A stretch of DNA of 64,000 nucleotides, taken from Halostagnicola kamekurae. Lineage in GTDB: Archaea > Halobacteriota > Halobacteria > Halobacteriales > Natrialbaceae. Below, one piece after another: positions 1 to 64,000 of the stretch. Made by a program: the position numbers and the translations under genes. Within the stretch, counting starts at the first letter, position 1. Each line of letters opens with the position of its first letter. Location: positions 1 to 64,000 of the forward strand of contig NZ_FOZS01000006.1 in NCBI RefSeq assembly GCF_900116205.1. Reading direction: 5' to 3'. The notes beneath the pieces were generated by a model. The model did no database searches. It saw nothing but the letters and a program-made list of their open reading frames with translations, and was not told where the DNA came from.

Positions 1-340
1 ACAGCCGTAAATGCAGAAATTCGTTCGTCTCGGGATCGACAGCGGCGTACAGCCAGAACTGCTGGCCATTGATTCGGATCACCGTCTCGTCGAGCGCAAC
101 GTGATCCGGACTTGCGTTGCTAGCGGGCTGTAGATTTGCCTTCTGCACCCAGTCGTGAACGGCTTTCCGTGACCGGTTGACACCGAAATTCTCAAGTTCT
201 GAGATGGTATTCGAAAGCGATAATCCGCCAAGATGGAGTCGAATACCGAGCTTCATCAGCCGACGCGGTGTCCGCTCTCGCTCCACAAAGTCTAATTCGA
301 TCCAGTCGCTACAACCACTGAGGCGAGCGATTTTCGCCAT
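1..340 (-). CDS. IS6-family transposase, N-terminal part (runs off the window)
   Basis: Reading the minus strand from the ATG at 340, the frame is open to the window edge (113 codons) and begins MAKIARLSGC. A helix-turn-helix-like stretch (about residues 45-75, with NRSRKAVHDWVQKA) precedes DETVIRING, the usual place of the first catalytic aspartate of IS6-type DDE transposases, and then YAAVDPETNEF, also typical of that family. The enzyme would cut and join the ends of its own insertion sequence. The rest of the catalytic domain and the left end lie outside the window, and I did not find a convincing terminal repeat between 341 and 480. An IS at the border of a defence island fits transfer or rearrangement. 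Confidence 0.85.
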   Translation of the reverse strand, partial: MAKIARLSGCSDWIELDFVERERTPRRLMKLGIRLHLGGLSLSNTISELENFGVNRSRKAVHDWVQKANLQPASNASPDHVALDETVIRINGQQFWLYAAVDPETNEFLHLRL

Positions 341-576
341 AGACCAGCTGAAAATTACCTCCTCTCATTCTTCAGCCTTAACTAAACACGACCTTAAAAG
401 AGAGAAAAAGTTGAAAACAGGATTTTCGAGATACAATCGTGCGTTCCATCCAATACCGATACCAAGTGAGAACACTATAAGAGAGTAAACTCTGTTATCA
501 TAAAGAAGCTGAAGGAAATGGTGTCTCTCACGTAGGTTCATCATTACAGAGGATTGCTCAAGTATCGCTTATAATT

Positions 577-1491
577 CTATAGGAATTCCGAGTTAGATCG
601 TTGGTCGTTAGTTGCAGCCCACATCTCCCCAATACGAGAGAACTTGATTCGATGTCTCTTCCCTTCCTCCTTTTTCACAACTAATCCTTTTTCTATGAGG
701 TTCTCTATCCAATATCTCACCTTATTCTTATGAGAATTGTCGCACTCTATCCCCCTCCATTCTGCATGCTGACGCGCCAGTTCTGATATCGACTCTGCTT
801 CCTCCATATACTGTAGCACCTGAAGTGCCTCCTCCTCTGATTCGGTGATCCCGGTTACAGGAGGAGCTATGAACTCCACATGGTACTTTTCATTCGGAAG
901 TTGTCTTGTTCCACTTGTAGTCCCCTTCTCTAAGTCATCTAATAAGCTTGAAATGCTCTCTAAATGCTCTTCTGCACCTGGCTTGATATTTTGACTAAAA
1001 TCTTTTTCTTTCAAAAAGTCAGCTACAGACTCTAATTCCTCTATAGCATTTATCATCAGATAATCTTCAGGCGATGAATAATATGTGTGGATTTTACCTC
1101 TCATTTGCGGCCGTTCTACGACATGGGTATTAGCCGCCGTAGCATATGCAAATGCTACCGTTCTCGGCATCGAAGAGATATTGACGAAGACCGTGTTTCC
1201 TTCGTCGAGTTCGGAAGTGAGCGTCTTATACGCATATTCATACAAACTTTTGTAATTAAATATATCAGATATTATTTCAGTTTCTACTGTAGTACCAAGC
1301 ACGCTTTCAACTGCGCTTTTAAGTTGACTAGCAATATTCTCAGCTAACTCTGCTTCCTTTTTCCGATTGGATTCTTGTTCTGAATATAAGAGAACTATCC
1401 TATCTGGATCGAAATCATCGTAATGGAGGGGTTGCACCAACCTCTCAAAATCAAACCCCACTGGAATATAGTGTACTTCGTCACCCATCAC
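577..1491 (-). CDS. CARF domain-winged helix regulator (HFX_2341/DUF6293-like)
   Basis: A 304-residue protein whose start, HYIPVGFDFERL, followed by DRIVLLYSEQ and the segment FVNISSMPRT at about residues 102-111, has the pattern of Rossmann-like CARF sensor domains; haloarchaeal HFX_2341-type proteins begin the same way. The C-terminal 90 residues (LQVLQYMEEAESISELARQ, NKVRYWIENLIEKGLV) form a winged helix. Known CARF proteins bind cyclic oligonucleotides or other nucleotide ligands. Here the gene is divergent from a cluster containing a cyclic-nucleotide synthase gene, so I infer that it may sense that product and control transcription. An AT-rich TATA-like stretch lies at about 1510-1525, upstream of the start. 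The domain assignment is from memory of the family pattern. Confidence 0.75.
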   Translation of the reverse strand: MMGDEVHYIPVGFDFERLVQPLHYDDFDPDRIVLLYSEQESNRKKEAELAENIASQLKSAVESVLGTTVETEIISDIFNYKSLYEYAYKTLTSELDEGNTVFVNISSMPRTVAFAYATAANTHVVERPQMRGKIHTYYSSPEDYLMINAIEELESVADFLKEKDFSQNIKPGAEEHLESISSLLDDLEKGTTSGTRQLPNEKYHVEFIAPPVTGITESEEEALQVLQYMEEAESISELARQHAEWRGIECDNSHKNKVRYWIENLIEKGLVVKKEEGKRHRIKFSRIGEMWAATNDQRSNSEFL

Positions 1492-1834
1492 CTACTAGGT
1501 ATCAATTGATATTCAATAAATGCTTTTGTGAAGAATCAGTCATCACACAACATAAATTCCACTACTAACGGTATTTACTAGATACGAATAGCGGTTCCCA
1601 TGATTACGGAAAATAGGCTAGTCTAATCCGCTAGATGGTCTTTTGGGTGTTTAGGTTGTAGATATATCCAAGTCCGAGAAAGGATAGATATCACACCAAT
1701 GATGGGGCAAAGTAATGTGTTCCATTGGCCCGGAACACACGACTCCTGCACAGAAGCAAACCCCCTTCCAACCGCTTGTTGTGGTGGGCTTAGTTTCTGG
1801 TAATAAGGCGAAATAGGATATCAGATATCAAACA
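1492..1834. promoter_or_regulatory. Divergent intergenic region of the CBASS-like locus
   Basis: This stretch of 343 bases separates the CARF-wHTH gene (minus) from the operon starting at 1835 (plus). It holds no open frame of note. AT-rich TATA-like stretches lie near 1510-1525 (for the minus gene) and around 1800-1822 (for the plus gene). It is the natural site for control by the CARF-wHTH protein, but I see no clear palindrome that would mark an operator. Confidence 0.4.
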
Positions 1835-2761
1835 ATGGAAAATGTCCATGAGATAACCGCGAAGGAAGCCAAATCCGACAAGCAAAACAATACGGATGGC
1901 GGCGAATCGCGGTCAGGAAAAGAACAGATGTATCAAACAGGGTTAGTTCAAGGTACTGAACTACCGGAACGGCCAGGTCTTGAAATTCCCCGCGTCCAAG
2001 CGACGCAATCTCATTTTGAGTTCTCGATGCTCCTTGAGGGCGTCGTGATGATTAGTATTGAGGACGCACGCCGGTTAGCCGCAAAGGGGGAAACAGCGGA
2101 GTCCGTTTTCGGAAACATGCTTGTCGCTGTAACGACAACTGTTCATGACGAGGTACTCGAGGAATGGTATCCACAGAAAGAAATTCAGCTAATCATTGAT
2201 TTCAAGCCAGATTTTCACATTCCTTGTGATCGTCCAGTCTATCGAACAGATAGCAAGAAAGAGCGACGCGAAATAATAACTCGATATCTCCGAGATCTGA
2301 AGGAAATCTCCAGAGCTATCAAAAACCTCTCCACAGAGATCATACCGTTAGTCAAAGGTGTGCTTCCTCGAGAGCGGAAAGAGTGTTATCGATGCTTTGA
2401 GGGTCTAGATTTTGATCGAATCGGTTACTATTGTGCGCAATATTTCTTGTATGGTAATCATGGCGAGGACTTAATTCAGGATGTTCGGCAGATCGTCGGT
2501 GAAGCACAGCCAAGAGCGATGCTACTTATCGGAGTCCAAGCATCATCGTATCTTCGACGTATGCCTCCCGAAGTTACTGCTGCTGCTGGAGAGCGGTGGC
2601 GGCGGAAATCGGGTCTTCGGAACGACTCACTGAGTATGCAGCAGGTACAGCGCAACTATCGAGATTGGTCTCGAGAAATTGAAAAAGAGCTTGAAGGGGG
2701 TCAGTCGCGTCTAGAGAGTTTTGTCACAAACACCGCAGAGGGTTCAATTCATGGGAACTAA
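1835..2761 (+). CDS. Unknown haloarchaeal protein, first gene of the CBASS-like operon
   Basis: A 308-residue protein that I do not firmly recognise. The first 50 residues are charged and probably disordered. The middle holds HFEFSMLLEGVVMIS and LIIDFKPDFHIPCDRP, and the C-terminal half holds IIPLVKGVLPRE, then CYRC, DRIGYYCAQYFLYGN and RAMLLIGVQAS. The order PLVKG, GYYCAQYF, MLLIGV recalls the strand ends of TIM-barrel tRNA-guanine transglycosylase-like proteins, but this is only a hint. The stop codon overlaps the start of the CD-NTase gene by 11 bases, so the two are almost certainly translated together. It could be an accessory or modifying factor of the signalling system. Confidence 0.6.
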   Translation: MENVHEITAKEAKSDKQNNTDGGESRSGKEQMYQTGLVQGTELPERPGLEIPRVQATQSHFEFSMLLEGVVMISIEDARRLAAKGETAESVFGNMLVAVTTTVHDEVLEEWYPQKEIQLIIDFKPDFHIPCDRPVYRTDSKKERREIITRYLRDLKEISRAIKNLSTEIIPLVKGVLPRERKECYRCFEGLDFDRIGYYCAQYFLYGNHGEDLIQDVRQIVGEAQPRAMLLIGVQASSYLRRMPPEVTAAAGERWRRKSGLRNDSLSMQQVQRNYRDWSREIEKELEGGQSRLESFVTNTAEGSIHGN

Positions 2762-3740
2762 AATAACATCACAAGACGATGCGGCAGCTGGTAAAGAGGA
2801 CAGCAAGGAGGGTGGCCTTCCTGAAGAACAACAAGAACTGCCCGAAAGCCGAAATGAAGCGGAGCGAGCAGCAGAAGATGTATGTGAAGAAGAGGCAGAC
2901 CAGTCAAAGGTTTCTGAGCGAGAAGGCAAGAAAGTCGCTGATCGTCGGGAAGAAGTGCGTGATGCTCTCGAAGATGAACTCGGAATCAAAGAGCAACATA
3001 TCTTCGGTTCGTTTACTCGAGGCACCTTAGTTGGCCCTCTTGACGAGGATTCAGACACTGATGTCATGTTCGTGTTGGACGAGGAGGAACACGGAGATTG
3101 GGTTCAAGATCCCGAACACGGTCCTCGAAACAGTCTACGGCGGGTGAAGCGGATTCTTCAGAACGACCCTCGGTTCAAGGGTGCAAGTATTTCCGTTGAT
3201 CGGAATGTAGTGGCGATCCAGTTCAACGATTTCACAGTTGAGGTTGCTCCGGCATTTGAGCGAGGTGATGATTACGTTATTCCGAACACGTATCGTGAAG
3301 GTGCTGGATGGGTCCAAACAAATCCACGCCGGTATAAACAACAGTTCGAAGCAGTCAACGAAAATCGGAATGGAAACGTCGCAAAGCTCGCACGACTCGC
3401 AAAAAAGTACAATGTGCAAACTGGAACGCAGATTTCATCGTATCATATGGAAGTCATGGTGTATGATTTCATGCGAACTCGTTCTTACCAAGATGAGCCG
3501 ATAGATAGGCTCGTAGACGACTTCTTTGAGCAACTTCCTGAGCGACTATCGAGCGGGACCTACGATCCTGCAACGGACCAAAAAATCGACGACGGCCTTC
3601 GAAATGAGGATCGTGAAGAAGCGATCTCTAACGCGAAGAAAGCGAGAGAGAAACTTCGAAGAGCTAGAGAAAGAAAAGAGAACAACGAAACACATTCCCA
3701 AGAACACTATGAGGAGGTCGTCGATGGTGACATCGAATAA
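2751..3740 (+). CDS. CD-NTase (SMODS-type nucleotidyltransferase), CBASS-like signal synthase
   Basis: A 329-residue protein starting at ATG 2751. The nucleotidyltransferase core is visible: GSFTRGT at about residues 86-92, the metal-binding pair in DSDTDVMFVL at about 100-109, and a third acidic position in FTVEVAPAFE, where Glu stands in the usual Asp/Glu place. This is the arrangement of CD-NTases, which make cyclic di- or trinucleotides when phage infection is sensed and so activate an effector. The N-terminal 60 residues are acidic and low in complexity. It overlaps the gene before it and the SLATT gene after it, which makes a tight signalling-effector unit. The nucleotide product cannot be read from the sequence. 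Confidence 0.85.
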   Translation: MGTKITSQDDAAAGKEDSKEGGLPEEQQELPESRNEAERAAEDVCEEEADQSKVSEREGKKVADRREEVRDALEDELGIKEQHIFGSFTRGTLVGPLDEDSDTDVMFVLDEEEHGDWVQDPEHGPRNSLRRVKRILQNDPRFKGASISVDRNVVAIQFNDFTVEVAPAFERGDDYVIPNTYREGAGWVQTNPRRYKQQFEAVNENRNGNVAKLARLAKKYNVQTGTQISSYHMEVMVYDFMRTRSYQDEPIDRLVDDFFEQLPERLSSGTYDPATDQKIDDGLRNEDREEAISNAKKAREKLRRARERKENNETHSQEHYEEVVDGDIE

Positions 3741-4281
3741 ATCTAAGAATCGACGATCTCTGCTAGAAGACAAAGCTATTGAGGAGATCGTGAGTCTTTG
3801 GTATACTTACAATCAATTGTTTAAAGCAGCTAACTTTCACCGCCATGTGAGCCAAGGTGTCTCTCTTATAACTGCGACTCTTGGTGGAATTCTCACCTAT
3901 GGACTAATTTGGGATGGGATTCCAAATACGAGTATGATTGGTTTTGCGGTCCTGATTTCCGTTCTAACTGCTCTCCGCAGCTCCTTTCAACTTACTGATA
4001 AACAACGAGAGTTGCGAGCGGCAGCGAACGAATACAAGGACTTGTGTGATGAAACTCGACTTCTACTTCAACTTGATTTTCCTAATGAGGAAGTCTCAGA
4101 TGTAGAGATTGAGGATAAAATCCGAGAAATCAATGAGCGACGTCGAGAACTCAACAAAGAGTCTCCTGACGTCAGTAGCTTCTGGTATCACTATATCAAG
4201 TATAGGAAATCACCCTCCGCTCTTGGAGAAATAACCGTTTCAGATACGGAACGTGCGATCGTTACCGGGCAAGATACCTAA
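3724..4281 (+). CDS. SLATT-domain two-TM effector
   Basis: A 185-residue protein. The ATG at 3724 is preferred because GAGGAGGT at 3711-3718 is an excellent ribosome-binding site five bases upstream, inside the end of the CD-NTase gene. Two membrane segments follow each other (GVSLITATLGGILTYGLIW, then IGFAVLISVLTALRSSF), flanked by charged helices, among them LWYTYNQLFKAANFHRH and RELRAAANEYKDL. This is the layout of SLATT domains (SMODS and SLOG associating two-TM effectors), which are thought to form membrane pores when a nucleotide signal is made. The adjacent CD-NTase is the expected partner. It probably acts in the cytoplasmic membrane, causing dormancy or death of infected cells. Confidence 0.85.
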   Translation: MVTSNKSKNRRSLLEDKAIEEIVSLWYTYNQLFKAANFHRHVSQGVSLITATLGGILTYGLIWDGIPNTSMIGFAVLISVLTALRSSFQLTDKQRELRAAANEYKDLCDETRLLLQLDFPNEEVSDVEIEDKIREINERRRELNKESPDVSSFWYHYIKYRKSPSALGEITVSDTERAIVTGQDT

Positions 4282-4331
4282 GTGAATATCTCACCGAAAA
4301 AGCTAGGTGTGAGGAAGTTGATTCGATACGT

Positions 4332-4544
4332 ATGTCCGTAAATTCAGAGAACGATTCATCGGAGTTACCGAAGGAGTGGTGGACAGTTGCCTATACTCGC
4401 TCAGGAGGTCGATATAGCGAGACTGAGCGTTTAAGTAGTGAAAAAACGGCAAAGCGGAAGCGGCAGGCAATCTTGAACACATATGACGACATTCTCTCTA
4501 TCGAATTGATTCAAGAAACACAACTGGCCTGGGACTCAGAATAG
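4332..4544 (+). CDS. Small hypothetical protein downstream of the SLATT effector
   Basis: A 70-residue protein with WWTVAYTRSGGRYSE followed by a basic helix (EKTAKRKRQAIL) and YDDILSIELIQE. I do not recognise it. The start at 4332 lies 50 bases after the SLATT gene on the same strand, so it may be the last gene of the operon. The pattern of an aromatic beta strand followed by a Lys-rich helix suggests a small folded alpha-beta protein. Confidence 0.55.
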   Translation: MSVNSENDSSELPKEWWTVAYTRSGGRYSETERLSSEKTAKRKRQAILNTYDDILSIELIQETQLAWDSE

Positions 4545-4989
4545 TAGCTCATTTAATTTCCAGTCGTCGGGGATTTGGTTAGATGATCGATTTCTTTCCT
4601 AAGTTCGCTATATCATGTCCTCGATTCTCAGTTTTATCCCTACAGAAAATGAAAGACCGAGCCATCAATAGGGAATTGGCCTCCAGTCACGAGTGAAAAT
4701 GTCCTCGAAGACAGGCTTCGCGGACATAGTCTCATAGTCAGTATATCCACAGCAGTTAGAGTACCCAGGTACTGTCTAGATGAGGAGTTTGAGGATGAGC
4801 AGATGGTGGCGAGAAGGATTGAGCACACCGTGTGCATAATTGGAACGCGCTGTAGAGACTCCATAGTGATTGCACACCCAATCTTTCACATGGAATGCTG
4901 GTCAGATCATCACAAGACAGTACGAAATATAGAGTCTGTGTTCACTAACAGGGTAATTGCTTCCTGAGTACGTACCTCAAACAGAGATC
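4545..4989. other. Gene-poor stretch after the CBASS-like locus
   Basis: There is no convincing gene in these 445 bases. A plus-strand frame stays open from about 4660 to 4967 (it includes SIVIAHPIFHMECWSDHH) but has no start codon at its beginning and immediately follows a stop. It could be the worn remnant of a gene or chance. I see no terminal repeats and no RNA gene. Confidence 0.4.
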
Positions 4990-5286
4990 CTATTCAGAAT
5001 CTTCGGCAGACTCGAGTTCGTTTGCATCGAGTTCTTCGTCAAGGAATGCCGCTCCTTCTTCCGTAATCCTGTAAAGCCCCTGAGCGACACGCTCAACGAG
5101 CCCATAGTTAGCCATCTTCGAGAGGCGGTTGCTTGCGTAGTTTGCGACGGTTACATCCAGTTGCTCGAGCGCACTGGGAGTCATATTCCCTTCGTCCCGC
5201 ATGGTTTCGAGTATTTTTTCGTCGACTGGACGCATCCACTCAGCTCGCTGTCTGACCACGCTCCTTGGTGGCACTGTGGAACTCAT
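4990..5286 (-). CDS. Winged-helix repressor of the phi-H1 type
   Basis: A 98-residue protein with the full pattern of haloarchaeal phi-H1 repressor-like winged helices: WMRPVDEKILETMRDEGNMT, a recognition-helix region ASNRLSKMANYGLVERV, a wing (QGLYRITEEG) and an acidic tail. Proteins of this type bind short palindromes at promoters. Two near-identical sites of the form CTRTGAGTTCCACAG lie over its start codon and about 70 bases upstream, which suggests that it represses itself and possibly the transcripts leaving this region to the right. The start at 5286 is supported by the operator-like overlap and by the Pro-Pro-Arg N-terminus common in this family. Confidence 0.8.
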   Translation of the reverse strand: MSSTVPPRSVVRQRAEWMRPVDEKILETMRDEGNMTPSALEQLDVTVANYASNRLSKMANYGLVERVAQGLYRITEEGAAFLDEELDANELESAEDSE

Positions 5287-5368
5287 AGTAGTATCGATGA
5301 GTGGTTATAGAAGACGTATTCATATAAAAATACACCTATTATCAATACTTTTGCTGTGAGTTCCACAG
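5272..5368. promoter_or_regulatory. Pair of operator-like sites for the phi-H1-type repressor
   Basis: CTGTGGAACTCA at 5274-5285 reappears as an exact inverted copy, TGAGTTCCACAG, at 5357-5368. Read in the same direction, the two 15-mers are CTATGAGTTCCACAG (over the repressor start) and CTGTGAGTTCCACAG (5354-5368); the second is itself palindromic at its ends (CTGTG/CACAG). Between them lies the AT-rich promoter region of the repressor (TATTCATATAAAAATAC). This geometry suits cooperative repression with looping or promoter occlusion. Confidence 0.6.
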
Positions 5369-5411
5369 TAAATTATTAGTAGACCACGTGATAACAGGAG
5401 TAGTAACCTGC

Positions 5412-5547
5412 CCTTTCGGGCCGGAAAGGTCCGACGTGATACCAGCACGTCGGGGCGGGTCTTCCCTCTACGGGAATTGAACGACCCATGCGACAAGATA
5501 GCCTCCGAGCCCATAACTGTAGGGCTCACGAGCTAGGAGTATCGGCT
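5412..5547 (+). ncRNA. Candidate structured RNA, four consecutive stem-loops
   Basis: Perfect short stems follow each other: CCTTTC/GAAAGG (5412-5417 with 5424-5429), CCGACGTG/CACGTCGG (5431-5438 with 5446-5453), GGGTC plus TTCCC with GGGAA and GACCC (5457-5466 with 5472-5487), and CTCC, GAGCCC with GGGCTC, GGAG (5503-5512 with 5522-5539). The density of complementary arms is well above that of the neighbouring sequence. It may be a small RNA or a structured leader of the genes at 5488-6520. It overlaps the beginning of the frame at 5488, so that start may be wrong. Strand and transcript ends are inferred. Confidence 0.4.
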
Positions 5548-5760
5548 GTCCACCACAATCAGCGCGACATCCCGGACGACACGCAGAAAACGCACCCGCG
5601 TCACACCGCGAGTGAACGGACGAGAGATCGTACACCCCCTACTCGTCCGTTTACACGGTTTTTCGCAGAGAGACCTAAAGGCCGCGCCATCGAACACGAC
5701 GAGTTCATCATCGCCGGCGAAGATGCGGTCATCCTCGAGCTGACGGGAGGTGAACGCTGA
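5488..5760 (+). CDS. Hypothetical protein, start uncertain
   Basis: A 90-residue frame. Only the C-terminal half reads like a natural protein (RPFTRFFAERPKGRAIEHD, then EFIIAGEDAVILELTGGER, a short beta-rich segment). The N-terminal half is rich in Arg, His and Asp and overlaps the stem-loop region, and there is no internal ATG. The stop codon overlaps the next start (TGATGG), which supports translation of the 3' part. I do not recognise the family. Confidence 0.45.
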   Translation: MRQDSLRAHNCRAHELGVSAVHHNQRDIPDDTQKTHPRHTASERTRDRTPPTRPFTRFFAERPKGRAIEHDEFIIAGEDAVILELTGGER

Positions 5761-6434
5761 TGGACCGCGATCACCCCAACCAGACGCCCTCGAAATATGT
5801 CGTCCCCACGGGAAGTGGCTACCTCGGGACCTACACCGTCAGCACTGATCGAACGGTGACGATCTCGACGGCCGCCCTCGGCGACCGCGACTGGCCGACC
5901 GACACGGCCCATGCTATTACCCACGACGACGGTGTCGCGCTCGTCCCTCGCCTCGAGACCACCGACCCGCTCGCTGAGTACACCCTCTGCAGGCGCTTTA
6001 CCGGAGCCCGCATCGCAGTCGGCCACGCCGTCATCGACGCACTCGAGCTCACACAAGGCGACGACGTCCGCGTCTACGACCTCGAGGTTACCGACGCTCG
6101 AGCGGGCCTCCTGCTCGTCGACGCCGACGACGACCCGCGGATCGCAACCGACGGCGGACACGACACCACAGCCGAACACCCTCTCGAACTCACGCTCGAG
6201 TATACGACGATCGACGACCGCCGGCGTCGGATCACCATCGTGCCGGACACCGGCGGTGAAGCTTGGCGTATCACCCACGAAATCCGCAACGGAGAATGGC
6301 GCGAAACCGGCCGAGAGCCGATCTCGGAGCTTGCGCTCACGCTCAATTCCATCGACTACTCGAGATCGCTCGCGACCGAACAGCGCCGTCACACCGGCGA
6401 CGAACTGCTCGAGCAGCGCGGTGAGAACCAATGA
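5760..6434 (+). CDS. Conserved-looking haloarchaeal plasmid protein, function unknown
   Basis: A 224-residue acidic protein rich in beta strands: YLGTYTVSTDRTVTISTAAL, GVALVPRLETTD, GDDVRVYDLEV, LELTLEYTTIDDRRRRITIV. The strand after the N-terminus looks somewhat like the swapped-hairpin strands of AbrB-type proteins, but I would not assign it. Start and stop overlap both neighbours (TGATGG before, AATGACGG after), so the genes at 5488, 5760 and 6431 form one transcription unit. GC-rich, strongly haloarchaeal codon use contrasts with the AT-rich defence genes on both sides. Confidence 0.65.
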   Translation: MDRDHPNQTPSKYVVPTGSGYLGTYTVSTDRTVTISTAALGDRDWPTDTAHAITHDDGVALVPRLETTDPLAEYTLCRRFTGARIAVGHAVIDALELTQGDDVRVYDLEVTDARAGLLLVDADDDPRIATDGGHDTTAEHPLELTLEYTTIDDRRRRITIVPDTGGEAWRITHEIRNGEWRETGREPISELALTLNSIDYSRSLATEQRRHTGDELLEQRGENQ

Positions 6435-6520
6435 CGGACACAACTCTAACGCGATCGGTCCTCGACTCGCGTCTCGAGGACGATACCCACCCTCCCGCTG
6501 GGTCTGACGCTGCGGGCTAG
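6431..6520 (+). CDS. Very short frame, possible leader or small protein
   Basis: Twenty-nine residues (MTDTTLTRSVLDSRLEDD..., ending SDAAG) start in an ATGA overlap with the gene before it. Haloarchaeal codon use is kept throughout. It is too short to assign. It may be a genuine small protein, or the decayed start of a longer gene. Confidence 0.3.
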   Translation: MTDTTLTRSVLDSRLEDDTHPPAGSDAAG

Positions 6521-6629
6521 CTGCCCGTTTTGGGTCAGTCTCCTCCGTCCCGCAATGTCGCCGCCACCTAAGGCCGCTGTCACCCGGTAGCGCTCGCTAA
6601 CCAGTCCACCTACGCACCCATCCACAGCG

Positions 6630-7526
6630 ATGTCCACGTCCACAAACAATTCGACGACCGAACAGCTCCCAGACCACTTCAGCGATCGCTTCGAGGCCCT
6701 CGAGAACCGAATCGACACGCTCGAGGCCGAACTCGAGCGCAAAGACGACCGTCTCGCGGATCTCGAACAAGAGTGCAATCGGCTCGAAAAGCGGACGGCC
6801 ACACTCAAGGAGCGTGTTGCAGATTTCGAATCCGAACCCACCCGCCTCGAGAACATGGCCGAAGCCGCACTGAAGAAGGCCACCGCAAACAAAGAGCGCG
6901 TGTCAGAACTCCAGTCTCGCGAACTCGAGAAGGGCGCACACCTACTCGAGGAAACGGTCGATGTCCACACCGTCGACGTCGCCGACGGCCGACTCGAGCG
7001 ACTGATGAAAGACGACGGGAACGCGTACTACCGCGTGCCCAAAAGCGCAGATCCGCTCGATCCCAGCGGGAACGTGTCGCTCGCCTATGGCGACCTCCTG
7101 CCGATCCAGCAGTTGGCACGAATGGATGAAGAGATGCGCCACTCGGCTGCAAACGCGCTTCCGACGCGGTTAGCAGCGAAACTCTGGAAGGCTCGAGTCG
7201 ACGACACCGTCGGTGATAATCCCTGGAATACCGGCTGCAAAGACGTCGACGAATACGTCAAAGCAAGCGACCTGAAACACTGGATCCGACGGCAGGAAAG
7301 CGGCATCAGCGAGACGTACGCAAAGAAACTGGTCTCGAGGGTGATTGATGCCGTGCTGGATCTCTCGAAGAATCGGCTGGCTGTTCGCAAACGAACGGAG
7401 CGAAAGAACGGCCTCGAGTACATCGAACGCCGCCTCGTGTTGCCCGCTGATACTGCAATTCCTGGTGAAAGTGGGCCACGTACCGCTGATGATGGAGACC
7501 CAAAGACAGGTGGTGTCCACGGGTAG
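6630..7526 (+). CDS. Coiled-coil protein with C-terminal helical domain, probably DNA-binding
   Basis: A 298-residue protein. Residues about 15-100 form a long coiled coil (FEALENRIDTLEAELERKDD, TATLKERVADFE). A more globular part follows, with YYRVPKSADPLDPSGNVSL and AYGDLLPIQQLARMD, and a helical section with DEYVKASDLKHWIRRQESGI and YAKKLVSRVIDAVLDLSKNR that resembles a winged helix. It is typical of plasmid or virus-associated haloarchaeal proteins near replication genes. I infer a DNA-binding or partition-related role; nothing catalytic is visible. Confidence 0.65.
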   Translation: MSTSTNNSTTEQLPDHFSDRFEALENRIDTLEAELERKDDRLADLEQECNRLEKRTATLKERVADFESEPTRLENMAEAALKKATANKERVSELQSRELEKGAHLLEETVDVHTVDVADGRLERLMKDDGNAYYRVPKSADPLDPSGNVSLAYGDLLPIQQLARMDEEMRHSAANALPTRLAAKLWKARVDDTVGDNPWNTGCKDVDEYVKASDLKHWIRRQESGISETYAKKLVSRVIDAVLDLSKNRLAVRKRTERKNGLEYIERRLVLPADTAIPGESGPRTADDGDPKTGGVHG

Positions 7527-8010
7527 GCCTGTCTACGGCGATCGAACCCGCCTCGAGAGAGGATCCCCTCTTCAAGAGTGATCCAGTTACGAACTGATCG
7601 GGGATGGTAGCATGGGTTCGGTAGCTGTTAGTCTCTCCTCGAGTGGTCATCGGCGGTCATACGCAGAGACTCACTTGAAAGCTGCTTCCAAAGACAACAA
7701 CTGTCCACGGTCGATACGATGCCAGATACTGCTCACGTTTCGTGACCAGAGAACTCTGATGTGGTGCATGACGATTCATCTGGCTCTGTTGAGGTCATCA
7801 TCGGCTAACAGATTTGAGAGTGATCGGTAAGTACAGGCGGAGGCGTTACCAGAGCAGCTACCCACCTTTCGGATAAATATCAGAAACGACCTGCTGAATA
7901 CAGAGCATATAGTCAGCAGAGCAGAAGGATAGTCTCTGTCGTTACCGCAACCAACATGATACTTCAGCAGGCAATATGTGAGATATCGAATCTAAATTTA
8001 GTGATCCCGT
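7527..8010. other. Gene-free stretch with mobile-element-like terminal sequence
   Basis: There is no gene in these 484 bases. From about 7787 the sequence (GGCTCTGTTGAGGTCATC onward, with CGACCTGCTGAATACAGAGC near 7888 and TACTTCAGCAGG near 7961) has the look of haloarchaeal IS or MITE ends, because short complementary pieces of TTCAGCAGG and CCTGCTGAA occur. No transposase frame is present and I could not define two ends, so this is only a suggestion of an element remnant. Confidence 0.25.
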
Positions 8011-9510
8011 GTGAGTGAGTTGTTAATTAGTTACGTCAGGTCACTACGTAAGCGGGTCACAGCAAGGCTGTGGCTTGTTGTTTCTGCAGCTATAGAATTA
8101 GTGTATAGATTAGCAAATGATGTAGCACAGGGGTTCTTGACGGCAATCTTCCGTCAATCAACCTTACCTATTTCTGTATTGACGGAAACTAATTTCCTAC
8201 CAAATATAGTTAACTCCATCATAGGGCATATTTTTGTAATTTCTGTCCTCTACTATTTCATATCGAGGATATTTGCGGGCAGCAAGCGGGTCGCAAGGAT
8301 CCCTATCTCTATCTTCGGCACGGTAATAGGGTTTTTTATTATATTGTATTATGGCCTCAATTCCCCATCGGATATTCCATTATCCCATCCGAGTGTCCTT
8401 CCTGTTGCCTTATTTTTCACGCTATCAATTGGGTATTTTTCGATTTCAAAAATTCGGAGTGAGGTGTCGATAACGCCGAGCTCAAGTGTACTATTTGCGG
8501 GAATGACGACTCTGGGTGCTGTACTACTGGGCTCAATTGGTCGGTACTCAGTTATTCCCGAACTAGTATTATTTGGAATAATATTTTTTGCTCTTTTTCG
8601 TGGCAAGGATGCGAAATCTATCCGCGGATTTGAACATACAATTCAAAGATTAACCCGTATAGATGAGTATAGTACACAGGAATTTGCAACGGTAGGTCTC
8701 ATATCATTCGCGCTATTTTCAGGGAGTTTGGGATTTCTTGGTGTGGAGAATTTGATTCCATCCACGCCAGAGTCTGAGATCGGTTTATATCGCGTATTGG
8801 CTCTTTGGGGTACGTTTGCATATTTTAGCTCTCAAACAGTGGCGAGTCTGGCACTATTTTGGTTCTGGTACGGGTTACTTAGAGGATGGCTTGGAGGAGA
8901 GAGTCATTTTAAGAGTGTGTGGCCACCCAGACCTCGGTACTACCTTATTTCGGCAATGGGGCTGCTATATGTGAGAGGTGTAGATTTCAGTCTAATTACT
9001 TGTAACAATGAAGAACTGGGATACGCCTGTGATCCTCCGTCTTATTTTTTGTTACTTAGACTGCTTCCCACTGGCACTCAGATTCGGTTGCGGGACATAC
9101 TGATCACTCAGTTGATGGTCTATGGTGTTCTTTTCCTGCTCTTGACTCTACTTCCGATTATACTGAGAAGAAAACAGCAGCGTACTGTGAGCCAGCGGTT
9201 CGTGTTCTCTTCGTACATAATATATTCCGTTTTAGGGGTAATCGTGTCGTATGAATATACAAACCTGATTGCGAACCCTGAGTTGGCTTTTCATCAGTTC
9301 GGGATTTTATTCGTAGCTGTATACACGTTACTTCCGCTATTTACCAGCAAATATCTCCAGTATAAAACTTGGAAGAAGGCATTGATAATCGCGTTTACAC
9401 TCGTAGGATATAGTTCTTTGATACTAATATTGGGTCCAGACATTCATTACACTCCCTTAATATATATTATTCTTATAATTAATGGCGTATTCTATGTATC
9501 TTGTAGATAA
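8011..9510 (+). CDS. Large polytopic membrane protein, unknown function
   Basis: A 499-residue protein starting at GTG 8011. Hydrophobic segments run through the whole length, about ten to twelve, for example IIGHIFVISVLYYFISRIF, ISIFGTVIGFFIILYYGL, PVALFFTLSIGYFSI, LFLLLTLLPIIL and ALIIAFTLVGYSSLILIL, with short loops between. No transporter or enzyme signature is clear. Its DNA is far more AT-rich than the genes to its left, and codons such as ATA, TTA and AGA are frequent, so it was probably acquired separately. It stands alone, with gene-poor DNA on both sides. It could be a membrane effector of a defence system, but that is a guess from the neighbourhood. Confidence 0.65.
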   Translation: MSELLISYVRSLRKRVTARLWLVVSAAIELVYRLANDVAQGFLTAIFRQSTLPISVLTETNFLPNIVNSIIGHIFVISVLYYFISRIFAGSKRVARIPISIFGTVIGFFIILYYGLNSPSDIPLSHPSVLPVALFFTLSIGYFSISKIRSEVSITPSSSVLFAGMTTLGAVLLGSIGRYSVIPELVLFGIIFFALFRGKDAKSIRGFEHTIQRLTRIDEYSTQEFATVGLISFALFSGSLGFLGVENLIPSTPESEIGLYRVLALWGTFAYFSSQTVASLALFWFWYGLLRGWLGGESHFKSVWPPRPRYYLISAMGLLYVRGVDFSLITCNNEELGYACDPPSYFLLLRLLPTGTQIRLRDILITQLMVYGVLFLLLTLLPIILRRKQQRTVSQRFVFSSYIIYSVLGVIVSYEYTNLIANPELAFHQFGILFVAVYTLLPLFTSKYLQYKTWKKALIIAFTLVGYSSLILILGPDIHYTPLIYIILIINGVFYVSCR

Positions 9511-9742
9511 CAGCAATTTCATCGCGGGGAGCCTTGCTAGATTCGCGCCCTGTATCTTGCACGGCAGCGCGAACAGATATTGGAACTGGTAGAATGTCCA
9601 GCGGTAAGCACGCATCTGTAGTGTGCGTGTGTTTCAAGCTAAAATATATCTGAAAAAGAGCTTCAAAAGAGCCGATTCGCTCTAGTAGTGAGTCGACACC
9701 CGTACAGTGGTGGAACTATTTGTTCGATTCTCCGTCTACTCA

Positions 9743-10948
9743 CTAGTCGAATAGGCGAGCGTTTCGTACTGTTGATCGGCGGAGCCAAGGATACTCTTCG
9801 GGGTGATACTCGTCGAGACGTACTGTCGTCGACGATGTCCGCTTAGAGAGGAGTCCGACATGTTGGAGTTGACGTGAGAAATTTTGGACGAGATTTTGAC
9901 GTATTATTTGACGAAATAGGTCAACGTCTTCGTAGATTTGTTCTACGTTTCCCTTCAAGAGTAGTTTTCGTGCTTGGTCACGGGACTCAGTCGAATCAGT
10001 ACAAAACATCTGAAGAAAGGTGTTCGGATAGTCTCGAATCAAGAGTTCTACGAGTTCGGTAAGCAGTATTGGCTCCTCTGGATCGAACGATCGTATCGTT
10101 CGATATAACGCTTCAAAGTCGGGGTGTTTTCGATACTGATCAAGTAGCCACACCGCGAGCAAAGGGGCGATGTCGTACAGAGTACCACTATTCGATGTCT
10201 CTTCTTTCAAGCGTATCAACTCCGGTAACATACCGACGCTGTAGTTGTTCAAAATTACGAGTCCGATTCGCCCCCTGTCCGTTAGTGTAACCGTCGATCC
10301 AGAATCGATAAGTCCGAGTACTGTGGCACCGTCGATCGCCGCTTTCGATGCATCCCCGTTGAGAAAATACTCTCGTTCAAACTCAGTAGCAAATTCATTA
10401 TACCCCATCGTTTTTTGATAGCTATCGATGTTCTCCAAGAATATCGCCGGCGCGAGAAAGTGAACCGGGTGGGCGAGATCTAATCCAGTTATTTTCGAGA
10501 TTGGTTCGACGCCTCGAATCCGAGCTGCGAGACGGTCTCGTATCTCCGAAAGTTGTGATTTGTTAGTTATTGCAGACGGCTCTTTCCAATCCCGAACACC
10601 ATCAGCGGAGACCGTGATAACGCCTAAGCCATCGTCACGAACGGTTTTACGATATCCTTCAACTGCATCCGCACCAGCCGCGAGATACGAATAGTTTGCT
10701 CCTGCTTTGTAGTCGTACGCCTGTCCTTTTCCAGTTCGGAGATCTCTACTTCCTTTTACTTCGATCGCGATGACTGAGCGGTCGGGAGCTAACCCAAGAA
10801 TATCGGGATATCTCCCGGATATGGATTCTGTATGCGATTTGTATTTTGAGAGAATACTATCATAATCACAGTGCACAAAGAATTCGTATCCTCGAGTCTC
10901 TAATTCTTCAGTGACCTTCTGAAATACCTCTTCTTCGGAAAGTCCCAT
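9743..10948 (-). CDS. PD-(D/E)XK nuclease-like protein with C-terminal helical region, copy A
   Basis: A 401-residue protein. Near the N-terminus are RYPDILGLAP (about residues 46-55), SVIAIEVKGS (about 58-67) and GKGQAYDYKAG: the PD, ExK and Q elements of the PD-(D/E)XK nuclease fold in correct order and spacing. The remaining 300 residues are helical with winged-helix-like pieces (LTDRGRIGLVIL) and end in VRLDEYHPEEYPWLRR. It is a paralogue of the gene at 11109-12296, 160 bases upstream on the same strand. The two share domain order, length and motifs such as YPNTFL/YPSTFL. Such proteins are candidates for restriction or abortive defence. Confidence 0.75.
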   Translation of the reverse strand: MGLSEEEVFQKVTEELETRGYEFFVHCDYDSILSKYKSHTESISGRYPDILGLAPDRSVIAIEVKGSRDLRTGKGQAYDYKAGANYSYLAAGADAVEGYRKTVRDDGLGVITVSADGVRDWKEPSAITNKSQLSEIRDRLAARIRGVEPISKITGLDLAHPVHFLAPAIFLENIDSYQKTMGYNEFATEFEREYFLNGDASKAAIDGATVLGLIDSGSTVTLTDRGRIGLVILNNYSVGMLPELIRLKEETSNSGTLYDIAPLLAVWLLDQYRKHPDFEALYRTIRSFDPEEPILLTELVELLIRDYPNTFLQMFCTDSTESRDQARKLLLKGNVEQIYEDVDLFRQIIRQNLVQNFSRQLQHVGLLSKRTSSTTVRLDEYHPEEYPWLRRSTVRNARLFD

Positions 10949-11108
10949 CTGTTACACTATGACTTCATTCTGAACCGATCAATCTTCCTATTATATGATA
11001 TCTATCTCGACCAACAGTGGCCCATGAGTGCGTAGGACCAGAAAGTAGGACAGGCCGTTAAGAAGGTTCTTCAAGTAATGAAATATCTTCCATGGAGTTT
11101 CAACAAGA

Positions 11109-12296
11109 TCACTTCAATTGAAACCCACGAGGATACCAGTAGTTAGTCGTCGGGTTCAACGCCGATTTTGGCTCAATGACGGGCGAATCCGATTCAAGGA
11201 CGCCAAGGCTCTTGAACTGGCTGGCGGTATTCGAGATGAACTGGCTGTGGACGATCCGCTTCAGGTACTCGGGGTCGTTGTAGATCTCGTGACCACGGCC
11301 TTGTTCGATGAGTGTGGGCCCCTCGTCGTCCTCGTGATCGGTGTACACGAGGTTTAGGAACGTGCTTGGGTAGTTGTCTATCAAGGTCCCACACAGTTCT
11401 TGAATCGAGATGCCACCGTCGCCGTGACGCAGTAATACCTCGAAAAGCGTCCGGAAATCAGGATTGGACGCGAACCGATTGCGAAGGTACGTTGCGATGG
11501 GAGGATGTTTCTTCCAGAGTTGCCCACTGCCCTTCAGTACCTTCAGATCAGAGATCGTCTCGACATCGTATCCCCGGAGTACGGTCTCCCCCATCATTCC
11601 TTGTTCCGTTAGTTGGTACTCGCCAGACTTGAGGCGGATCATCCCAAGGTACTCCGCGAGTCGGATCATCCGTTTATACGCGCTTCGATACGGGTACGAT
11701 TCATCCTCACAGAGGTCACCAATCGCCTCCTCTGTCGTTTGATCGTGACTAGCAATCGCGACGACAGGCATCAACTGATTGAGCGGATCTGCGTAGTTCG
11801 GGAGTCGCCGTGAGCGCTCATTGGCGGTAACGAGCATGTTCTCGAGTTGATGGCGCGTGTTGTAGAGGAGGTCCTTCATTTCGGCCGACGATGGAAACTC
11901 CTGTGAGATCGAACTCGTCCGGGGATTTACGCCAAGCGTGCCGATTCCCTTGCTGACGGCGATGTCTTGGACACGCGTCAGCACGGAATTGTCCGCGGCA
12001 AGGTAGGCGTGATCGACGCCCCGCTGGTAACTGAGCGCCTGTCCGAGCCCCTTTCGAAGATTCTCCGTTCCTTTGACTTCGATCGCAAAAACCCGGTTTG
12101 CAGGGGTGAACCCGACGACGTCCGGTTTGTACGGCCCGATCGTGATAGAGTGCGATGGATACCGTTCATAGAGTCGAGCGTACCCGTCGATCGATCGGTG
12201 AGAGCCTGGGACGTGGATGAAAAACTCGTATCCCTGGTCATCGAGCCACTCTACCAGAGGCGCGAACACGTCGGCTTCTGCGGTAGAGTCCCCCAT
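11109..12296 (-). CDS. PD-(D/E)XK nuclease-like protein with C-terminal helical region, copy B
   Basis: A 395-residue protein with the same plan as its neighbour: YEFFIHVPG near residue 20, YKPDVVGFTP at about 53-62, RVFAIEVKGT at about 65-74 and GLGQALSYQRG after that. The rest is helical with LTEQGMMGETVLRGYDV, the same position and wording as LTDRGRIGLVILNNYSV in copy A, and IDNYPSTFLNLVYTD near the C-terminus. This copy uses more GC-rich codons than copy A, so the two have either diverged for a long time or arrived separately. A nuclease acting on foreign or modified DNA is the likely role; the trigger is unknown. Confidence 0.75.
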   Translation of the reverse strand: MGDSTAEADVFAPLVEWLDDQGYEFFIHVPGSHRSIDGYARLYERYPSHSITIGPYKPDVVGFTPANRVFAIEVKGTENLRKGLGQALSYQRGVDHAYLAADNSVLTRVQDIAVSKGIGTLGVNPRTSSISQEFPSSAEMKDLLYNTRHQLENMLVTANERSRRLPNYADPLNQLMPVVAIASHDQTTEEAIGDLCEDESYPYRSAYKRMIRLAEYLGMIRLKSGEYQLTEQGMMGETVLRGYDVETISDLKVLKGSGQLWKKHPPIATYLRNRFASNPDFRTLFEVLLRHGDGGISIQELCGTLIDNYPSTFLNLVYTDHEDDEGPTLIEQGRGHEIYNDPEYLKRIVHSQFISNTASQFKSLGVLESDSPVIEPKSALNPTTNYWYPRGFQLK

Positions 12297-12537
12297 CTAT
12301 CTAAAACTAATAGACCCTCTTATCAAGAAAGTTTGTAATTAGCAGGTCCATCCCTCGAGCAGTCAGGTAGAAAGACTCCTCGAGAGAGACCCGAAGCGAT
12401 GGTTATCCACGAGATTCATCAGTTAGTGGCAGATCCGATAGTTAGTCACTCGTTCATGACTTGCAATCCGACCGACTCGATCGAATTCTTTGAACCCTTA
12501 TTTGAATTGACGACAGCTAGTCATCTTCCTCCGAGAG

Positions 12538-13032
12538 TTGAACGTGATAGACCTCGCAATACGTGTCAGCTGGAAGATCGGAATCAATCACGAAGAGACG
12601 CTTCTTAGCGTACTCGCCGACGCTGGTCTTCCACTCCAATCAGGAATAGACACCTACGTCACAGATGTATACTTCCAAGCTGAAGACTCCGATCAAGATC
12701 GTGATGGAGACGCACTCCGCTTAGAGTTCGACGTTGTGGATGACATCCGGCGAAAAAAGATCCGTGAAGAGTACAATCTTTGGACTGCGGTTGACATGCC
12801 CGAGGATCGCTATCGGATAGCCAAAATTCGTACAAGAAGGAAATCGACTTTGGGCTCCAATCGATCAACTAGACTAATACCAAGTTCTTTGCATCCGTTG
12901 CGTGACAGCACTTCCGCTGAAACTATCTTGCTAGTGGTAACACTATTCAGAGAGGGGTATTTTCCAGCAAAAAGTGCTTCTTTCTGCATAGAACCGGTGC
13001 CCACCCCCGTGGGGTTCTGCCCACAGATATAG
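12538..13032 (+). pseudogene. Probable decayed gene upstream of the OLD nuclease
   Basis: A frame of 164 codons starting at TTG 12538. Residues about 15-100 read like protein (LLSVLADAGLPLQSGIDT, ALRLEFDVVDDIRRK, REEYNLWTAVDMPEDRYRI). The last 60 residues, after RKSTLGSN, look like noncoding sequence. There is no good start codon. I read it as a worn gene fragment; a short true gene ending early by frameshift is possible. The rest of 12297-13127 holds nothing else but a stem-loop at 12991-13017. Confidence 0.35.
12991..13017. terminator. GC-rich stem-loop before the OLD-family gene
   Basis: GAAC ... CCCAC-CCCC-GTGGG ... GTTC forms a stem with an inner five-base perfect helix and an outer four-base helix. 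It lies 110 bases upstream of the ATG at 13128 and just after the decayed frame ending at 13032. It could end a transcript entering from the left. No T-tract follows, so its function is uncertain. Confidence 0.3.
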
Positions 13033-13127
13033 GAATGCGCTTTGATGAGGGCTCCCTTAGGGACATACCTAACAGAGAATCTAACTACCTAGGCTTATTT
13101 CTATGTCTTAGTAAGCAGTATTAGACT

Positions 13128-15149
13128 ATGGTGAGGGTCAAATCGTTTCGCATTCAGAATTATAGATCAATCATCGATTCAGGTACAGTATCACTGGAGG
13201 AGAACGTAACAAAAATTGTCGGACCAAATGAGGCAGGGAAGACAAATATTCTTGATGCATTATCTTCGTTCAACGTCCAGAGAGACTATAAGGAGCGCGA
13301 GTTAAGCAACTATGTCCCAGACTCTAACAAAGATTCCCCAACCCCGGTTGTAACAGTCACCTTTGAAGATCTAAGTGTGGAGGAGGCACCGTTTGCTCCT
13401 GCTTTTTCGAAGATTTCTCACCCAGACTCTATGTCTACTACAGCTACTCTAATAAAATATTTTAACGGAGATTATGCAATTAAGTATGATGGCTCTGAAA
13501 TTTCAATAGAACAGCAGATGAGGAGCCAATTCCGGGACATGAATGATAAAATTGGTGACTTATCTGAAGAATTGAGGGAATTGGGGCATCTTTCTCAACA
13601 TGATTTATATTCGAATATAAGTAAACAGATCCAGGATATACTTCAATCAAATAACCGATTTAGTAGAGCTTCCTTAGATGATTTTGAGTCTATTGATGAA
13701 TTATCTGAGGAGGCCTTTAGATCTATGGAGCAACATAGCCAGTTTATCGAAGATGATCAGAAAATGGTTGAAATTGAAGAATCTACTATACGACTAAAAT
13801 CCCTAACTAGTGTTCAAAAGAACCTACTGAGATTAAGGAACAATCCTTTAAAAGAATTATCCCTATTCACCTATTTAACGGATTTTGGATTGTTTCCAGA
13901 TTCAGTCGGGTTGGATTCAATTCAAGATGAGAGCTATACTGGCCCATACGTAGATTTACTAGAGTATGCTAAACTCACTCCAGATGAATTAGAACATATA
14001 GATCCAGGAGAAACTCATCGACGTCGACAAGAAGTTGAGGAAAGGTTGAATAATGATCTGAACAGACATTGGGTCCAAGGGGAAATAGAGGTTCAAATTG
14101 AATTAACAAGTTCTCAAGTAGGGTTACAGATATACGACGAGACAGGCGAGCACACTGTTCCTAGTGATCGGAGCACTGGATTTCGTTGGTTTTTGTCTTT
14201 CTATCTCAGTATATTAGCAGGCGAGAATTCAAAAGTTGATAAGAATATCCTTCTTTTGGATGACCCAGGAGTACATCTTCACCCGTATGGCCTCAAACGT
14301 CTTCGGGAATCATTAGATAGTTTTGGTGAAGAAACACAACTAGTCTACAGCACTCACTCTCCATTTCTCCTCGAATCTAATGAAATAGATAACATCCGAC
14401 TCCTCAAGCGAGAGAGTTCCAACGGGACACAAGTATATTCATTGTTAGAGGCGCCTGATCCTGTGGACAGGGATGCACTAGCACCGGTTCGAACGAGTTT
14501 AGGTGCAACAATGGCTGAATCTTTATTTACTGGTTCAGCAACGGTACTCGTGGAAGGAGTCAGTGATAAGTACTATTTGGAGGGCTTTTCAGACTTCTTT
14601 GCCGGGGACAGAAAACTGTCGCTGAAGCCCGGAACAAATATCATTGATGTCAGTGGCTCAAAGGCAGTCTACTTCGCTAAGCTTGTTGATGCTGAAGGAT
14701 TCGAGTTTGTTATCCTTCTTGATGATGACAATGGTGGTAGTAACCAATATGAGAACCTAATTGACTCTGGTATCAGTTCAGACAAAGTCGTCTTTGTTAG
14801 CGATGCTATTGATCGAGAATTGGAAGCTGACGCAATCACCATTGAGGATCTGCTTCCACCTGAGTTGTTATATCGGGAAGTGTCAGATCATACTCCGGCA
14901 ACTTTTGATCAGTTAGGAGAACCCCCTGAGGCGGATAAGTTCGACATAGTCTCTACGATTGAAGGACGTCTAAATGAACTTAAAGGACGAGGGGAGATTG
15001 ATAAAAGTCATCTCTCAAAGGATACTATTGCCAATAGTTTCGTTACTAAGCTTGTTGAAGGGGACTATACTGAGGAAAATCTTGACGAGCGCTCAGTAGA
15101 AAGATTCGAGAAATTGATTAAGGAGATAAATGAGTCATTGTCAAAATAG
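13128..15149 (+). CDS. OLD-family ATP-dependent nuclease (ABC ATPase plus TOPRIM)
   Basis: A 673-residue protein beginning VKSFRIQNYRSI. Walker A is GPNEAGKTN (about residues 32-40); Walker B and the following His are in LLLDDPGVHLHP (about 376-387); STHSPFLLES holds the switch His. A C-terminal TOPRIM domain follows with VLVEGVSDKYYLEGF (acidic residue at about 477) and ILLDDDNGG (about 530). This is the OLD/GajA-type plan: the ATPase controls a metal-dependent DNA nickase, used in phage exclusion. No UvrD-like GajB partner is adjacent, so this looks like a single-gene (class 1) OLD protein. The DNA is AT-rich relative to the neighbours, as expected for a transferred defence gene. Confidence 0.9.
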   Translation: MVRVKSFRIQNYRSIIDSGTVSLEENVTKIVGPNEAGKTNILDALSSFNVQRDYKERELSNYVPDSNKDSPTPVVTVTFEDLSVEEAPFAPAFSKISHPDSMSTTATLIKYFNGDYAIKYDGSEISIEQQMRSQFRDMNDKIGDLSEELRELGHLSQHDLYSNISKQIQDILQSNNRFSRASLDDFESIDELSEEAFRSMEQHSQFIEDDQKMVEIEESTIRLKSLTSVQKNLLRLRNNPLKELSLFTYLTDFGLFPDSVGLDSIQDESYTGPYVDLLEYAKLTPDELEHIDPGETHRRRQEVEERLNNDLNRHWVQGEIEVQIELTSSQVGLQIYDETGEHTVPSDRSTGFRWFLSFYLSILAGENSKVDKNILLLDDPGVHLHPYGLKRLRESLDSFGEETQLVYSTHSPFLLESNEIDNIRLLKRESSNGTQVYSLLEAPDPVDRDALAPVRTSLGATMAESLFTGSATVLVEGVSDKYYLEGFSDFFAGDRKLSLKPGTNIIDVSGSKAVYFAKLVDAEGFEFVILLDDDNGGSNQYENLIDSGISSDKVVFVSDAIDRELEADAITIEDLLPPELLYREVSDHTPATFDQLGEPPEADKFDIVSTIEGRLNELKGRGEIDKSHLSKDTIANSFVTKLVEGDYTEENLDERSVERFEKLIKEINESLSK

Positions 15150-15334
15150 CCACATTACTACATTTACGGCTGAACAATCGAATACATACCCAGAAAGTAC
15201 GCTTAATCGACTTGCACAACAAATCGGGTTGATTCCCCCACGTACCTCTCTAACAGTCTTCTTTGTAAGAGAGAATAGGCCATTCAATTGCCTTTCCTGG
15301 TGAAGTCGATTGGAGATAGAGAATCGATATCAGC

Positions 15335-15598
15335 TTACAACCACTCCGCTTTATTCCGCTCCCGTTGCTGTGTTTCGAGGCTGTAACTCCCACGGTAGTG
15401 CTCAAGAAACGTCTCAAGATCGTTCCATCCGCCCCGGCCACAAACCAGTAACGGATCGACATCGGCGGACGCAAGCGCAGTCGCCTAGATCCGTCGGAAA
15501 TCAGGGGGTCCAAGATGTGACCAGCTGACGTCGTCTGTCTCCTCGTGTATCTCGGCGGCGACCGATCGGATCCACCGCCAGATCGAGCGCGTACTCGC
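15335..15598 (-). pseudogene. C-terminal remnant of a tyrosine recombinase, interrupted by an amber codon
   Basis: Reading on from the SWIM gene stop in the same frame gives an 87-codon tail: HEETDDVSWSHLGPPDFRR, then a TAG (15485-15487) followed by ATALASADVDPLLVCGRGG, WNDLETFLEHYRGSYS and ERNKAEWL, then TAA. This matches the end of haloarchaeal integrases (RRTWAT...GGW.D..TF..HYLG...S.E...RE...WL), with the catalytic Tyr in the HYRG segment. The TAG stands where a conserved Trp (TGG) is expected, a one-base change. The N-terminal core domain is missing, so it is a dead fragment of an integrated element. Confidence 0.7.
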
Positions 15599-15952
15599 TC
15601 ATTCGGACCACACCGGGTTTCCGGAGGAAACGAACGCGCCTAACTGGTCGTCGACGGCGTTGGGATCGACCCACGACGGGATTGGTTTCGCCCCGATGGC
15701 GAACAGAACCCGACGAATGTGCTTGCAACCGCCGTCTGGGCGTCGGTGTTTTTGATCGTCACAGCTGCATCGAGCGTCTGCCGGGGCGTCGATATCGACG
15801 ATGTACTCGCGCCCGCTTGCGCTCGTGACTTCGAACATGCCGTCGGCGTCGCGAACGATCCCGGTGTCCTCGATCACAGTCATAGGGGTCGTGAGCGCGC
15901 GGCCGTCGCGATCATCAAGGATCTCGAGGCCGGTAGTCTTCGCAACCGCCAT
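15599..15952 (-). CDS. SWIM zinc-finger protein
   Basis: A 117-residue protein with a clear SWIM motif, CSCDDQKHRRPDGGCKH (about residues 63-79), in which three Cys and one His bind zinc. Before it is FEVTSASGREYIVDID, the beta strands that usually precede SWIM domains in haloarchaeal small proteins. The motif binds DNA or protein partners. Start and stop codons of this gene and the one upstream overlap (TAATG), so they form a two-gene operon. Haloarchaeal plasmids and proviruses often carry such genes. Confidence 0.85.
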   Translation of the reverse strand: MAVAKTTGLEILDDRDGRALTTPMTVIEDTGIVRDADGMFEVTSASGREYIVDIDAPADARCSCDDQKHRRPDGGCKHIRRVLFAIGAKPIPSWVDPNAVDDQLGAFVSSGNPVWSE

Positions 15953-16299
15953 TATAGTTCCTGCACCCCAGTTGACTCGCCGCCGCCGAAGTCCGCGGGC
16001 TCGGACCGCGTCGGTCCGTCACGGGTCTGCTCGCGTTCGTGTGCGTATACCTCGAGTTCGTCCGCGGCCGCTCGAAACGCAGCCGCAACCTGTTTCGGGT
16101 GGACACCAGCGTCGATGGCGTCGTAGCCGTAGTCGGCCACGACGTCCTCGACGTCTGTCCTGCTATCTGGCTCGTAGTTCACGCCGGGCGTCCGACACAT
16201 CGTCTGGCCACCGTCGGCCACCAAGATCCCGTCGGACTCGGCTTCGGACCCGGTGACCGACTCCGCAACCGCGTGCTCGTGGAGACGCCGTTCGGCCAT
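15952..16299 (-). CDS. Acidic hypothetical protein upstream of the SWIM gene
   Basis: A 115-residue acidic protein. The middle (DVEDVVADYGYDAIDAGV, HPKQVAAAFRAAADELEVYA) looks like two amphipathic helices. Its start at 16299 lies inside the opposite-strand winged-helix fragment, and its first 15 residues may be an artefact of that junction. The true start could be further in, but no better ATG is seen. Function unknown; coupling to the SWIM gene suggests a common role. Confidence 0.55.
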   Translation of the reverse strand: MAERRLHEHAVAESVTGSEAESDGILVADGGQTMCRTPGVNYEPDSRTDVEDVVADYGYDAIDAGVHPKQVAAAFRAAADELEVYAHEREQTRDGPTRSEPADFGGGESTGVQEL

Positions 16300-16456
16300 C
16301 TCGAAAGCCGCCTCGGAACTCGAGCGCCAGAAGATCATCACGAAAGAGCGCGGCGAAGATGAGATGTTGGTTGATCTGAACACCGACGGCATCGAGGCGG
16401 TCCGGAAGGCTGCGGCCGAACGTGAAAAGACCGAGCAACTCATGGAGGAAATATGA
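16253..16456 (+). pseudogene. Truncated winged-helix regulator (C-terminal half)
   Basis: The readable part, SAISKAASELERQKIITKE and DEMLVDLNTDGIEAVRKAA, is the recognition helix, wing and tail of a MarR/PadR-like winged helix. What should be the N-terminal helices is replaced by sequence that belongs to the opposite-strand gene starting at 16299. I infer a recombination junction near 16275-16300 that cut this gene. The stop overlaps the next start (ATGAGC at 16453), so a short product might still be made. Confidence 0.5.
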
Positions 16457-16662
16457 GCGATACAACAGCCCAGACCTACCCGTGCCCGTCTCCAGACGAT
16501 TGCAAATTCACTGCCGGCGGCACGGCCGAGGTCGCAGAACATGTGAATGACGAACATTCCGGCGAATTTGCTCGGGACGACTGGCCGGACACGCCGGCCG
16601 CCTCGAACACCGATCGCGAAAACGAGGATAACGAGGAGGGTGACGATCCCGATGACTGCTGA
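16453..16662 (+). CDS. Small C2H2-like zinc-finger protein
   Basis: Sixty-nine residues with YPCPSPDDCKFTAGGTAE and VAEHVNDEHSGEF: C-x5-C then H-x4-H, the layout of a single C2H2 finger as found in many haloarchaeal small proteins, followed by an acidic tail. It overlaps the fragment before it and the gene after it, forming a plus-strand unit. It probably binds nucleic acid or protein. Confidence 0.7.
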   Translation: MSDTTAQTYPCPSPDDCKFTAGGTAEVAEHVNDEHSGEFARDDWPDTPAASNTDRENEDNEEGDDPDDC

Positions 16663-16960
16663 CGACCTCGAGCGATTGAAGGAGTTCGCCAGCGAGCGGT
16701 GGGACGACCGGTGGACGATTACGCAAAAGCACTTCGCGGACGGCACGACGAAACAAACGGCGTGGCGGACGTTCGGCCCGGTCGAAACCGATGACGACGG
16801 GCAGGTGTTCGACGTCGAACGCATCCAACTCGATGGTGACGAGGTCCTTCATGATCGCGTGCACCAGCGCAACGACGATGTCGTTGAGATCCTCAACTAC
16901 GAGATCTGCAACCCCGACGATATCTCGGGACTCGACACTCCCGAACACACCCAAAAATAA
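16652..16960 (+). CDS. Small hypothetical protein
   Basis: A 102-residue protein starting at ATG 16652, inside the end of the zinc-finger gene. It begins MTADDLERLKEFASERWDDR and has alternating strands and charged turns (WTITQKHFADGTTKQTAW, VEILNYEICNPDD). I do not recognise a family. Overlap with its neighbour and normal haloarchaeal codon use support it as a real gene. Confidence 0.6.
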   Translation: MTADDLERLKEFASERWDDRWTITQKHFADGTTKQTAWRTFGPVETDDDGQVFDVERIQLDGDEVLHDRVHQRNDDVVEILNYEICNPDDISGLDTPEHTQK

Positions 16961-17312
16961 GGTATTCGCTCTTGCGTAGCACATTGTTGATACGGAGCAG
17001 CCCTGCGATTCTGCAGCGAGTACATAAATCGCGAACTTACATCTCAGTGACTCTGCCGGGCAGATATTGACTCGAGCCGACGATGGGAAGCTGTATCAAC
17101 AATCTCCGCCACAAGAGCGGTTCAACTATTTTACTCTATGCCCATAACTTTCGTCACTCATTATAATTTCTGAGGACATCGTGAACGACGGGATTCTCTC
17201 GCTATTGAAGATAGATCACCGTAAACTGGGGCGTGCTGACCTGCGCAGGCAGCCCGGGTTAGCCACTGCTGGATCAACTACCCGTACGGAACGACGTAAA
17301 GAAACCCACAGA

Positions 17313-17376
17313 TTACAGCGGAAGTAGTGGGGTTAGACATATATAAATAATCACCCTCAGCGGAAGCAGCGGAACC
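17313..17376. repeat. Left origin boxes (ORB-like) upstream of orc1
   Basis: Two copies of an origin-box-like motif lie in the gap before the Orc1 gene: TTACAGCGGAAGTAGTGGGG starting at 17313 and CTCAGCGGAAGCAGCGG starting at 17357. Between and after them is AT-rich DNA (ACATATATAAATAATCA). They match, in the opposite orientation, the three boxes downstream of the gene. The remainder of the 451-base gap (16961-17411) holds no gene. Confidence 0.7.
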
Positions 17377-17411
17377 AAAGGTTAAGGTTCTGTCATCCAA
17401 TACCTTACCCA

Positions 17412-18599
17412 ATGAGCGACTTCAGTTTCGAGCCTACCGGTCGAATCTTCAAAGAGCGGGCCGCGTTGCTCGAGGAGTGGACGCCTGACACACTTGTCGG
17501 TCGCGACCAAGAACTCCAGCAGTATCACGCAGCCCTGCAACCGGTAATCGAAGCCGAAACACCGTCGAACATCTTTCTCTATGGGAAAAGCGGTGTTGGA
17601 AAGACCGCTGCAACTCGATTCCTCTTAGATCAACTCGAGGACAGCGCCGCCGATGTCGACCGGGTAGACCTCCACACCGTCGAAATCAACTGTGATGGGT
17701 TGAACTCGAGCTACCAAACTGCGGTCGCTCTGGTGAACGAACTCCGAGATCCAGCCAACCAGATATCGAATACCGGCTATCCACAAGCCTCTGTCTATCA
17801 ATTTCTCTTCAACGAACTTGACAAGCTCGGCGGAACGATCTTGGTCGTACTCGACGAGGTCGACCATATCGAAGACAACAGTCTCCTCTATAAACTCCCG
17901 CGGGCTCGGTCAAACGGCGATATCACGACCGCGCGGTTGGGTGTAATCGGGATTTCGAACGACCTCAGTTTCCGGAATCAACTCAGTTCGAAAGTGCGCT
18001 CAAGTCTCTGCGAGAAGGAGGTTTCCTTTAGCGCCTACGACGCGACGGAACTAATGAAGGTCCTCCGACAACGTGTGTCAGTTGCATTCAACGATGACGT
18101 GCTCGACGACGGCGTGATCGAAATGTGTGCGGCCTATGGCGCGAAAGACTCCGGGGACGCCCGGCAGGCATTAGATCTGTTACTCGAGACGGGCGATATC
18201 GCTCGCGAACGGAACGCCGAACAGGTCTCCGAAGAACACGTTCGAGAGGCTCGTGAACGTCTCCAGACTGATCAGGTGATCGAAGGAATTAGCAACTATT
18301 CGCTCCACGGCCAGCTCGTGTTGTGGGCGCTGACGCTTCTCGAGGAACAAGATGAGACGCCGGCTCGAACGCGGGACATCCGCGGCCCCTACGAACAACT
18401 CTGTGACCGGGAGGGGACGGACCCGGTGTCCGATCGGGCAGTGCGGGAGTATCTAGCCGAACTCGAGACGCTCGGGATCATCAATTCGACGGAGATCAAT
18501 CGTGGGAAAGGTGGCGGGAAGTTCAAGAAGCACAAGTTGAATCAGTCTACTTCGAGTGTGAAAGCTGGCCTCAAGGAACTGATCGGGACTATCGCGTAA
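17412..18599 (+). CDS. orc1: Orc1/Cdc6-type origin-binding initiator
   Basis: A 395-residue AAA+ protein. Walker A is YGKSGVGKTAAT (about residues 56-67), Walker B LVVLDEVDHIED (about 145), and sensor and arginine elements follow in LGVIGISNDLSFR and GDARQALDLL. The C-terminal 100 residues form the winged helix that binds origin boxes (RAVREYLAELETLGIINS). It would bind the repeats on both sides of its own gene, open the AT-rich region downstream and load the MCM helicase. Genes of this type mark each replicon origin in haloarchaea, so this window contains the origin of a plasmid or an extra chromosomal origin. Confidence 0.95.
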   Translation: MSDFSFEPTGRIFKERAALLEEWTPDTLVGRDQELQQYHAALQPVIEAETPSNIFLYGKSGVGKTAATRFLLDQLEDSAADVDRVDLHTVEINCDGLNSSYQTAVALVNELRDPANQISNTGYPQASVYQFLFNELDKLGGTILVVLDEVDHIEDNSLLYKLPRARSNGDITTARLGVIGISNDLSFRNQLSSKVRSSLCEKEVSFSAYDATELMKVLRQRVSVAFNDDVLDDGVIEMCAAYGAKDSGDARQALDLLLETGDIARERNAEQVSEEHVREARERLQTDQVIEGISNYSLHGQLVLWALTLLEEQDETPARTRDIRGPYEQLCDREGTDPVSDRAVREYLAELETLGIINSTEINRGKGGGKFKKHKLNQSTSSVKAGLKELIGTIA

Positions 18600-18605
18600 C
18601 ACCCC

Positions 18606-18944
18606 AACCCCACTGCTTCCGCTGTTAGGAGTGACTGTTCACATTCGATATGAATTAGGAGAGCGGATAGTTCCACCCCACCACTTCCGCTGTTAGAGAG
18701 GGTGATTTGACCTGCACGAATTGGAGGGTACCCACCCCACCACTTCCGCTGTTAGCAATAAGACGTTCAACAGCACGGCCGCTATTACACCCGCCTCATT
18801 TCTAGATTGCTAGGATAAATATAAGATAATGGAACGAAAACAGTATCCGCATGCCGTTCTTCACTAAAAACAAAGACCCCTTTCAATCGAAAGGGAGTCT
18901 GCTGTTGTTCGTTCCTAACAGCGGAACCAGTGGGGTGGGTGGGT
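18606..18944. other. Replication origin: inverted ORB-like boxes around an AT-rich element
   Basis: Three boxes in one direction (CACTGCTTCCGCTGTTA ending 18627, CACCACTTCCGCTGTTA ending 18695, CACCACTTCCGCTGTTA ending 18754) face one in the other direction (TAACAGCGGAACCAGTGGGG from 18915). The G-rich side (GGGGTGGG) is kept, as in haloarchaeal origin recognition boxes. Between them, 18790-18875 is AT-rich (GATAAATATAAGATAATGG), the likely unwinding element, followed by a hairpin with CCCTTTC/GAAAGGG stems (18875-18899). Together with the boxes before orc1 this is a complete origin layout. Confidence 0.8.
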
Positions 18945-18987
18945 ACTCCTCTCTGTCGTAAGACCATCGCTAACTCATGAACAGACG

Positions 18988-19267
18988 TCACTCGCTACTC
19001 TCGAGCGACTCCTCGGACCGCCGTTCGATGATCTCACTATCACCACTATCTAACTCTCCTTCCTGTTCTGCAAGCAGACGGGTACCCTCGTCAGGAAAGA
19101 GTTCGCAAGGAGCACAAGCCGGCGCTCCCGTGACGGCCACGATTCATACTGGCGTTCTCATCTTGCTCACCGAGGACATCGACATCAGCGTGGTATCGCC
19201 GAACGGCTTCGACGATACCCGGAATCCCGAGATCTTGATTCCCGATCGCCCAGATCTCGTCGTCGGC
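18988..19267 (-). pseudogene. Frameshifted gene remnant beside the origin
   Basis: On the minus strand one frame gives DDEIWAIGNQDLGIPGIVEA then VRRYHADVDVLGEQDE, and a second frame continues with ELFPDEGTRLLAEQEGELDS and a Glu/Ser-rich tail ending at 18988. Both parts look like protein, but they are joined by a frameshift and there is no start codon. The original function is not recognisable. The rest of 18945-19371 shows nothing else. Confidence 0.35.
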
Positions 19268-19371
19268 TCATGCGCCCAGTACCGAACCCACACCAACGGT
19301 ACTGCCTCTCAATTCGGATGTGGATTCACGTTAACCGTCCAATCCCGGTCGAACGCAAGTACGTACATCAA

Positions 19372-19764
19372 TCACGCCACCTCAACAAGGGCTTCTGCAA
19401 GCCTTTCGAGTTCGTCTGTTTCATCGATGACAGAGAGCCAGCAGTCAGGGAGTTGTGACGCACCGAACCGCGCACCAGCAACCGCACCTGCAATAGCACC
19501 GATCGTATCAGTATCACCATCACGATTAACCGCAGTCACAATCGCTTTCTCAGTACTTCCAGCGAGTAGTCCGTCGTAGAGGGCCGTTTGCAGCGAATGG
19601 ACAACATATCCGGATGTTTCGAGTGCTCTTGGCGAGCCCCCGTCGGCGAGGGGTTCGATGGCGGTCATGAGTTCGGCCGGTGCATCTTCTGCGACGTAAT
19701 CGAGCGCCTCCTGCAGCGGCGTGTCGATCTGGACCCGCGACCGGCCGCTGCGGAACAACACCAT
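19372..19764 (-). pseudogene. ADP-ribosylglycohydrolase (DraG-like), C-terminal fragment
   Basis: The frame of 130 residues contains YVVHSLQTALYDGL, then the family motif NRDGDTDTIGAIAGAVAGARFG (about residues 79-100, written here in parts: NRDGDTDTIGAI, AGAVAGARFG), with the metal-binding D/T-D-x-x-G-A core, and ends at LAEALVEVA. Full DraG-type enzymes are about 250-300 residues and have an N-terminal metal-binding GDALG motif, which is missing. The apparent start at 19764 coincides with the start of the opposite gene at 19763. It is therefore a 5'-truncated remnant that cannot remove ADP-ribose. Confidence 0.75.
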
Positions 19765-20005
19765 GATTCGAATCGTGGACAGGATTCGTCAATACTGTGA
19801 CAGTCAACTTGAACCGTTCGTCGATGCGCTCGAGGAGGAGGGACTCAGCCAAGGCGAGTATCAACTCCATCAGTGGGTCGATATTGAAGCGCTGGAACGA
19901 CTCATTGAGTCAGCAGACGCTGATCTTGAAGTTCGATTCTCGGTTGCTGAGTTCCAGATCCTTGTTACGCAGTCTGAGGTGCAGGTAGCCTCGAGTCCGT
20001 CGTAG
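19763..20005 (+). CDS. HalOD1-like output domain protein
   Basis: Eighty residues from ATG 19763. The C-terminal half, YQLHQWVDIEALERLIESAD followed by LEVRFSVAEFQILVTQ and SEVQV, has the pattern of the haloarchaeal HalOD1 output domain (L.x.IDxDAL, a short acidic turn, then V.F.Y..Y.V.V). Such domains occur alone or after sensor domains, and their role is thought to be regulatory. The start is shared head-to-head with the DraG fragment, so the first 15 residues may derive from a junction. Assignment is by pattern only. Confidence 0.55.
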   Translation: MIRIVDRIRQYCDSQLEPFVDALEEEGLSQGEYQLHQWVDIEALERLIESADADLEVRFSVAEFQILVTQSEVQVASSPS

Positions 20006-20086
20006 GAAGACAAGAGGATTGCTCACAATACGAATGGATCCGAGAAGATATAGATTCGTTCGGTAGAATCGACGGCGGTCGCCTGC

Positions 20087-20347
20087 TTAGTTTTCAGGCT
20101 CCGTTATACGGAGTTCGCCGGTAACTTCGTAGAGGTAGCCGCGGTCGATCAGTCGGGATAGTGCATGGGTTGCATCTCCGGCTTCGAGGTCCACCTGTTC
20201 AGAATCACGAAGGACCTCGAGTGCGTGTTCTCGCGAAATTGACTGCCCGCTTTCCACTGCTGTGTTGCGACTGTGGGTAGACAAAATCTTGTACACGTCC
20301 GTAATCCACTCTGGAAGCGGTGGGCGTGGATCAGTGAGGTCGGTCAT
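20087..20347 (-). CDS. Small winged-helix-like protein
   Basis: Eighty-six residues with a short Pro-rich start (PRPPLPEWITDVYKILSTHS), then ISREHALEVLRDSEQVD, DATHALSRLIDRGYLYEV and TGELRITEPE. The last two pieces fit a recognition helix and wing. I infer a DNA-binding regulator. Its target is not visible; a role for the genes next to the origin is possible. Confidence 0.65.
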   Translation of the reverse strand: MTDLTDPRPPLPEWITDVYKILSTHSRNTAVESGQSISREHALEVLRDSEQVDLEAGDATHALSRLIDRGYLYEVTGELRITEPEN

Positions 20348-20716
20348 CTCAACGCTGTACTAGCAACTTCACGGTCAACCCACATAAGAAGATTCCCCGA
20401 TAGAGACTCAAATTGACGTGGGGAGATCCATTTGAGGAGATTCTCTGAACACCTAGAGGCTTGAATTCTGAGTAAGAAACTCTCCTCCACCTGGTTCTCT
20501 CGTTTATGGGTGCTCGCTCTTCTGTGGGAGATTGTTGATACAGATCCCGGTCGTCGGCTCGAGTCAAGGTCTGTTCGGGAGAGCCACTGAGATGTAAGTT
20601 CGCGATCTATCGTACTCGCCGCAGAATCGAAGGACGGCTCCGCATCACAATGTGCTACACAAGAGCGTTTGACGTAATACCCGCTTTTCATTAGGGGCTG
20701 ATTCAATAACGAGCAC
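20348..20716. other. Intergenic stretch, nothing recognised
   Basis: These 369 bases between the small winged-helix gene and the MazG-like gene hold no believable frame, no clear repeat and no RNA gene. It contains promoters for the genes on both sides, but I could not fix their positions. Confidence 0.4.
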
Positions 20717-21079
20717 ATGACCAACAACCTCGGTGAATTACAGGACCGCTATCTCGCGTTCATCGCAGACCGCGGCTGGGAGGAGTTCCATACGCCGAAA
20801 AACCTCACGATGGCAATCTCGGTCGAAGCAAGTGAGTTGGCAGAACTCTACCAATGGCAGGACAACGTTCCGGTAGAGCAAATCCTCGAGGATGATGACC
20901 TCCGGGAGCGATCGCGTGAAGAACTGGCCGATGTGATGATCTACTGCCTGAGCATGGCCAACGAACTGGATATCGATGTCGAAGAGGCAATCGCAGACAA
21001 GCTTGATCAGAACGAAGCCCGGTTCGACTCTGAGACAGCAGACAAGATCGCTCGCGATCTAAGTCAGTGGCAGCGTTAA
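20717..21079 (+). CDS. MazG-like nucleotide pyrophosphohydrolase
   Basis: A 120-residue all-helical protein. ISVEASELAELYQW (about residues 34-47) and REELADVMIYCLSMANELD (about 69-87) are the two EExxE/ExxD metal-binding helices of the MazG/RS21-C6 superfamily, and DKLDQNEARF is the conserved helix after them. Enzymes of this size hydrolyse nucleoside triphosphates, often dCTP or modified nucleotides, to monophosphates. Its 3' end overlaps the end of the EVE-HNH gene on the other strand. In a defence island it could clear phage nucleotides or alarm nucleotides, which is inference. Confidence 0.9.
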   Translation: MTNNLGELQDRYLAFIADRGWEEFHTPKNLTMAISVEASELAELYQWQDNVPVEQILEDDDLRERSREELADVMIYCLSMANELDIDVEEAIADKLDQNEARFDSETADKIARDLSQWQR

Positions 21080-22131
21080 CTCGCGTCTATCGGCTCCTCC
21101 AGATTCCCGTCTTCAAACCCGTGCAGTCGGCGATGTTCACAAAGGAAAATCTGGTGGGGATGGTGATCTGATTTCTCCGGCAGTGACAGCGTCGTCCCAT
21201 CAAAGTCGGAGAGTTCATCGTATGTTTCTTCACCCAATTCCTCTCGGACGAGAATCTCGTGCTCGTCAGTGATCGAGATCCAGCCGTTGTCAAACGCCCA
21301 GTGGTGGAACTTACAGAGTGCGAGTCCGTTTCGGACATCGTCGCTCCCGCCCTCACTCTTCGGATAGATATGAGCAGCTTCGACCTCGGGATTGCCAGCC
21401 GGCGAATACCGCTGTGCACCGCAGACACCGCAACTCTCGTCGTAGGCCTCGAGAACAGCCTCACGGAATGCAGACGACCGAACCCGGCGCTGCGTTTCGG
21501 TATACGCTGTCTCAGACTCCGTCAACTCCGGGGGTTCACGCTCGGTCTCTATCAGCAGTTCTTCCGTCTCTTCTGTGATTGCTTCGGGTGCCTCACCGAG
21601 GTCGTTCCGAGTGTGCTGTCGAAGCGCTTCGGTCAGGCTCCCGTATTTCGATACCAGTCGCTCCTCTCGATCCTCAATCACTCGAGTGAAGCTCTGGGGA
21701 TAGAACGTACTCCATCCGATATCGTCGTGGAATGCTTCAGAATGGATATCTACCCGTCTCACGTTGGTGAGGTAGATAATATACGGCCACCCCTCGGTGA
21801 TGTCTTCGACACGACGTCCTTCATCGTATGGCGTCCAGAGCTTCTGTGCGAGTGTGTCGTTTTCTTGTGTCTCCAGGACTGTCGCAGCGTGCGTGTATGA
21901 TTTCCGTTTCGTATAGAACAGGAGGATGTCGCCGGCCTCCATCTGCTCCCAGGCAGATTGATTCCCACTGACTACACCCCAGACGGCGATCTCGTCGTCG
22001 TCAAACTCCGGGATTTCAGGGTAGGCAGATGGATCGACACCATCTAGGACAGTATCCTGGAAATGTCTGTAGGTTCCCTCTTTCTGCTCCCGACTACAGG
22101 GTGCGAAAAAGATATTCTCTGGTTCGGGCAT
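21076..22131 (-). CDS. EVE/PUA-like domain-HNH endonuclease, copy 1
   Basis: A 351-residue protein. The N-terminal 150 residues fit an EVE (PUA-like) domain: IAVWGVVSGNQSAWEQME, AGDILLFYTKRKSYTHAATV, and the segment WPYIIYLTNVRRVDI. Domains of this kind read modified bases. The C-terminal part is an HNH nuclease: CGVCGA (about 237), VEAAHIYPKSEGG (about 250-262), NGLALCKFHHWAFDNGW (about 268-284), with zinc-binding Cys and catalytic His in place. This is the plan of modification-dependent (type IV) restriction enzymes. It is divergent from a close relative of the same plan at 22249. Confidence 0.85.
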   Translation of the reverse strand: MPEPENIFFAPCSREQKEGTYRHFQDTVLDGVDPSAYPEIPEFDDDEIAVWGVVSGNQSAWEQMEAGDILLFYTKRKSYTHAATVLETQENDTLAQKLWTPYDEGRRVEDITEGWPYIIYLTNVRRVDIHSEAFHDDIGWSTFYPQSFTRVIEDREERLVSKYGSLTEALRQHTRNDLGEAPEAITEETEELLIETEREPPELTESETAYTETQRRVRSSAFREAVLEAYDESCGVCGAQRYSPAGNPEVEAAHIYPKSEGGSDDVRNGLALCKFHHWAFDNGWISITDEHEILVREELGEETYDELSDFDGTTLSLPEKSDHHPHQIFLCEHRRLHGFEDGNLEEPIDAS

Positions 22132-22248
22132 ACTCGATTCTCCTCACTCGTGTGTTATAATACCGATCCAATACGTCCGTCTCACTGCTAGGAAAATGTC
22201 GAAGTAATTATTACTCTCTAACCGCCGAACTAGTTACTACTTCAAACA

Positions 22249-23313
22249 ATGTCCACGGAAATTTTCTTGACGCCTTGTAGCAAGCAGGGTGGGAAGTCTC
22301 GAGCATACCAACACCTCCAGAATACCGTTGTTGATGGGGTTGAAATTGAGTCCGAGCATCGGCCATCGGCGACTCAGGAGGACGAAAAGGTGTCTGTATG
22401 GGGTGTGACGGAGGGGAACAGTCATCTGTGGGAGCGACTCGAGGAAGGGAATTACCTCCTCTTCTACGTCGGCGACTACAAATATGAGTATGTTACTAAG
22501 GTTACGGGCACTGTTGAGGATCCAGACCTCGCCGAGAGACTGTGGCCCGATTACGAACCTGGCGAGACTGGTGGCAACGATCCCGGTGATCCGTGGAACT
22601 ATATCATCTTTCTCGAGTCGCCAGTGCGTGTCGATATCGACTCTGAAGAGATCCACGCGACGTTTGCCGGTCACAAGGCGAACTATCCGCAGCGGTTCAT
22701 GCCGCTCAACGATCAGGCTCATCAAGCGATCAGAAGCCGATTCGACTCCCTGGGGAACTACTTTGAAGCGCGGACCCCCTCCCACGTAGAGGCAAGCTTC
22801 AGTGGGGCCAAAGAAACGGAACCGTCTCCCGAAGCTGCGTTGGCTAGTACCTCGGAGGCCTCGTCTTCGAGTCCGGGTTCCGGATCGGGGACTGTTGATC
22901 GCGAAGAAATGGCCTCGGATCTGCGACCACCAGACCGAACTGAGACGACCGTGAGCCGTATCGTTCGAAACACGACATTGGCGAAGAACCTGAAAGAGCG
23001 GTACGACTACAAGTGTCAGGTCTGTGATCAGAGTCGACAGCGGGCGCCAGAAAGCAGGTACGCAGAAGCCCACCACATCAAACCGCTTGGTGGATCGGAT
23101 CCAGGTCCCGACGCAGAGGAGAACATTGTGATTCTGTGCCCCAACCATCACTCAGACTTCGACTATGGCATGCTCGAGGTCGATCCAGACACGCTGACCA
23201 TCTCGCACACCTACGACGAGTCCGTTGATGGGGCAACCCTAACCGTTCGCGACGATCACGACCTTTCGGCGGCATTTCTGGATCATCACAACGACACGAT
23301 TTCGAAGGTCTGA
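22249..23313 (+). CDS. EVE/PUA-like domain-HNH endonuclease, copy 2
   Basis: A 354-residue protein of the same plan as its divergent neighbour: VSVWGVTEGNSHLWERLEEG and NYLLFYVGDYKYEYVTKV in the EVE-like domain, WNYIIFLESPVRVDID, then a Ser/Pro/Gly-rich linker (about residues 190-222), and a C-terminal HNH with CQVCDQSRQ, YAEAHHIKPLGGSD and NIVILCPNHHSDFDYGM. The shared opening (IFFAPCS/IFLTPCS, YRHFQDTVLDGV/YQHLQNTVVDGV) shows recent common origin. The 117-base region between the two holds an AT-rich site (GTAATTATTACTC). Two copies may have different base-modification specificities. Confidence 0.85.
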   Translation: MSTEIFLTPCSKQGGKSRAYQHLQNTVVDGVEIESEHRPSATQEDEKVSVWGVTEGNSHLWERLEEGNYLLFYVGDYKYEYVTKVTGTVEDPDLAERLWPDYEPGETGGNDPGDPWNYIIFLESPVRVDIDSEEIHATFAGHKANYPQRFMPLNDQAHQAIRSRFDSLGNYFEARTPSHVEASFSGAKETEPSPEAALASTSEASSSSPGSGSGTVDREEMASDLRPPDRTETTVSRIVRNTTLAKNLKERYDYKCQVCDQSRQRAPESRYAEAHHIKPLGGSDPGPDAEENIVILCPNHHSDFDYGMLEVDPDTLTISHTYDESVDGATLTVRDDHDLSAAFLDHHNDTISKV

Positions 23314-23451
23314 GATTACGACACCTCCTGATCCAAGTAGCGGTTCCATTTCACGAACCGGACAACGGGGGCTCTTGATAGGAAGCAAGTCAACTAACAT
23401 AGACATATAGAGCCAAATATATGAACGGGCTATTCGTATGCCAGATTACAC

Positions 23452-26400
23452 ATGGCTATTTTCATGGCCCGGGGCTACAAGGACCCCTTCCATCGGCACG
23501 TGTCTCAAAGTTTAGGGAATTGCTTTTCAGAGCAGCGGCGGGAGGAGCTGCAATCGGCAGTCAGGGCCCATTCCGAGGACGGACAGATGGATTTCGATAG
23601 CGACCGTCTATTAAACCTCCTCGAGAAAGAAACGGTCACTGCTTGGGGTGCCAAGGAGAAAGATTTCGATCTGTTCCGGCAAATCAGCCCTGGCGATTCC
23701 TTTTTGATGCGAACTGGCAAGCCAGCAATCGTACAGTACGTCCAGCAAATTGATTATACGCTTGGTGGCGAAGCTCCACGCGATCTCCGAGCCGAACTTT
23801 CCGAGACTATCTGGGGCAGCGACGATTACGAGTATCTCTGGTTTTCTGAAACGCCGATTACTGAAATCGAACTGCGTCAAGAGGAATTTGAATCGATTAT
23901 CAGAGAAGCGTATGAGGATTTTAATTTCGATGACTGGTTCCCTTCCCAGAGTACGAACGCAACCAGAATCGATGAGGAAGTCCTCGCGGACCTTGGCGGG
24001 GAGCGTACATTTTTAGACCGACTTGAGGAGTATAACGGTGAAGATCTTCAACCGGGCGCATCACATCATTTCCTATTTTATGAGGCGCATGATGCGGCGG
24101 GGCTAACAGATGACCACTTCTTCGAGTTTAAGCAAACTGCTGTTGAGCACTGGTCGGAGGTTCAAGATGCTGAGAACGATGGCCGAGCAGCCGTTCTTGA
24201 TGACGAGGGCTGTATCCTCGGAGTCGGGCGTGTTGGGAATATTGAAGGCGAACTACGAGACGGAAGTCGATACAAGAAGGTCAATCTAATCGATTGGCAA
24301 CCGGTTTCTGCTGACTCTGTCACGGAACTCCTGAGGGATCTCGGAATATCGTCACCACAACCGCTTATAGATCAATCTCGACCTCATCTGGATCCAATCA
24401 CTTTACTGCCTGAAGACAAGTTTGAAGCAATTCTCAAACGCGTCTCTGAAGAACAGTCCACGGATCTCCATACGTACTGGGAACTGACAAAGACGAAACG
24501 AGAAATAGCAGATGAGTTCCTAGAAGAGCGTACGAGAGAGGAGTTAGAGCACTTGCTTGATCCATCTCACTTCTTCTCCCAACAACGGCGAATGTATCAG
24601 AGCGATTTGGATCAGATATTCGATTCAAACAGCGCATCAGAAATCGCTGAGACTATCGAAACGGCAATAGAGAACGACGCGCCAGGCCAAGTCACAGAGG
24701 TGAACGGATTTGGTTGGGCAAAAGCCACTGAACTTCTGGCAGCAGTTGAGCCAGACACATATTCAATTCTGAACGAGAGATCAGAGACAGCGATGTCTGT
24801 GTTGGGCTATGAAGCGCCAGATTCCAGCACTGCTAGCCCAGAAGAGTACCAGAATTTTGTCGAAGATGTCGAAGAAGCAGTCTCAGGATTCGGACTTAGG
24901 GAGACCGCCGAGGATATCTGCACCCACGAGCTGCCCGACTGGGCTACCGACCTCGAGGTCGCTGATTTCGTGTTCAACGCTCACTACAAAGGAGAATACG
25001 ATTTAGAAGAGGAAACAACTGAATGCCCTGTAACGACGGAGGAGGCGCCATACTATTGGGTGAATCAAAAGAATAACCCCGCTGAGATTGAGGAGGAGTA
25101 TCTACGTGCTCCCGCAGATGAGAACCCGAACCACGACATCGGCAAGTTAGGGACAGGGGATATCGTTTTCAACCACGTCAGCGGTGACATTATCGGCTAT
25201 TCTGAGGTTACCGAATCCCCGCAGATAGAGACGGTCGATGGAGAAGAGTACTGCCATGCAGAGGTTTCGCTCACGCGATTCAATGATCCACTCCGCCTTG
25301 CCGATGTGTTCAGTTACCTGATTCACGACGACATCCAGACTGAAACATACTATCCGCTTTACGATGAAGGAATCAATCAGGGATATCTCTTCAATCTCTC
25401 ACAAGCCGCTGGTGAGTATCTCCTCGAGGAAGCTGGAGTGAAATCGTTCGAGACGCATCCCGCACTGGACCACCATCAGAAGAATTCGAACGTCTCAGTC
25501 TGGCGGTTTAGTGTAACTGCTAGTGACTGGCTGACAATCCTACGGCGCGGAGCCATGCACCTGTGGGACGCCAACAGGGACGACGGTCGGTTCAGAGAGC
25601 AATGGCGTGAGACTTCGCCAGGAGATCTCGTCCTCTTCCACCTCAAAGAGGAGGAAGACAAAGTAGGCGACGGAGTCACCGTCTCTGACTATGGGATATT
25701 CGGGGTAGGGATCGTTGACAAGAAAGATACCAAATCCGACCGCTGGTGGTACGACGAGGATGAGGCTCTCAAGTACCCATATCTGATCCGCTTCGATGAG
25801 ATGTATGTCACCAGTGATGTCGAAGAATTGGATCTTGAAACGCCTGTATTCGCTCTCGAAGATGATGAGATCATCAGTGAGTTTGAGCCGCTAATAGCAG
25901 GACTACTGCAATGGAGCGATGTTTCTGAACTTGCTGAAGAGTCGATGGGGCGTGATATCCCGCTCCAGTCCGGCTCCTATGCTAATCTGACTGCAACTCT
26001 GAATGGGGTTGAGTCGTTCACTTCATCAGTGATCCAGCGGCTTGCGCCGCATCTATCGGAAGTATCTCCGCCAGAATCGTTTCCAGGGATGCTCCCTCTA
26101 TCCGAGGACGAACCAGACGATGCCAAGAAATTAGCAAACCAACTGGAGCGAAACGGGCAGCTTGTCCTGTATGGGCCACCAGGAACGGGGAAAACATACA
26201 CTGCAACCCGATTCGCTCGCTGGTGGATTCACCAGCAGAACAATCGCCCATCCGACCAGCGCTTCCAGACGGTTACATTCCATCCCTCATACTCGTATGA
26301 AGACTTCATGGAGGGGTTAACCGCAAATGCGACTGACGAAAACTTGGTCGAATACGAGTATGAAGATGGAACGTTCAAAGAGGTCGTCAAACAAGCACGG

Positions 26401-27171
26401 AATGGCTATCTCGAGGCCGCTGATCGCGATTCCGCACCCAGATATGTGCTCCTGATCGACGAGATCAATCGCGGAAACCTCTCACAGATCTTTGGCGAGG
26501 CAATTACGCAACTCGAGATGGACAAGCGCCTTGATCAAGATGAATCAGTTACCGTTCGATGGGCCCATACTGGCGACCCTATTGACCTCCCACCGAATCT
26601 GTATATCATCGGGACGATGAATACCGCGGATCAATCGATCGCGCAAGTGGATGCAGCGCTCCGCCGCCGGTTTGCTTTCGTCGGCTGTCCCCCGGACTAC
26701 AGCGTTTTCGTTGACGAATACGAGTTCGATAGCGAAACGGCGATCGGATCACTGGCGAACGACGTCATTACGTCTGGTCGAGAAGGAGTTGACGCAGCAG
26801 AAGACCACTATCCGCTGCTGGCTCTCTCGATTCGGGCCCTGAAAGCCATCAATGAGAACATCCTCTCGTCCAGGGATCTGAACAAGGGGAAACAAATCGG
26901 CCACTCTTACCTCCTCGATATCAAGTCAACGGACGATCTCGTGGCGGCCTGGCAGTTCGATATTCTCCCCTTACTCGAAGAATATTACTTCGGTGATTTC
27001 GACCGGCTCCGACGCGAGGTCTTCGAAATCAACGTGGAAACATCCAGTGAAACTGTAATTGACTCCAACCTCTTCGAGTTGAACGAACACAAGATCGCGG
27101 ATCTGGAAGTAGATGATCTCGAGACAACACTTGGGCAGTTCGTTGACAGTCACGAATTCAACGAACAATGA
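23452..27171 (+). CDS. mcrB: McrB-type GTPase with several N-terminal EVE-like domains
   Basis: A 1239-residue protein. The last 340 residues are the McrB AAA+ motor: Walker A YGPPGTGKTYTA (about 906-917), HPSYSYEDFMEGL, Walker B LLIDEINRGNLSQIFGE (about 1000), and the GTP-specificity segment IIGTMNTADQS (about 1052) followed by LRRRFAF. The first 850 residues hold at least three EVE/PUA-like units: VTAWGAKEKDFDLFRQI (from about 60), YYWVNQKNNPAEIEEEY (from about 532) and VSVWRFSVTASDWLTILRR (from about 682); a further helical unit lies between. E. coli McrB is about 460 residues, so this is unusually long. It forms a ring that moves on DNA and activates McrC. The gene overlaps mcrC by four bases. 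Confidence 0.92.
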   Translation: MAIFMARGYKDPFHRHVSQSLGNCFSEQRREELQSAVRAHSEDGQMDFDSDRLLNLLEKETVTAWGAKEKDFDLFRQISPGDSFLMRTGKPAIVQYVQQIDYTLGGEAPRDLRAELSETIWGSDDYEYLWFSETPITEIELRQEEFESIIREAYEDFNFDDWFPSQSTNATRIDEEVLADLGGERTFLDRLEEYNGEDLQPGASHHFLFYEAHDAAGLTDDHFFEFKQTAVEHWSEVQDAENDGRAAVLDDEGCILGVGRVGNIEGELRDGSRYKKVNLIDWQPVSADSVTELLRDLGISSPQPLIDQSRPHLDPITLLPEDKFEAILKRVSEEQSTDLHTYWELTKTKREIADEFLEERTREELEHLLDPSHFFSQQRRMYQSDLDQIFDSNSASEIAETIETAIENDAPGQVTEVNGFGWAKATELLAAVEPDTYSILNERSETAMSVLGYEAPDSSTASPEEYQNFVEDVEEAVSGFGLRETAEDICTHELPDWATDLEVADFVFNAHYKGEYDLEEETTECPVTTEEAPYYWVNQKNNPAEIEEEYLRAPADENPNHDIGKLGTGDIVFNHVSGDIIGYSEVTESPQIETVDGEEYCHAEVSLTRFNDPLRLADVFSYLIHDDIQTETYYPLYDEGINQGYLFNLSQAAGEYLLEEAGVKSFETHPALDHHQKNSNVSVWRFSVTASDWLTILRRGAMHLWDANRDDGRFREQWRETSPGDLVLFHLKEEEDKVGDGVTVSDYGIFGVGIVDKKDTKSDRWWYDEDEALKYPYLIRFDEMYVTSDVEELDLETPVFALEDDEIISEFEPLIAGLLQWSDVSELAEESMGRDIPLQSGSYANLTATLNGVESFTSSVIQRLAPHLSEVSPPESFPGMLPLSEDEPDDAKKLANQLERNGQLVLYGPPGTGKTYTATRFARWWIHQQNNRPSDQRFQTVTFHPSYSYEDFMEGLTANATDENLVEYEYEDGTFKEVVKQARNGYLEAADRDSAPRYVLLIDEINRGNLSQIFGEAITQLEMDKRLDQDESVTVRWAHTGDPIDLPPNLYIIGTMNTADQSIAQVDAALRRRFAFVGCPPDYSVFVDEYEFDSETAIGSLANDVITSGREGVDAAEDHYPLLALSIRALKAINENILSSRDLNKGKQIGHSYLLDIKSTDDLVAAWQFDILPLLEEYYFGDFDRLRREVFEINVETSSETVIDSNLFELNEHKIADLEVDDLETTLGQFVDSHEFNEQ

Positions 27172-28487
27172 GCGAACGGGTCGGAAGTCCGGTGGACACG
27201 CAGCAGAGTCAGAGCCCTTCCCACTCACAACTAGATAGCTCTGGCAGAAAGATCTCGCTCACCGAGGGAGACCCCAAGTCGTGTGAACTCGAGCGGCAAG
27301 ATATCGAGTATCTCCGCTCGGAGTGGGACGAGATCAACGTCTCGAGTAACGATACGACTGCCCGCATCACAGTGCAAAACTACGTGGGGATCATCGGCCT
27401 GCCGAGCGGCACGACTCTCTCTATCCAGTCAAAAATCGATTGTGAGTTGCTGTACCTGCTGGCCTACACTGGAGAGATCGATGAGGAGCTAATCTACGAT
27501 ACCGAAGACGCAGGCTTTGAAACGGGCTCTGACCTCGAGCGCGTGTTAGCACAACTGTTCGTGAGTGAACTGCAGCGTATCGTCAAACGGGGACTGCAAC
27601 AAGAGTATCACACGGTTGAGAGCGATGAAAAACACCTCCGAGGCCAACTCCAGGTCCATACTCAGCTACAACGACAGGGACCACAGCCAACACGGTTCGA
27701 GTGCCGGTATTCGGAACTCACCTACGATACTCCGCTGAATCAAGTTGTTCTTGCAGCGACTGCCAAAATGTGCAGATGGCTCGAGCCCTCTCCGTTGCAA
27801 TCGGAGTTGCTGCATTATCGAGAATTGCTACGACAGCAAGTCTCAGAAGTCCCAGTATCGCAGACTCTACTCGACAGTATTGAACTCTCCCATTTGCAGA
27901 GCCATTACAAACGAATCCTTCCGTTAGCAGAATTGATCCTCAGTGAAGAAGTTGTTAGAGGGCTTGAGCGGCCTGATAAGCCGTTCCCATCTCTCGTCTT
28001 CGACATGCCAACTGTATTCGAATCGGTGCTCGTGACTGCAACGCAAGAAGTACTCGCAGATAGTGGCGTCAAAGTAACTGAAAACGATCTTGGTGAACTC
28101 GCCCGAACGACTGACGACTCAGAGAAACGGAAGCTCGAACCAGATCTGGTCTTCCGAGATCAGGATGATCCTGATATAGTGTTGGCAGTCGGCGACGCAA
28201 AGTGGAAAACCAGCTCCTCAGTCTCCCGGGACGATCTGTATCAAATAGCTACTTACCAAGCCCACCACGAGACGCCAGGTATTCTACTTTACCCGGATGA
28301 AGGCCCTGCTGAACGTACGTACGAGTATACTCAGGGACAGGCGAGCTATGGTCCCTTGCTAATCGGTCGGGCAGACGTTACAAATGGCAGAGAATCAGAG
28401 ATGGAAAGCGAGGCGAGTAGCTACGAGGAGTACATCGCTACAATTGAAACCAGCTTGGAATCCCTGATGGACAACTTGCTATTTTAA
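27168..28487 (+). CDS. mcrC: McrC nuclease subunit of the McrBC restriction system
   Basis: A 439-residue protein, start in an ATGA overlap with mcrB. The N-terminal beta region (ARITVQNYVGIIGLPSGTT, LSIQSKIDCELLYLLAYTG) is the McrC module that contacts the McrB ring. The C-terminal part carries the PD-(D/E)XK centre: KLEPDLVF (about 322-329) and IVLAVGDAKWK (about 337-347), then YQIATYQAHH. McrC cuts DNA once McrB recognises modified cytosine or other marks through its reader domains. With the EVE-rich McrB, it forms a type IV restriction system aimed at modified phage DNA. Confidence 0.92.
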   Translation: MSERVGSPVDTQQSQSPSHSQLDSSGRKISLTEGDPKSCELERQDIEYLRSEWDEINVSSNDTTARITVQNYVGIIGLPSGTTLSIQSKIDCELLYLLAYTGEIDEELIYDTEDAGFETGSDLERVLAQLFVSELQRIVKRGLQQEYHTVESDEKHLRGQLQVHTQLQRQGPQPTRFECRYSELTYDTPLNQVVLAATAKMCRWLEPSPLQSELLHYRELLRQQVSEVPVSQTLLDSIELSHLQSHYKRILPLAELILSEEVVRGLERPDKPFPSLVFDMPTVFESVLVTATQEVLADSGVKVTENDLGELARTTDDSEKRKLEPDLVFRDQDDPDIVLAVGDAKWKTSSSVSRDDLYQIATYQAHHETPGILLYPDEGPAERTYEYTQGQASYGPLLIGRADVTNGRESEMESEASSYEEYIATIETSLESLMDNLLF

Positions 28488-28489
28488 AC

Positions 28490-28611
28490 CTGTTATAGAA
28501 CGCTTCCAGGACCGTTACACGGACCGCGCTATTACCGTGATTCGGGATGCGTTAGATAACGGTGAAGTGGATCCGGAGGATGCCTGGGAAACTCATGGGT
28601 ATCATTCTTAG
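28490..28611 (+). pseudogene. C-terminal gene fragment downstream of mcrC
   Basis: An open frame with no start codon reads PVIERFQDRYTDRAITVIRD, ALDNGEVDPEDAWETHGYHS, then stop. It has the composition of a haloarchaeal protein tail and probably is the end of a gene whose front part was lost when the neighbouring block was inserted. The parent family is not recognised. Confidence 0.35.
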
Positions 28612-28629
28612 AGACCGGAGAGGTGTAGA

Positions 28630-28994
28630 CTATTCTTGGCGGAGTTGGATCTGAACTTTGTCCGTCGGTTCAGGCCCATCCGAACCGCCTTCTACAAACT
28701 CGAAGATTTCCCCGTCCTTGGTTTCGCCAACAGGAATGGTATTCGAGCCTTCGAGAAGGTATGCAACTTGCTCGAATCCGTCTTCAAGGAGTGGGGCCCA
28801 TTTTGATCCTCGATGATTTCGTTCACCTCCTGTACCAGAATATCCTTCTCGACTCCGCCTTGGTCTCTGTGATAGAAAGCAGTGAACTCGGTGGGTTGTT
28901 CGTCGGGGCCCAGGCCTGATTCTTTCTTAGCGATTCGTTCGTTGGTTGCGAAGGTGTACTGGTAGAGTTCTTTCAGGGAGAACTGTTCCAGCAT
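28630..28994 (-). pseudogene. Small gene broken by a one-base frameshift
   Basis: From ATG 28994 the frame reads MLEQFSLKELYQYTFATN, TEFTAFYHRDQGGVEKDILV and NEIIEDQ. After about 28803 the protein continues in another frame as KWAPLLEDGFEQVAYLLEGS, NTIPVGETKDGEIFEFVEGG and ends KVQIQLRQE at 28630. Loss of one base in the run around 28801-28806 restores a single product of about 121 residues. The family is not recognised. Either the gene is dead or the base is a sequencing error. Confidence 0.6.
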
Positions 28995-29113
28995 CGTACG
29001 TAATACCCAGGAACGCCATATTTAATGCGTTGTTCTCCTGTTCAAGATATCTCCGTGGTCGGGGTGAGGGTGCGTTTATACGGATTCGCTTGTAAGCCGT
29101 AGTCACCTAAGAT

Positions 29114-29995
29114 ATGAGTCGTGAGATAAAGAGGCAACACTTCGTTCCCCGGTTTTACTTGAACACGTTCTCTGAGAACACTGAGGAGCCGTACTACCTG
29201 TATTGCTATGATCTGCTGGAGGATAGGGTGTTTGGCTCTAACACGATGGATATTGCGCAGGGAGAGTATTTTTATGACCTCTCTGACGAGCAGTTTATCG
29301 AGAACAAGTTCGCGGATTTTGAAGGGATATTCTCACAGGCTTATGATAAACTGGTGGATAATGCTGACGTCACCACTCTAACGCCTGAGGAGAGGTACGT
29401 TATCTCCCTCTTCCTTTCCCACCAGCATATCCGGACTAGGAAGTTCCGGGAGATCGTGAAGCAGGCATCGAAGCACACGCTGGAGACTGTCGACGAGGAT
29501 GACGTCGAAGATGAAGAGGCACGGATGGCCGTGGAAGCAGGTACGACGGAGGAAGGGGCTAAGCAGTGGCAGGCACAGTTAACTGCGAACGCTCTCGAAG
29601 GCTTTGCAGACCTTTTGTATCGGATGAACTGGTTTCTGTTCGTGAATAAGACGGAATACCCACTGTGGACCTCAGATCATCCGATAGCGATCTTCAACCC
29701 AATTAACCCGGAACCGGATCCGGAGAGAGGGATTAAGCAATCAGGATCCAAGGTTCACGTCCCACTGAGTACTGATCTTGTCCTGGCGCTGTATGATCCG
29801 GGGCAGTATTTCGTGAAGTCGAAGCGTGAAGAGTTGACAGAGAAGGAGCACGTCGATTTCCAGAACAAACTGCAGGTTGAACACTCACACCGCCAAGTCT
29901 TTTGTCCCATGGATGATTTCCAGTTCGCTAGAGAGGTTATCGAGGAAAATCCAGAATACGCCGAACTGGATTACTCAGACAGCTTCGTCGGGTAA
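29114..29995 (+). CDS. DUF4238-type protein
   Basis: A 293-residue protein opening with REIKRQHFVPRFYLNTFSEN, the hallmark of DUF4238 proteins (a His and F-V-P-x-F-Y-L near the start). Further signatures are FMD-like helices around residues 85-120 (VISLFLSHQHIRTRKFREIV), NWFLFVNKTEYPLWTSDHPI and VPLSTDLVLALYDPG, where the TSDxP segment is conserved. The biochemical role is not established; members often sit in defence and mobile regions. A TATA-like GTTTATACGG lies about 35 bases upstream. Confidence 0.85.
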   Translation: MSREIKRQHFVPRFYLNTFSENTEEPYYLYCYDLLEDRVFGSNTMDIAQGEYFYDLSDEQFIENKFADFEGIFSQAYDKLVDNADVTTLTPEERYVISLFLSHQHIRTRKFREIVKQASKHTLETVDEDDVEDEEARMAVEAGTTEEGAKQWQAQLTANALEGFADLLYRMNWFLFVNKTEYPLWTSDHPIAIFNPINPEPDPERGIKQSGSKVHVPLSTDLVLALYDPGQYFVKSKREELTEKEHVDFQNKLQVEHSHRQVFCPMDDFQFAREVIEENPEYAELDYSDSFVG

Positions 29996-30064
29996 CGCTT
30001 TGCCAGTCGGACTTGACTTCTGAGGGAACACCTATTAGCCTCTCGTCTTACTGTTGAACTAAGA

Positions 30065-30961
30065 ATGCGGATTTCTCGCGAATTTACTTCAGACCAGTAT
30101 TCGAATGAGGCGGACTTAGAGGATGAGGAGTACAGTTTCCAGATTGAGACGATCCTGAAGCTGGATAGTGACGAGAAGAGTTTTGACATCAGCACTCACG
30201 AGCGGTATCCCGGTGACGGGACGCCGACTCAGTCTTTCGGTGGAACCTTCGTTTTCTCGGAATGGTCCGATTTGCAGGATGTAGCGGAGTTGCTTCAGCG
30301 GTATATTCGTGAGCAGGATAATCAAACACGGTCGATTACGATTCCTTTGGATTCAGGGACTGGCTTCAACAGCCGACTTGGAAGATACATCGAGGATATT
30401 GAGGAGGCCACGTTCACTGTGGATGATCACCGGTTGGAGGTTTACGCAAATGGACACCGTGGAGAGATACGGCACTATCGAAGATCTGTAGATCATGTGC
30501 AGCAGGATAGGAGAGGAGCGATGGCCTTCCTCGACATGGTCGATGAACTGTTCCAGGATACAGATGAAGAGCCAATCCTTCACTTGGAACACCCAGATCT
30601 ACGCAGTGATGCTGTCCCTGAGTACGTTGATGGCCACTACCAGAGTTGTGTCCGGACGGCCTTCCGAGTGCTTGAAGAACGGATCCGTGAGGAAGGCGGC
30701 TTTTCACAGGACAATACGGGCATGGGGATGGCTCAGGACGCGTTTAGTGGGGACGGTGGACCACTAACGTTTGCGGATGTCGCGGCGGAGAAGAGAGGCT
30801 GGATGTATTTGTACGCGGGAGGTTTCGGTGCCCTACGTAATCCGCCGAGTCATAGAGACGAGGAGTCGATTGATCATCAGCGTGCAATGCAAGTCCTGCA
30901 CTATGTGGATCTACTTCTTAATGTCCTCGAGAGTGAAGTTGCTGATCGTGACGGTCCATAG
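30065..30961 (+). CDS. TIGR02391 (Ymh-like) protein with N-terminal extension
   Basis: A 298-residue protein. The C-terminal 130 residues have the TIGR02391 pattern: YVDGHYQSCVRTAFRVLEER, then DAFSGDGGPLTFAD and a final GWMYLYAGGFGALRNPPSH with the conserved R-N-P and H. The family is found in defence islands and is thought by some to be abortive-infection related, with no known activity. The N-terminal 165 residues (EEYSFQIETILKLDSDEKS, FGGTFVFSEWSDLQDVAELL) are not recognised. It stands 69 bases after the DUF4238 gene on the same strand; the two may be co-transcribed. Confidence 0.8.
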   Translation: MRISREFTSDQYSNEADLEDEEYSFQIETILKLDSDEKSFDISTHERYPGDGTPTQSFGGTFVFSEWSDLQDVAELLQRYIREQDNQTRSITIPLDSGTGFNSRLGRYIEDIEEATFTVDDHRLEVYANGHRGEIRHYRRSVDHVQQDRRGAMAFLDMVDELFQDTDEEPILHLEHPDLRSDAVPEYVDGHYQSCVRTAFRVLEERIREEGGFSQDNTGMGMAQDAFSGDGGPLTFADVAAEKRGWMYLYAGGFGALRNPPSHRDEESIDHQRAMQVLHYVDLLLNVLESEVADRDGP

Positions 30962-31154
30962 CTAGATCTCACTATCAGAACTGTTCTCTAAAACAAGAGG
31001 TATTGGACCCCTCTTTGAAATTTGATTTCGGGAAAAGTCCCCCTCCGTGTTCGTCTAAGCTACAAGCTGGCTTAATCTACGTCCGTACCCGATTGCGTTT
31101 ATTGACCCCTCAACGAGTGAGGGGCTCGCTGTACTGGCGGGTTCCCGAAACACG

Positions 31155-31487
31155 GTGAGAACGATGACAACCAGAGACATCTACGAAACTGGCTTCGACG
31201 AAGACGTCCGAACGGAATCGGGTGTGAACCAGTGTCCCGAGTGCGACGGTCGGGTTACCACGAATGCGGTCGAAACGGTCTGCGAAGACTGTCGGCTGGT
31301 CATCGACGAACAGCGCATCGATCACGGGCCGGAGTGGCGTGCGTACGACGACGTCGTCGCCCCCACGGAACTGCAGATCAGCCGCAGCGATGGGCTCGGC
31401 AACGCTGAGAGCGCTCGGCTCGATATTCAGTGGGGCGAACTGGGGATGTATTCGTTCCATGACGTCGATAGCGACGACGGCAACTGA
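31155..31487 (+). CDS. Truncated TFB-like zinc-ribbon protein
   Basis: A 110-residue protein. CPECDGRV (about residues 24-31) and CEDCRLVIDEQRIDHGPEWR (about 41-60) form the zinc ribbon and B-finger entry of archaeal transcription factor B. The two cyclin-like repeats that should follow (another 200 residues) are missing; instead there is YDDVVAPTELQISRSDGLG and an acidic end. It may be a decoy or regulator that contacts RNA polymerase, or simply a degenerate TFB copy. Haloarchaea carry many TFB genes, which makes loss of one harmless. Confidence 0.75.
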   Translation: MRTMTTRDIYETGFDEDVRTESGVNQCPECDGRVTTNAVETVCEDCRLVIDEQRIDHGPEWRAYDDVVAPTELQISRSDGLGNAESARLDIQWGELGMYSFHDVDSDDGN

Positions 31488-31683
31488 CGCTTCGATCGCC
31501 ACCTGAACACACTCCCCCGAGATCTATTTCCACCCGCCGCCCGAGGCCGCGACAACGAACGCCGAACCGTCCTGTATCGACGTGACCGAGGTCTCACTCG
31601 TGACGCGTACCGTCCACACAATGTGGCGGGCAGCGTACGAGGAACGACACCGTCGATCAGCTGAATAGCGTATCAAACCCGCC

Positions 31684-33863
31684 GTGAGACGGCATCAGCC
31701 CATCGTTCGGTCACCCACGTCGATCAGCTGCTCGCGAACGACTTTCGAGCAGGTGAAAGGGGACGTCGCTGACGAAATCAAGCAATACTACAAGACACCC
31801 TGTCCGAACGGCGACCACGAAGCGGACGTAATGTACGACTTCTGGGTAAAGGAATTGGACTGCGTTTCGTGTGGACATACGGTTCCGCTGTTCAAAGACT
31901 ACCGTGTTGCGGCTGGCCGGTATGAGAACGACGACAAGCACAACGTCCTCTGTCCAGACTGTGGTGAAGTAACGCTTGTGGACGACTGGCAGTCAGAGAG
32001 TGTCTGTAATGACTGCAGGCACGGCTTCGTGCCGAAGGAAGAGAATGTCTCGCGTGGTGGGAAGTACAACTGTCCGGACTGCGGACAGAAGTACGCAATT
32101 ACAGATGCGATTCAGGAGCAGGGTGCTCCTGATTTGCGTCTCTATGCTCTGGAGTATTACTGTGAACATTGCGAAGACCTAGGGGTAGATAAGAGCGCCT
32201 ACAAGGGTTATAAGTCGGCAGAGAGCTACGATATTGAACTTCACAATGAAGCCACACGAGAGTGGGAAGAAAGTGAAGAACTCCATGAGTATGTTCCCGA
32301 TGAGAAGATTCCAGAGGGGACCATAACTGCGGCTTCGTCAGTCAGCGGTAACGACGTGTTCCAGCACGGCTACGAGAGCTGGCAAGATATGTTTACAGAA
32401 CGCCAGTTATTGTCGCTTGCTAAACTCCTGCGCTCGATCGATTCTGTAGACAATCAAAATCTCTCTGAATATCTTCTTTTAGCGGCTTCCGAGTCCCTTC
32501 GCTACACGAACAAGATGGTGTCCTATAACACGACTTATAATAAAATTGGAGACTTCTTCAGGAACAATTCCTTCACACCACCAACATACCCAGTTGAAAA
32601 TAACGTATGGGACGCTAAATCGGGTAGCGGGACGTTTAGTGCGATGTTTGGCATGGTGAAATCGGGGGTCGAATACGCTAATTCCCCAACTGAACGTTAC
32701 GTGGAAGATGGCGACTCTAAGGAAACAGCAGAGTTTGCACAGTCAACCGGAGAATCTGCTGAAATCTACCAAGGGGACATGCGAAAACTCGATTATGAGG
32801 ACGAGTTTGATGGAGTCATCACTAACCCCCCTTATTACGACAATATCACTTATTCTGAAGTGGCCGATTACTTCTACGTCTGGCAGAAGGTTCTTCTCGG
32901 AGATGAGTATCCCGGGTTTGACCAAGATAAGACGCCGCGAGCAGAGTTTATCGTCACTAATCCATATCTGGAAAAGACAGCAGAGGACTTCGAGTCTGAA
33001 CTCGAACAGGCATTCTCAGTTGTGAAACGCGCACTCAAGAATGACGGAACACTTACATTCTCCTATCATCATAGTGACTCCGAGTCGTGGGGCGATCTCC
33101 TCGGATCACTTTGTAACGTCGGCTTCGAATTGACGTCGACGTATCCCATCACTGCGGATATTAACAAATTCATCGAGGGGGAAGCAGTGACGTTTGACAT
33201 TGTCGTCGTCGCCCGCCCCATCGACGACACCGAGCCGGCCTCGTGGAGCTCATTCCGCCGCGACATCTACCGGACAGCCCGTCGCACCCGGAAACAACTC
33301 GAAGAGAACCGTGAACTCTCCCGCGGTGACATCGGTGTCATGGAGATGGGTGCTTGTTTCCGGGAATACTCGAAACACCACGGGAAGGTCCAGCGCGACG
33401 GCGAGATCATGTCCGCGAAGGAGGTCGTCCAAGAGATCTACGGCATCATCCAGGAGGCCAGCGACATTGGCGTCGAGGACGTCTTCATCGACCTGCTCGA
33501 CACGTCGAACGTCTCCTACGACGACGTGAACAAGCTCTGCCGCGGGACCAACGCCGCCCCGGGGTACCTCAAGGAGATGAGCCTCTACAACCAGGACGAC
33601 GGCTTCGAACTCGGCACCTGGGATAACGAGAAGCGTCAGGCGTACATCCAGAAGCGCGTCAACGGCGACGGTGACACCTGTCGAACCTCGACAAACTCCA
33701 GTTCCTCCGCTACCGCTACGAGAAGGGCCAGTCGGTCCAGAATTACGTCGACAAGTGGGGCGTCGACGACGATCTACGTGAGCTCGCCGGCCGCCTCGCC
33801 GACGTGACCGGTGACGACACGTACACGCGCGTGCTCGGGGACCGCGACATCACGAGCTACTAA
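31684..33863 (+). pseudogene. DUF1156/COG1743-type DNA adenine methylase, mosaic and frameshifted
   Basis: Zinc-ribbon pairs (CPNGDH, CVSC, CPDCGE, CNDC, CPDCGQ) at residues about 40-140 lead to a methylase core with SGSGTFSAMFG (AdoMet loop) and ITNPPYYDNITY (NPPY, catalytic), then TLTFSYHHSDSESW. These suit anti-phage-associated DUF1156 methylases, which are normally 900-1000 residues with an extra N-terminal region absent here. From about 33190 the composition turns sharply GC-rich. After about 33675 the natural protein continues in another frame (LSNLDKLQFLRYRYEKGQSV ... GDRDITSY) to the stop at 33861. It is thus 5'-truncated, recombinant and frameshifted, probably inactive. Without the frameshift correction the frame runs to 33807. 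Confidence 0.8.
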
Positions 33864-33954
33864 CGCGTTCTCACTTCTTCGGTTTCGCCGGATACAGCAG
33901 GCATTGCCTCGTCACCACCACAAAAACTTAGATAATCCGTACATTTCACGGGGT

Positions 33955-34257
33955 ATGGGCTACAACACGGGGATGGTGAAATACTTCGTTGGGGTGGTTC
34001 TCTTGAATACGTTCCCGATGTACGTCTTCGGGAGTGGAATCTTGACTGGCTGGGAGTTTCTCAATGCATTCGCCATGAAGCAGTCGGTAGACGCGGCTCT
34101 GTCGGTCGCAATCGATTACTATATCGCGAAGCTCACACCGTTCCCGTTGAACGAGTTCCTCACTGCATCGGGATTTGAGGAAGTTGTGATCAGTGTCGGG
34201 TTCGCCGTGTTGATCGGAGCCGCCGTTGCGAGCGTGAAATGGCGAGCGGCTGTATAG
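33955..34257 (+). CDS. Small two-TM protein, first gene of a five-gene operon
   Basis: A 100-residue protein starting at ATG 33955, after a TATA-like ACTTAGATAATCC about 30 bases upstream. Two membrane segments are seen: YFVGVVLLNTFPMYVFGSG near the start and VVISVGFAVLIGAAVASV near the end, with a soluble loop of about 50 residues between (DAALSVAIDYYIAKLTPFPL). It ends 18 bases before the next membrane gene. I do not recognise a family. The following genes encode a Rad50-like ATPase and a wHTH-like protein, so a membrane effector or anchor is plausible. Confidence 0.65.
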   Translation: MGYNTGMVKYFVGVVLLNTFPMYVFGSGILTGWEFLNAFAMKQSVDAALSVAIDYYIAKLTPFPLNEFLTASGFEEVVISVGFAVLIGAAVASVKWRAAV

Positions 34258-34275
34258 ACGGCTGAATATGTTAAC

Positions 34276-34848
34276 ATGCAGAATATTTATTATCATCTTG
34301 TGCATTGGTCTGTCTGGAGAATGGGAATTCCGTCACAGGTGAAGAATGGTGGGTGGGGTGCAGTTTCTCTCTACCTCCATTCTCTGTTTGTACTCCTTTA
34401 CTGGGACGTCCCACTGATCACCTCAGACCGTGTAGCTCTGGTCGCAGCTGGCGTGCCCGCACTTGTCGTCATGTTCGCGGTCGTCGTTTTGAACCACAGG
34501 CTGAACGGTTACTGGGCCGGAGGCAACCTGAAGCAGTCCACGGAAACCATCGCCCAGATAACCGGAGAACGTGACTTCTGGCATTCTGCCTCGAAAGAAA
34601 CACAGGACGCGATCGACGACTATGATGAGAAGGCGTATAGCCACCACGTCTCCATTCTCGCAGGTATCATTAACGCGGCCGCTGCACCGATCACTGGACA
34701 CTTCGCGATCGGATGGCGGGGAATTGTGGTCGGACTCCTTCTTTCGATCATCTTCCTCAGAGGGCTGAGTGTTCGGTCTCATCGTGAGTTGAACCGGCTG
34801 GCGAAGGAGCTCTCAATCCCATACGAAGAAAACTATGAAAATCAGTAG
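34276..34848 (+). CDS. Four-TM membrane protein of the SMC-like operon
   Basis: A 190-residue protein with hydrophobic segments AVSLYLHSLFVLLYW, ALVAAGVPALVVMFAVVVL, VSILAGIINAAAAPITGHF and IVVGLLLSIIFLRGL, and a soluble charged middle (STETIAQITGERDFWHSASK). Its last 14 bases overlap the start of the Rad50-like gene, so the two proteins are made in concert. It could tether the ATPase complex to the membrane or be a pore released by it. No known effector family is recognised. Confidence 0.7.
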   Translation: MQNIYYHLVHWSVWRMGIPSQVKNGGWGAVSLYLHSLFVLLYWDVPLITSDRVALVAAGVPALVVMFAVVVLNHRLNGYWAGGNLKQSTETIAQITGERDFWHSASKETQDAIDDYDEKAYSHHVSILAGIINAAAAPITGHFAIGWRGIVVGLLLSIIFLRGLSVRSHRELNRLAKELSIPYEENYENQ

Positions 34849-36550
34849 ACTCAAAATCGAGAACTTCGCGATCGAGGAAAGTCCGGTTATCAACGAGAGA
34901 GCCGTTAGTGGTCGAGATTTGTTGTTGTACGGTGGAAATAGGTCTGGAAAAACACTTACTTTCAACGCACTACTCTACGCGTTGTATGGTCGTTCGGGAA
35001 CGTTCGGGGTCACACCGGGCCAGCGTAGTGAGGTGACCGCCTACTTTGATAACTCAGACGCGGTACTGCGCGAACGACGCCATCGGTATGAGCACGAGGA
35101 CGGGGCGCTTGATGCAACCCAAGGGGTCAAACAATTCATCGGGCCCGAAGACACCGTCCGTTTGCAATTCATACCCTCGAACCCAGCAGACCAACCGATC
35201 AGCAGACTGGATGGAGATGAGTTGCTGAATAGAATACGAAGCGTACTGAGCAGTGAACACCAGTCTGAAATCGAACGACACCGAAGAGCCAAAGCCGAAA
35301 TAGAGCATCTGAAAGAGATCCGTCGCCGAGGGGAAGACCGACCGGGCGTCAATCAACTTGAGAGGGAGTTGGACTCTCTTCCAATCTCGCAAACCGAGAA
35401 CAGGATTGAGGACATCGAAGAGCTACAGAGACTCATCAATTCCGGCGAGATCGAGAGTATCAGCGCTCGGCTTCAGAAGAAGGACGATGTTACTGAGCGT
35501 CTCGATGAGTTATACGATAAACGGCGCGCACTGGAGGATACTCTCAAACAAAAGCGCAGAGAGCTCGGTGATGCCTCTCGATATACGCAGGAGGTGAACG
35601 ACCTGATCATCGACGCGATCGAGGAGTTCACCTGCCCTGTCTGTGGTCGCTTGGTCGAGGAGCGAGTAGCACGCAATCGATTACCGAGTAACTGCCCGCA
35701 GTGCGGTCGACCACGGGATCTCTCAGAGCTTCGTGAACGGCTTCGTGAGAAGGTTGATGAAGCAGATACGCAGGTGGACGAGCTGAAAGATGAGATCAGT
35801 GAGCTAGAAGAAGAGCTGGCGTCGGTGAAGGCGGAAATCACGGAATTGCAGGAATCTGAACCAGAGCTAGAAGGACTGAATCAATTCATCAGAACTGCGC
35901 TCAAACAGGCTGATCACGACTTAGACCAACTCCAAGAGAGAACGACTCGTAAGCTGGAGAATCACCGAAATGAGCTGGAACAGGCCAAATCCAAGAAAGA
36001 AGAATTCGAAGCAAAGTTGGCTCGGCGACGAGACCTACTATCCGCACTAGACGAGTCCGCCGAACTGGCAGACGAAGAAGCAGAGCGGCTTGAGCAGGAG
36101 GCGTTTGACGAGATCAGGGAAGAATTCACTGACCGTCTGTCAGCGGTTTACAAGAGCATTGCTCCTGATTTGGGGACGGACGTTGGTATCACGCCAGAAG
36201 GAGAACTGGAATTCCCGGGTACTGGTTCAGAGGGGGCCCGGTCGTACGACCGGCTGAGTAGCGGTGAACGCCGACTGGCAAACCTGGCTTTTGGTCTCAC
36301 TTTGGCGAAGTTCGCTCAAGAGAGCGAGGATGCCCATGACTGGGAGGTACTGGTCCTCGACGAGCCATTGACGAACTTGGAATCAGACATCCAAGACGCC
36401 GCAGCACGCTATCTACGAGAAGCAGACGTTCAGGTGATTATGACATCACCGCTTGATCGTATCCAGTCAAACTTTAGAGATGATGAGTCTGAAATCGTAT
36501 CCCTAGAACGGATTCGAACCGAAGACTCGACCCTGGAGGAATATCTATGA
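34835..36550 (+). CDS. Rad50-like ATPase with zinc hook (archaeal SMC-related)
   Basis: A 571-residue protein. Walker A is YGGNRSGKTLTF (about residues 32-43); long coiled coils flank a zinc hook formed by CPVCGRLV (about 267) and CPQCGR (about 288); the ABC signature is LSSGERRLANLAFGL (about 473-487) and Walker B VLVLDEPLTNLE (about 505-516). The H-loop position is replaced by MTSPLDR rather than SH-type wording. Full Rad50 is about 900 residues; this short form resembles archaea-specific SMC-related proteins. It would dimerise around DNA. Tight overlap with a membrane gene and a wHTH-like gene is unusual for a repair protein and suggests a sensor in a defence unit. Confidence 0.85.
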   Translation: MKISRLKIENFAIEESPVINERAVSGRDLLLYGGNRSGKTLTFNALLYALYGRSGTFGVTPGQRSEVTAYFDNSDAVLRERRHRYEHEDGALDATQGVKQFIGPEDTVRLQFIPSNPADQPISRLDGDELLNRIRSVLSSEHQSEIERHRRAKAEIEHLKEIRRRGEDRPGVNQLERELDSLPISQTENRIEDIEELQRLINSGEIESISARLQKKDDVTERLDELYDKRRALEDTLKQKRRELGDASRYTQEVNDLIIDAIEEFTCPVCGRLVEERVARNRLPSNCPQCGRPRDLSELRERLREKVDEADTQVDELKDEISELEEELASVKAEITELQESEPELEGLNQFIRTALKQADHDLDQLQERTTRKLENHRNELEQAKSKKEEFEAKLARRRDLLSALDESAELADEEAERLEQEAFDEIREEFTDRLSAVYKSIAPDLGTDVGITPEGELEFPGTGSEGARSYDRLSSGERRLANLAFGLTLAKFAQESEDAHDWEVLVLDEPLTNLESDIQDAAARYLREADVQVIMTSPLDRIQSNFRDDESEIVSLERIRTEDSTLEEYL

Positions 36551-37011
36551 GTGACGACGACCACCATCTGGAACTTCTACTGCTGCACGAAGCTGGTGGT
36601 GAGATTGAGGGCAGAGGGAAATATCACAAACTACTGGACCGGTATCGGCGTGAGGCTGAAGAAACCGACGTCGAACACGTCGTCAAGGAACGTGGACCGT
36701 TCGATGAGGGCCTGTCGAAAACGGTACAGCGCTATCTCGATATGGGGATGCTCGAATCTGACGAAGAGGGTCAGTCGCGTGACGTCAGGGAGACCGAGAA
36801 GGGAGAGCGATATATGAGCGGCTTTGAACGAACGAAGCTATACCTGGATGATTCATTCGTAACCACCCGAAATCGAGTTCGTCAGGTAGTCTCTGAGTTT
36901 GGTGACAAGAGTATGAACCAAATGGTCCAAGAGGAGGATGTTCAACGGGACAAACAGCGCCCACTTGGTACACGACTGTCCTCAGAGTCCGAATCGAAAG
37001 ACGAGGACTGA
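36547..37011 (+). CDS. Winged-helix-like partner protein of the Rad50-like ATPase
   Basis: A 154-residue protein whose ATGA start overlaps the stop of the ATPase gene. It begins HHLELLLLHEAGGEIEGRGK, followed by KYHKLLDRYRREAEETDVEH, YLDMGMLESDEEGQSRDV and ETEKGERYMSGFE, the pattern of a winged helix with a G-R wing, then a charged tail of about 70 residues. Haloarchaeal ATPases of the SMC-related type are known to be neighboured by such proteins. It may regulate the operon or be a kleisin-like subunit that binds the ATPase heads; I favour the second, because translation is coupled. Confidence 0.7.
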   Translation: MSDDDHHLELLLLHEAGGEIEGRGKYHKLLDRYRREAEETDVEHVVKERGPFDEGLSKTVQRYLDMGMLESDEEGQSRDVRETEKGERYMSGFERTKLYLDDSFVTTRNRVRQVVSEFGDKSMNQMVQEEDVQRDKQRPLGTRLSSESESKDED

Positions 37012-37053
37012 CAGTACAATTACTTAACGCGGGAGGGTTACTTCCAAGTAAGA

Positions 37054-37431
37054 ATGGCAGGCTCAGGTCAGATTCCTGGGCAATACAATATCGTCATCGA
37101 AGGGAAGTACGATACATTCGATCACCAGATTCCGGTTGAACAATTCATCGAGTGTCTCGAGGACAACGTGCCCGACAAAGTCAGTGTTGTCAGACTCGGC
37201 GATGTGTTCGCGGACGGCGATCAGGCAATTGAGCTTGCACGTGCGATGGACCGTCGTGCGAACGACCTTGAGTACCAGAGTCCGACTGTACAGTTCGTCG
37301 TAGAAGGTTCGTTCCACCGACGCGGAAAAACCTACGACCTTCGGTACAACGACGAACTCTACCCGCTACAGGGGTCTTCGGCCCACAGCTCGACCAAAAA
37401 AGAGGGGGACTGGCTCGTTGCGCCTTTCTAA
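37054..37431 (+). CDS. Small hypothetical protein, last gene of the SMC-like operon
   Basis: A 125-residue protein starting at ATG 37054, 42 bases after the wHTH-like gene. It has GQYNIVIEGKYDTFDHQIPV, EQFIECLEDNVPDKVSVVRL and PTVQFVVEGSFHRRGKTYDL, an alternating alpha-beta pattern, and no membrane segment. The family is not recognised. Its end runs 66 bases into the opposite-strand AAA+ pseudogene tail, so the C-terminus may have been altered when the two blocks were joined. Operon position suggests a fifth component. Confidence 0.6.
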   Translation: MAGSGQIPGQYNIVIEGKYDTFDHQIPVEQFIECLEDNVPDKVSVVRLGDVFADGDQAIELARAMDRRANDLEYQSPTVQFVVEGSFHRRGKTYDLRYNDELYPLQGSSAHSSTKKEGDWLVAPF

Positions 37432-38457
37432 ACCGAGTAATTTCCTGATGTCGCTTATTGGAAGAGTGTGTCTGGCAATTCCTATGCAGCATGGAGTATA
37501 CGCCCTTATACATCGAAGAAGATAGCTATTTTCAGGTGGTGGCATTAACCCAAGTCGTACATGGGAAAGGGGTATCCCAGTGATTGGTCCGAAGCGCATG
37601 ATCGCTCCCTGCGAGGCTGACTCGTTACCGTGGTTGGTTCCCTGGTAGTCGCGCTCGAAGAGCCGGAGGAGTTCGCTCTCGTCCAGGCCGGTGTGGCCGC
37701 TGACGTGGGTGTTGAGCCAGTCTTTGAACAACTGCCGGCGCTTGTCCTCCTCGTACTCGTCGAGCTCGACCGTCTCGCCCTCGTCAGTCCCGAAAATCGT
37801 CTGGTAAGGGTTCTCGATGGCAGTGTAGAGCGGGCCGAAAATCTTGGAAATATCTGCCTGCGTAATTTCGTCCAGAATTACTCCGTACTCAACGTCTAAC
37901 TGGCGAGCACGTTAGACGGCCTCGGACACACAGCCGAGCTTCGTACGGTAGCTCAGCGAGTCACCAGAATAGTCAGGACTGATGCCGCCGATGATGTCAG
38001 AAGGCGTCCAAGACGGGGTAGCGGTGTTAAGCGTATAGCCAACACACGTCTCACGCGCGAGTTGCTTTGCAAAGGTCGTCTTCCCGGTTCCAGTTGGGCC
38101 ATACAGAACGACTGGCTTCCCGGCTTCGAGCGCAACTTGGGCGTTCCGTTTGACGTCGCGAGGAACGAGAACGTCTTCCGGTGTCTCGTCACCGCGAAGG
38201 CTAACTAGGCGCTTGAGTTCGTCCGATGCAACGGTCGATTCGAGGACGGCACGACGAACTTTCCCCAGCCCACGTTCGCCATCGTGGGTGATGTCCAATC
38301 CTTCGTCCTCGATCAAGAATTCGATGACTGCTTCCTCGTTAGCGTTCTCGATCGCTTCAACGGTTTCGTCCTCGACGCGTCGCAGAATGTCTATATCTTC
38401 TTTCGCCTGCTCTAGGGTATAATCGTCGTCGGAGGAGTCACTCATTATGCCCCTCAA
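37366..38457 (-). pseudogene. AAA+ ATPase (McrB/dynein-like), stopped by an in-frame ochre and truncated
   Basis: From ATG 38457 there are 181 codons with Walker A VLYGPTGTGKTTFAKQLA (about residues 118-135), then TAA at 37912-37914. In the same frame the protein continues as RARQLDVEYGVILDEITQAD (Walker B), SKIFGPLYTAIENPYQTIFG and FKDWLNTHVSGHTGLDES, and loses natural character at about 37640. A single C-to-T change of CAA would create the stop. The motor is like those of McrB and other DNA-restriction ATPases. GC-rich codons match the 3' part of the methylase at 33190-33863, and both could come from the same former defence cluster. Confidence 0.75.
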
Positions 38458-38878
38458 GTAGTTGCGACATTAAAAGTCTATTTGAGACGATTGTTCTGGC
38501 TAGCAAGGAAGAAACCTCTCGAAACACATGTTGCTATCGCAAGTCCTGACCGAGATTCGACTGTAATTCAATTGTCCACCGTAGATAATCGAACTCAAAT
38601 TCTAGCCAGAGGTCGCGTCTAATTTATCTGGAATCCCTTCGGTTCCGCTGTTAATCCCAAGCCTGAGCTACCTATATGGGCTATAGCTCTAATTGGAGCT
38701 GATAGTTCCGTCGCTCATATGCCGCCTCTTATGCCCTCGCTTGAATAGTGCGCTACTAATACTAGAAAAAGGGATGACAGAAGTCCGTAATCTAACTCCT
38801 TTTGTTGACGAGCCGACTTCATGCGCTCTTCATCGAGCAAAGATTTGATAGTAGAGATACTATATCATTATAGAATAG
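38458..38878. other. Gene-free stretch with one isolated origin-box-like motif
   Basis: There is no gene in these 421 bases. At 38635-38655 the minus strand reads GGATTAACAGCGGAACCGA, matching the core of the origin boxes around orc1 (TAACAGCGGAACC) 20 kb away, but without the G-rich arm. An AT-rich stretch, ACTATATCATTATAG, sits directly before the next gene and may be its promoter. Confidence 0.4.
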
Positions 38879-40333
38879 ATGGGGTATTCACAGGAAGAGT
38901 GCTACGAGGCTCTCCGGAAAGCAGCCGAGCAATTAGGAAAGTCCCCATCAAAAAGCGAATATGACGAGTTGGAACTGAGGCCCTGCGCAAATGAGATCCA
39001 TCATGTATGCGGATCTTGGAATTCGGCCAAAGAAGAGGTTGGACTTGAAGTTCACCAGCGAGCATCGACCTATAGTGACCAAGACTGTATTGATGCTCTT
39101 CAAGAAGCTGCTGAGAAACTTGGAAAATCTCCGTCACGCGCCGATTACGATAGTCTCGATATTCTACCGGGTTCGACTACAATTGGACGTCGGTTTGGAG
39201 GGTGGGCCGCAGCGAAGAAGATGGCAGAACTTGAAGTTCTTTCTCCAGGAACAGAGCGAGAGTACACGAAACAAGAGTGTCTTGAAGCTCTTCTAGAGGC
39301 TGCTGAGCAACTTGGTAATTCTCCGTATATACATGAGTACGACAACTTAGATATTCATCCAAACTCGGGTACGATAATGAAATATTTTGGCGGATGGAAC
39401 GAAGCAAAGAGAGAAGCAGGGCTTGAGACCTATAATTACACCAAACAATATTGTTTAGACTCCTTACAGAAAGCTGCCGATGAACTCGGTCATTCTCCTA
39501 CTCAGCAAGAGTACCGGGATTTAGATTTGGAACCGTCTATAACTGTTTTTCAGCAGAAGTTCGGGGGGTGGGTCAATGCTAAGGCTGAGATTGGATTGAA
39601 TTCTCGCGGTAGCGTTACCTGTTCTAAACAAGATTGTCTTGAGGCGTTAAAAGAGGCCCACGAAAGACTTGGACATTCACCGACCACTCGGGAGTATGAG
39701 GACCTGGATATACGCCCAACTGTTCACGAAATCAAAACTGTCTTTGGTTCTTGGAATGACGCAAAGCAGAGTTTAGGATACGAAACTATCCCTTCTTCTC
39801 ATGAGATTACTTACTCAAGAGAGGATTGTATTGATGGCCTCAAACAGGCAGCTGAGCAACTAGGTGTGTCTCCGACTATGCGTGAATACGCTTCTCTTGG
39901 TATCAAACCTAGTGGTAGGGTGATCAAGAGACGATTTGAAACTTGGAACGAGGCTAAGGAGGTTGCTGGCTTAGAAAAGTACGATGATGGCACCCGTTCG
40001 GACGGTCATTATTACGGCCCAGAGTGGGGAATGCGGAGGGAGCAAGTGCTACAGAGAGACGGGAATCAATGCCAGAGATGTGGTATTGGAGTTGAGGAAC
40101 ATATTGATAAGTACCGCCGCAGCCTACATGTTCATCATATCGTCCCATTTGGGGAGTTCAGTTCACATAAAACAGCAAATCATATAACCAACCTTATTTC
40201 GATCTGTCAAAAATGCCATAAGTCAGTGGAATCAAAATCGGTGGAGAAACAATGCAATATTTTAGGCATATCTATCCCTGAAGTTTCCTCCGGAAATATC
40301 GAAGGCCAACAAAAACTAGATCAGTATACTTGA
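38879..40333 (+). CDS. HNH nuclease with six homing-endonuclease-associated repeats
   Basis: A 484-residue protein made of six copies of a 58-65 residue unit, starting near residues 1, 63, 125, 184, 243 and 305. Each has [Y/T]s.qdC.eaL..AaeqLG.SP...eYd.Ldi.P....I...FG.Wn.AK...Gle. The pattern is that of the homing endonuclease-associated repeat, a DNA-contacting unit with a winged-helix look. The last 100 residues hold an HNH: CQRCGIG, LHVHHIVPFGE, NHITNLISICQKCHK. Zinc Cys pairs and the catalytic His-His are present. A six-repeat reader arm suggests recognition of a long site. It may be a free-standing homing nuclease or a defence nuclease; no intron or intein is visible near it. Confidence 0.85.
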   Translation: MGYSQEECYEALRKAAEQLGKSPSKSEYDELELRPCANEIHHVCGSWNSAKEEVGLEVHQRASTYSDQDCIDALQEAAEKLGKSPSRADYDSLDILPGSTTIGRRFGGWAAAKKMAELEVLSPGTEREYTKQECLEALLEAAEQLGNSPYIHEYDNLDIHPNSGTIMKYFGGWNEAKREAGLETYNYTKQYCLDSLQKAADELGHSPTQQEYRDLDLEPSITVFQQKFGGWVNAKAEIGLNSRGSVTCSKQDCLEALKEAHERLGHSPTTREYEDLDIRPTVHEIKTVFGSWNDAKQSLGYETIPSSHEITYSREDCIDGLKQAAEQLGVSPTMREYASLGIKPSGRVIKRRFETWNEAKEVAGLEKYDDGTRSDGHYYGPEWGMRREQVLQRDGNQCQRCGIGVEEHIDKYRRSLHVHHIVPFGEFSSHKTANHITNLISICQKCHKSVESKSVEKQCNILGISIPEVSSGNIEGQQKLDQYT

Positions 40334-40395
40334 TGTGGATGACCACAGGGATCACGTTCGCTCGGTCACTCTGAAAACTCCAGTAGTGAGGTGGG

Positions 40396-40923
40396 CTAAT
40401 ATAGCCCGTTGCGGATCTTCTTTTCAGCGACTCCGTAACCGTCCGCGGGTACTAGATCCCACTTTGATGGGGTGTACCCAAGGAGCTGGCGAATCTCGGA
40501 TTGTGGAACCTCGGTCTGAAGCAGGCGCGTTGTGAACGTCGACCGAAGCGTTTGAGGGGTGACGTTCTCGGAGAGACTGTCTTCACTGACTGATTTGACT
40601 CGTTTCGTCACCGTTGAGGGGGAGATCGCAACCTCCCTTCGTGTTGTGAAGAAGTCCTCGAACCGTTCGACCCCGTCTTCGGACAGCGGAATCGATCTCA
40701 CTCGAGACCTTATGCCCTTAACTGCATCCTTCGGGACTTGGAGCATTTGCTTTTCGCTATCGAGCCATTCACAGCTCAAGCGACTGAACTCACTACTGCG
40801 CAGTCCAGTGTAGCCGAGAGCGTACACGGTGAATCCGTGTCGATGTGACCTCTCTTCTGCGGCCTTGAGCAGTTTGTTGTACTTCGGTGGCGACAGCGGT
40901 GTGGGGTCCTTACTCATCCTCAC
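40396..40923 (-). CDS. Tyrosine recombinase catalytic domain protein
   Basis: A 175-residue protein. ALGYTGLRSSEFSRLSCEWL contains the first catalytic Arg; PQTLRSTFTTRLLQTEV contains the second Arg with its usual preceding His replaced by Thr (T-P-Q-T-L-R); SEIRQLLGYTPS follows, and the possible nucleophile lies in ADGYGVAEKK. The N-terminal SAM-like arm-binding domain is missing, which is a common form in haloarchaea. It overlaps the gene upstream by 14 bases. It may act with that gene in element integration or inversion; activity is uncertain because of the missing His. Confidence 0.7.
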   Translation of the reverse strand: MRMSKDPTPLSPPKYNKLLKAAEERSHRHGFTVYALGYTGLRSSEFSRLSCEWLDSEKQMLQVPKDAVKGIRSRVRSIPLSEDGVERFEDFFTTRREVAISPSTVTKRVKSVSEDSLSENVTPQTLRSTFTTRLLQTEVPQSEIRQLLGYTPSKWDLVPADGYGVAEKKIRNGLY

Positions 40924-41287
40924 TGAGCACTAGGTCGTACAAGTTCGCTTCTTTTGGGTCTCGAGCATACTGCTTGAGGAACTTGACGCCGTCTTCCACT
41001 GCGACTTGCCCTTCTAGGAAGATGGGAACCTCAAATGGGCTTCCCATTCCCCAGGACTCGAGGTACACGACTGCCTGCGTCTGGTCCCCTGCAAACTGAA
41101 GGCGCTTTTGGTCATCCACTGAACCCACGTCTGAGAGATCAGCGTGAACCTTGATGATGAGTGCACCCTCTTCGAGCAGAGACTCTTTCGCCACTGCGAT
41201 GCTGTGAACACCTTCCGTCTCGCTGAGGCTGCGGACGTAGTTTTCCAGTTCGATACTACCGTCGTTTTGTGATTTCGATTTTGACAT
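40910..41287 (-). CDS. Hypothetical protein co-transcribed with the recombinase
   Basis: A 125-residue acidic protein, starting MSKSKSQNDGSIELENYVRS, with GVHSIAVAKESLLEEGALII, KVHADLSDVGSVDD and PFEVPIFLEGQVAVED. It is an alpha-beta protein with no recognised family. It overlaps the recombinase start, so the two form one operon. Confidence 0.55.
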   Translation of the reverse strand: MSKSKSQNDGSIELENYVRSLSETEGVHSIAVAKESLLEEGALIIKVHADLSDVGSVDDQKRLQFAGDQTQAVVYLESWGMGSPFEVPIFLEGQVAVEDGVKFLKQYARDPKEANLYDLVLSEDE

Positions 41288-42158
41288 AGATCGCTCTATA
41301 CGGGTTCTGCGATCTTCGTCTCAAATGGCGCATTTCGCCGTAGATTGGGGAACTCTACTACCCGACTTCGCTGCGAGTGAGCTTTAGAGGGTTTAGTAAA
41401 ACGCTTTTTGGTGGCTAAAACAGACAAATAACTGCTCCTCTTGACTTCACTTAAAGGATTTATATAGATTTTCGATCGGCAGAATGCCACGTCATAAATT
41501 AGCCCCCATAGAGGTGGATGAATACCTCGTAAACCCTCACCACCAAGTGGAAAATAGGGCAAAGAGACAGCGAGATTAATGATTAGCCAAGAATAAGACT
41601 AAGAACCACCTCTGTGAAGCTGAAATTACAGGTGCTAGAAAGTACGAAAATAACTTGCTGCCTCTCCTGAGATTCTCCTATTTGATGACTCCGACGCACT
41701 ACTTCCCCCTTCGACTCTAACTTGAGTGAGGGACTCTCGCTCGTCCCATCTCATATTCCCCTTTCGTGTATGAGGAGACCTTCACGCGCTCATCATCTAG
41801 TTAGAGTCGACAGCGACCGAGTGCACGTCGTTGCTGATTGAGTGCAATGAAGTGATCAGTGACGAGATCGGCCTCAATGTCGTGCCGTTTGCGGCGCTGG
41901 GAGCGACTACTGTTAACACCAACTCCGCCGATCATATTCTGAGGCAGTCAGTGTACGGTCCGAACCGTTACGACAGAATTTCTGGTGACGGTTGTCCCAA
42001 AAACGGAGGGTCGACTGACTAGCCATGGGCTGCGCCCGCCGACACATGGGATGACGAGTGAAAAACGAACGTACTACGCTGATTGAACCCTATGGCAATT
42101 CGAACCCAGGCGTAGAGAACCCAAAATCCTTATTTATAATCTGGAACAGGATTAGATC
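41288..42158. other. Long gene-poor stretch before the giant P-loop gene
   Basis: These 871 bases hold no firm gene. A short plus-strand frame at 41831-42022 (63 codons, LLIECNEVISDEIGLNVVPF, AALGATTVNTNSADHILRQS) is GC-richer than its surroundings and may be a gene fragment carried in by recombination. At 42128-42140 TTATTTATAAT lies about 26 bases before the GTG at 42159, a good TATA box for a leaderless transcript. Confidence 0.45.
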
Positions 42159-45100
42159 GTGTCACTGGACTCGTGTATTGAGATTTCACCAGCCAAAACG
42201 CAACACATTCCGAGGCATATTGCTGATACTCAAAGCATCTTGCTTGGAGGTCCCTGCACCGGAAAAACAAATATCTGCAAATCTGTTGAGGATGTGAAAT
42301 ACATAAATACGGTAGAGGGCCTGAAACACCTCAATACAGACCGTCCAGTCATCGTTGATAATGCGTATCAAATCTTGGGTGATCCTGAGATAGATGCAGC
42401 AGAGCGGATTGCTACTCTTAAAAATCATGAGGCTGGCATCTGCTATGTATTCCGGCCATATGAGTTGGAATGGATCGTCGGTCAGTCACACGAGATCAAC
42501 TTCGATCTCGAGTCAATACAACTGCTCTCACTCGTTTATACTCGAAGCGAGGCTATCGCTAAGCTGCAACTGGTAGATGACTCTCTGCCGGAGAGTAAAG
42601 TCATGAGCTTTATTGATGATCTTGAATACGAGTTCTCCTTCGCTAATGCACCCATCGATGACTACCACTCGTATCTGCCATATTGTCCAGTTAAAGCAAG
42701 CAATACGGCTGTTGAGAATGTTATCACTGGTGAGTCTGTCACGGCGAAAATCAGCAATTTTGCTGAACAGTCTGATCTCAGCGCGTTCGCAAGATCCGCT
42801 AGCGCTCAACTCCCTGCTTCAGTGACAGCAACACTAAGTGGCGTTGTTGGTGGTGGTGCCTTGGCGAGCGGTATGAGCACCGTAGCACTGTTTGCCGTCA
42901 TTCCGATCCTCCTCAGTCGTACGCTCAATGATGCAAACGAATTTGAACGAAATCTTGGTCGAGTGCTTGGACATGAACTATTCCCGCATCATCAAGAGCA
43001 CCTAGAACGCAAAACCGATCTCCCCCCTCGAACCTTCGAGTCGCTTGGAGAATTAGCAGATCCGGTGACTGCCCATCGTTTGGATGCAATTGTCGAAAAC
43101 CAAAATGAGCTCCGATCAGCCATCAAAAAAGCCGATATTAGTCCTGAGGACGACATCAACTCACTTGTAGAATTAGTGGATCAGCTTGCTACAGAGACTA
43201 TTCCCCTCACCGAGCTGGTTTCAGAGGAATTTAATAGCGCAGTCCTCCCACCTGGGGAACTAACTCGACGACAGAAGGAACATATCACAGAGGAACTCAA
43301 ATCGACAGCGGGGATTTCCGGGACAGAAGCCAAAGAACGTGTTGACGAGCTATTTTCAAGGCCTCTACGGGAGGAGAAGTTGACTAGAGATTTTGCCAAC
43401 AAAGCCCCCGACCAAGGAGCGTTGCTAGTCTATGGGGAGATAGGCGGGGGTACAACAACGTTTGCTCAGGGATTACTAGAGCAGTACGCGCGTGATGGAT
43501 ACGACGTTGGCGTAATTAACAGCACAACCCCAGAGATTCTCCGATCAAAACTGCGTTCGATGCAGTCAGAATCCGAACGTCTTGCTTTGGTCTACAGTGT
43601 TGGTCGCGAGAGATCAATCTCGCCTCACGATTTCCAAATTTTGTTTGGAGAGAAAGTGTTTGAGTTCTATGATGCAATCATCATTGAATGCAGCCAAGAA
43701 CAGGTAGATAGCATCAGGGCTGCTTGGGAAAAAACGCGTGACATCAGAAATGATTCGGCAAAATCACGACTTGAACCCAAAGCGGAAATTCAGCTTTCAA
43801 ATATCGATGATAACACATTAGAACGAATCCCGCGGACTCTTAGTTCACTCGACGATGATTCTATAGAACGAATTGCTGTTACAGCAGATGGTAACCCCAC
43901 AATCGCTGTTGAAGCGACATTGGAGACTCTTGAGAAGGGGATAGAATCGATTAGTGGAGTCCGAGGGCGAGAGTTCATCCGTTCTCGATTGGATGGCGCG
44001 CTTCAAGAACTTCGGGAGAATCAGGGAGAGGAGCCAGTTGATATTCTTGTTATGCTTGCTGCTATTCGGGGTGTAGACGATGAAAAAGAATTAGCTAATC
44101 TTCTGGATATTAGTGAAAATCGAGTTAAGATGTATCTTGAAAGTTCTATCTCTGCTTACATACACAAGCGAGCGGATGGAACATTGGTCGTTTCCCCTCG
44201 AATCTATGCTCTAACTATCTTTGAACTGGAATGGTTCACCAGGCTGAGCGGCGGATGGGTCCTCTCAGACCGAGGAAAGAGATTTACAGAGCGAATCTAT
44301 GATTCAAGTGACCAAAATGCAGTAGGTTTAACCACCAACCTATCAGAGTTGCAGGCAACTGAACTAAATACAAGCAATACACCAAATACTGAATCAATTT
44401 TATCCTGTATTGAGGACTTATTCGAGCAATCCGGGATCGCAAGATTCCCTCAGATCCTGACCACTGTCGGTATATATCAAGTCCCAATTCAGCTGGCTGT
44501 TCTCACTGAGAACAATCAAGCTCATAAATCACTTCATGCGGCGTTCAAGGCTTTAGATGATGAATCTCCAGAATTAGCCGATCAGTATCTTCCCTTGTTT
44601 ATTACTGGCTTAGCAGGCGTCACTATCGCAGCATACCATCATAATGACCGTAGTGCTGAGGCGTTCCTCTCACTCGGTACAAATCTGTTTCGTGAAATCG
44701 TCGATACAGAACATGCTCGCCCAGATTTGGCGAACTTACTGATCATCCGATACTATTGCGGGGTACTCTCGCTGTTAGTTCGTACTTTCGACCCCACTGA
44801 TGTTAAACCATTTGTGAAGATGGTAAGACAAAGAGCAGCGAGTATTCAAAACAGTAGCGACGTTAACGATGTATTCCTGATCGAATTCTATTCACAGGTT
44901 CTAGCCCCCCATGTTGAGGTAGATGAAGGCCCGGACAACTACAACGAGTGGCTTGACTTCATTATCAAGGACATCACCGATGCTAACGAGCAGCCCGAGG
45001 GGCTCACAGGGTTAGACATGCCTTCCGAGGAGTTGATCGTCGGTGAGTCTCGTCAATTCCAGACAAGTCCAGACCGTGTCGTAGTTCAGGTTTTCGCACG

Positions 45101-46292
45101 TGCCATCATCACTAATCCACCACGGGATCCAACCGATCGACTTCAATGGATTGAGGATACGGAAGCCCGGCTTAAACGGTTTAGATCGCGATTGAATGAC
45201 CGAGGCGATAGCCCAACTGGATCTGCTGACGAAGACGAGAGCATAATGTCGCTACCTCTCTGGGCGGCCATACTTGGACAGCTTGCCGACTTTCATTCTC
45301 CTAATTGGGCTCATGAGTGGATTGCCATGGCAGAACAGCAACTAGCTGAGGAGTTTGACAAAGTAGGAAGCTCGGCACACTCACAGGAGATACCAGCCCC
45401 TCTATCAGAAAAGGCAACTCATGATGGCTGGGCGCGGTTCGTTGGGGACACTATTTTTGAGAAACGACGTCTGACCAAGCCGGGGGCATGGACTAAGCGG
45501 CTCGTGGAATTAGTGAAAGACCAAGCCAAAAGCGAATATTGTGCAGAGCTGATAGAACTGCGGAGCTATGCTTGGATTCTCTGTCGTGCGGTTCAGAGTC
45601 TTATTGCCACTGACGATGAGGAGTTTATTGAGACGTGGGTGCAGTGGTATTTCGACCATGCTGCCAAACCTGCAAATTCAGATGTATTGGAAGTGCGGCC
45701 TAACGTAGCACTCACCGAACCGTTTGTGGTTGCTCCGGAATGCTTCCAGGTTGATCTACAGACCAACTTTGTCCGTTACATCCTTGAGCAGTTGGAGATA
45801 GAGACTGATTCTCCCCAATACGCTGTGGTTGGTGGCTGTGCTCATATTCTCATATCAGGTCGGGCGCCAGACTCTGAGTTGTTCGAATGGGTGTACGAGA
45901 TAGTTTGTTCCTTCGTCCTACAGCAGGATATTGACGACTTTTCCTACAGTATTGCATATTTATATTCACGTATACTAATATACATACTTGACTTCCAAAG
46001 CGAGAGACACACACGAAAGGTTTCGGAGAATGTTATCTCTAAGTTATCTGAGCGGGAAGGTTCGGAGGCTGTATTTGATACTATCATACTCACAATGGAA
46101 TACCTGTCACAAGCACCGTTTGATGAGTTTGGAGATTATGCGAAGATAACTGTCTCTACAGCGATAGACCACTTAACTGAGGCAGAACAGGAAGAACTCC
46201 GAGACAATCTGGTAGGTTTGTTAAAAGCAGACTCCGATTCTGAGCATGTTGACGAGTGGATAGAGGGCTTGAAGAGATGGACACAACGCTAA
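42159..46292 (+). CDS. Giant P-loop protein (1377 residues), candidate defence sensor
   Basis: The GTG at 42159 is chosen because of the TATA box 26 bases upstream. Two P-loop-like sites exist: LLGGPCTGKTNICKS (about residues 27-41), soon followed by the short Walker B-like VIVDNAYQ, and LLVYGEIGGGTTTFAQGL (about 422-439), in which the Walker A Lys is replaced (GGGTTT), followed by YDAIIIECSQ. Residues about 222-255 form a Gly-rich hydrophobic stretch (LSGVVGGGALASGMSTVALF) that could enter a membrane. After residue 560 the protein is almost wholly helical with repeat-like arrays, as in STAND sensors. I do not recognise it as a known family. Its large size, AT-rich DNA and an Avs-like neighbour suggest a defence role. 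Confidence 0.7.
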   Translation: MSLDSCIEISPAKTQHIPRHIADTQSILLGGPCTGKTNICKSVEDVKYINTVEGLKHLNTDRPVIVDNAYQILGDPEIDAAERIATLKNHEAGICYVFRPYELEWIVGQSHEINFDLESIQLLSLVYTRSEAIAKLQLVDDSLPESKVMSFIDDLEYEFSFANAPIDDYHSYLPYCPVKASNTAVENVITGESVTAKISNFAEQSDLSAFARSASAQLPASVTATLSGVVGGGALASGMSTVALFAVIPILLSRTLNDANEFERNLGRVLGHELFPHHQEHLERKTDLPPRTFESLGELADPVTAHRLDAIVENQNELRSAIKKADISPEDDINSLVELVDQLATETIPLTELVSEEFNSAVLPPGELTRRQKEHITEELKSTAGISGTEAKERVDELFSRPLREEKLTRDFANKAPDQGALLVYGEIGGGTTTFAQGLLEQYARDGYDVGVINSTTPEILRSKLRSMQSESERLALVYSVGRERSISPHDFQILFGEKVFEFYDAIIIECSQEQVDSIRAAWEKTRDIRNDSAKSRLEPKAEIQLSNIDDNTLERIPRTLSSLDDDSIERIAVTADGNPTIAVEATLETLEKGIESISGVRGREFIRSRLDGALQELRENQGEEPVDILVMLAAIRGVDDEKELANLLDISENRVKMYLESSISAYIHKRADGTLVVSPRIYALTIFELEWFTRLSGGWVLSDRGKRFTERIYDSSDQNAVGLTTNLSELQATELNTSNTPNTESILSCIEDLFEQSGIARFPQILTTVGIYQVPIQLAVLTENNQAHKSLHAAFKALDDESPELADQYLPLFITGLAGVTIAAYHHNDRSAEAFLSLGTNLFREIVDTEHARPDLANLLIIRYYCGVLSLLVRTFDPTDVKPFVKMVRQRAASIQNSSDVNDVFLIEFYSQVLAPHVEVDEGPDNYNEWLDFIIKDITDANEQPEGLTGLDMPSEELIVGESRQFQTSPDRVVVQVFARAIITNPPRDPTDRLQWIEDTEARLKRFRSRLNDRGDSPTGSADEDESIMSLPLWAAILGQLADFHSPNWAHEWIAMAEQQLAEEFDKVGSSAHSQEIPAPLSEKATHDGWARFVGDTIFEKRRLTKPGAWTKRLVELVKDQAKSEYCAELIELRSYAWILCRAVQSLIATDDEEFIETWVQWYFDHAAKPANSDVLEVRPNVALTEPFVVAPECFQVDLQTNFVRYILEQLEIETDSPQYAVVGGCAHILISGRAPDSELFEWVYEIVCSFVLQQDIDDFSYSIAYLYSRILIYILDFQSERHTRKVSENVISKLSEREGSEAVFDTIILTMEYLSQAPFDEFGDYAKITVSTAIDHLTEAEQEELRDNLVGLLKADSDSEHVDEWIEGLKRWTQR

Positions 46293-46578
46293 CCCCGTAT
46301 CGCTTTCTCCCGTGTTAGAAAATTAACGAAAACTGATTGAATAGGATTAACGGAATGTCGACAGAACTGCTTAACGATCCTAGAATTCTGGCAGAATACC
46401 CAAGTATTCCTTCAGCTCACTACACCAACAAAGCAGGATTGTCTATAGGTCGAAAGAGTCAAATATTTAAGGAAATAGTGTGCTGTAATGCTTTGAGCAA
46501 CCCGTTGGAATGCTGATCTGGCAGCACTGTTTCTCCTATCCGAGGTTTAATATCCCTCAATGATAAGTCCCTGGTATT

Positions 46579-49500
46579 ATGCCATCCCCTTTTGATTTTG
46601 GTGACGTAGAAATTCGTCAGTTCAACGCGGAGCAGACTGCTAAGTTCTTTCGCAGCTTACTCCGAGCGGAAGCCTCAGCCAAAAATATCGGGATTCAAAG
46701 TACGCATGTTCCTGTCAGAGTCAACATACCGGACGGAGGACTTGATGCAAAGGCACAAAATAGCTCAGACTCGAGTACCCCCCTTATTCCTGCTGGCGAA
46801 GTAGGGTACCAATTAAAGCGAAGCGATCTCACACCCAAAGCCTGCAAGCAAGAGGTGCAAAATAACGATGAGACGGCTTTGAAGCCGATGATTGAGCGAC
46901 TCCTTGGTGATGGTGGTGCATATTATTTGGTGATTTTCGAGGATCTAACAGATCAGAAAATACTGAATCGGAGGGAAGCGTTAGAAACAGTATTCGCGAA
47001 TTATGGTTATGAATCAGTAAACATCGAAATATTCGATGCTAGTAGGTTGATCTCTCTTGCACAACAATATCCCGGCCTCGCATTTCGGTTTGATGAGACA
47101 CTTGACGTGGGAGTTGACTTTGAGACGTGTCGAAACAGAAGGTCAATATCGTCAACACATAATTATATAGTTAATGATGACCGTCGAAAATTCGCCAAGG
47201 AAGTTCGGAGTGAAGTGAGGGGAGACAACTGCTCTATAATACGTATCACAGGGCTTTCTGGAGTCGGAAAATCACGGTTCATTTTTGAAACATTAGATAA
47301 GGAACCGTTCAGTAGTCTAGTTATCCACGCAGCTGCCTCCAATTTAGAGGATAGTCGCTTAGTGCGTCATCTCGAGACAGATTCCACTACTAAAGCGATT
47401 CTTGTCGTAGATAATTGTTCAGCGGAATACCACCGTGCACTTGTTGATCGATTTGAAACACTGGGTAACCGGATCAACGTCATCACCGTCTCAGACGATC
47501 TTAATCAAGTCACAGCTGACTTCCAGGCAGAATTGAGTCCCCTCGCTGATAGCAGTATAGAAGCCTTGGTAGAGAGTGAACGTCCAGACCTAAACCGAAC
47601 TGCCACTGCCAAGATTAAGGAGTTTTCCGGCGGTTTTCCTGAACTTGCTGTTCGTATTCTGACCAACATTGAGTTTGGCGGTTGGAATTCCGAAATTGAG
47701 CTTCCTCCAGGACAATTGACAAAGCGACTTCTTGTGGGCACTAGTAGTGATGATCATCCGTCGTTCCGTGATTTGCGAAAGACCCTGTCTGCATTCGCTA
47801 TTTTCGATAGGGTTGGATGGCGAGACGCAGATGGAAATCTCCATCCTGAGTTCCTAGAGATATATGACGTATTCGGTCTGAACACGATTGGAGATACTTC
47901 AGAGATAGAGGATATTGTCGGTTATGCGAAGCAACGTGGCTTGCTTCGGGGGGAGAAAGCATTAAGTCTCCAACCTTTACCTCTCGCATTATTGCTTATT
48001 AAGACCCGCATTGAACGACATGACCTTGACGATGAACTGCTACAACTCCCTACAGAGCTACTTCAGCGTGCGGAAACAAGAATCCCTTATTTCAACGCCT
48101 TTGAGTCTGGCCAAGACTGGGTGAGTGATGTTCTGAGTCGAAGCGGATGGTTCGGCGACACCTCGATTCTGGAGACGGAGGCTGGTGGGCGTGTATTCAA
48201 GAGTTTGTCAAGGGCCTCTGCTGAAGATGCGACTAAGGTGCTTCGTAGGTTTTTCAGAACTCGTTCTCATCCAGACCTCAAGGAATTCACCCAAGGAAGA
48301 CGTGGTATGGTGCGAGCGCTAAGGGGGATCGCTGTTTGGGATACTACCTTTGATGAGGTGGCGAAATATTTGCGAAGATTGGCATTGGCGGAGAACGAAT
48401 CGTTTGCAAATAACGCTACTGGTGTATACAAGGGCCTCTTCTCACCAGCTTATGGCCCGGTTGCTCCGACTGAACGTCATCCTATTGAACGGCTTCATCA
48501 CATTGAAGACGGACTTAAAGGAGATGAGGCCGAGTTTGAATTGGCACTGGGTGCTGCCAGTGAAGCGCTCAAAATACAGCACTACACTAAATCGGGTCAT
48601 CCAGAGAGACAAGGTGCTCGACAGCTTCCGGACTTGTGGGTACCCGAATCTAGAGATGATTGGGTTTCCTATTTTGAACTCGTATGGAACCTCTTGGTTA
48701 GCCGTATACCTGATGATCCTGAGAGAGCAAACGCCATTGTTGAAACTCTAACCGGTGCAGCACGTGGATTGGTATCTACTGGTACGGAACTCAGTTGTTT
48801 AGTCCAAGCAACATATGTTCATCTTTCTGAGATAGATTATGTTCAGATAGATAACGTAATTCAGTCGACTATCACAATCTGTGAATTTGATATTGGCGGG
48901 TTAGACCCTGACGAGCAGGAACAATGGGAAGAATTCAAAAAATGGTTGATTAGTAAATCATTCCATACAAGATTTGTGTCGTTTGTGGAGATTTCCCGTC
49001 AATACGACGAAGATGATGAGTGGATAGAGAAATTAGCTAAAGATGCAGTAGAGGATAAAAGTCGATTGAGAGAGGAGTACGATATATTATTCCAAAATGA
49101 TTCTAGTAATGGCCATGAGTTTGGAAAGTGGCTTGCGAAGTCAGATGAGGGATTCGAATTCTTGGATGAATTCATTGAAAAATTAAACAGCAGAGCGCCT
49201 GAGACACTCCCCCCATTCATACTCGCATATATAGGTGAGCTAAAAAAGGAAGAGAGAGAACGGTTCGAAGAAGTCACTGAACGATTCGAAGAAGAAGAGA
49301 ACCTACGAAAATACTACGTCTCTCTAATCAGAATCATAGATCCAACTGACGAGAAGGTTCAAGACTTGTTCCAGCAAATCGATGATGGAACGATTGCTGT
49401 CCAAGAACTCCAAGAATTCGCTAACCTCACTCAGCCATATGAAAGTCTATCAGAAGACACCGTTCAAGAGATTTGTAACCGATTGCTAGATGCAGATTCA

Positions 49501-50322
49501 CAGTCTGCGCTTTCATCTCTTCGCCTATTGCATTGGTACTATATTTATCCAGATGAGGGCCCAAGCTTAGATACACCATTTCTAACATCCGCAGTCACGC
49601 ATGATAATGTTCTCACTTTGGATGAGACTGTAAATAGTAGCCGTACCTACGAATGGAATGAAATCGTTGAAGCGGTAGTAGACGAAGAACCGGGGTCCAG
49701 CCCAAATATATTGGATGCGGTGATCGACGCATCTGAGTCGGAACGAAATCTTATTAGATTGGCTGGGTACTCGAGAGAAACACTTGGAAAGATAATTGAA
49801 GCGGATCCTAGTGGTGCCTGGTCAATAATCTCAACAAAAATCAGTTCAGAAGGTATCTCGGCTTGGTGGACAGCAGAATTCTTGAGTGGGAATTTTTCGT
49901 TGGGTGGGTCACTATTTGGGAGGCTCAATTGGGAAGAGGTTGAAAACTGGATTGGGGATGATCCTGAGGAGAGAGCTCCTGTTGTCGCCAGCTCTATAGA
50001 GGCTAAGTTACCAGAGAGTCGGGATGATACTACTCTTGCACGAGAGTTATTAGCTGAATATGGGCACATCGAACCTGTCCAGAATCGACTTGAAAGCACA
50101 TATTTCACTGAAAGCTGGACAGGTTCTTCAGTAACTCATTTTAAAGAAAAGAAAATACGTATGGAGAATTCACTTCAGGTAGAGGAAGGCCGAGCCGATA
50201 CTTCTAGAGAAGTGCTTAGATGGGGCGAATCAATTTTGGAACGGTTAGAATATCGTATCGCAAGTGCTGAAGTTAGTGAAGAAATCATCGGGATGGCTGA
50301 TCAGAGTCCTAAGATTGATTAA
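46579..50322 (+). CDS. PD-(D/E)XK nuclease-STAND ATPase with helical C-terminus (Avs-like)
   Basis: A 1247-residue protein. The N-terminal nuclease has VRVNIPDGGLDAKAQ (about residues 45-59) and GEVGYQLKRSD (about 72-82), the D...QxK pattern of Mrr/Cap4-type PD-(D/E)XK domains. A P-loop NTPase follows with ITGLSGVGKSRFIFETL (about 224-240), Walker B AILVVDNCSAE (about 274) and the sensor VITVSDD. From about residue 480 to the end lie helical repeats. This is the three-part plan of Avs anti-phage STAND proteins, which bind a phage protein, oligomerise and cut DNA. It lies 286 bases after the other giant gene and may be independent. The start at 46579 is the first ATG of the frame. Confidence 0.85.
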   Translation: MPSPFDFGDVEIRQFNAEQTAKFFRSLLRAEASAKNIGIQSTHVPVRVNIPDGGLDAKAQNSSDSSTPLIPAGEVGYQLKRSDLTPKACKQEVQNNDETALKPMIERLLGDGGAYYLVIFEDLTDQKILNRREALETVFANYGYESVNIEIFDASRLISLAQQYPGLAFRFDETLDVGVDFETCRNRRSISSTHNYIVNDDRRKFAKEVRSEVRGDNCSIIRITGLSGVGKSRFIFETLDKEPFSSLVIHAAASNLEDSRLVRHLETDSTTKAILVVDNCSAEYHRALVDRFETLGNRINVITVSDDLNQVTADFQAELSPLADSSIEALVESERPDLNRTATAKIKEFSGGFPELAVRILTNIEFGGWNSEIELPPGQLTKRLLVGTSSDDHPSFRDLRKTLSAFAIFDRVGWRDADGNLHPEFLEIYDVFGLNTIGDTSEIEDIVGYAKQRGLLRGEKALSLQPLPLALLLIKTRIERHDLDDELLQLPTELLQRAETRIPYFNAFESGQDWVSDVLSRSGWFGDTSILETEAGGRVFKSLSRASAEDATKVLRRFFRTRSHPDLKEFTQGRRGMVRALRGIAVWDTTFDEVAKYLRRLALAENESFANNATGVYKGLFSPAYGPVAPTERHPIERLHHIEDGLKGDEAEFELALGAASEALKIQHYTKSGHPERQGARQLPDLWVPESRDDWVSYFELVWNLLVSRIPDDPERANAIVETLTGAARGLVSTGTELSCLVQATYVHLSEIDYVQIDNVIQSTITICEFDIGGLDPDEQEQWEEFKKWLISKSFHTRFVSFVEISRQYDEDDEWIEKLAKDAVEDKSRLREEYDILFQNDSSNGHEFGKWLAKSDEGFEFLDEFIEKLNSRAPETLPPFILAYIGELKKEERERFEEVTERFEEEENLRKYYVSLIRIIDPTDEKVQDLFQQIDDGTIAVQELQEFANLTQPYESLSEDTVQEICNRLLDADSQSALSSLRLLHWYYIYPDEGPSLDTPFLTSAVTHDNVLTLDETVNSSRTYEWNEIVEAVVDEEPGSSPNILDAVIDASESERNLIRLAGYSRETLGKIIEADPSGAWSIISTKISSEGISAWWTAEFLSGNFSLGGSLFGRLNWEEVENWIGDDPEERAPVVASSIEAKLPESRDDTTLARELLAEYGHIEPVQNRLESTYFTESWTGSSVTHFKEKKIRMENSLQVEEGRADTSREVLRWGESILERLEYRIASAEVSEEIIGMADQSPKID

Positions 50323-50412
50323 CAAATACTCTGAATAGTATAGATATATTTAGGACAATAAGTACCGTTAGCTCAATCAAGAAAATAAGACTATTTTCGT
50401 GGTAAGACCTGT

Positions 50413-51425
50413 TCAGAGCCGATCGAGATACTCACGCCGCTGTTCCATCTTCTCTTTCTCAGTACGCCGGTCGTAGTGTTGTTCGATGACCGCAGGACTC
50501 ACGTTTGCGCGATCACTGACGATGTTGTCCGGGAGATCGCTGTTGAGCGAGTGCATGATGCTACCCCGCCGGATAGCATGAGGGTTGACATTTACAGGAC
50601 ACCTGAACGCCTCCTGGTCGTTGACAGCAGCCTCGCACTCCTCTGGATCCAGATCTTCAGGACACTCCGCTCCACGGAAACACGGTCGGGTCGCCTGATA
50701 GAGTACTTTCGAAGCGTAGTCTTGTTCGCACGCCCCTTCCTCGTCGCGACGAGCGGTTCACGGCCGAAGTCGTCAGTCACGTTCGGTCGCTTCTCTTCGA
50801 TCCAGTCGTCGAGCAGCATGCAGATGTCATCCGACAACGCGACCAAACGCTTACCGTCTTTCTTGTTCTTGATCGGCGTGTCCGTCTCTGGGCGGTGGGG
50901 GATCTCGATGTACTGCTCGCTGGGATTGTAGCCGTCGACGTCGAGGGCGTTGACACTGCTGACACGCATCATCGTATGCCACATCAGCGCGACGGTAACG
51001 TGTTCACGGGATGCGTAGTCGTACTTGGCAAGGTACGAGAGAACCGCTTCAGCTTCTTCGGTCTCCAGCATCTCGTCACGGGTGTTTTGTTTTGGCGTCA
51101 TCGATGGCGAACGGACCTTCGTCGAGAGGTCCTGCTCGACGGCGTCAATCGACTCTGCCCAGCGGATGAACACACGCAGCGTGTCCATCTGGGTCTTCTC
51201 GCTGGCGACGGAGAGGTCAACGTCGTCGCGCCGCCAGAGGCGGTATTGCTGGATCATGCGACCGGTGAGGTCGTTGAAGTTGTCGATGTCTTCCATCTCG
51301 CACCAGCGCAGGAAATGCTTGAGGCGGTACCTGTGCGACTGAATCGAACTCTCTGCGAGTTCGGCTTCCTTGTCCGTGAGGTACAGCTCGAGGGCTATCT
51401 CCGGATCGATTGGTTCGAGACTCAT
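50413..51425 (-). pseudogene. Tyrosine integrase, frameshifted near the C-terminus
   Basis: From ATG 51425 (MSLEPIDPEIALELYL) there is the SAM-like arm domain (SIQSHRYRLKHFLRWCEM, RVFIRWAESIDAVEQDL), then the catalytic domain: ALMWHTMMRVSSVNALDVDG (first Arg) and KNKKDGKRLVALSD. At about 50704-50712 the natural protein moves to another frame: VLYQATRPCFRGAECPEDLD, NPHAIRRGSIMHSLN (HxxR), and VIEQHYDRRTEKEKMEQ with the Tyr nucleophile, ending at 50413. One base appears lost. Without the shift the frame ends at 50592. Otherwise complete, it belongs to the element whose small genes follow at 51599-54791. Confidence 0.8.
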
Positions 51426-51598
51426 AGTCGTGAGTCGCGAACCGATAACGGGTCGATCTGAACTCCGGGATTTCCCTCCGTTCGTCAGACTGAATGAGAG
51501 GAGTCCTGAGGGTGTCTGAGACCCTGTGAGCCTGCAGTCCCCATCTGAAATAAAAACGCCGGGTATCCAATACACGGCGTACAGCCGTTTTTAAGGAC

Positions 51599-51838
51599 TT
51601 ACGGGATAGACTCGTTGAGTCCATCACGCTGCGTGACGCCTGCGCGGTCGTCCTCACTCTGTCGGTCGGTTCCACAGTGCCAACATTGGGGTAATCCACG
51701 ATAAAGGCGCTTATCGAACAGAGGGGTGTGGATAGCCCCCGGATTAACTCGTGGGTCGCGTTGTGCGTGCCTCAGAACAATATCAAATCGAAGAGAAGAG
51801 GTTGGAATTATTCGATGGTCTGAGTCCGAGCGACTCAT
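51599..51838 (-). CDS. Possible small zinc-binding protein upstream of the integrase
   Basis: A 79-codon frame. Only the C-terminal 35 residues look natural: YRGLPQCWHCGTDRQSEDD and GVTQRDGLNESIP, with one C-x2-C. The front part is doubtful and no internal ATG exists, so the gene may start at a rare codon or be a remnant. It precedes the integrase on the same strand. Confidence 0.35.
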   Translation of the reverse strand: MSRSDSDHRIIPTSSLRFDIVLRHAQRDPRVNPGAIHTPLFDKRLYRGLPQCWHCGTDRQSEDDRAGVTQRDGLNESIP

Positions 51839-51924
51839 AAGGGTATTGCGTCACTTCGGAGGTCTCCACGAAGGATCCAAACGGAGAGATAGTATTATTT
51901 TGCTTGACTGTCAGGCATCAGTCA

Positions 51925-52476
51925 ATGGATTGGGCAATCCTCGGACGAGTATTATCTGAGGAGAAACTAGAGCGAGTACGGAACATCTGGGAAGAGATTT
52001 CACCACATCCAGTAATTGCATCCCACCCAATCCTCACACTTGCCGGGATTATTGCAGCAGGAATCTACTGGTACACCGGGACCCCCATCGAAGACCTCCT
52101 CTACTACCTGAGCATCGTAGTCTCTCTCATAGAAGCACTCTGGAACTGGGTGATGCCCTCAGTGGCGCAATCGTTGTTCGCAAACTATCCCGGTCTCCGT
52201 CTAATCGCTGTCCTCGCGATTATCGGGCTATGGCTTCGTACACGTGATAAGGGTGTAGAACACGTAGTGGCGGAAGACATCGGGCCAGCAGTTGGCTCGG
52301 TCTTGGGAGCAATTGGAAAGATACCCGTCGTTGTCGTTGGTGGGTTAGCGTCTACTATTTCGGAGAATAGAGGCTTCATCTCGGATATACTGTCTGGCCT
52401 CATCTCCTCATTCATTTTCAAGGCTCTAATCGCGGTAGGTACAGTCGGAGCAGCAATCACCTTTCTCGGGCTATAA
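51925..52476 (+). CDS. Membrane protein of an integrated element
   Basis: A 183-residue protein from ATG 51925 (MDWAILGRVLSEEKLERVRN). Membrane segments include ILTLAGIIAAGIYWYTG, LIAVLAIIGLWLR, IPVVVVGGLASTIS and FKALIAVGTVGAAITFLGL. No enzymatic motif is seen. Small multi-TM proteins next to an integrase are common in haloarchaeal proviruses and related plasmids. It faces the minus-strand small genes that follow, which share the same style. Confidence 0.65.
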   Translation: MDWAILGRVLSEEKLERVRNIWEEISPHPVIASHPILTLAGIIAAGIYWYTGTPIEDLLYYLSIVVSLIEALWNWVMPSVAQSLFANYPGLRLIAVLAIIGLWLRTRDKGVEHVVAEDIGPAVGSVLGAIGKIPVVVVGGLASTISENRGFISDILSGLISSFIFKALIAVGTVGAAITFLGL

Positions 52477-52504
52477 AAACTCGCTTAGTTGTTGTAACGG
52501 ATTC

Positions 52505-52726
52505 TCAGATGTACTCTTCAAGTCCGAGTTTCCCCAACGCGATAAACAACAATACAAGGAGAGGGGGAGACTCCACGAAGGGAAGCCACCACGGGAGGAC
52601 TGCTGCTTCCAACATCACTTCTGCACCTACTGCACCCCCAGTAATGATATAGACAATAGCAGCGATCGCGAAGGGAATGTAGATGAGATAGAACAAGAGG
52701 TCGTCTGCAAAATCACGAAGGTTCAT
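52505..52726 (-). CDS. Small two-TM protein
   Basis: Seventy-three residues: MNLRDFADDLLFYLIYIPFA, IAAIVYIITGGAVGAEVM and SPPLLVLLFIALGKLGLEEY. Two to three hydrophobic segments and few charges. It starts two bases after the end of the upstream membrane gene, so the two are expressed together. No family is recognised; such proteins occur in pleolipovirus-like elements. Confidence 0.6.
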   Translation of the reverse strand: MNLRDFADDLLFYLIYIPFAIAAIVYIITGGAVGAEVMLEAAVLPWWLPFVESPPLLVLLFIALGKLGLEEYI

Positions 52727-52728
52727 AC

Positions 52729-52971
52729 TTAGAATCCACCTGAATCAGGGAGCAATCGAAGGACTACGTAGGCTGCTCCGCCTACACCGGGTACGGCTAT
52801 CAGCAGGGCTTTCCACCCATACTGGGTAACATCCAACCACACCGGGAAGAACGGGTCTTCGGGTTGAGGGGCGAGACCGACACGCACTACGGTTCCAATG
52901 AATACTGCGAAGATTATCAGCAGTAGCACGTCACCAGAGCGGGTGCGAAGGAAGTTGTAGAATCCATTCAC
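52729..52971 (-). CDS. Small two-TM protein
   Basis: Eighty residues with DVLLLIIFAVFIGTVVRVGL and WKALLIAVPGVGGAAYVVL as membrane segments and a loop rich in Pro and aromatic residues between (APQPEDPFFPVWLDVTQ). It is adjacent to the gene at 52505-52726 in a tight minus-strand series. Function unknown; a virion membrane or lysis-type protein is possible. Confidence 0.6.
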   Translation of the reverse strand: MNGFYNFLRTRSGDVLLLIIFAVFIGTVVRVGLAPQPEDPFFPVWLDVTQYGWKALLIAVPGVGGAAYVVLRLLPDSGGF

Positions 52972-53038
52972 AATACTGGACTGTACGGTCTTGTAGAATT
53001 AAATCTATCTCCCTTAGCGTAACCTATCGCAAGAGCGC

Positions 53039-53179
53039 CTACGACGAATCACCTGCTTGCGCACAGTCCAGACAGACGTAGATAGGGCCTTGTGCGACGC
53101 CCTTCTCGTTTTGGTCCATGAGTATCTCGTAGTCGTCGCCTGCGATGAGATTTTCACAGTTCCGGCTACTCTGACACAT
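53039..53179 (-). CDS. Small zinc-ribbon-like protein
   Basis: Forty-six residues from ATG 53179: MCQSSRNCENLIAGDDYEIL, then YVCLDCAQAG. Two Cys pairs (C-x5-C and C-x2-C) separated by about 30 residues suit a small zinc ribbon. Its start overlaps the stop of the gene upstream (GTGATG). Confidence 0.5.
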   Translation of the reverse strand: MCQSSRNCENLIAGDDYEILMDQNEKGVAQGPIYVCLDCAQAGDSS

Positions 53180-53321
53180 CACCGATTCTCACCCGCTCGT
53201 GCGGCTCGTTCTTGATTTTGAACTCGTGCGAGGACTCTGTTCACATAGGCTGGCGAACCTGCCTCAAACTGTAGAATGTGGGCGGGTCGTCCTGACTGAT
53301 GTAATCAAGCGTATCAGACAT
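53179..53321 (-). pseudogene. Small gene with a probable lost base in a C-run
   Basis: ATG 53321 begins MSDTLDYISQDDPP; the matching continuation is in another frame as HILQFEAGSPAYVNRVLARV and QNQERAARAGENR with a stop at 53179. One extra C in the run CCGCCCAC would restore a product of about 47 residues. Helical, charged; family unknown. Its beginning overlaps the end of the gene upstream and its end overlaps the next gene, so the gap-free series supports the corrected reading. Confidence 0.45.
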
Positions 53322-53496
53322 CCTCCTCACTCGGGCTGTATTCCTCTACAATCCCGAACACGTACATTCCGAAACCGAGTGCGAAGAACGTGCAGATGTA
53401 GAGACCGTCAATTGGAACGAGGCCCAACGCTTGCGTAACGAGAGTGCTTATCCCAACTAGAGTAGAGACCTCTCCCCAAGTTTTGATTGAACTCAC
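53314..53496 (-). CDS. Small two-TM protein
   Basis: Sixty residues: TLVGISTLVTQALGLVPIDG and LYICTFFALGFGMYVFGIV are two membrane segments, with an acidic end (EEYSPSEEDV). Overlap by eight bases with the next gene supports expression as an operon. No family is recognised. Confidence 0.6.
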   Translation of the reverse strand: MSSIKTWGEVSTLVGISTLVTQALGLVPIDGLYICTFFALGFGMYVFGIVEEYSPSEEDV

Positions 53497-53593
53497 TGTA
53501 CATCACTGGCACCTCTGTTGCTGAATCGTACCATGAATATCAATTATCAGACTATTTCTTAGGTATGTCGACAATCCAACGTCGCAAGTGGGG

Positions 53594-54508
53594 CTACGCC
53601 CAGTCGTAGGATATCCAGTCAACCGAGAACGATTCCCCAAGCCACAGGAATCCCACAATGAAGCCGAATATGTACCCTGCGAGGTGGGCGACGATGTTAG
53701 TTCCCAGCGGGAGATTATAGTACATTCCGACCGCTCCAGCGTATGCGATTACCAATGCCCAGAGGAATGGGAGATACCCAATTCCGAAGACTACCTGCAG
53801 CGCCTCCATCAAGCCGTCCAACCCGATTCGGATGACCATTCCAATGAAAAACAGAAGTACGAATAGTATCGTTACGCCGGTCAAAATCACGTTCCCGAAA
53901 TACACGTAGATGGAAGCGTAAACGGCGAACATCACCATTCCCGACCAGAATGGGTTAAGGTTCTTGTCGATGTGCGAATCTATGGCTGCGAACATCACGA
54001 CGGGCAGAACTCCGAAGAATGCAGAAAGGACTCCTGAAAATCCGATTGACCGTGCCCCCATCGGATACTGGAAACTAGCAACCGTAGTGACAAGCGGAGT
54101 GGCAAACAAGAGGATGAGAACGATTTTGGAGACCTCCGATTTGCGGTTACTCAGAATTGCCATCGGGTAGAGCGCAGTTAGACAGAGAAGGTAATTCGTT
54201 AGATTTGGTTTCAGGTGGGTTTCCCAGTCAGAGTGAGCAATACTAGAGATATACGAATCTACCAGCGTATCCAGCGAGAACAGCGGCTGACCGATTATTT
54301 CCAGCCAGAAGACGGACCGCTTGACGCTTGCGAGGATCCAGTAATTACTCAAGATGGCGAGTTCGACTGCAAGCAGGATGCCAGGGATGATGCCGAACAG
54401 GAGAAGAATCTCTCTACCGTCGGCTCCGTCTATCAACTCCTTCTTTGTAGCTCTGAGGTTGTCACGAGTAACGACAACCCCCTCTCGTAGGTTCTGGCGA
54501 ACACCCAT
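53594..54508 (-). CDS. Rhomboid-type intramembrane serine protease
   Basis: A 304-residue protein with six or seven membrane segments. The catalytic Ser is in RSIGFSGVLSAFFG (GxSG, about residue 157) and the catalytic His in NIVAHLAGYIFGFIVGF (about residue 273). HLKPNLTNYLLCLTALYP ahead of them is the family's entry helix (the H-x-x-x-N place). Rhomboids cut transmembrane helices of other membrane proteins. It lies in a run of membrane genes on the same strand and may process one of them, or host proteins. It is the largest conserved gene of this putative integrated element. Confidence 0.88.
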   Translation of the reverse strand: MGVRQNLREGVVVTRDNLRATKKELIDGADGREILLLFGIIPGILLAVELAILSNYWILASVKRSVFWLEIIGQPLFSLDTLVDSYISSIAHSDWETHLKPNLTNYLLCLTALYPMAILSNRKSEVSKIVLILLFATPLVTTVASFQYPMGARSIGFSGVLSAFFGVLPVVMFAAIDSHIDKNLNPFWSGMVMFAVYASIYVYFGNVILTGVTILFVLLFFIGMVIRIGLDGLMEALQVVFGIGYLPFLWALVIAYAGAVGMYYNLPLGTNIVAHLAGYIFGFIVGFLWLGESFSVDWISYDWA

Positions 54509-54613
54509 TTATTGACCACATATTTTATAATAACAGAAAAACGTACCGGGGATAATGTGGTATTCTCGCTCCTGCACGCGAAAAACAGGGGTGTAGCGTC
54601 GTGTGAGTGAGAG

Positions 54614-54709
54614 TTAATAGAACGACAATAGACAGTCGTCATTACAAAACACCACTTGCGACAGTCGCGCTCCGGTATCGTCGTACTCGTTGACCTCAAG
54701 GCGAGTCAT
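54614..54709 (-). CDS. Tiny frame with the second half of a zinc finger
   Basis: Thirty-one residues: MTRLEVNEYDDTGARLSQ, VVFCNDDCLLSFY. The C-x3-C near the end and the aromatic tail are like the second knuckle of small CPxCG-type zinc fingers in haloarchaea. Its ATG sits inside the end of the frame upstream, which holds the first Cys pair. Confidence 0.4.
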   Translation of the reverse strand: MTRLEVNEYDDTGARLSQVVFCNDDCLLSFY

Positions 54710-54791
54710 TTACATCAATGGCAGAGCCGCACGCATCACATTCGTTTGTAGTACTAGCCGCTGCATCGAACGGGTTACCTGCTTTTCCCAT
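54696..54791 (-). CDS. Tiny frame with the first half of a zinc finger
   Basis: Thirty-one residues from ATG 54791: MGKAGNPFDAAASTT, NECDACGSAIDVNDSP, then stop. CDAC is a zinc knuckle. The two tiny frames at 54614-54791 overlap by 14 bases and each has exactly one Cys pair. Either a frameshift split one small zinc finger protein into two, or the parts assemble from two coupled genes. Confidence 0.4.
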   Translation of the reverse strand: MGKAGNPFDAAASTTNECDACGSAIDVNDSP

Positions 54792-54863
54792 ACGACTGGC
54801 CAAACACGCCCAGATAGATGGTCCTTATCATATAATTGACTATATTGCAGTTATATCTTTTAC

Positions 54864-54947
54864 AGCGGAAACCTGCGGTCAGAACGGCTTAGAGCGGAAG
54901 CCCGGTCAATGACCGCGCGAGGTGAAACTGAACGCGGAAGCAGGTCA
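54864..54947. repeat. Three degenerate direct repeats (GCGGAARC...GGTCA)
   Basis: GCGGAAACCTGCGGTCA at 54864, GCGGAAGCCCGGTCA at 54893 and GCGGAAGCAGGTCA at 54933 share a core GCGGAA[AG]C followed by GGTCA, spaced about 29 and 40 bases apart. The first copy is preceded by TTTACA, so that it also matches the core of the origin boxes (TTACAGCGGAA) around orc1. They may be iterons or initiator binding sites of the integrated element, or the worn remnant of an origin. Confidence 0.4.
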
Positions 54948-54981
54948 AAGGGGCTTGTTTAGACGCGTGGGATCAGTGGTC

Positions 54982-55124
54982 TCAGAGCTTCACAGTTTGC
55001 TCGATGTTTCTGACGGCAGCCTTTAGGACGAGCTCTCGGAACTGACCAAACCACGTTCTGGCCCGCAACGTCTCGCCGAACCGATGTATCTGCGGTGAGT
55101 CGATATAGCGAGTTCGTCTCTGTT
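54982..55124 (-). pseudogene. C-terminal remnant of an IS5-type transposase
   Basis: A frame without a start reads RRTRYIDSPQIHRFGETLRA, then RTWFGQFRELVLKAAVRN and IEQTVKL with stop at 54982. This R-x-R-T-W-F/Y-x-x-F-R-E segment with V-x-N-I-E is typical of the C-terminal end of IS5-related haloarchaeal transposases, including the region after the catalytic Glu. The rest is gone. It marks an old insertion at the right side of the small-gene cluster. Confidence 0.65.
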
Positions 55125-55218
55125 AGAGAGAGTGCATAGACAGCAGTTTATCCTGAAAAATATATAATTGTAGGTCCATCGTTATATTATAAGTTGGTTG
55201 AGCTTTCATCACTTAACT

Positions 55219-55494
55219 ATGGGAAGCGATGCGGAAGAGTTCAAGGAGAGTCTGAGGTCGTTCAAAGAATTCAGTGACGGTAACGGTGGCCACTACCTGA
55301 TAATGCAGTTTGAGGACGACAGTGGCCTTGTATTTGAGAAACAATCAAGCGACGACAACCTCGCAATAGCGGAACTTTCACCAGTATATCGAGGCTTGAT
55401 GGATTCAATGAGAAGTATCGCAGAAGGCACCGACTTCGAGGTCAACAAGGACAGAAACACTCAGCAAAACCTGCGGGGGTTGATGCAGGAATAG
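55219..55494 (+). CDS. Small acidic hypothetical protein
   Basis: Ninety-one residues from ATG 55219: MGSDAEEFKESLRSFKEFSD, then GNGGHYLIMQFEDDSGLVFE and AIAELSPVYRGLMDSMRSI. A short beta hairpin between two helices; no family is recognised. An upstream TTG (55198) would add seven residues but is less likely. It stands alone between an IS remnant and a gene-free stretch. Confidence 0.6.
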   Translation: MGSDAEEFKESLRSFKEFSDGNGGHYLIMQFEDDSGLVFEKQSSDDNLAIAELSPVYRGLMDSMRSIAEGTDFEVNKDRNTQQNLRGLMQE

Positions 55495-55838
55495 TAACTG
55501 CGTGCTGACTACAGAGATTCTTCTGTCTTCTCCAGTGCATTAGCAACAGGATCAATGTTTACGGTGATGTATCGGTTTGTCTTCCATCACTTTAAAAAAG
55601 CCCGTATCATCGCTCATTTTTCGTAGTAGTGGAGTAGGCTGCCAACAAATAAGAATGAATATAATGCTGACTCTAATACTATGAGCAGATGTCCAAACCG
55701 TGACAAAAACCAAGAAGAATTCGATTGTATACGATATGAAGACCAGAACAATCCTGTATAGGATTTCTATCTTATCTTAGCTATCGCACTCTCAGGTTAT
55801 TTCACATTTATATAACCGAAGCAATCTGTGCGTTTACC
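55495..55838. promoter_or_regulatory. Gene-free stretch ending in the promoter of mre11
   Basis: No complete gene is seen in 344 bases. On the minus strand a start-less fragment reads WKTNRYITVNIDPVANALEK (near 55510-55585), possibly the end of a lost gene. At 55807-55815 TTTATATAA is a strong TATA box centred about 28 bases before the GTG at 55839, which implies a leaderless mre11-rad50 transcript. Confidence 0.6.
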
Positions 55839-57035
55839 GTGCCACAGACTAGACTTCTACACATCAGTGATACCCATCTCGGGAAACGCCAATACGGCTC
55901 TGATGTCCGACGTGATGACTTTGCACATGTATTCGGACGAGCAATCAAACTCGCTGTTGATCGCGATGTCGAGGCTGTCATCCATACAGGTGATCTATTC
56001 GATGACCCAGTACCATCGCTTCCGACAGTCATGGAATGTGCTGAGCTGCTTGAGCCGCTCGAGAAGCATGACATCCCATTCTACGGTATCGTGGGAAACC
56101 ACGAACGGAAAAACGACGACCAGTGGCTTGACCTCCTCCGACGTACGAACGCTGTAACTCGACTAAATAGAGAGGCAATGGTCGTTGGTGATGTAGCAAT
56201 CTATGGAATCGATGCGGTCCGTCCGAGCGTCTGGGACACAGCTGATTTCGAACTCGAAGCACCGCCTGAAGGGGCCGAATATTCGATTCTCTGTATGCAT
56301 GAACTGCTCGACCCCCCTGCAGAAGGGGTCGTCGCTAATTATCCCGCCAACGATGTCCTTGAACGTGTCAACGTTAACCTCGACGGCCTCGCACTCGGCG
56401 ACCTCCACCAGCCGAAGAGCGCACGCGTTGATGGGACAGATATCTGGTACGCGAGTGCGACCGAGCGCGGTGCGAAAGATCAGGAAGAGACGGGACTCGT
56501 TCAGTTACTCGAGATCGAGGACGGGAGTCTCACTCGCCGCCAGCTTGAACTCGAGACGCGCCCATGGTCGGTATTCCATATCGCGTTCGGCGAGGATGAC
56601 GGTGCGGAATACGTTCGTGATGTGTTTGACCGGCGTGATCTTGATGAGGCCGTTGCGAAAATCGAACTGACTGGGGATCGTGGCGCCGTCACTGCAAATG
56701 AAGTGCTTCAAATGGCCCGTGACGCCGGAGCTGCTGTCGTGAGTGTTGACGACAACCGAGGACGCGTCGATATCAATGTCGACTCGATCGAGGCGATGTC
56801 GCTTCAGGGGCTCGACGGTGCTATCGAAGAGCGGCTTGCAGACGAGGACTTCTCAGAGGTGGCTCTTGACGTCGACAGTCGTGTTCGTGAGGAAGAAGGT
56901 ATCAGCGACAACGTCAATGGGGCCGCGACGGATCTCGAACCTGCTATTCGAGATCGGCAGAAGATAGCCTTTGACGAGCGTGAAGCGCTGGATGAGAAGA
57001 TCGACGCGACCGTGACGATGGAGGGGAACGAATGA
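55839..57035 (+). CDS. mre11: Mre11 nuclease
   Basis: A 398-residue protein starting at GTG 55839 (VPQTRLLHISDTHLG). All phosphoesterase motifs are present: DTHLGKRQYG (about residues 11-20), HTGDLFDD (about 47-54), GNHERKND (about 84-91), MHELLD (about 149) and GDLHQP (about 187-192). Mre11 is the 3'-5' exonuclease and endonuclease of the Mre11-Rad50 complex, which processes DNA ends for recombination. Stop and start overlap those of rad50 by four bases. In this window the pair sits beside CRISPR genes rather than in a housekeeping context. Nothing suggests damage to this gene. Confidence 0.95.
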   Translation: MPQTRLLHISDTHLGKRQYGSDVRRDDFAHVFGRAIKLAVDRDVEAVIHTGDLFDDPVPSLPTVMECAELLEPLEKHDIPFYGIVGNHERKNDDQWLDLLRRTNAVTRLNREAMVVGDVAIYGIDAVRPSVWDTADFELEAPPEGAEYSILCMHELLDPPAEGVVANYPANDVLERVNVNLDGLALGDLHQPKSARVDGTDIWYASATERGAKDQEETGLVQLLEIEDGSLTRRQLELETRPWSVFHIAFGEDDGAEYVRDVFDRRDLDEAVAKIELTGDRGAVTANEVLQMARDAGAAVVSVDDNRGRVDINVDSIEAMSLQGLDGAIEERLADEDFSEVALDVDSRVREEEGISDNVNGAATDLEPAIRDRQKIAFDEREALDEKIDATVTMEGNE

Positions 57036-60000
57036 AAATCACACAACTGCGGTTACAGAATATCCGGAGTTACAGCGACGAGACAATCGAACTCCCGGAC
57101 GGGACGGTCCTCGTTCGTGGTGATAATGGAGCGGGCAAGACAACGTTGCTGATGTCGATCTTCGGTGGCCTCTTCCTTTCGAAAATCCGTAATGTTGGGT
57201 CGAATAACTTCAACCTTGACGATATCGTCCGTCGGGGGGCAGAGGGAGGAGAAATCGAGCTCACTTTCGAAGTCGAGAACGTCCAGTACACGGTCACGTG
57301 GACAATCGATACAACTGGGCAAAACAGCGCGGTGATTACATCCCCTGCATTCGAGGAGCCAAAATCTGGGATTCGGCACGTTCGATCGGAGGTCATCGAC
57401 GTTGTCGGTATGGACGAGGACAGTTTCTCCCGCTCGGTGTACGTCCAACAGGGTGAGGTCGACCGACTGTTCGACGATGATGCTCGTGCGGAACTTATCG
57501 ACGATTTACTCGGACTTGATCAAATTGACCGCTACCGGAGCCGAATGAAGGGAGCACGCCGCATAGCGAACCGTCTCGTCAGCGAAAACGAACAAGCAGT
57601 GGCGAACCACCGTGAGACTATCGAGGAGCAGTTCGACTATGATATCGAGGGGTACGAGTCCGAACTCGCAGAGAAACAGGCAGCGATTGTGAAGACGGAA
57701 TCCGAGTTAGAAGAGATCAGCAGCTTCCTTGAAGAGCTACAGGACGCAAAACGTGACCTCGAGTCCGTGATAGAGGATTACGACGAATTGGAAACGAAAC
57801 TTAGTGATACGAAAGCCACGCGTGAGGAATTACTCGAGGACCGAGCCACCAAACAACAGGATATCGAGGAGGCAGAAGCAGCGATCGAGGAGGCCGAGGC
57901 CGAAATCGAGAATCTCCAAGACCGAATCGAGGAGAAAACGAACGCCCTCGTGGAGCTCGAGACGCCTGCGACGACCGACCCGATCGAGATCAATCTCGGT
58001 ACAGAATCTACTGCCGAGAAGACCCTCGAAGCCGCACGAGATGCCGTCGAGACGGCGAAAGTCGAGCGACAGAACCGAGAAAACGGCCTGGAACAAGCGG
58101 AAGAGGAACTTACTCGTCTTCGTGACGAACGTGAACAACTCCATGAAGAACGCGATGGGATCGAGGAATTACTGTCGACGATTGCGGAGAAAATCGACGA
58201 TGCAGAGACTGAGGTCGAAGTCATCGAGGACGAACTCTCGGAAGCCGTAGACGACCGGAACGCAGCCACAGAGGAGTTCCTACCCGACGAGCACTGTCCG
58301 GACTCGGTGACCGACGATACCCTAGATCTCGTCGAATCACACAAGGACGAACTCACCGAACAGAAGAGCAATCGCTCCGAGGAACTCGCTGCCAAGGAAG
58401 CGTCGCTCGAGGCCAAAGAGGAAAACATTGCGGACGCCCGTGAAGATGTCGAAGCGGCGGAATCGGGGATCAACGAGTTCGAAGAGCGAATCGGTGAGGT
58501 GGAATCGGAGCTCTCGTCTGCTCGTGACGAACTCGAAAACGACCGGGAGCAGTTCCAGAACGATCTGAACGCACTCGCCGAGGAACTCACGACGTTCGGC
58601 ATCGATGTCACTGATGACACGCTCAGCACGACTATCGACGATCAGATCCCCGAGGCCAAAGCCGACATTCAGAAATCGATCGAAGAGGCAAACAACAGAG
58701 TCACGGAACTCGCTACGCGGAAACAGAGCCTCGAGGAGGACCGAGAGGAATTGGAATCGTTGGACGGTCTCGCAACGTGTCCGAAGTGTGATCAGACGGT
58801 CGACGTTGATCACCTCGAGAACGAACTCGACGAGATTACGACGGAGATTACAGAGCTGGAAACGCAACTCGAAACGGCGAAACAAGAGCGTGACGATCAT
58901 CTCGCTGCTCGTGACGAACTCGATGCCCTCCGAGCGGAGGCGATCGACCTTCGAGAGTTCCGTACCGAGACCGTGAAAGTGACAGCGAACCGGGCCGAGG
59001 AACTGGAAGACGAACTCGAGACGCTCCAAGACGAACTGGACGAGGAACAGGAGGTACTGATCGACGCAAAGAGCGACTTCGAAGAAACTGAGGCTGCCGT
59101 CGACGACCTCGAAACCGAAATCGACGAACTCGACGGAGCGATCGACGCGCTGGAGACGTGTATCGAGGAGGGTGACGCCGTTGTCGACGCTTTCGACACC
59201 GTCGACCAACTGCGCGACCGACACGAGGATCGTGTCGATGACCTCTCAGACCTTCAAGAGGAGTGCACCGACACGAAATCCGACCTCGAGCGCCTGGAGA
59301 CGGAGCTCAACGAGCTGTCAGAGCAGATCGAAACACAGCAGGAGGGGGTCACGGATGCCGAAGCCAATCTCGATACTGCTGAAGACGCCATCGAGACGGC
59401 GAACGAGCAGCGCAAATTCGTCGCCGAGGCAGTAGACGCGTACGACGCGATCGATGACCTCGAAAGCGATATTGACAGTCACCAGCAGGATATCAGCCAC
59501 GCTCGGGACTCCATCGAGACGCTAAACAAGCAGATTGACGCCGTCGAAGACGGAATCGAGGATCTCGAGGAAGAACTCGGTGGGACGGATATCGAAGAAA
59601 CGAAAGCAAATCTCGAGGATGTCGAAGAACGGATCGATCAGCGAGAGGTGACGGCCGAGGACCTCGAAGAAACACTCCAGTCGCTCAGGTCGGACCGGGA
59701 CGTCCTCGAAAACGAACTCGAACGGCTGCAGCGGTTCCACGATCGGCTCGAACTCGCGGAGGAAAAACGCGAGTGGGCACAGGACCGGGCTGACGAGTTC
59801 GAGAAGATGATGCACGTGTATCAGGGCGCGAAATCGGACCTCCGTGAGCAGTACCTCGCGTACGTCAACGAGTACACGAACGACATCTTCAGCGATATCT
59901 ACAAGAACAGTAGCTACCAGCAGGTGCGTATCCTCGACGAGGGCCCCGACGGGACGCCGTATGCCATCCAACTTCTCCGAGACGATGGGACGCTCGAGCA

Positions 60001-60514
60001 CCCAAGCAATGCGAGTGGCGGTGAGCGGGCAATCGTCAATCTCGCACTTCGTGCCGGGATTTACAAACTCATCGCGGAGATGCGCGATGGCGACAGTGGC
60101 CGACTTCCGCCGTTCATCCTCGACGAACCGACGACGTTTCTCGATGAAGGCCTACGCTGCTACAACCTCGATCCTTTCCTAGGCGTGCTCCACGCCGATC
60201 GACACGGCCGGCCATCGCTCGCGCTCGACCTCCAAGAGGAGTTCCGACCGCTGTTCTGTGACGCGTTCGTCACGCGCCTGATCAACCGCGGAACGATCAC
60301 GCACGATCAGTTCGGAAATGATAATCGACTCACCGACGACGGCTTCCAAGCGTACTTGGACAAATTCGACGGCTACATGGGCGAAGAATTGACACACCCG
60401 CACTTCGAGTACCGCGTGAGCCGTCGAAAAGCGATTCGACAGCAAGTGATTCTCTTGCGGAAAGCGATCACAGGTGAGCTCGATGACTACCACGCACTGG
60501 AGGTGTCCCGATGA
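57032..60514 (+). CDS. Chimeric Rad50-Cas1: Rad50 fused in frame to the C-terminal third of Cas1
   Basis: A 1160-residue protein. Residues 1-1040 are Rad50: MKITQLRLQNIRSY, Walker A GDNGAGKTTLL (about 31-41), long coiled coils with the zinc hook CPKCDQTV (about 583), signature NASGGERAIVNLALRAG (about 992) and Walker B FILDEPTTFLDEG (about 1028-1040). There the Rad50 sequence stops; the last 50 or so residues with the switch His are missing. From residue 1041 (nucleotide 60152) it continues as LRCYNLDPFLGVLHADRHGR, PSLALDLQEEFR and FVTRLINRGTITHDQF, the C-terminal 120 residues of Cas1 (normally about 330). The metal-binding His and Asp/Glu of Cas1 are present, but the first catalytic Glu is lost. 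Both parts are probably impaired. The stop overlaps cas2. Confidence 0.92.
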   Translation: MKITQLRLQNIRSYSDETIELPDGTVLVRGDNGAGKTTLLMSIFGGLFLSKIRNVGSNNFNLDDIVRRGAEGGEIELTFEVENVQYTVTWTIDTTGQNSAVITSPAFEEPKSGIRHVRSEVIDVVGMDEDSFSRSVYVQQGEVDRLFDDDARAELIDDLLGLDQIDRYRSRMKGARRIANRLVSENEQAVANHRETIEEQFDYDIEGYESELAEKQAAIVKTESELEEISSFLEELQDAKRDLESVIEDYDELETKLSDTKATREELLEDRATKQQDIEEAEAAIEEAEAEIENLQDRIEEKTNALVELETPATTDPIEINLGTESTAEKTLEAARDAVETAKVERQNRENGLEQAEEELTRLRDEREQLHEERDGIEELLSTIAEKIDDAETEVEVIEDELSEAVDDRNAATEEFLPDEHCPDSVTDDTLDLVESHKDELTEQKSNRSEELAAKEASLEAKEENIADAREDVEAAESGINEFEERIGEVESELSSARDELENDREQFQNDLNALAEELTTFGIDVTDDTLSTTIDDQIPEAKADIQKSIEEANNRVTELATRKQSLEEDREELESLDGLATCPKCDQTVDVDHLENELDEITTEITELETQLETAKQERDDHLAARDELDALRAEAIDLREFRTETVKVTANRAEELEDELETLQDELDEEQEVLIDAKSDFEETEAAVDDLETEIDELDGAIDALETCIEEGDAVVDAFDTVDQLRDRHEDRVDDLSDLQEECTDTKSDLERLETELNELSEQIETQQEGVTDAEANLDTAEDAIETANEQRKFVAEAVDAYDAIDDLESDIDSHQQDISHARDSIETLNKQIDAVEDGIEDLEEELGGTDIEETKANLEDVEERIDQREVTAEDLEETLQSLRSDRDVLENELERLQRFHDRLELAEEKREWAQDRADEFEKMMHVYQGAKSDLREQYLAYVNEYTNDIFSDIYKNSSYQQVRILDEGPDGTPYAIQLLRDDGTLEHPSNASGGERAIVNLALRAGIYKLIAEMRDGDSGRLPPFILDEPTTFLDEGLRCYNLDPFLGVLHADRHGRPSLALDLQEEFRPLFCDAFVTRLINRGTITHDQFGNDNRLTDDGFQAYLDKFDGYMGEELTHPHFEYRVSRRKAIRQQVILLRKAITGELDDYHALEVSR

Positions 60515-60783
60515 GACTCGCAGTAACGTACGACGTCAGCGACGACACGAATCGTCGGCGTGTCTACCGGACGCTAGAACGATACGGGGCGTGGCGCCAG
60601 TACAGCGTCTTCGAACTTGACGTCTCGAAGAGCGAGCGGGTCGAACTCGAAGACGAACTCGAGGAACACATCGAGCCAGCTGACGGAGATCGAATCCGGC
60701 TGTATCGGCTCTGCGAATCCTGCCAAGAGGCGACGACAGATCTCGGAACCGAACCACCGGACGAACAATCCAACGTTATCTGA
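60511..60783 (+). CDS. cas2: Cas2
   Basis: A 90-residue protein with LAVTYDVSDDTNRRRVYRTL and ERYGAWRQYSVFELDVS, the ferredoxin-like fold and the YDV metal site of Cas2, then RIRLYRLCESCQEATTDLG. Cas2 forms the centre of the Cas1-Cas2 spacer integrase. Start ATGAG overlaps the end of the Cas1 part of the chimera, as in normal cas1-cas2 pairs. With Cas1 reduced to its C-terminus, spacer uptake from this locus is unlikely unless another Cas1 is supplied. Confidence 0.95.
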   Translation: MRLAVTYDVSDDTNRRRVYRTLERYGAWRQYSVFELDVSKSERVELEDELEEHIEPADGDRIRLYRLCESCQEATTDLGTEPPDEQSNVI

Positions 60784-60899
60784 CGTCGGTCTTCGTCGAC
60801 CTTTTTCAAAGCCGTGTACAGCAGAGGTCCACGAAAGCATCCCGTGTCGTCGTGGGTAGAGCAAGGTTTATAGACCCGCTCGAGCAAAATTCACCCCCT
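60784..60899 (+). promoter_or_regulatory. CRISPR leader
   Basis: The 116 bases between cas2 and the first repeat include GGTTTATAGACC (about 60864-60875), a likely TATA element roughly 25-35 bases before the first repeat. Leader at this end is supported by the intact repeats here and the decayed repeats at the far end, and by the ATTGAAAC end of the repeats pointing away. Confidence 0.6.
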
Positions 60900-61661
60900 G
60901 TCGAAGTGCGGTAGAAACCCAGAACGGGATTGAAACCGGCCTCGTTCCCCTCGAGGATCTGTTCGCGGACCTGTCGAAGTGCGGTGGAAACCCAGAACGG
61001 GATTGAAACATCCTCAGCGACGGAACGCAGTTCCAACCGACACGTCGAAGTGCGGTAGAAACCCAGAACGGGATTGAAACAGGTTCGAAAGGGCGATGGG
61101 ACGGTGCTGTGGTCGAGTCGAAGTGCGGTAGAAACCCAGAACGGGATTGAAACTTGCAGTCCTGATTACTGGCCTGTTCGTCGTGACCTGTCGAAGTGCG
61201 GTAGAAACCCAGAACGGGATTGAAACACTCCTCGAGCGGTATTGAGCGGCCCGACGAATGTCGAAGTGCGGTAGAAACCCAGAACGGGATTGAAACGATA
61301 CAGGAGGGTTCGAGACGGCGATCACGGACGAGGTCGAAGTGCGGTAGAAACCCAGAACGGGATTGAAACGCCGATCCGCAGACCTTCGTTCTTGAGAGCG
61401 GTGAGTCGAAGTGCGGTAGAAACCCAGAACGGGATTGAAACAAGAGCAGGTCTACACGCGGAGTACAACCAACGGCTGTCGAAGTGCGGTAGAAACCCAG
61501 AACGGGATTGAAACATCCGCGCCGCGTGCAGGAGGGGAGAGTGATGGACTCGTCGCAGGGCGGTAGAAACCCAGAACGAGATTGAAACGCCCCGATCGGA
61601 GCGGCCCTCAGTTCGAATCCGGGGCGTCGCAGAAGGGAGAAAACCCACTACGGGATGAAAA
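60900..61661 (+). CRISPR. CRISPR array, 11 repeats (last two decayed), 10 spacers
   Basis: The repeat is 37 bases: GTCGAAGTGCGGTAGAAACC followed by CAGAACGGGATTGAAAC. Copies start at 60900, 60973 (one A-to-G change), 61044, 61117, 61190, 61260, 61333, 61405 and 61478; these nine are otherwise identical. A tenth at 61552 has three or four changes (GTCGCAGGG start, ACGAG) and an eleventh at 61626 is very worn. Spacers are 33-37 bases. The array would give crRNAs if processing enzymes exist elsewhere, because no cas3, cas5-8 or cas6 gene lies in the window. Spacer sources cannot be read here; the last one (61589-61625) contains GTTCGAATCC, a tRNA T-loop-like sequence. Confidence 0.97.
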
Positions 61662-61808
61662 TAGATCAGAAAAGGACATTATCGATGATTGTTTGGCTAT
61701 CTAAGGGCCGTGGGGCAGAAGCCTTCTTATAGCGTGATGTTGGGGCTACCGACATCGCTTCCTCGATGGTGATTAGCGAGTGTAACGGAGGGTGTCATAG
61801 AAGAGTTC

Positions 61809-62801
61809 TCACACCGTGATCACGGTACTTGCCGGATTGTCTCCGCGTTCGTAGTTGGTGATTGCGACGACGAGGCGAAGGCACAGCGCAAGAAACACTT
61901 GCTCTCGTACGTGGACGCAGCCTCGGGCGTGCGTTCGCCCGAGGCCGCAGTCCTTGACTGATTCGTTGGTTCGTTCGACGCCTGTCCGGCGGTTGTACGT
62001 CTCGTCTAGCGTCGATTGCTTCAGTTGAACGTCTTCACTGTGTTCCTCGATGCGGTCTTCGACTCTGTACTTGATGTCTTTCGGATCGTCGGTGTTTCGC
62101 GCGTTGTACGGAGCGACTGGCACGACCCCTGCTGGCCGCAGGGGTCGTGCCAGTCGAGTGTGTCGTAGGCGCTGTCACCGACCATCCAGATCGGCTTGGC
62201 GACGGCGAGTGCGTCACTTGTGACGCGCATCGCCGTCTCCTCTGGCGCTTGTTTGCTCTCGGTGAACTCGGCTGCAATCGGGATCTTTGATCCGGTCGAG
62301 ACGATCGTGCAGCCGTAGCCGTGGTAGTACTCCTCAGCGGTAGGATCGTAGCATTTCGACGCATCTTGATCGGCGGGCATCGTCCTCACGTCGGTTGAAT
62401 CGATGCAGTAGGTCAAGTTGAGCAGGCCGCGGCAGGCGGCCTGCTCGACGAGTCGGTCGAAGACATCGTCAACGACGTGTTCAAGGTCAGTGAGAAAGCG
62501 ATTGACCGCGTCTCTCGGCGGCGGTCGATCGAAGCCGCAGCCTCAGCCAGACAACCGTATTCTGAAGCTCCCGCTCAACAGGACGGATCCCATAGATGTC
62601 ACGATAATAGCAGTGGAGGAAGCCGCGCATCAACTCTGGTGGTTTATGCTCTCGTGTTCGCCCCGTCTGCTCCGGGGCGAACACATCGAACTCGTCGAGA
62701 AACTCGAAGGAAAGATGCTCAAACAACGTTAACGTCTCGGTCTCCGCGACATTGAAGAACGACTCTACCGAAGGCTCATCCTGCAGGGTCGCTGAGTCCA
62801 T
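61809..62801 (-). pseudogene. DDE transposase of the 15-bp-end IS, two frameshifts
   Basis: From ATG 62801: FLDEFDVFAPEQ, PPELMRGFLHCYYRDIYGIR and NTVVWL. After a one-base gain near 62545 it goes on as CGFDRPPPRDAVNRFLTDLE, NLTYCIDSTDVRTMPADQD and GYGCTIVSTGSKIPIAAEFT (first catalytic Asp in IDSTD). After a second shift near 62115-62156 it continues as GVVPVAPYNARNTDDPKDIK, RVEDRIEEHSEDV and YNRRTGVERTNESVKDCG (catalytic Glu). Overall an IS4/IS5-like DDE enzyme; the exact family is not fixed. Inactive as it stands, so the element would need a helper. Confidence 0.75.
62114..62156. repeat. Perfect 18-bp inverted repeat with 7-base loop at a frameshift site
   Basis: CGACTGGCACGACCCCTG at 62114-62131 is followed by the loop CTGGCCG and the exact reverse complement CAGGGGTCGTGCCAGTCG at 62139-62156. 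It lies inside the transposase gene exactly where the reading frame breaks. It could have formed by template switching during replication; a natural terminator or regulatory hairpin is less likely in mid-gene. Confidence 0.75.
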
Positions 62802-62861
62802 ACCACCTCAGCATTCACCCTGCTCTTTGGTGTGGTAACCGTTCTATGACACCCTCACGGC

Positions 62862-63062
62862 GAAGGCAAATACGTCGACGGAGACGCACACGTGAATACC
62901 TGCGAGAACCACCATCGCGCCAGCGAAGTGTGGCTCTCGCCTCATCAAGGAATTTCGAATGACAAACTTACCGTCTATCTCAGACTCTTCGAACTCCGCC
63001 GGAGGATCCTACTCAAACCCGGGCGAGAAGCCCTGAAAGACATTATCCGATCTATTCTCTGA
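62862..63062 (+). pseudogene. C-terminal remnant of an IS1595-type transposase
   Basis: A frame without a start reads GEGKYVDGDAHVNTCENHH, RASEVWLSPHQGISNDKLTV, then YLRLFELRRRILLKPGREA and LKDIIRSIL, stop at 63060-63062. V-N-T-C-E-x-H, W-L-x-P-H-x-G-x-S and K-L-x-x-Y-L-R-x-F are the usual end of haloarchaeal IS1595 transposases. Removing the IS at 61789-62856 joins this frame to ATDIASSMVISECN coded just left of it (about 61745-61788), which fits insertion into this gene. Earlier parts are not seen. Confidence 0.6.
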
Positions 63063-63108
63063 CTCACCAACAATGTCCTTCACAAGAGCGACGGCAATTG
63101 GCATTCTA

Positions 63109-63276
63109 CTAACAACCGCTGACGTTGCGCTCGAGCCAAATGACGCAGAATATGAGATTACGTGCCACGATCGCGACGGCACCGCCGGTGATCATCAACC
63201 CGGTGCCGATGGCAGTCAGGAACCCAACCGGCGTGTAAGCTGTCAGCGCCGCATCGTAGTGTCTAGTTCGATGCAT
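63109..63276 (-). CDS. Possible small membrane protein
   Basis: Fifty-five residues from ATG 63276: MHRTRHYDAALTAYTPVGFL, TAIGTGLMITGGAVAIVARN, LIFCVIWLERNVSGC. One or two hydrophobic segments with Gly-Ala repeats. No family is recognised and no operon partner is near, so it may be a genuine small protein or a remnant of a larger membrane protein. Confidence 0.35.
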   Translation of the reverse strand: MHRTRHYDAALTAYTPVGFLTAIGTGLMITGGAVAIVARNLIFCVIWLERNVSGC

Positions 63277-63470
63277 TAGTCACAATTAGATCTCATAGCA
63301 AGAAAATAATCACTCGAAAGAACAATCCCAGTGATTATCATATATAAACCCAGTGGGAGAGCTTTAAGCGAGAATGTGAGAATGGTGAATGACGCCATTC
63401 AGACATTCTTTCCTCATTCAAGATAAGCTGATCTTCTGTCTATTTATGTACTACACCCATATGGCTAACC

Positions 63471-63854
63471 ATGGGTCTGAGTGATTACCTGCCCGATACG
63501 CCACTGGAACAAACTGACAATGAGGATTACGAGGCAGTCGATAAGGAATTGACGACGAGTCTTGTTCAGAAAATGCTTCCGACAATGGATTACATGGCTG
63601 TGGAGAGGAAAGTGCAGGTCATTGAGACGGTTCGGTGGTACCTTGCTTTTGACAGTGCCTACAACACCCAAACACGTCGGACTGAAGCTCAAGAACGGGT
63701 AGCAGACTCGCACGAAGTCACTGTTCCTGCCGTTCAAGCGAAAGTACGGAAAGTGTATGAAAATCGGTATGGGAGAAAAAACGCCCAGAAGCTGTTTGAT
63801 GAAGATCTCGAGCAGATCGAAGAAGCATACATGTGCAGAGTCGAGGATTGTTAA
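63471..63854 (+). CDS. Hypothetical helical protein
   Basis: A 127-residue protein, MGLSDYLPDTPLEQTDNEDY, with ELTTSLVQKMLPTMDYMAVE, KVQVIETVRWYLAFDSAYN, HEVTVPAVQAKVRKVYENR and YGRKNAQKLFDEDLEQIEEA. It is mostly helical, with a stretch near residues 80-100 that could be a helix-turn-helix. Good start context after an AT-rich region (TTATGTACTACAC near 63447). The family is not recognised. Confidence 0.6.
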   Translation: MGLSDYLPDTPLEQTDNEDYEAVDKELTTSLVQKMLPTMDYMAVERKVQVIETVRWYLAFDSAYNTQTRRTEAQERVADSHEVTVPAVQAKVRKVYENRYGRKNAQKLFDEDLEQIEEAYMCRVEDC

Positions 63855-64000
63855 AAATGAGTGTAAAAACGCTGAGTTGGAGGACTATGGGGCAAAACAG
63901 TTTGTACACACTCAGTCACGTTTACAGAATCTAAATGAATACTTCAAAATTGGAGAAATGTTGAGGTATTCATCCAGAAGTCACCTGAGAAAATGGTGGT

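Follow-up and report, generated by a model that had tools for sequence, protein, structure and literature searches.

The haloarchaeon Halostagnicola kamekurae carries a Rad50–Cas1 chimera in a single uninterrupted open reading frame (57032-60514, forward strand, ATG start, 1160 amino acids) of the 64,000-nucleotide stretch analysed here (that is, the window, whose coordinates are used unless a locus or contig is named). We propose, with a probability of roughly 0.88, that this gene is a chance product of an illegitimate join between an accessory mre11-rad50-nurA-herA operon and the cas1-cas2-CRISPR end of a type I-D locus, and that it is most likely non-functional. In other words, losing a type I-D CRISPR–Cas locus most probably produced the fusion as a dead by-product.

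Structure and surroundings of the chimera

The first 1040 residues correspond to residues 1-1040 of an accessory Rad50 whose intact parent has 1102 (codons at 57032-60151, forward strand, delimited by profile match and comparison with intact relatives), and are covered by the Rad50 models Rad50_Halo (NCBIfam) and PRK02224. They are followed by residues 212-331 of a type I-D Cas1 of 331 residues (60152-60514, forward strand, stop codon included, delimited by comparison with Natrialba asiatica), which begins with LRCYN at residue 1041 (that is, nucleotide 60152) and is recognized over residues 1041-1158 by Pfam Cas_Cas1 (E = 1.1e-19), NCBIfam Cas1d (E = 5.5e-46) and PADLOC Cas1d (E = 1.4e-53). 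Reading frame and profile matches thus agree with an earlier sequence-only reading, which had described a frame passing unbroken from a nearly complete Rad50 into the last 120 residues of Cas1, and alignment to complete relatives bears out its statement that the switch-histidine end of Rad50 and the first catalytic glutamate of Cas1 are both lost.

The Rad50 part retains Walker A (residue 30), the zinc hook CPKC between the coiled coils (residue 583), the signature ASGGER (residue 994) and the Walker B/D-loop (residues 1028-1040). Compared with intact relatives, the last 62 of 1102 residues are gone, including the switch histidine of VSHDE, and a complete C-terminal ATPase lobe is absent. From the Cas1 part, the first 211 of 331 residues are missing, including the N-terminal beta domain and the glutamate of IEGEAAERYF; of the Glu-His-Asp active site, the histidine and aspartate are retained. 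Upstream lies an accessory mre11 (55839-57035, forward strand, 398 amino acids; NCBIfam Mre11_Halo, E = 5.5e-81) that is intact, equal in length to those of three relatives and, like them, free of stops. The Mre11–Rad50 side might conceivably still work on its own, with the Cas1 part as a tolerated tail, given that mre11 and the N-terminal lobe of rad50 are intact and conserved; yet the 62 lost residues align with the final part of solved Rad50 heads, switch histidine included, and nurA has been lost too, such that we give this possibility hardly any credence.

Directly downstream, as the sequence-only reading had noted, come an intact cas2 (60511-60783, forward strand, 90 amino acids; Pfam CRISPR_Cas2, E = 2.9e-21), which overlaps the end of the fusion frame by ATGA in the same arrangement as in intact loci, and a CRISPR array (60900-61588, forward strand) of ten 37-nucleotide repeats and nine spacers, the distal repeat being diverged. 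The intervening leader (60784-60899, forward strand) resembles, side by side, the leaders of intact I-D loci (L040 and L045), and a search of phage records with leader and array gave no match. A degenerate terminal repeat (61626-61662, forward strand) was read directly from the sequence. The interval between the last good and the degenerate repeat (61589-61625) ends in a T-arm-like sequence, GTTCGAATCC, and ARAGORN calls no tRNA there. Immediately behind the array lies a transposase split into several frames (61784-62801, reverse strand), an intact relative of which (332 amino acids, 77% DNA identity) adjoins the array of Natrinema hispanicum (L045:14287-15285).

The contig is plasmid-like and rich in defence genes, carrying an orc1/cdc6 gene and an OLD/Gabija-like ATPase. 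The latter (13128-15149) has a TOPRIM domain, and a large dynein-related-AAA protein (23452-27171) matches restriction-enzyme models; with these two genes the region is a defence island.

The junction and its intact parents

We mapped the junction by DNA comparison with intact rad50 genes (loci L073, L074 and L084) and intact cas1 genes (L040 and L045). The match to rad50 extends to 60152 (in two relatives, to 60150), and that to cas1 starts at 60149-60153, which places the junction at 60149-60152 (forward strand), with a microhomology of 1 bp for certain and possibly as much as 4 bp (GGCC). Across it, rad50 reads GAAGGC/CAC, the window GAAGGC/CTACGC and the cas1 genes of relatives GCG/CTACGC or GGT/CTGCGC. 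The join sequence is single copy: it occurs once in the window, where shuffling predicts 0 occurrences, and the genome holds no further copy. Such a short overlap at a sharp join is the signature of an illegitimate join rather than of recombination between long repeats.

Both parents exist intact in other haloarchaea. The accessory Rad50 group (1102 amino acids) occurs in several Natrinema, Halorubrum, Natribaculum and Natronoglomus genomes, with some copies borne on plasmids, and its intact operon has the order mre11-rad50-nurA-herA; the rad50 part of the chimera shares ~83% DNA identity with that of Natrinema hispanicum (L073) up to 60152. This is not the housekeeping protein, as a separate housekeeping-type rad50 lies in a 930-codon open frame on contig C2. 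Accessory operons of this kind (for example, L073:5817-13481 and L127:8036-15698) also occur on plasmids and differ from the housekeeping mre11-rad50; they could serve as a module for defence or plasmid maintenance.

For the other parent, an annotated intact I-D locus with a Cas1 of the same clade, on a Halococcus plasmid, has the order csa3-cas6-cas10d-cas7d (csc2)-cas5d (csc1)-cas3'-cas4-cas1-cas2-array, and the Cas1 part of the chimera is identical to that of Natrialba asiatica at 120 of 120 amino acids, with 16 synonymous differences. In some relatives, the cas6 and cas1 genes known from ordinary I-D loci flank a different, divergent effector set. These I-D-like loci (L045:1687-10366 and L041:1687-10366) encode a divergent large subunit of 817-847 amino acids together with weak relatives of Csc2 and Csc1; the large subunit of L045 is matched by no Pfam or NCBIfam model. 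They may reflect modular effector exchange, possibly in a new subtype.

Mechanistically, the join would have attached the cas1-cas2-CRISPR end of a type I-D locus to a plasmid-borne accessory operon, either by deletion (through microhomology-mediated or other end joining) or by non-homologous recombination between replicons. Break repair in haloarchaea makes use of microhomology-mediated end joining, which always goes along with deletions in its products, and Ku is absent from Haloferax volcanii (PMC7776575; PMC7521656); a suitable route therefore exists in haloarchaea. The sequence-only reading had favoured a deletion that joined an mre11-rad50 operon to a cas1-cas2 operon. Although this fits everything observed, the two operons were neighbours in none of the genomes seen, and a simple deletion is therefore no likelier than non-homologous recombination of plasmids. 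In either case, the event would have left Rad50 without the last core strand and switch histidine of its ATPase head and Cas1 without its N-terminal domain and catalytic glutamate, while cas2 and the array would have become orphans, now read from the mre11 side in a setting devoid of I-D processing and interference genes.

Dispersed remnants of the type I-D system

In relatives, nurA and herA come after rad50, and cas1 stands at the end of a complete I-D cas operon, before cas2. Of the missing parts, we searched for NurA, the front of Cas1d, Cas6 and Cas10d throughout the organism's own 16-contig assembly (completeness 99.94%). No ortholog of the accessory NurA was found in the assembly (just a 30% relative on contig C2), nor was the N-terminal front of Cas1d found anywhere in it. 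An I-D Cas6 for array processing had no match in the genome, although all five positive-control genomes matched, and Cas10d was likewise not found in the genome with a model that detects the protein of L040 at 1e-139. Csc1 and Csc2 were not found in positions 1-59000 of the window and two other genome regions, and a search of the assembly for a relative of the divergent 817-aa effector, run without a positive control, found none. Of the type I-D effector set (Cas10d/Csc3, Csc1, Csc2 and Cas3'), what these searches recovered was a 66-codon cas3' remnant with a stop codon. The earlier suggestion that other cas genes were perhaps removed along with the front of cas1 accords with these absences and with the full I-D operon of the relatives.

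The cas3' remnant lies on contig C3, where the 66-codon tail runs directly into a degenerate CRISPR repeat (L124:9686-9920; C3 ~356185-356420), forming another deletion scar left by the I-D system. It adjoins a gene whose product, judged by eye, resembles a PEP-dependent phosphotransferase enzyme. On contig C9 (L144:6450-6780), there is an orphan array whose repeat is related to those of arrays beside csa3 in intact I-D loci. Given the absent I-D pieces, the cas3' remnant on C3 and the orphan array on C9, we infer that the I-D system was lost in pieces and that the fusion is one of the scars. The genome does have an intact Cas1 of another clade, located in a cas cluster on contig C13 that, to judge from its gene order, would belong to subtype I-B.

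These searches also bear on whether two complete loci were misjoined at 60152 during assembly, with the sequence between them lost. The fusion is confirmed as real in the assembly, and the join is known from the assembly alone, a draft of 16 contigs, in which the contig concerned (C6, 65 kb) showed no detectable end overlap when tested for a circular plasmid. However, had two loci been misjoined, their other halves should normally turn up elsewhere, whereas NurA, the front of Cas1d, Cas6 and Cas10d are all absent from an assembly of such completeness, and no repeat at the single-copy junction is long enough to have misled an assembler. An assembly error is, on this evidence, unlikely.

Recurrence, selection and age

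For 84,980 species, one genome each was scanned with peptide patterns of the fusion, among them the junction-spanning DEGLRCYN, and no second fusion was found: of 142 confirmed loci, the best 80 match the Rad50 side or the Cas1 side alone, with one partial exception (L091), a bacterial Cas1 on a 9 kb contig with a weak 37% match reaching back to query residue 22. Among 323 genomes of the order and 60 relatives searched at the protein level, both parts occurred together in the window alone. Searches of viral contigs and plasmids yielded no second fusion, and among the publication titles listed by a literature search there was none describing a Rad50–Cas1 fusion. Looking for the same fusion in other species, a check put forward with the sequence-only reading, thus produced no second copy.

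The sequence shows no sign of decay around the junction. Private changes in codons 930-1040 of rad50 number 10 synonymous and 0 amino-acid, and those in the cas1 part 7 and 0, respectively, these two counts resting on slightly different definitions of private; for comparison, 3 synonymous and 4 amino-acid changes as well as 1 stop were counted in the cas3' scar on C3. With ~3.2 nonsynonymous sites per synonymous site and 0 versus 17 changes, any neutral period is estimated to span at most ~6% of the private branch (exp(-54f) < 0.05). Given 0 amino-acid and ~17 synonymous private changes, the fusion is either young or still under constraint. A young event would fit these counts and, relative to continued constraint, would require no extra assumption.

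Continued constraint would be expected if the chimera had been selected, that is, if it were an expressed Mre11–Rad50 DNA-end complex whose Cas1 C-terminal domain docks or recruits Cas2, CRISPR DNA or the I-D leader for prespacer capture or repair. The lack of nonsynonymous private changes near the join is compatible with this, as is the argument, raised with the sequence-only reading, that the frame and the cas2 overlap are preserved. Frame and overlap are indeed preserved, but an in-frame join has a 1-in-3 chance of arising, and the overlap came along with the original terminus of cas1. A little plausibility may also come, by analogy rather than as direct support, from the presence of Rad50 (HVO_0854) among the proteins that co-purify with Cas1 in Haloferax volcanii (PMC9051519). 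Against a selected role stand the lack of recurrence in the genomes and collections scanned, the incomplete ATPase head and Cas1 active site, and the absence from the genome of any Cas6 or Cas10d to use the array. Moreover, mutating the catalytic glutamate (E158) of H. volcanii Cas1 impaired its repair role (PMC9051519); this glutamate is absent here, and repair activity is therefore not expected of the chimera. With no recurrence, both active sites broken and partners missing, the earlier side suggestion of a selected function finds no support, and we regard such a function as very improbable; if true, it would mean that break processing and spacer acquisition are physically linked.

Implications and comparison with known systems

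Read as a chance join, the locus provides a clean example of CRISPR–Cas dismantling in haloarchaea, in which several contigs bear scars that illegitimate joins have left of a single system type, one of these scars happening to be in frame. It also serves as a warning that a long uninterrupted frame in which two famous domains meet can turn out to be a defective by-product, one that automatic annotation could label either Rad50 or Cas1.

Among known systems, the closest counterpart of the upstream part is the haloarchaeal accessory operon, such as that on a plasmid of Natrinema sp. SYSU A 869 (NZ_CP082247.1), which the window resembles in its intact mre11 and in rad50 codons 1-1040, which are collinear at ~84% DNA identity. 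Compared with this operon and that of Haloferax alexandrinus pBNX82-4, rad50 is here 62 codons short and neither nurA nor herA follows. From haloarchaeal type I-D systems (for example, those of Halococcus dombrowskii plasmid NZ_CP095009.1 and Natrialba asiatica), the window has kept the Cas1d C-terminus, cas2, leader, repeat and array, whereas codons 1-211 of cas1 are gone and none of csa3, cas6, cas10d, csc2, csc1, cas3' and cas4 stands in front.

Functional Cas1 fusions, such as Cas4-Cas1 and Cas6-RT-Cas1, recur. The chimera shares with them (solved structures 7mi4 and 7kft) the placement of Cas1 sequence as the C-terminal portion of a larger protein, but those fusions carry a complete Cas1, whereas the chimera holds just the last 36% of it, in one genome.
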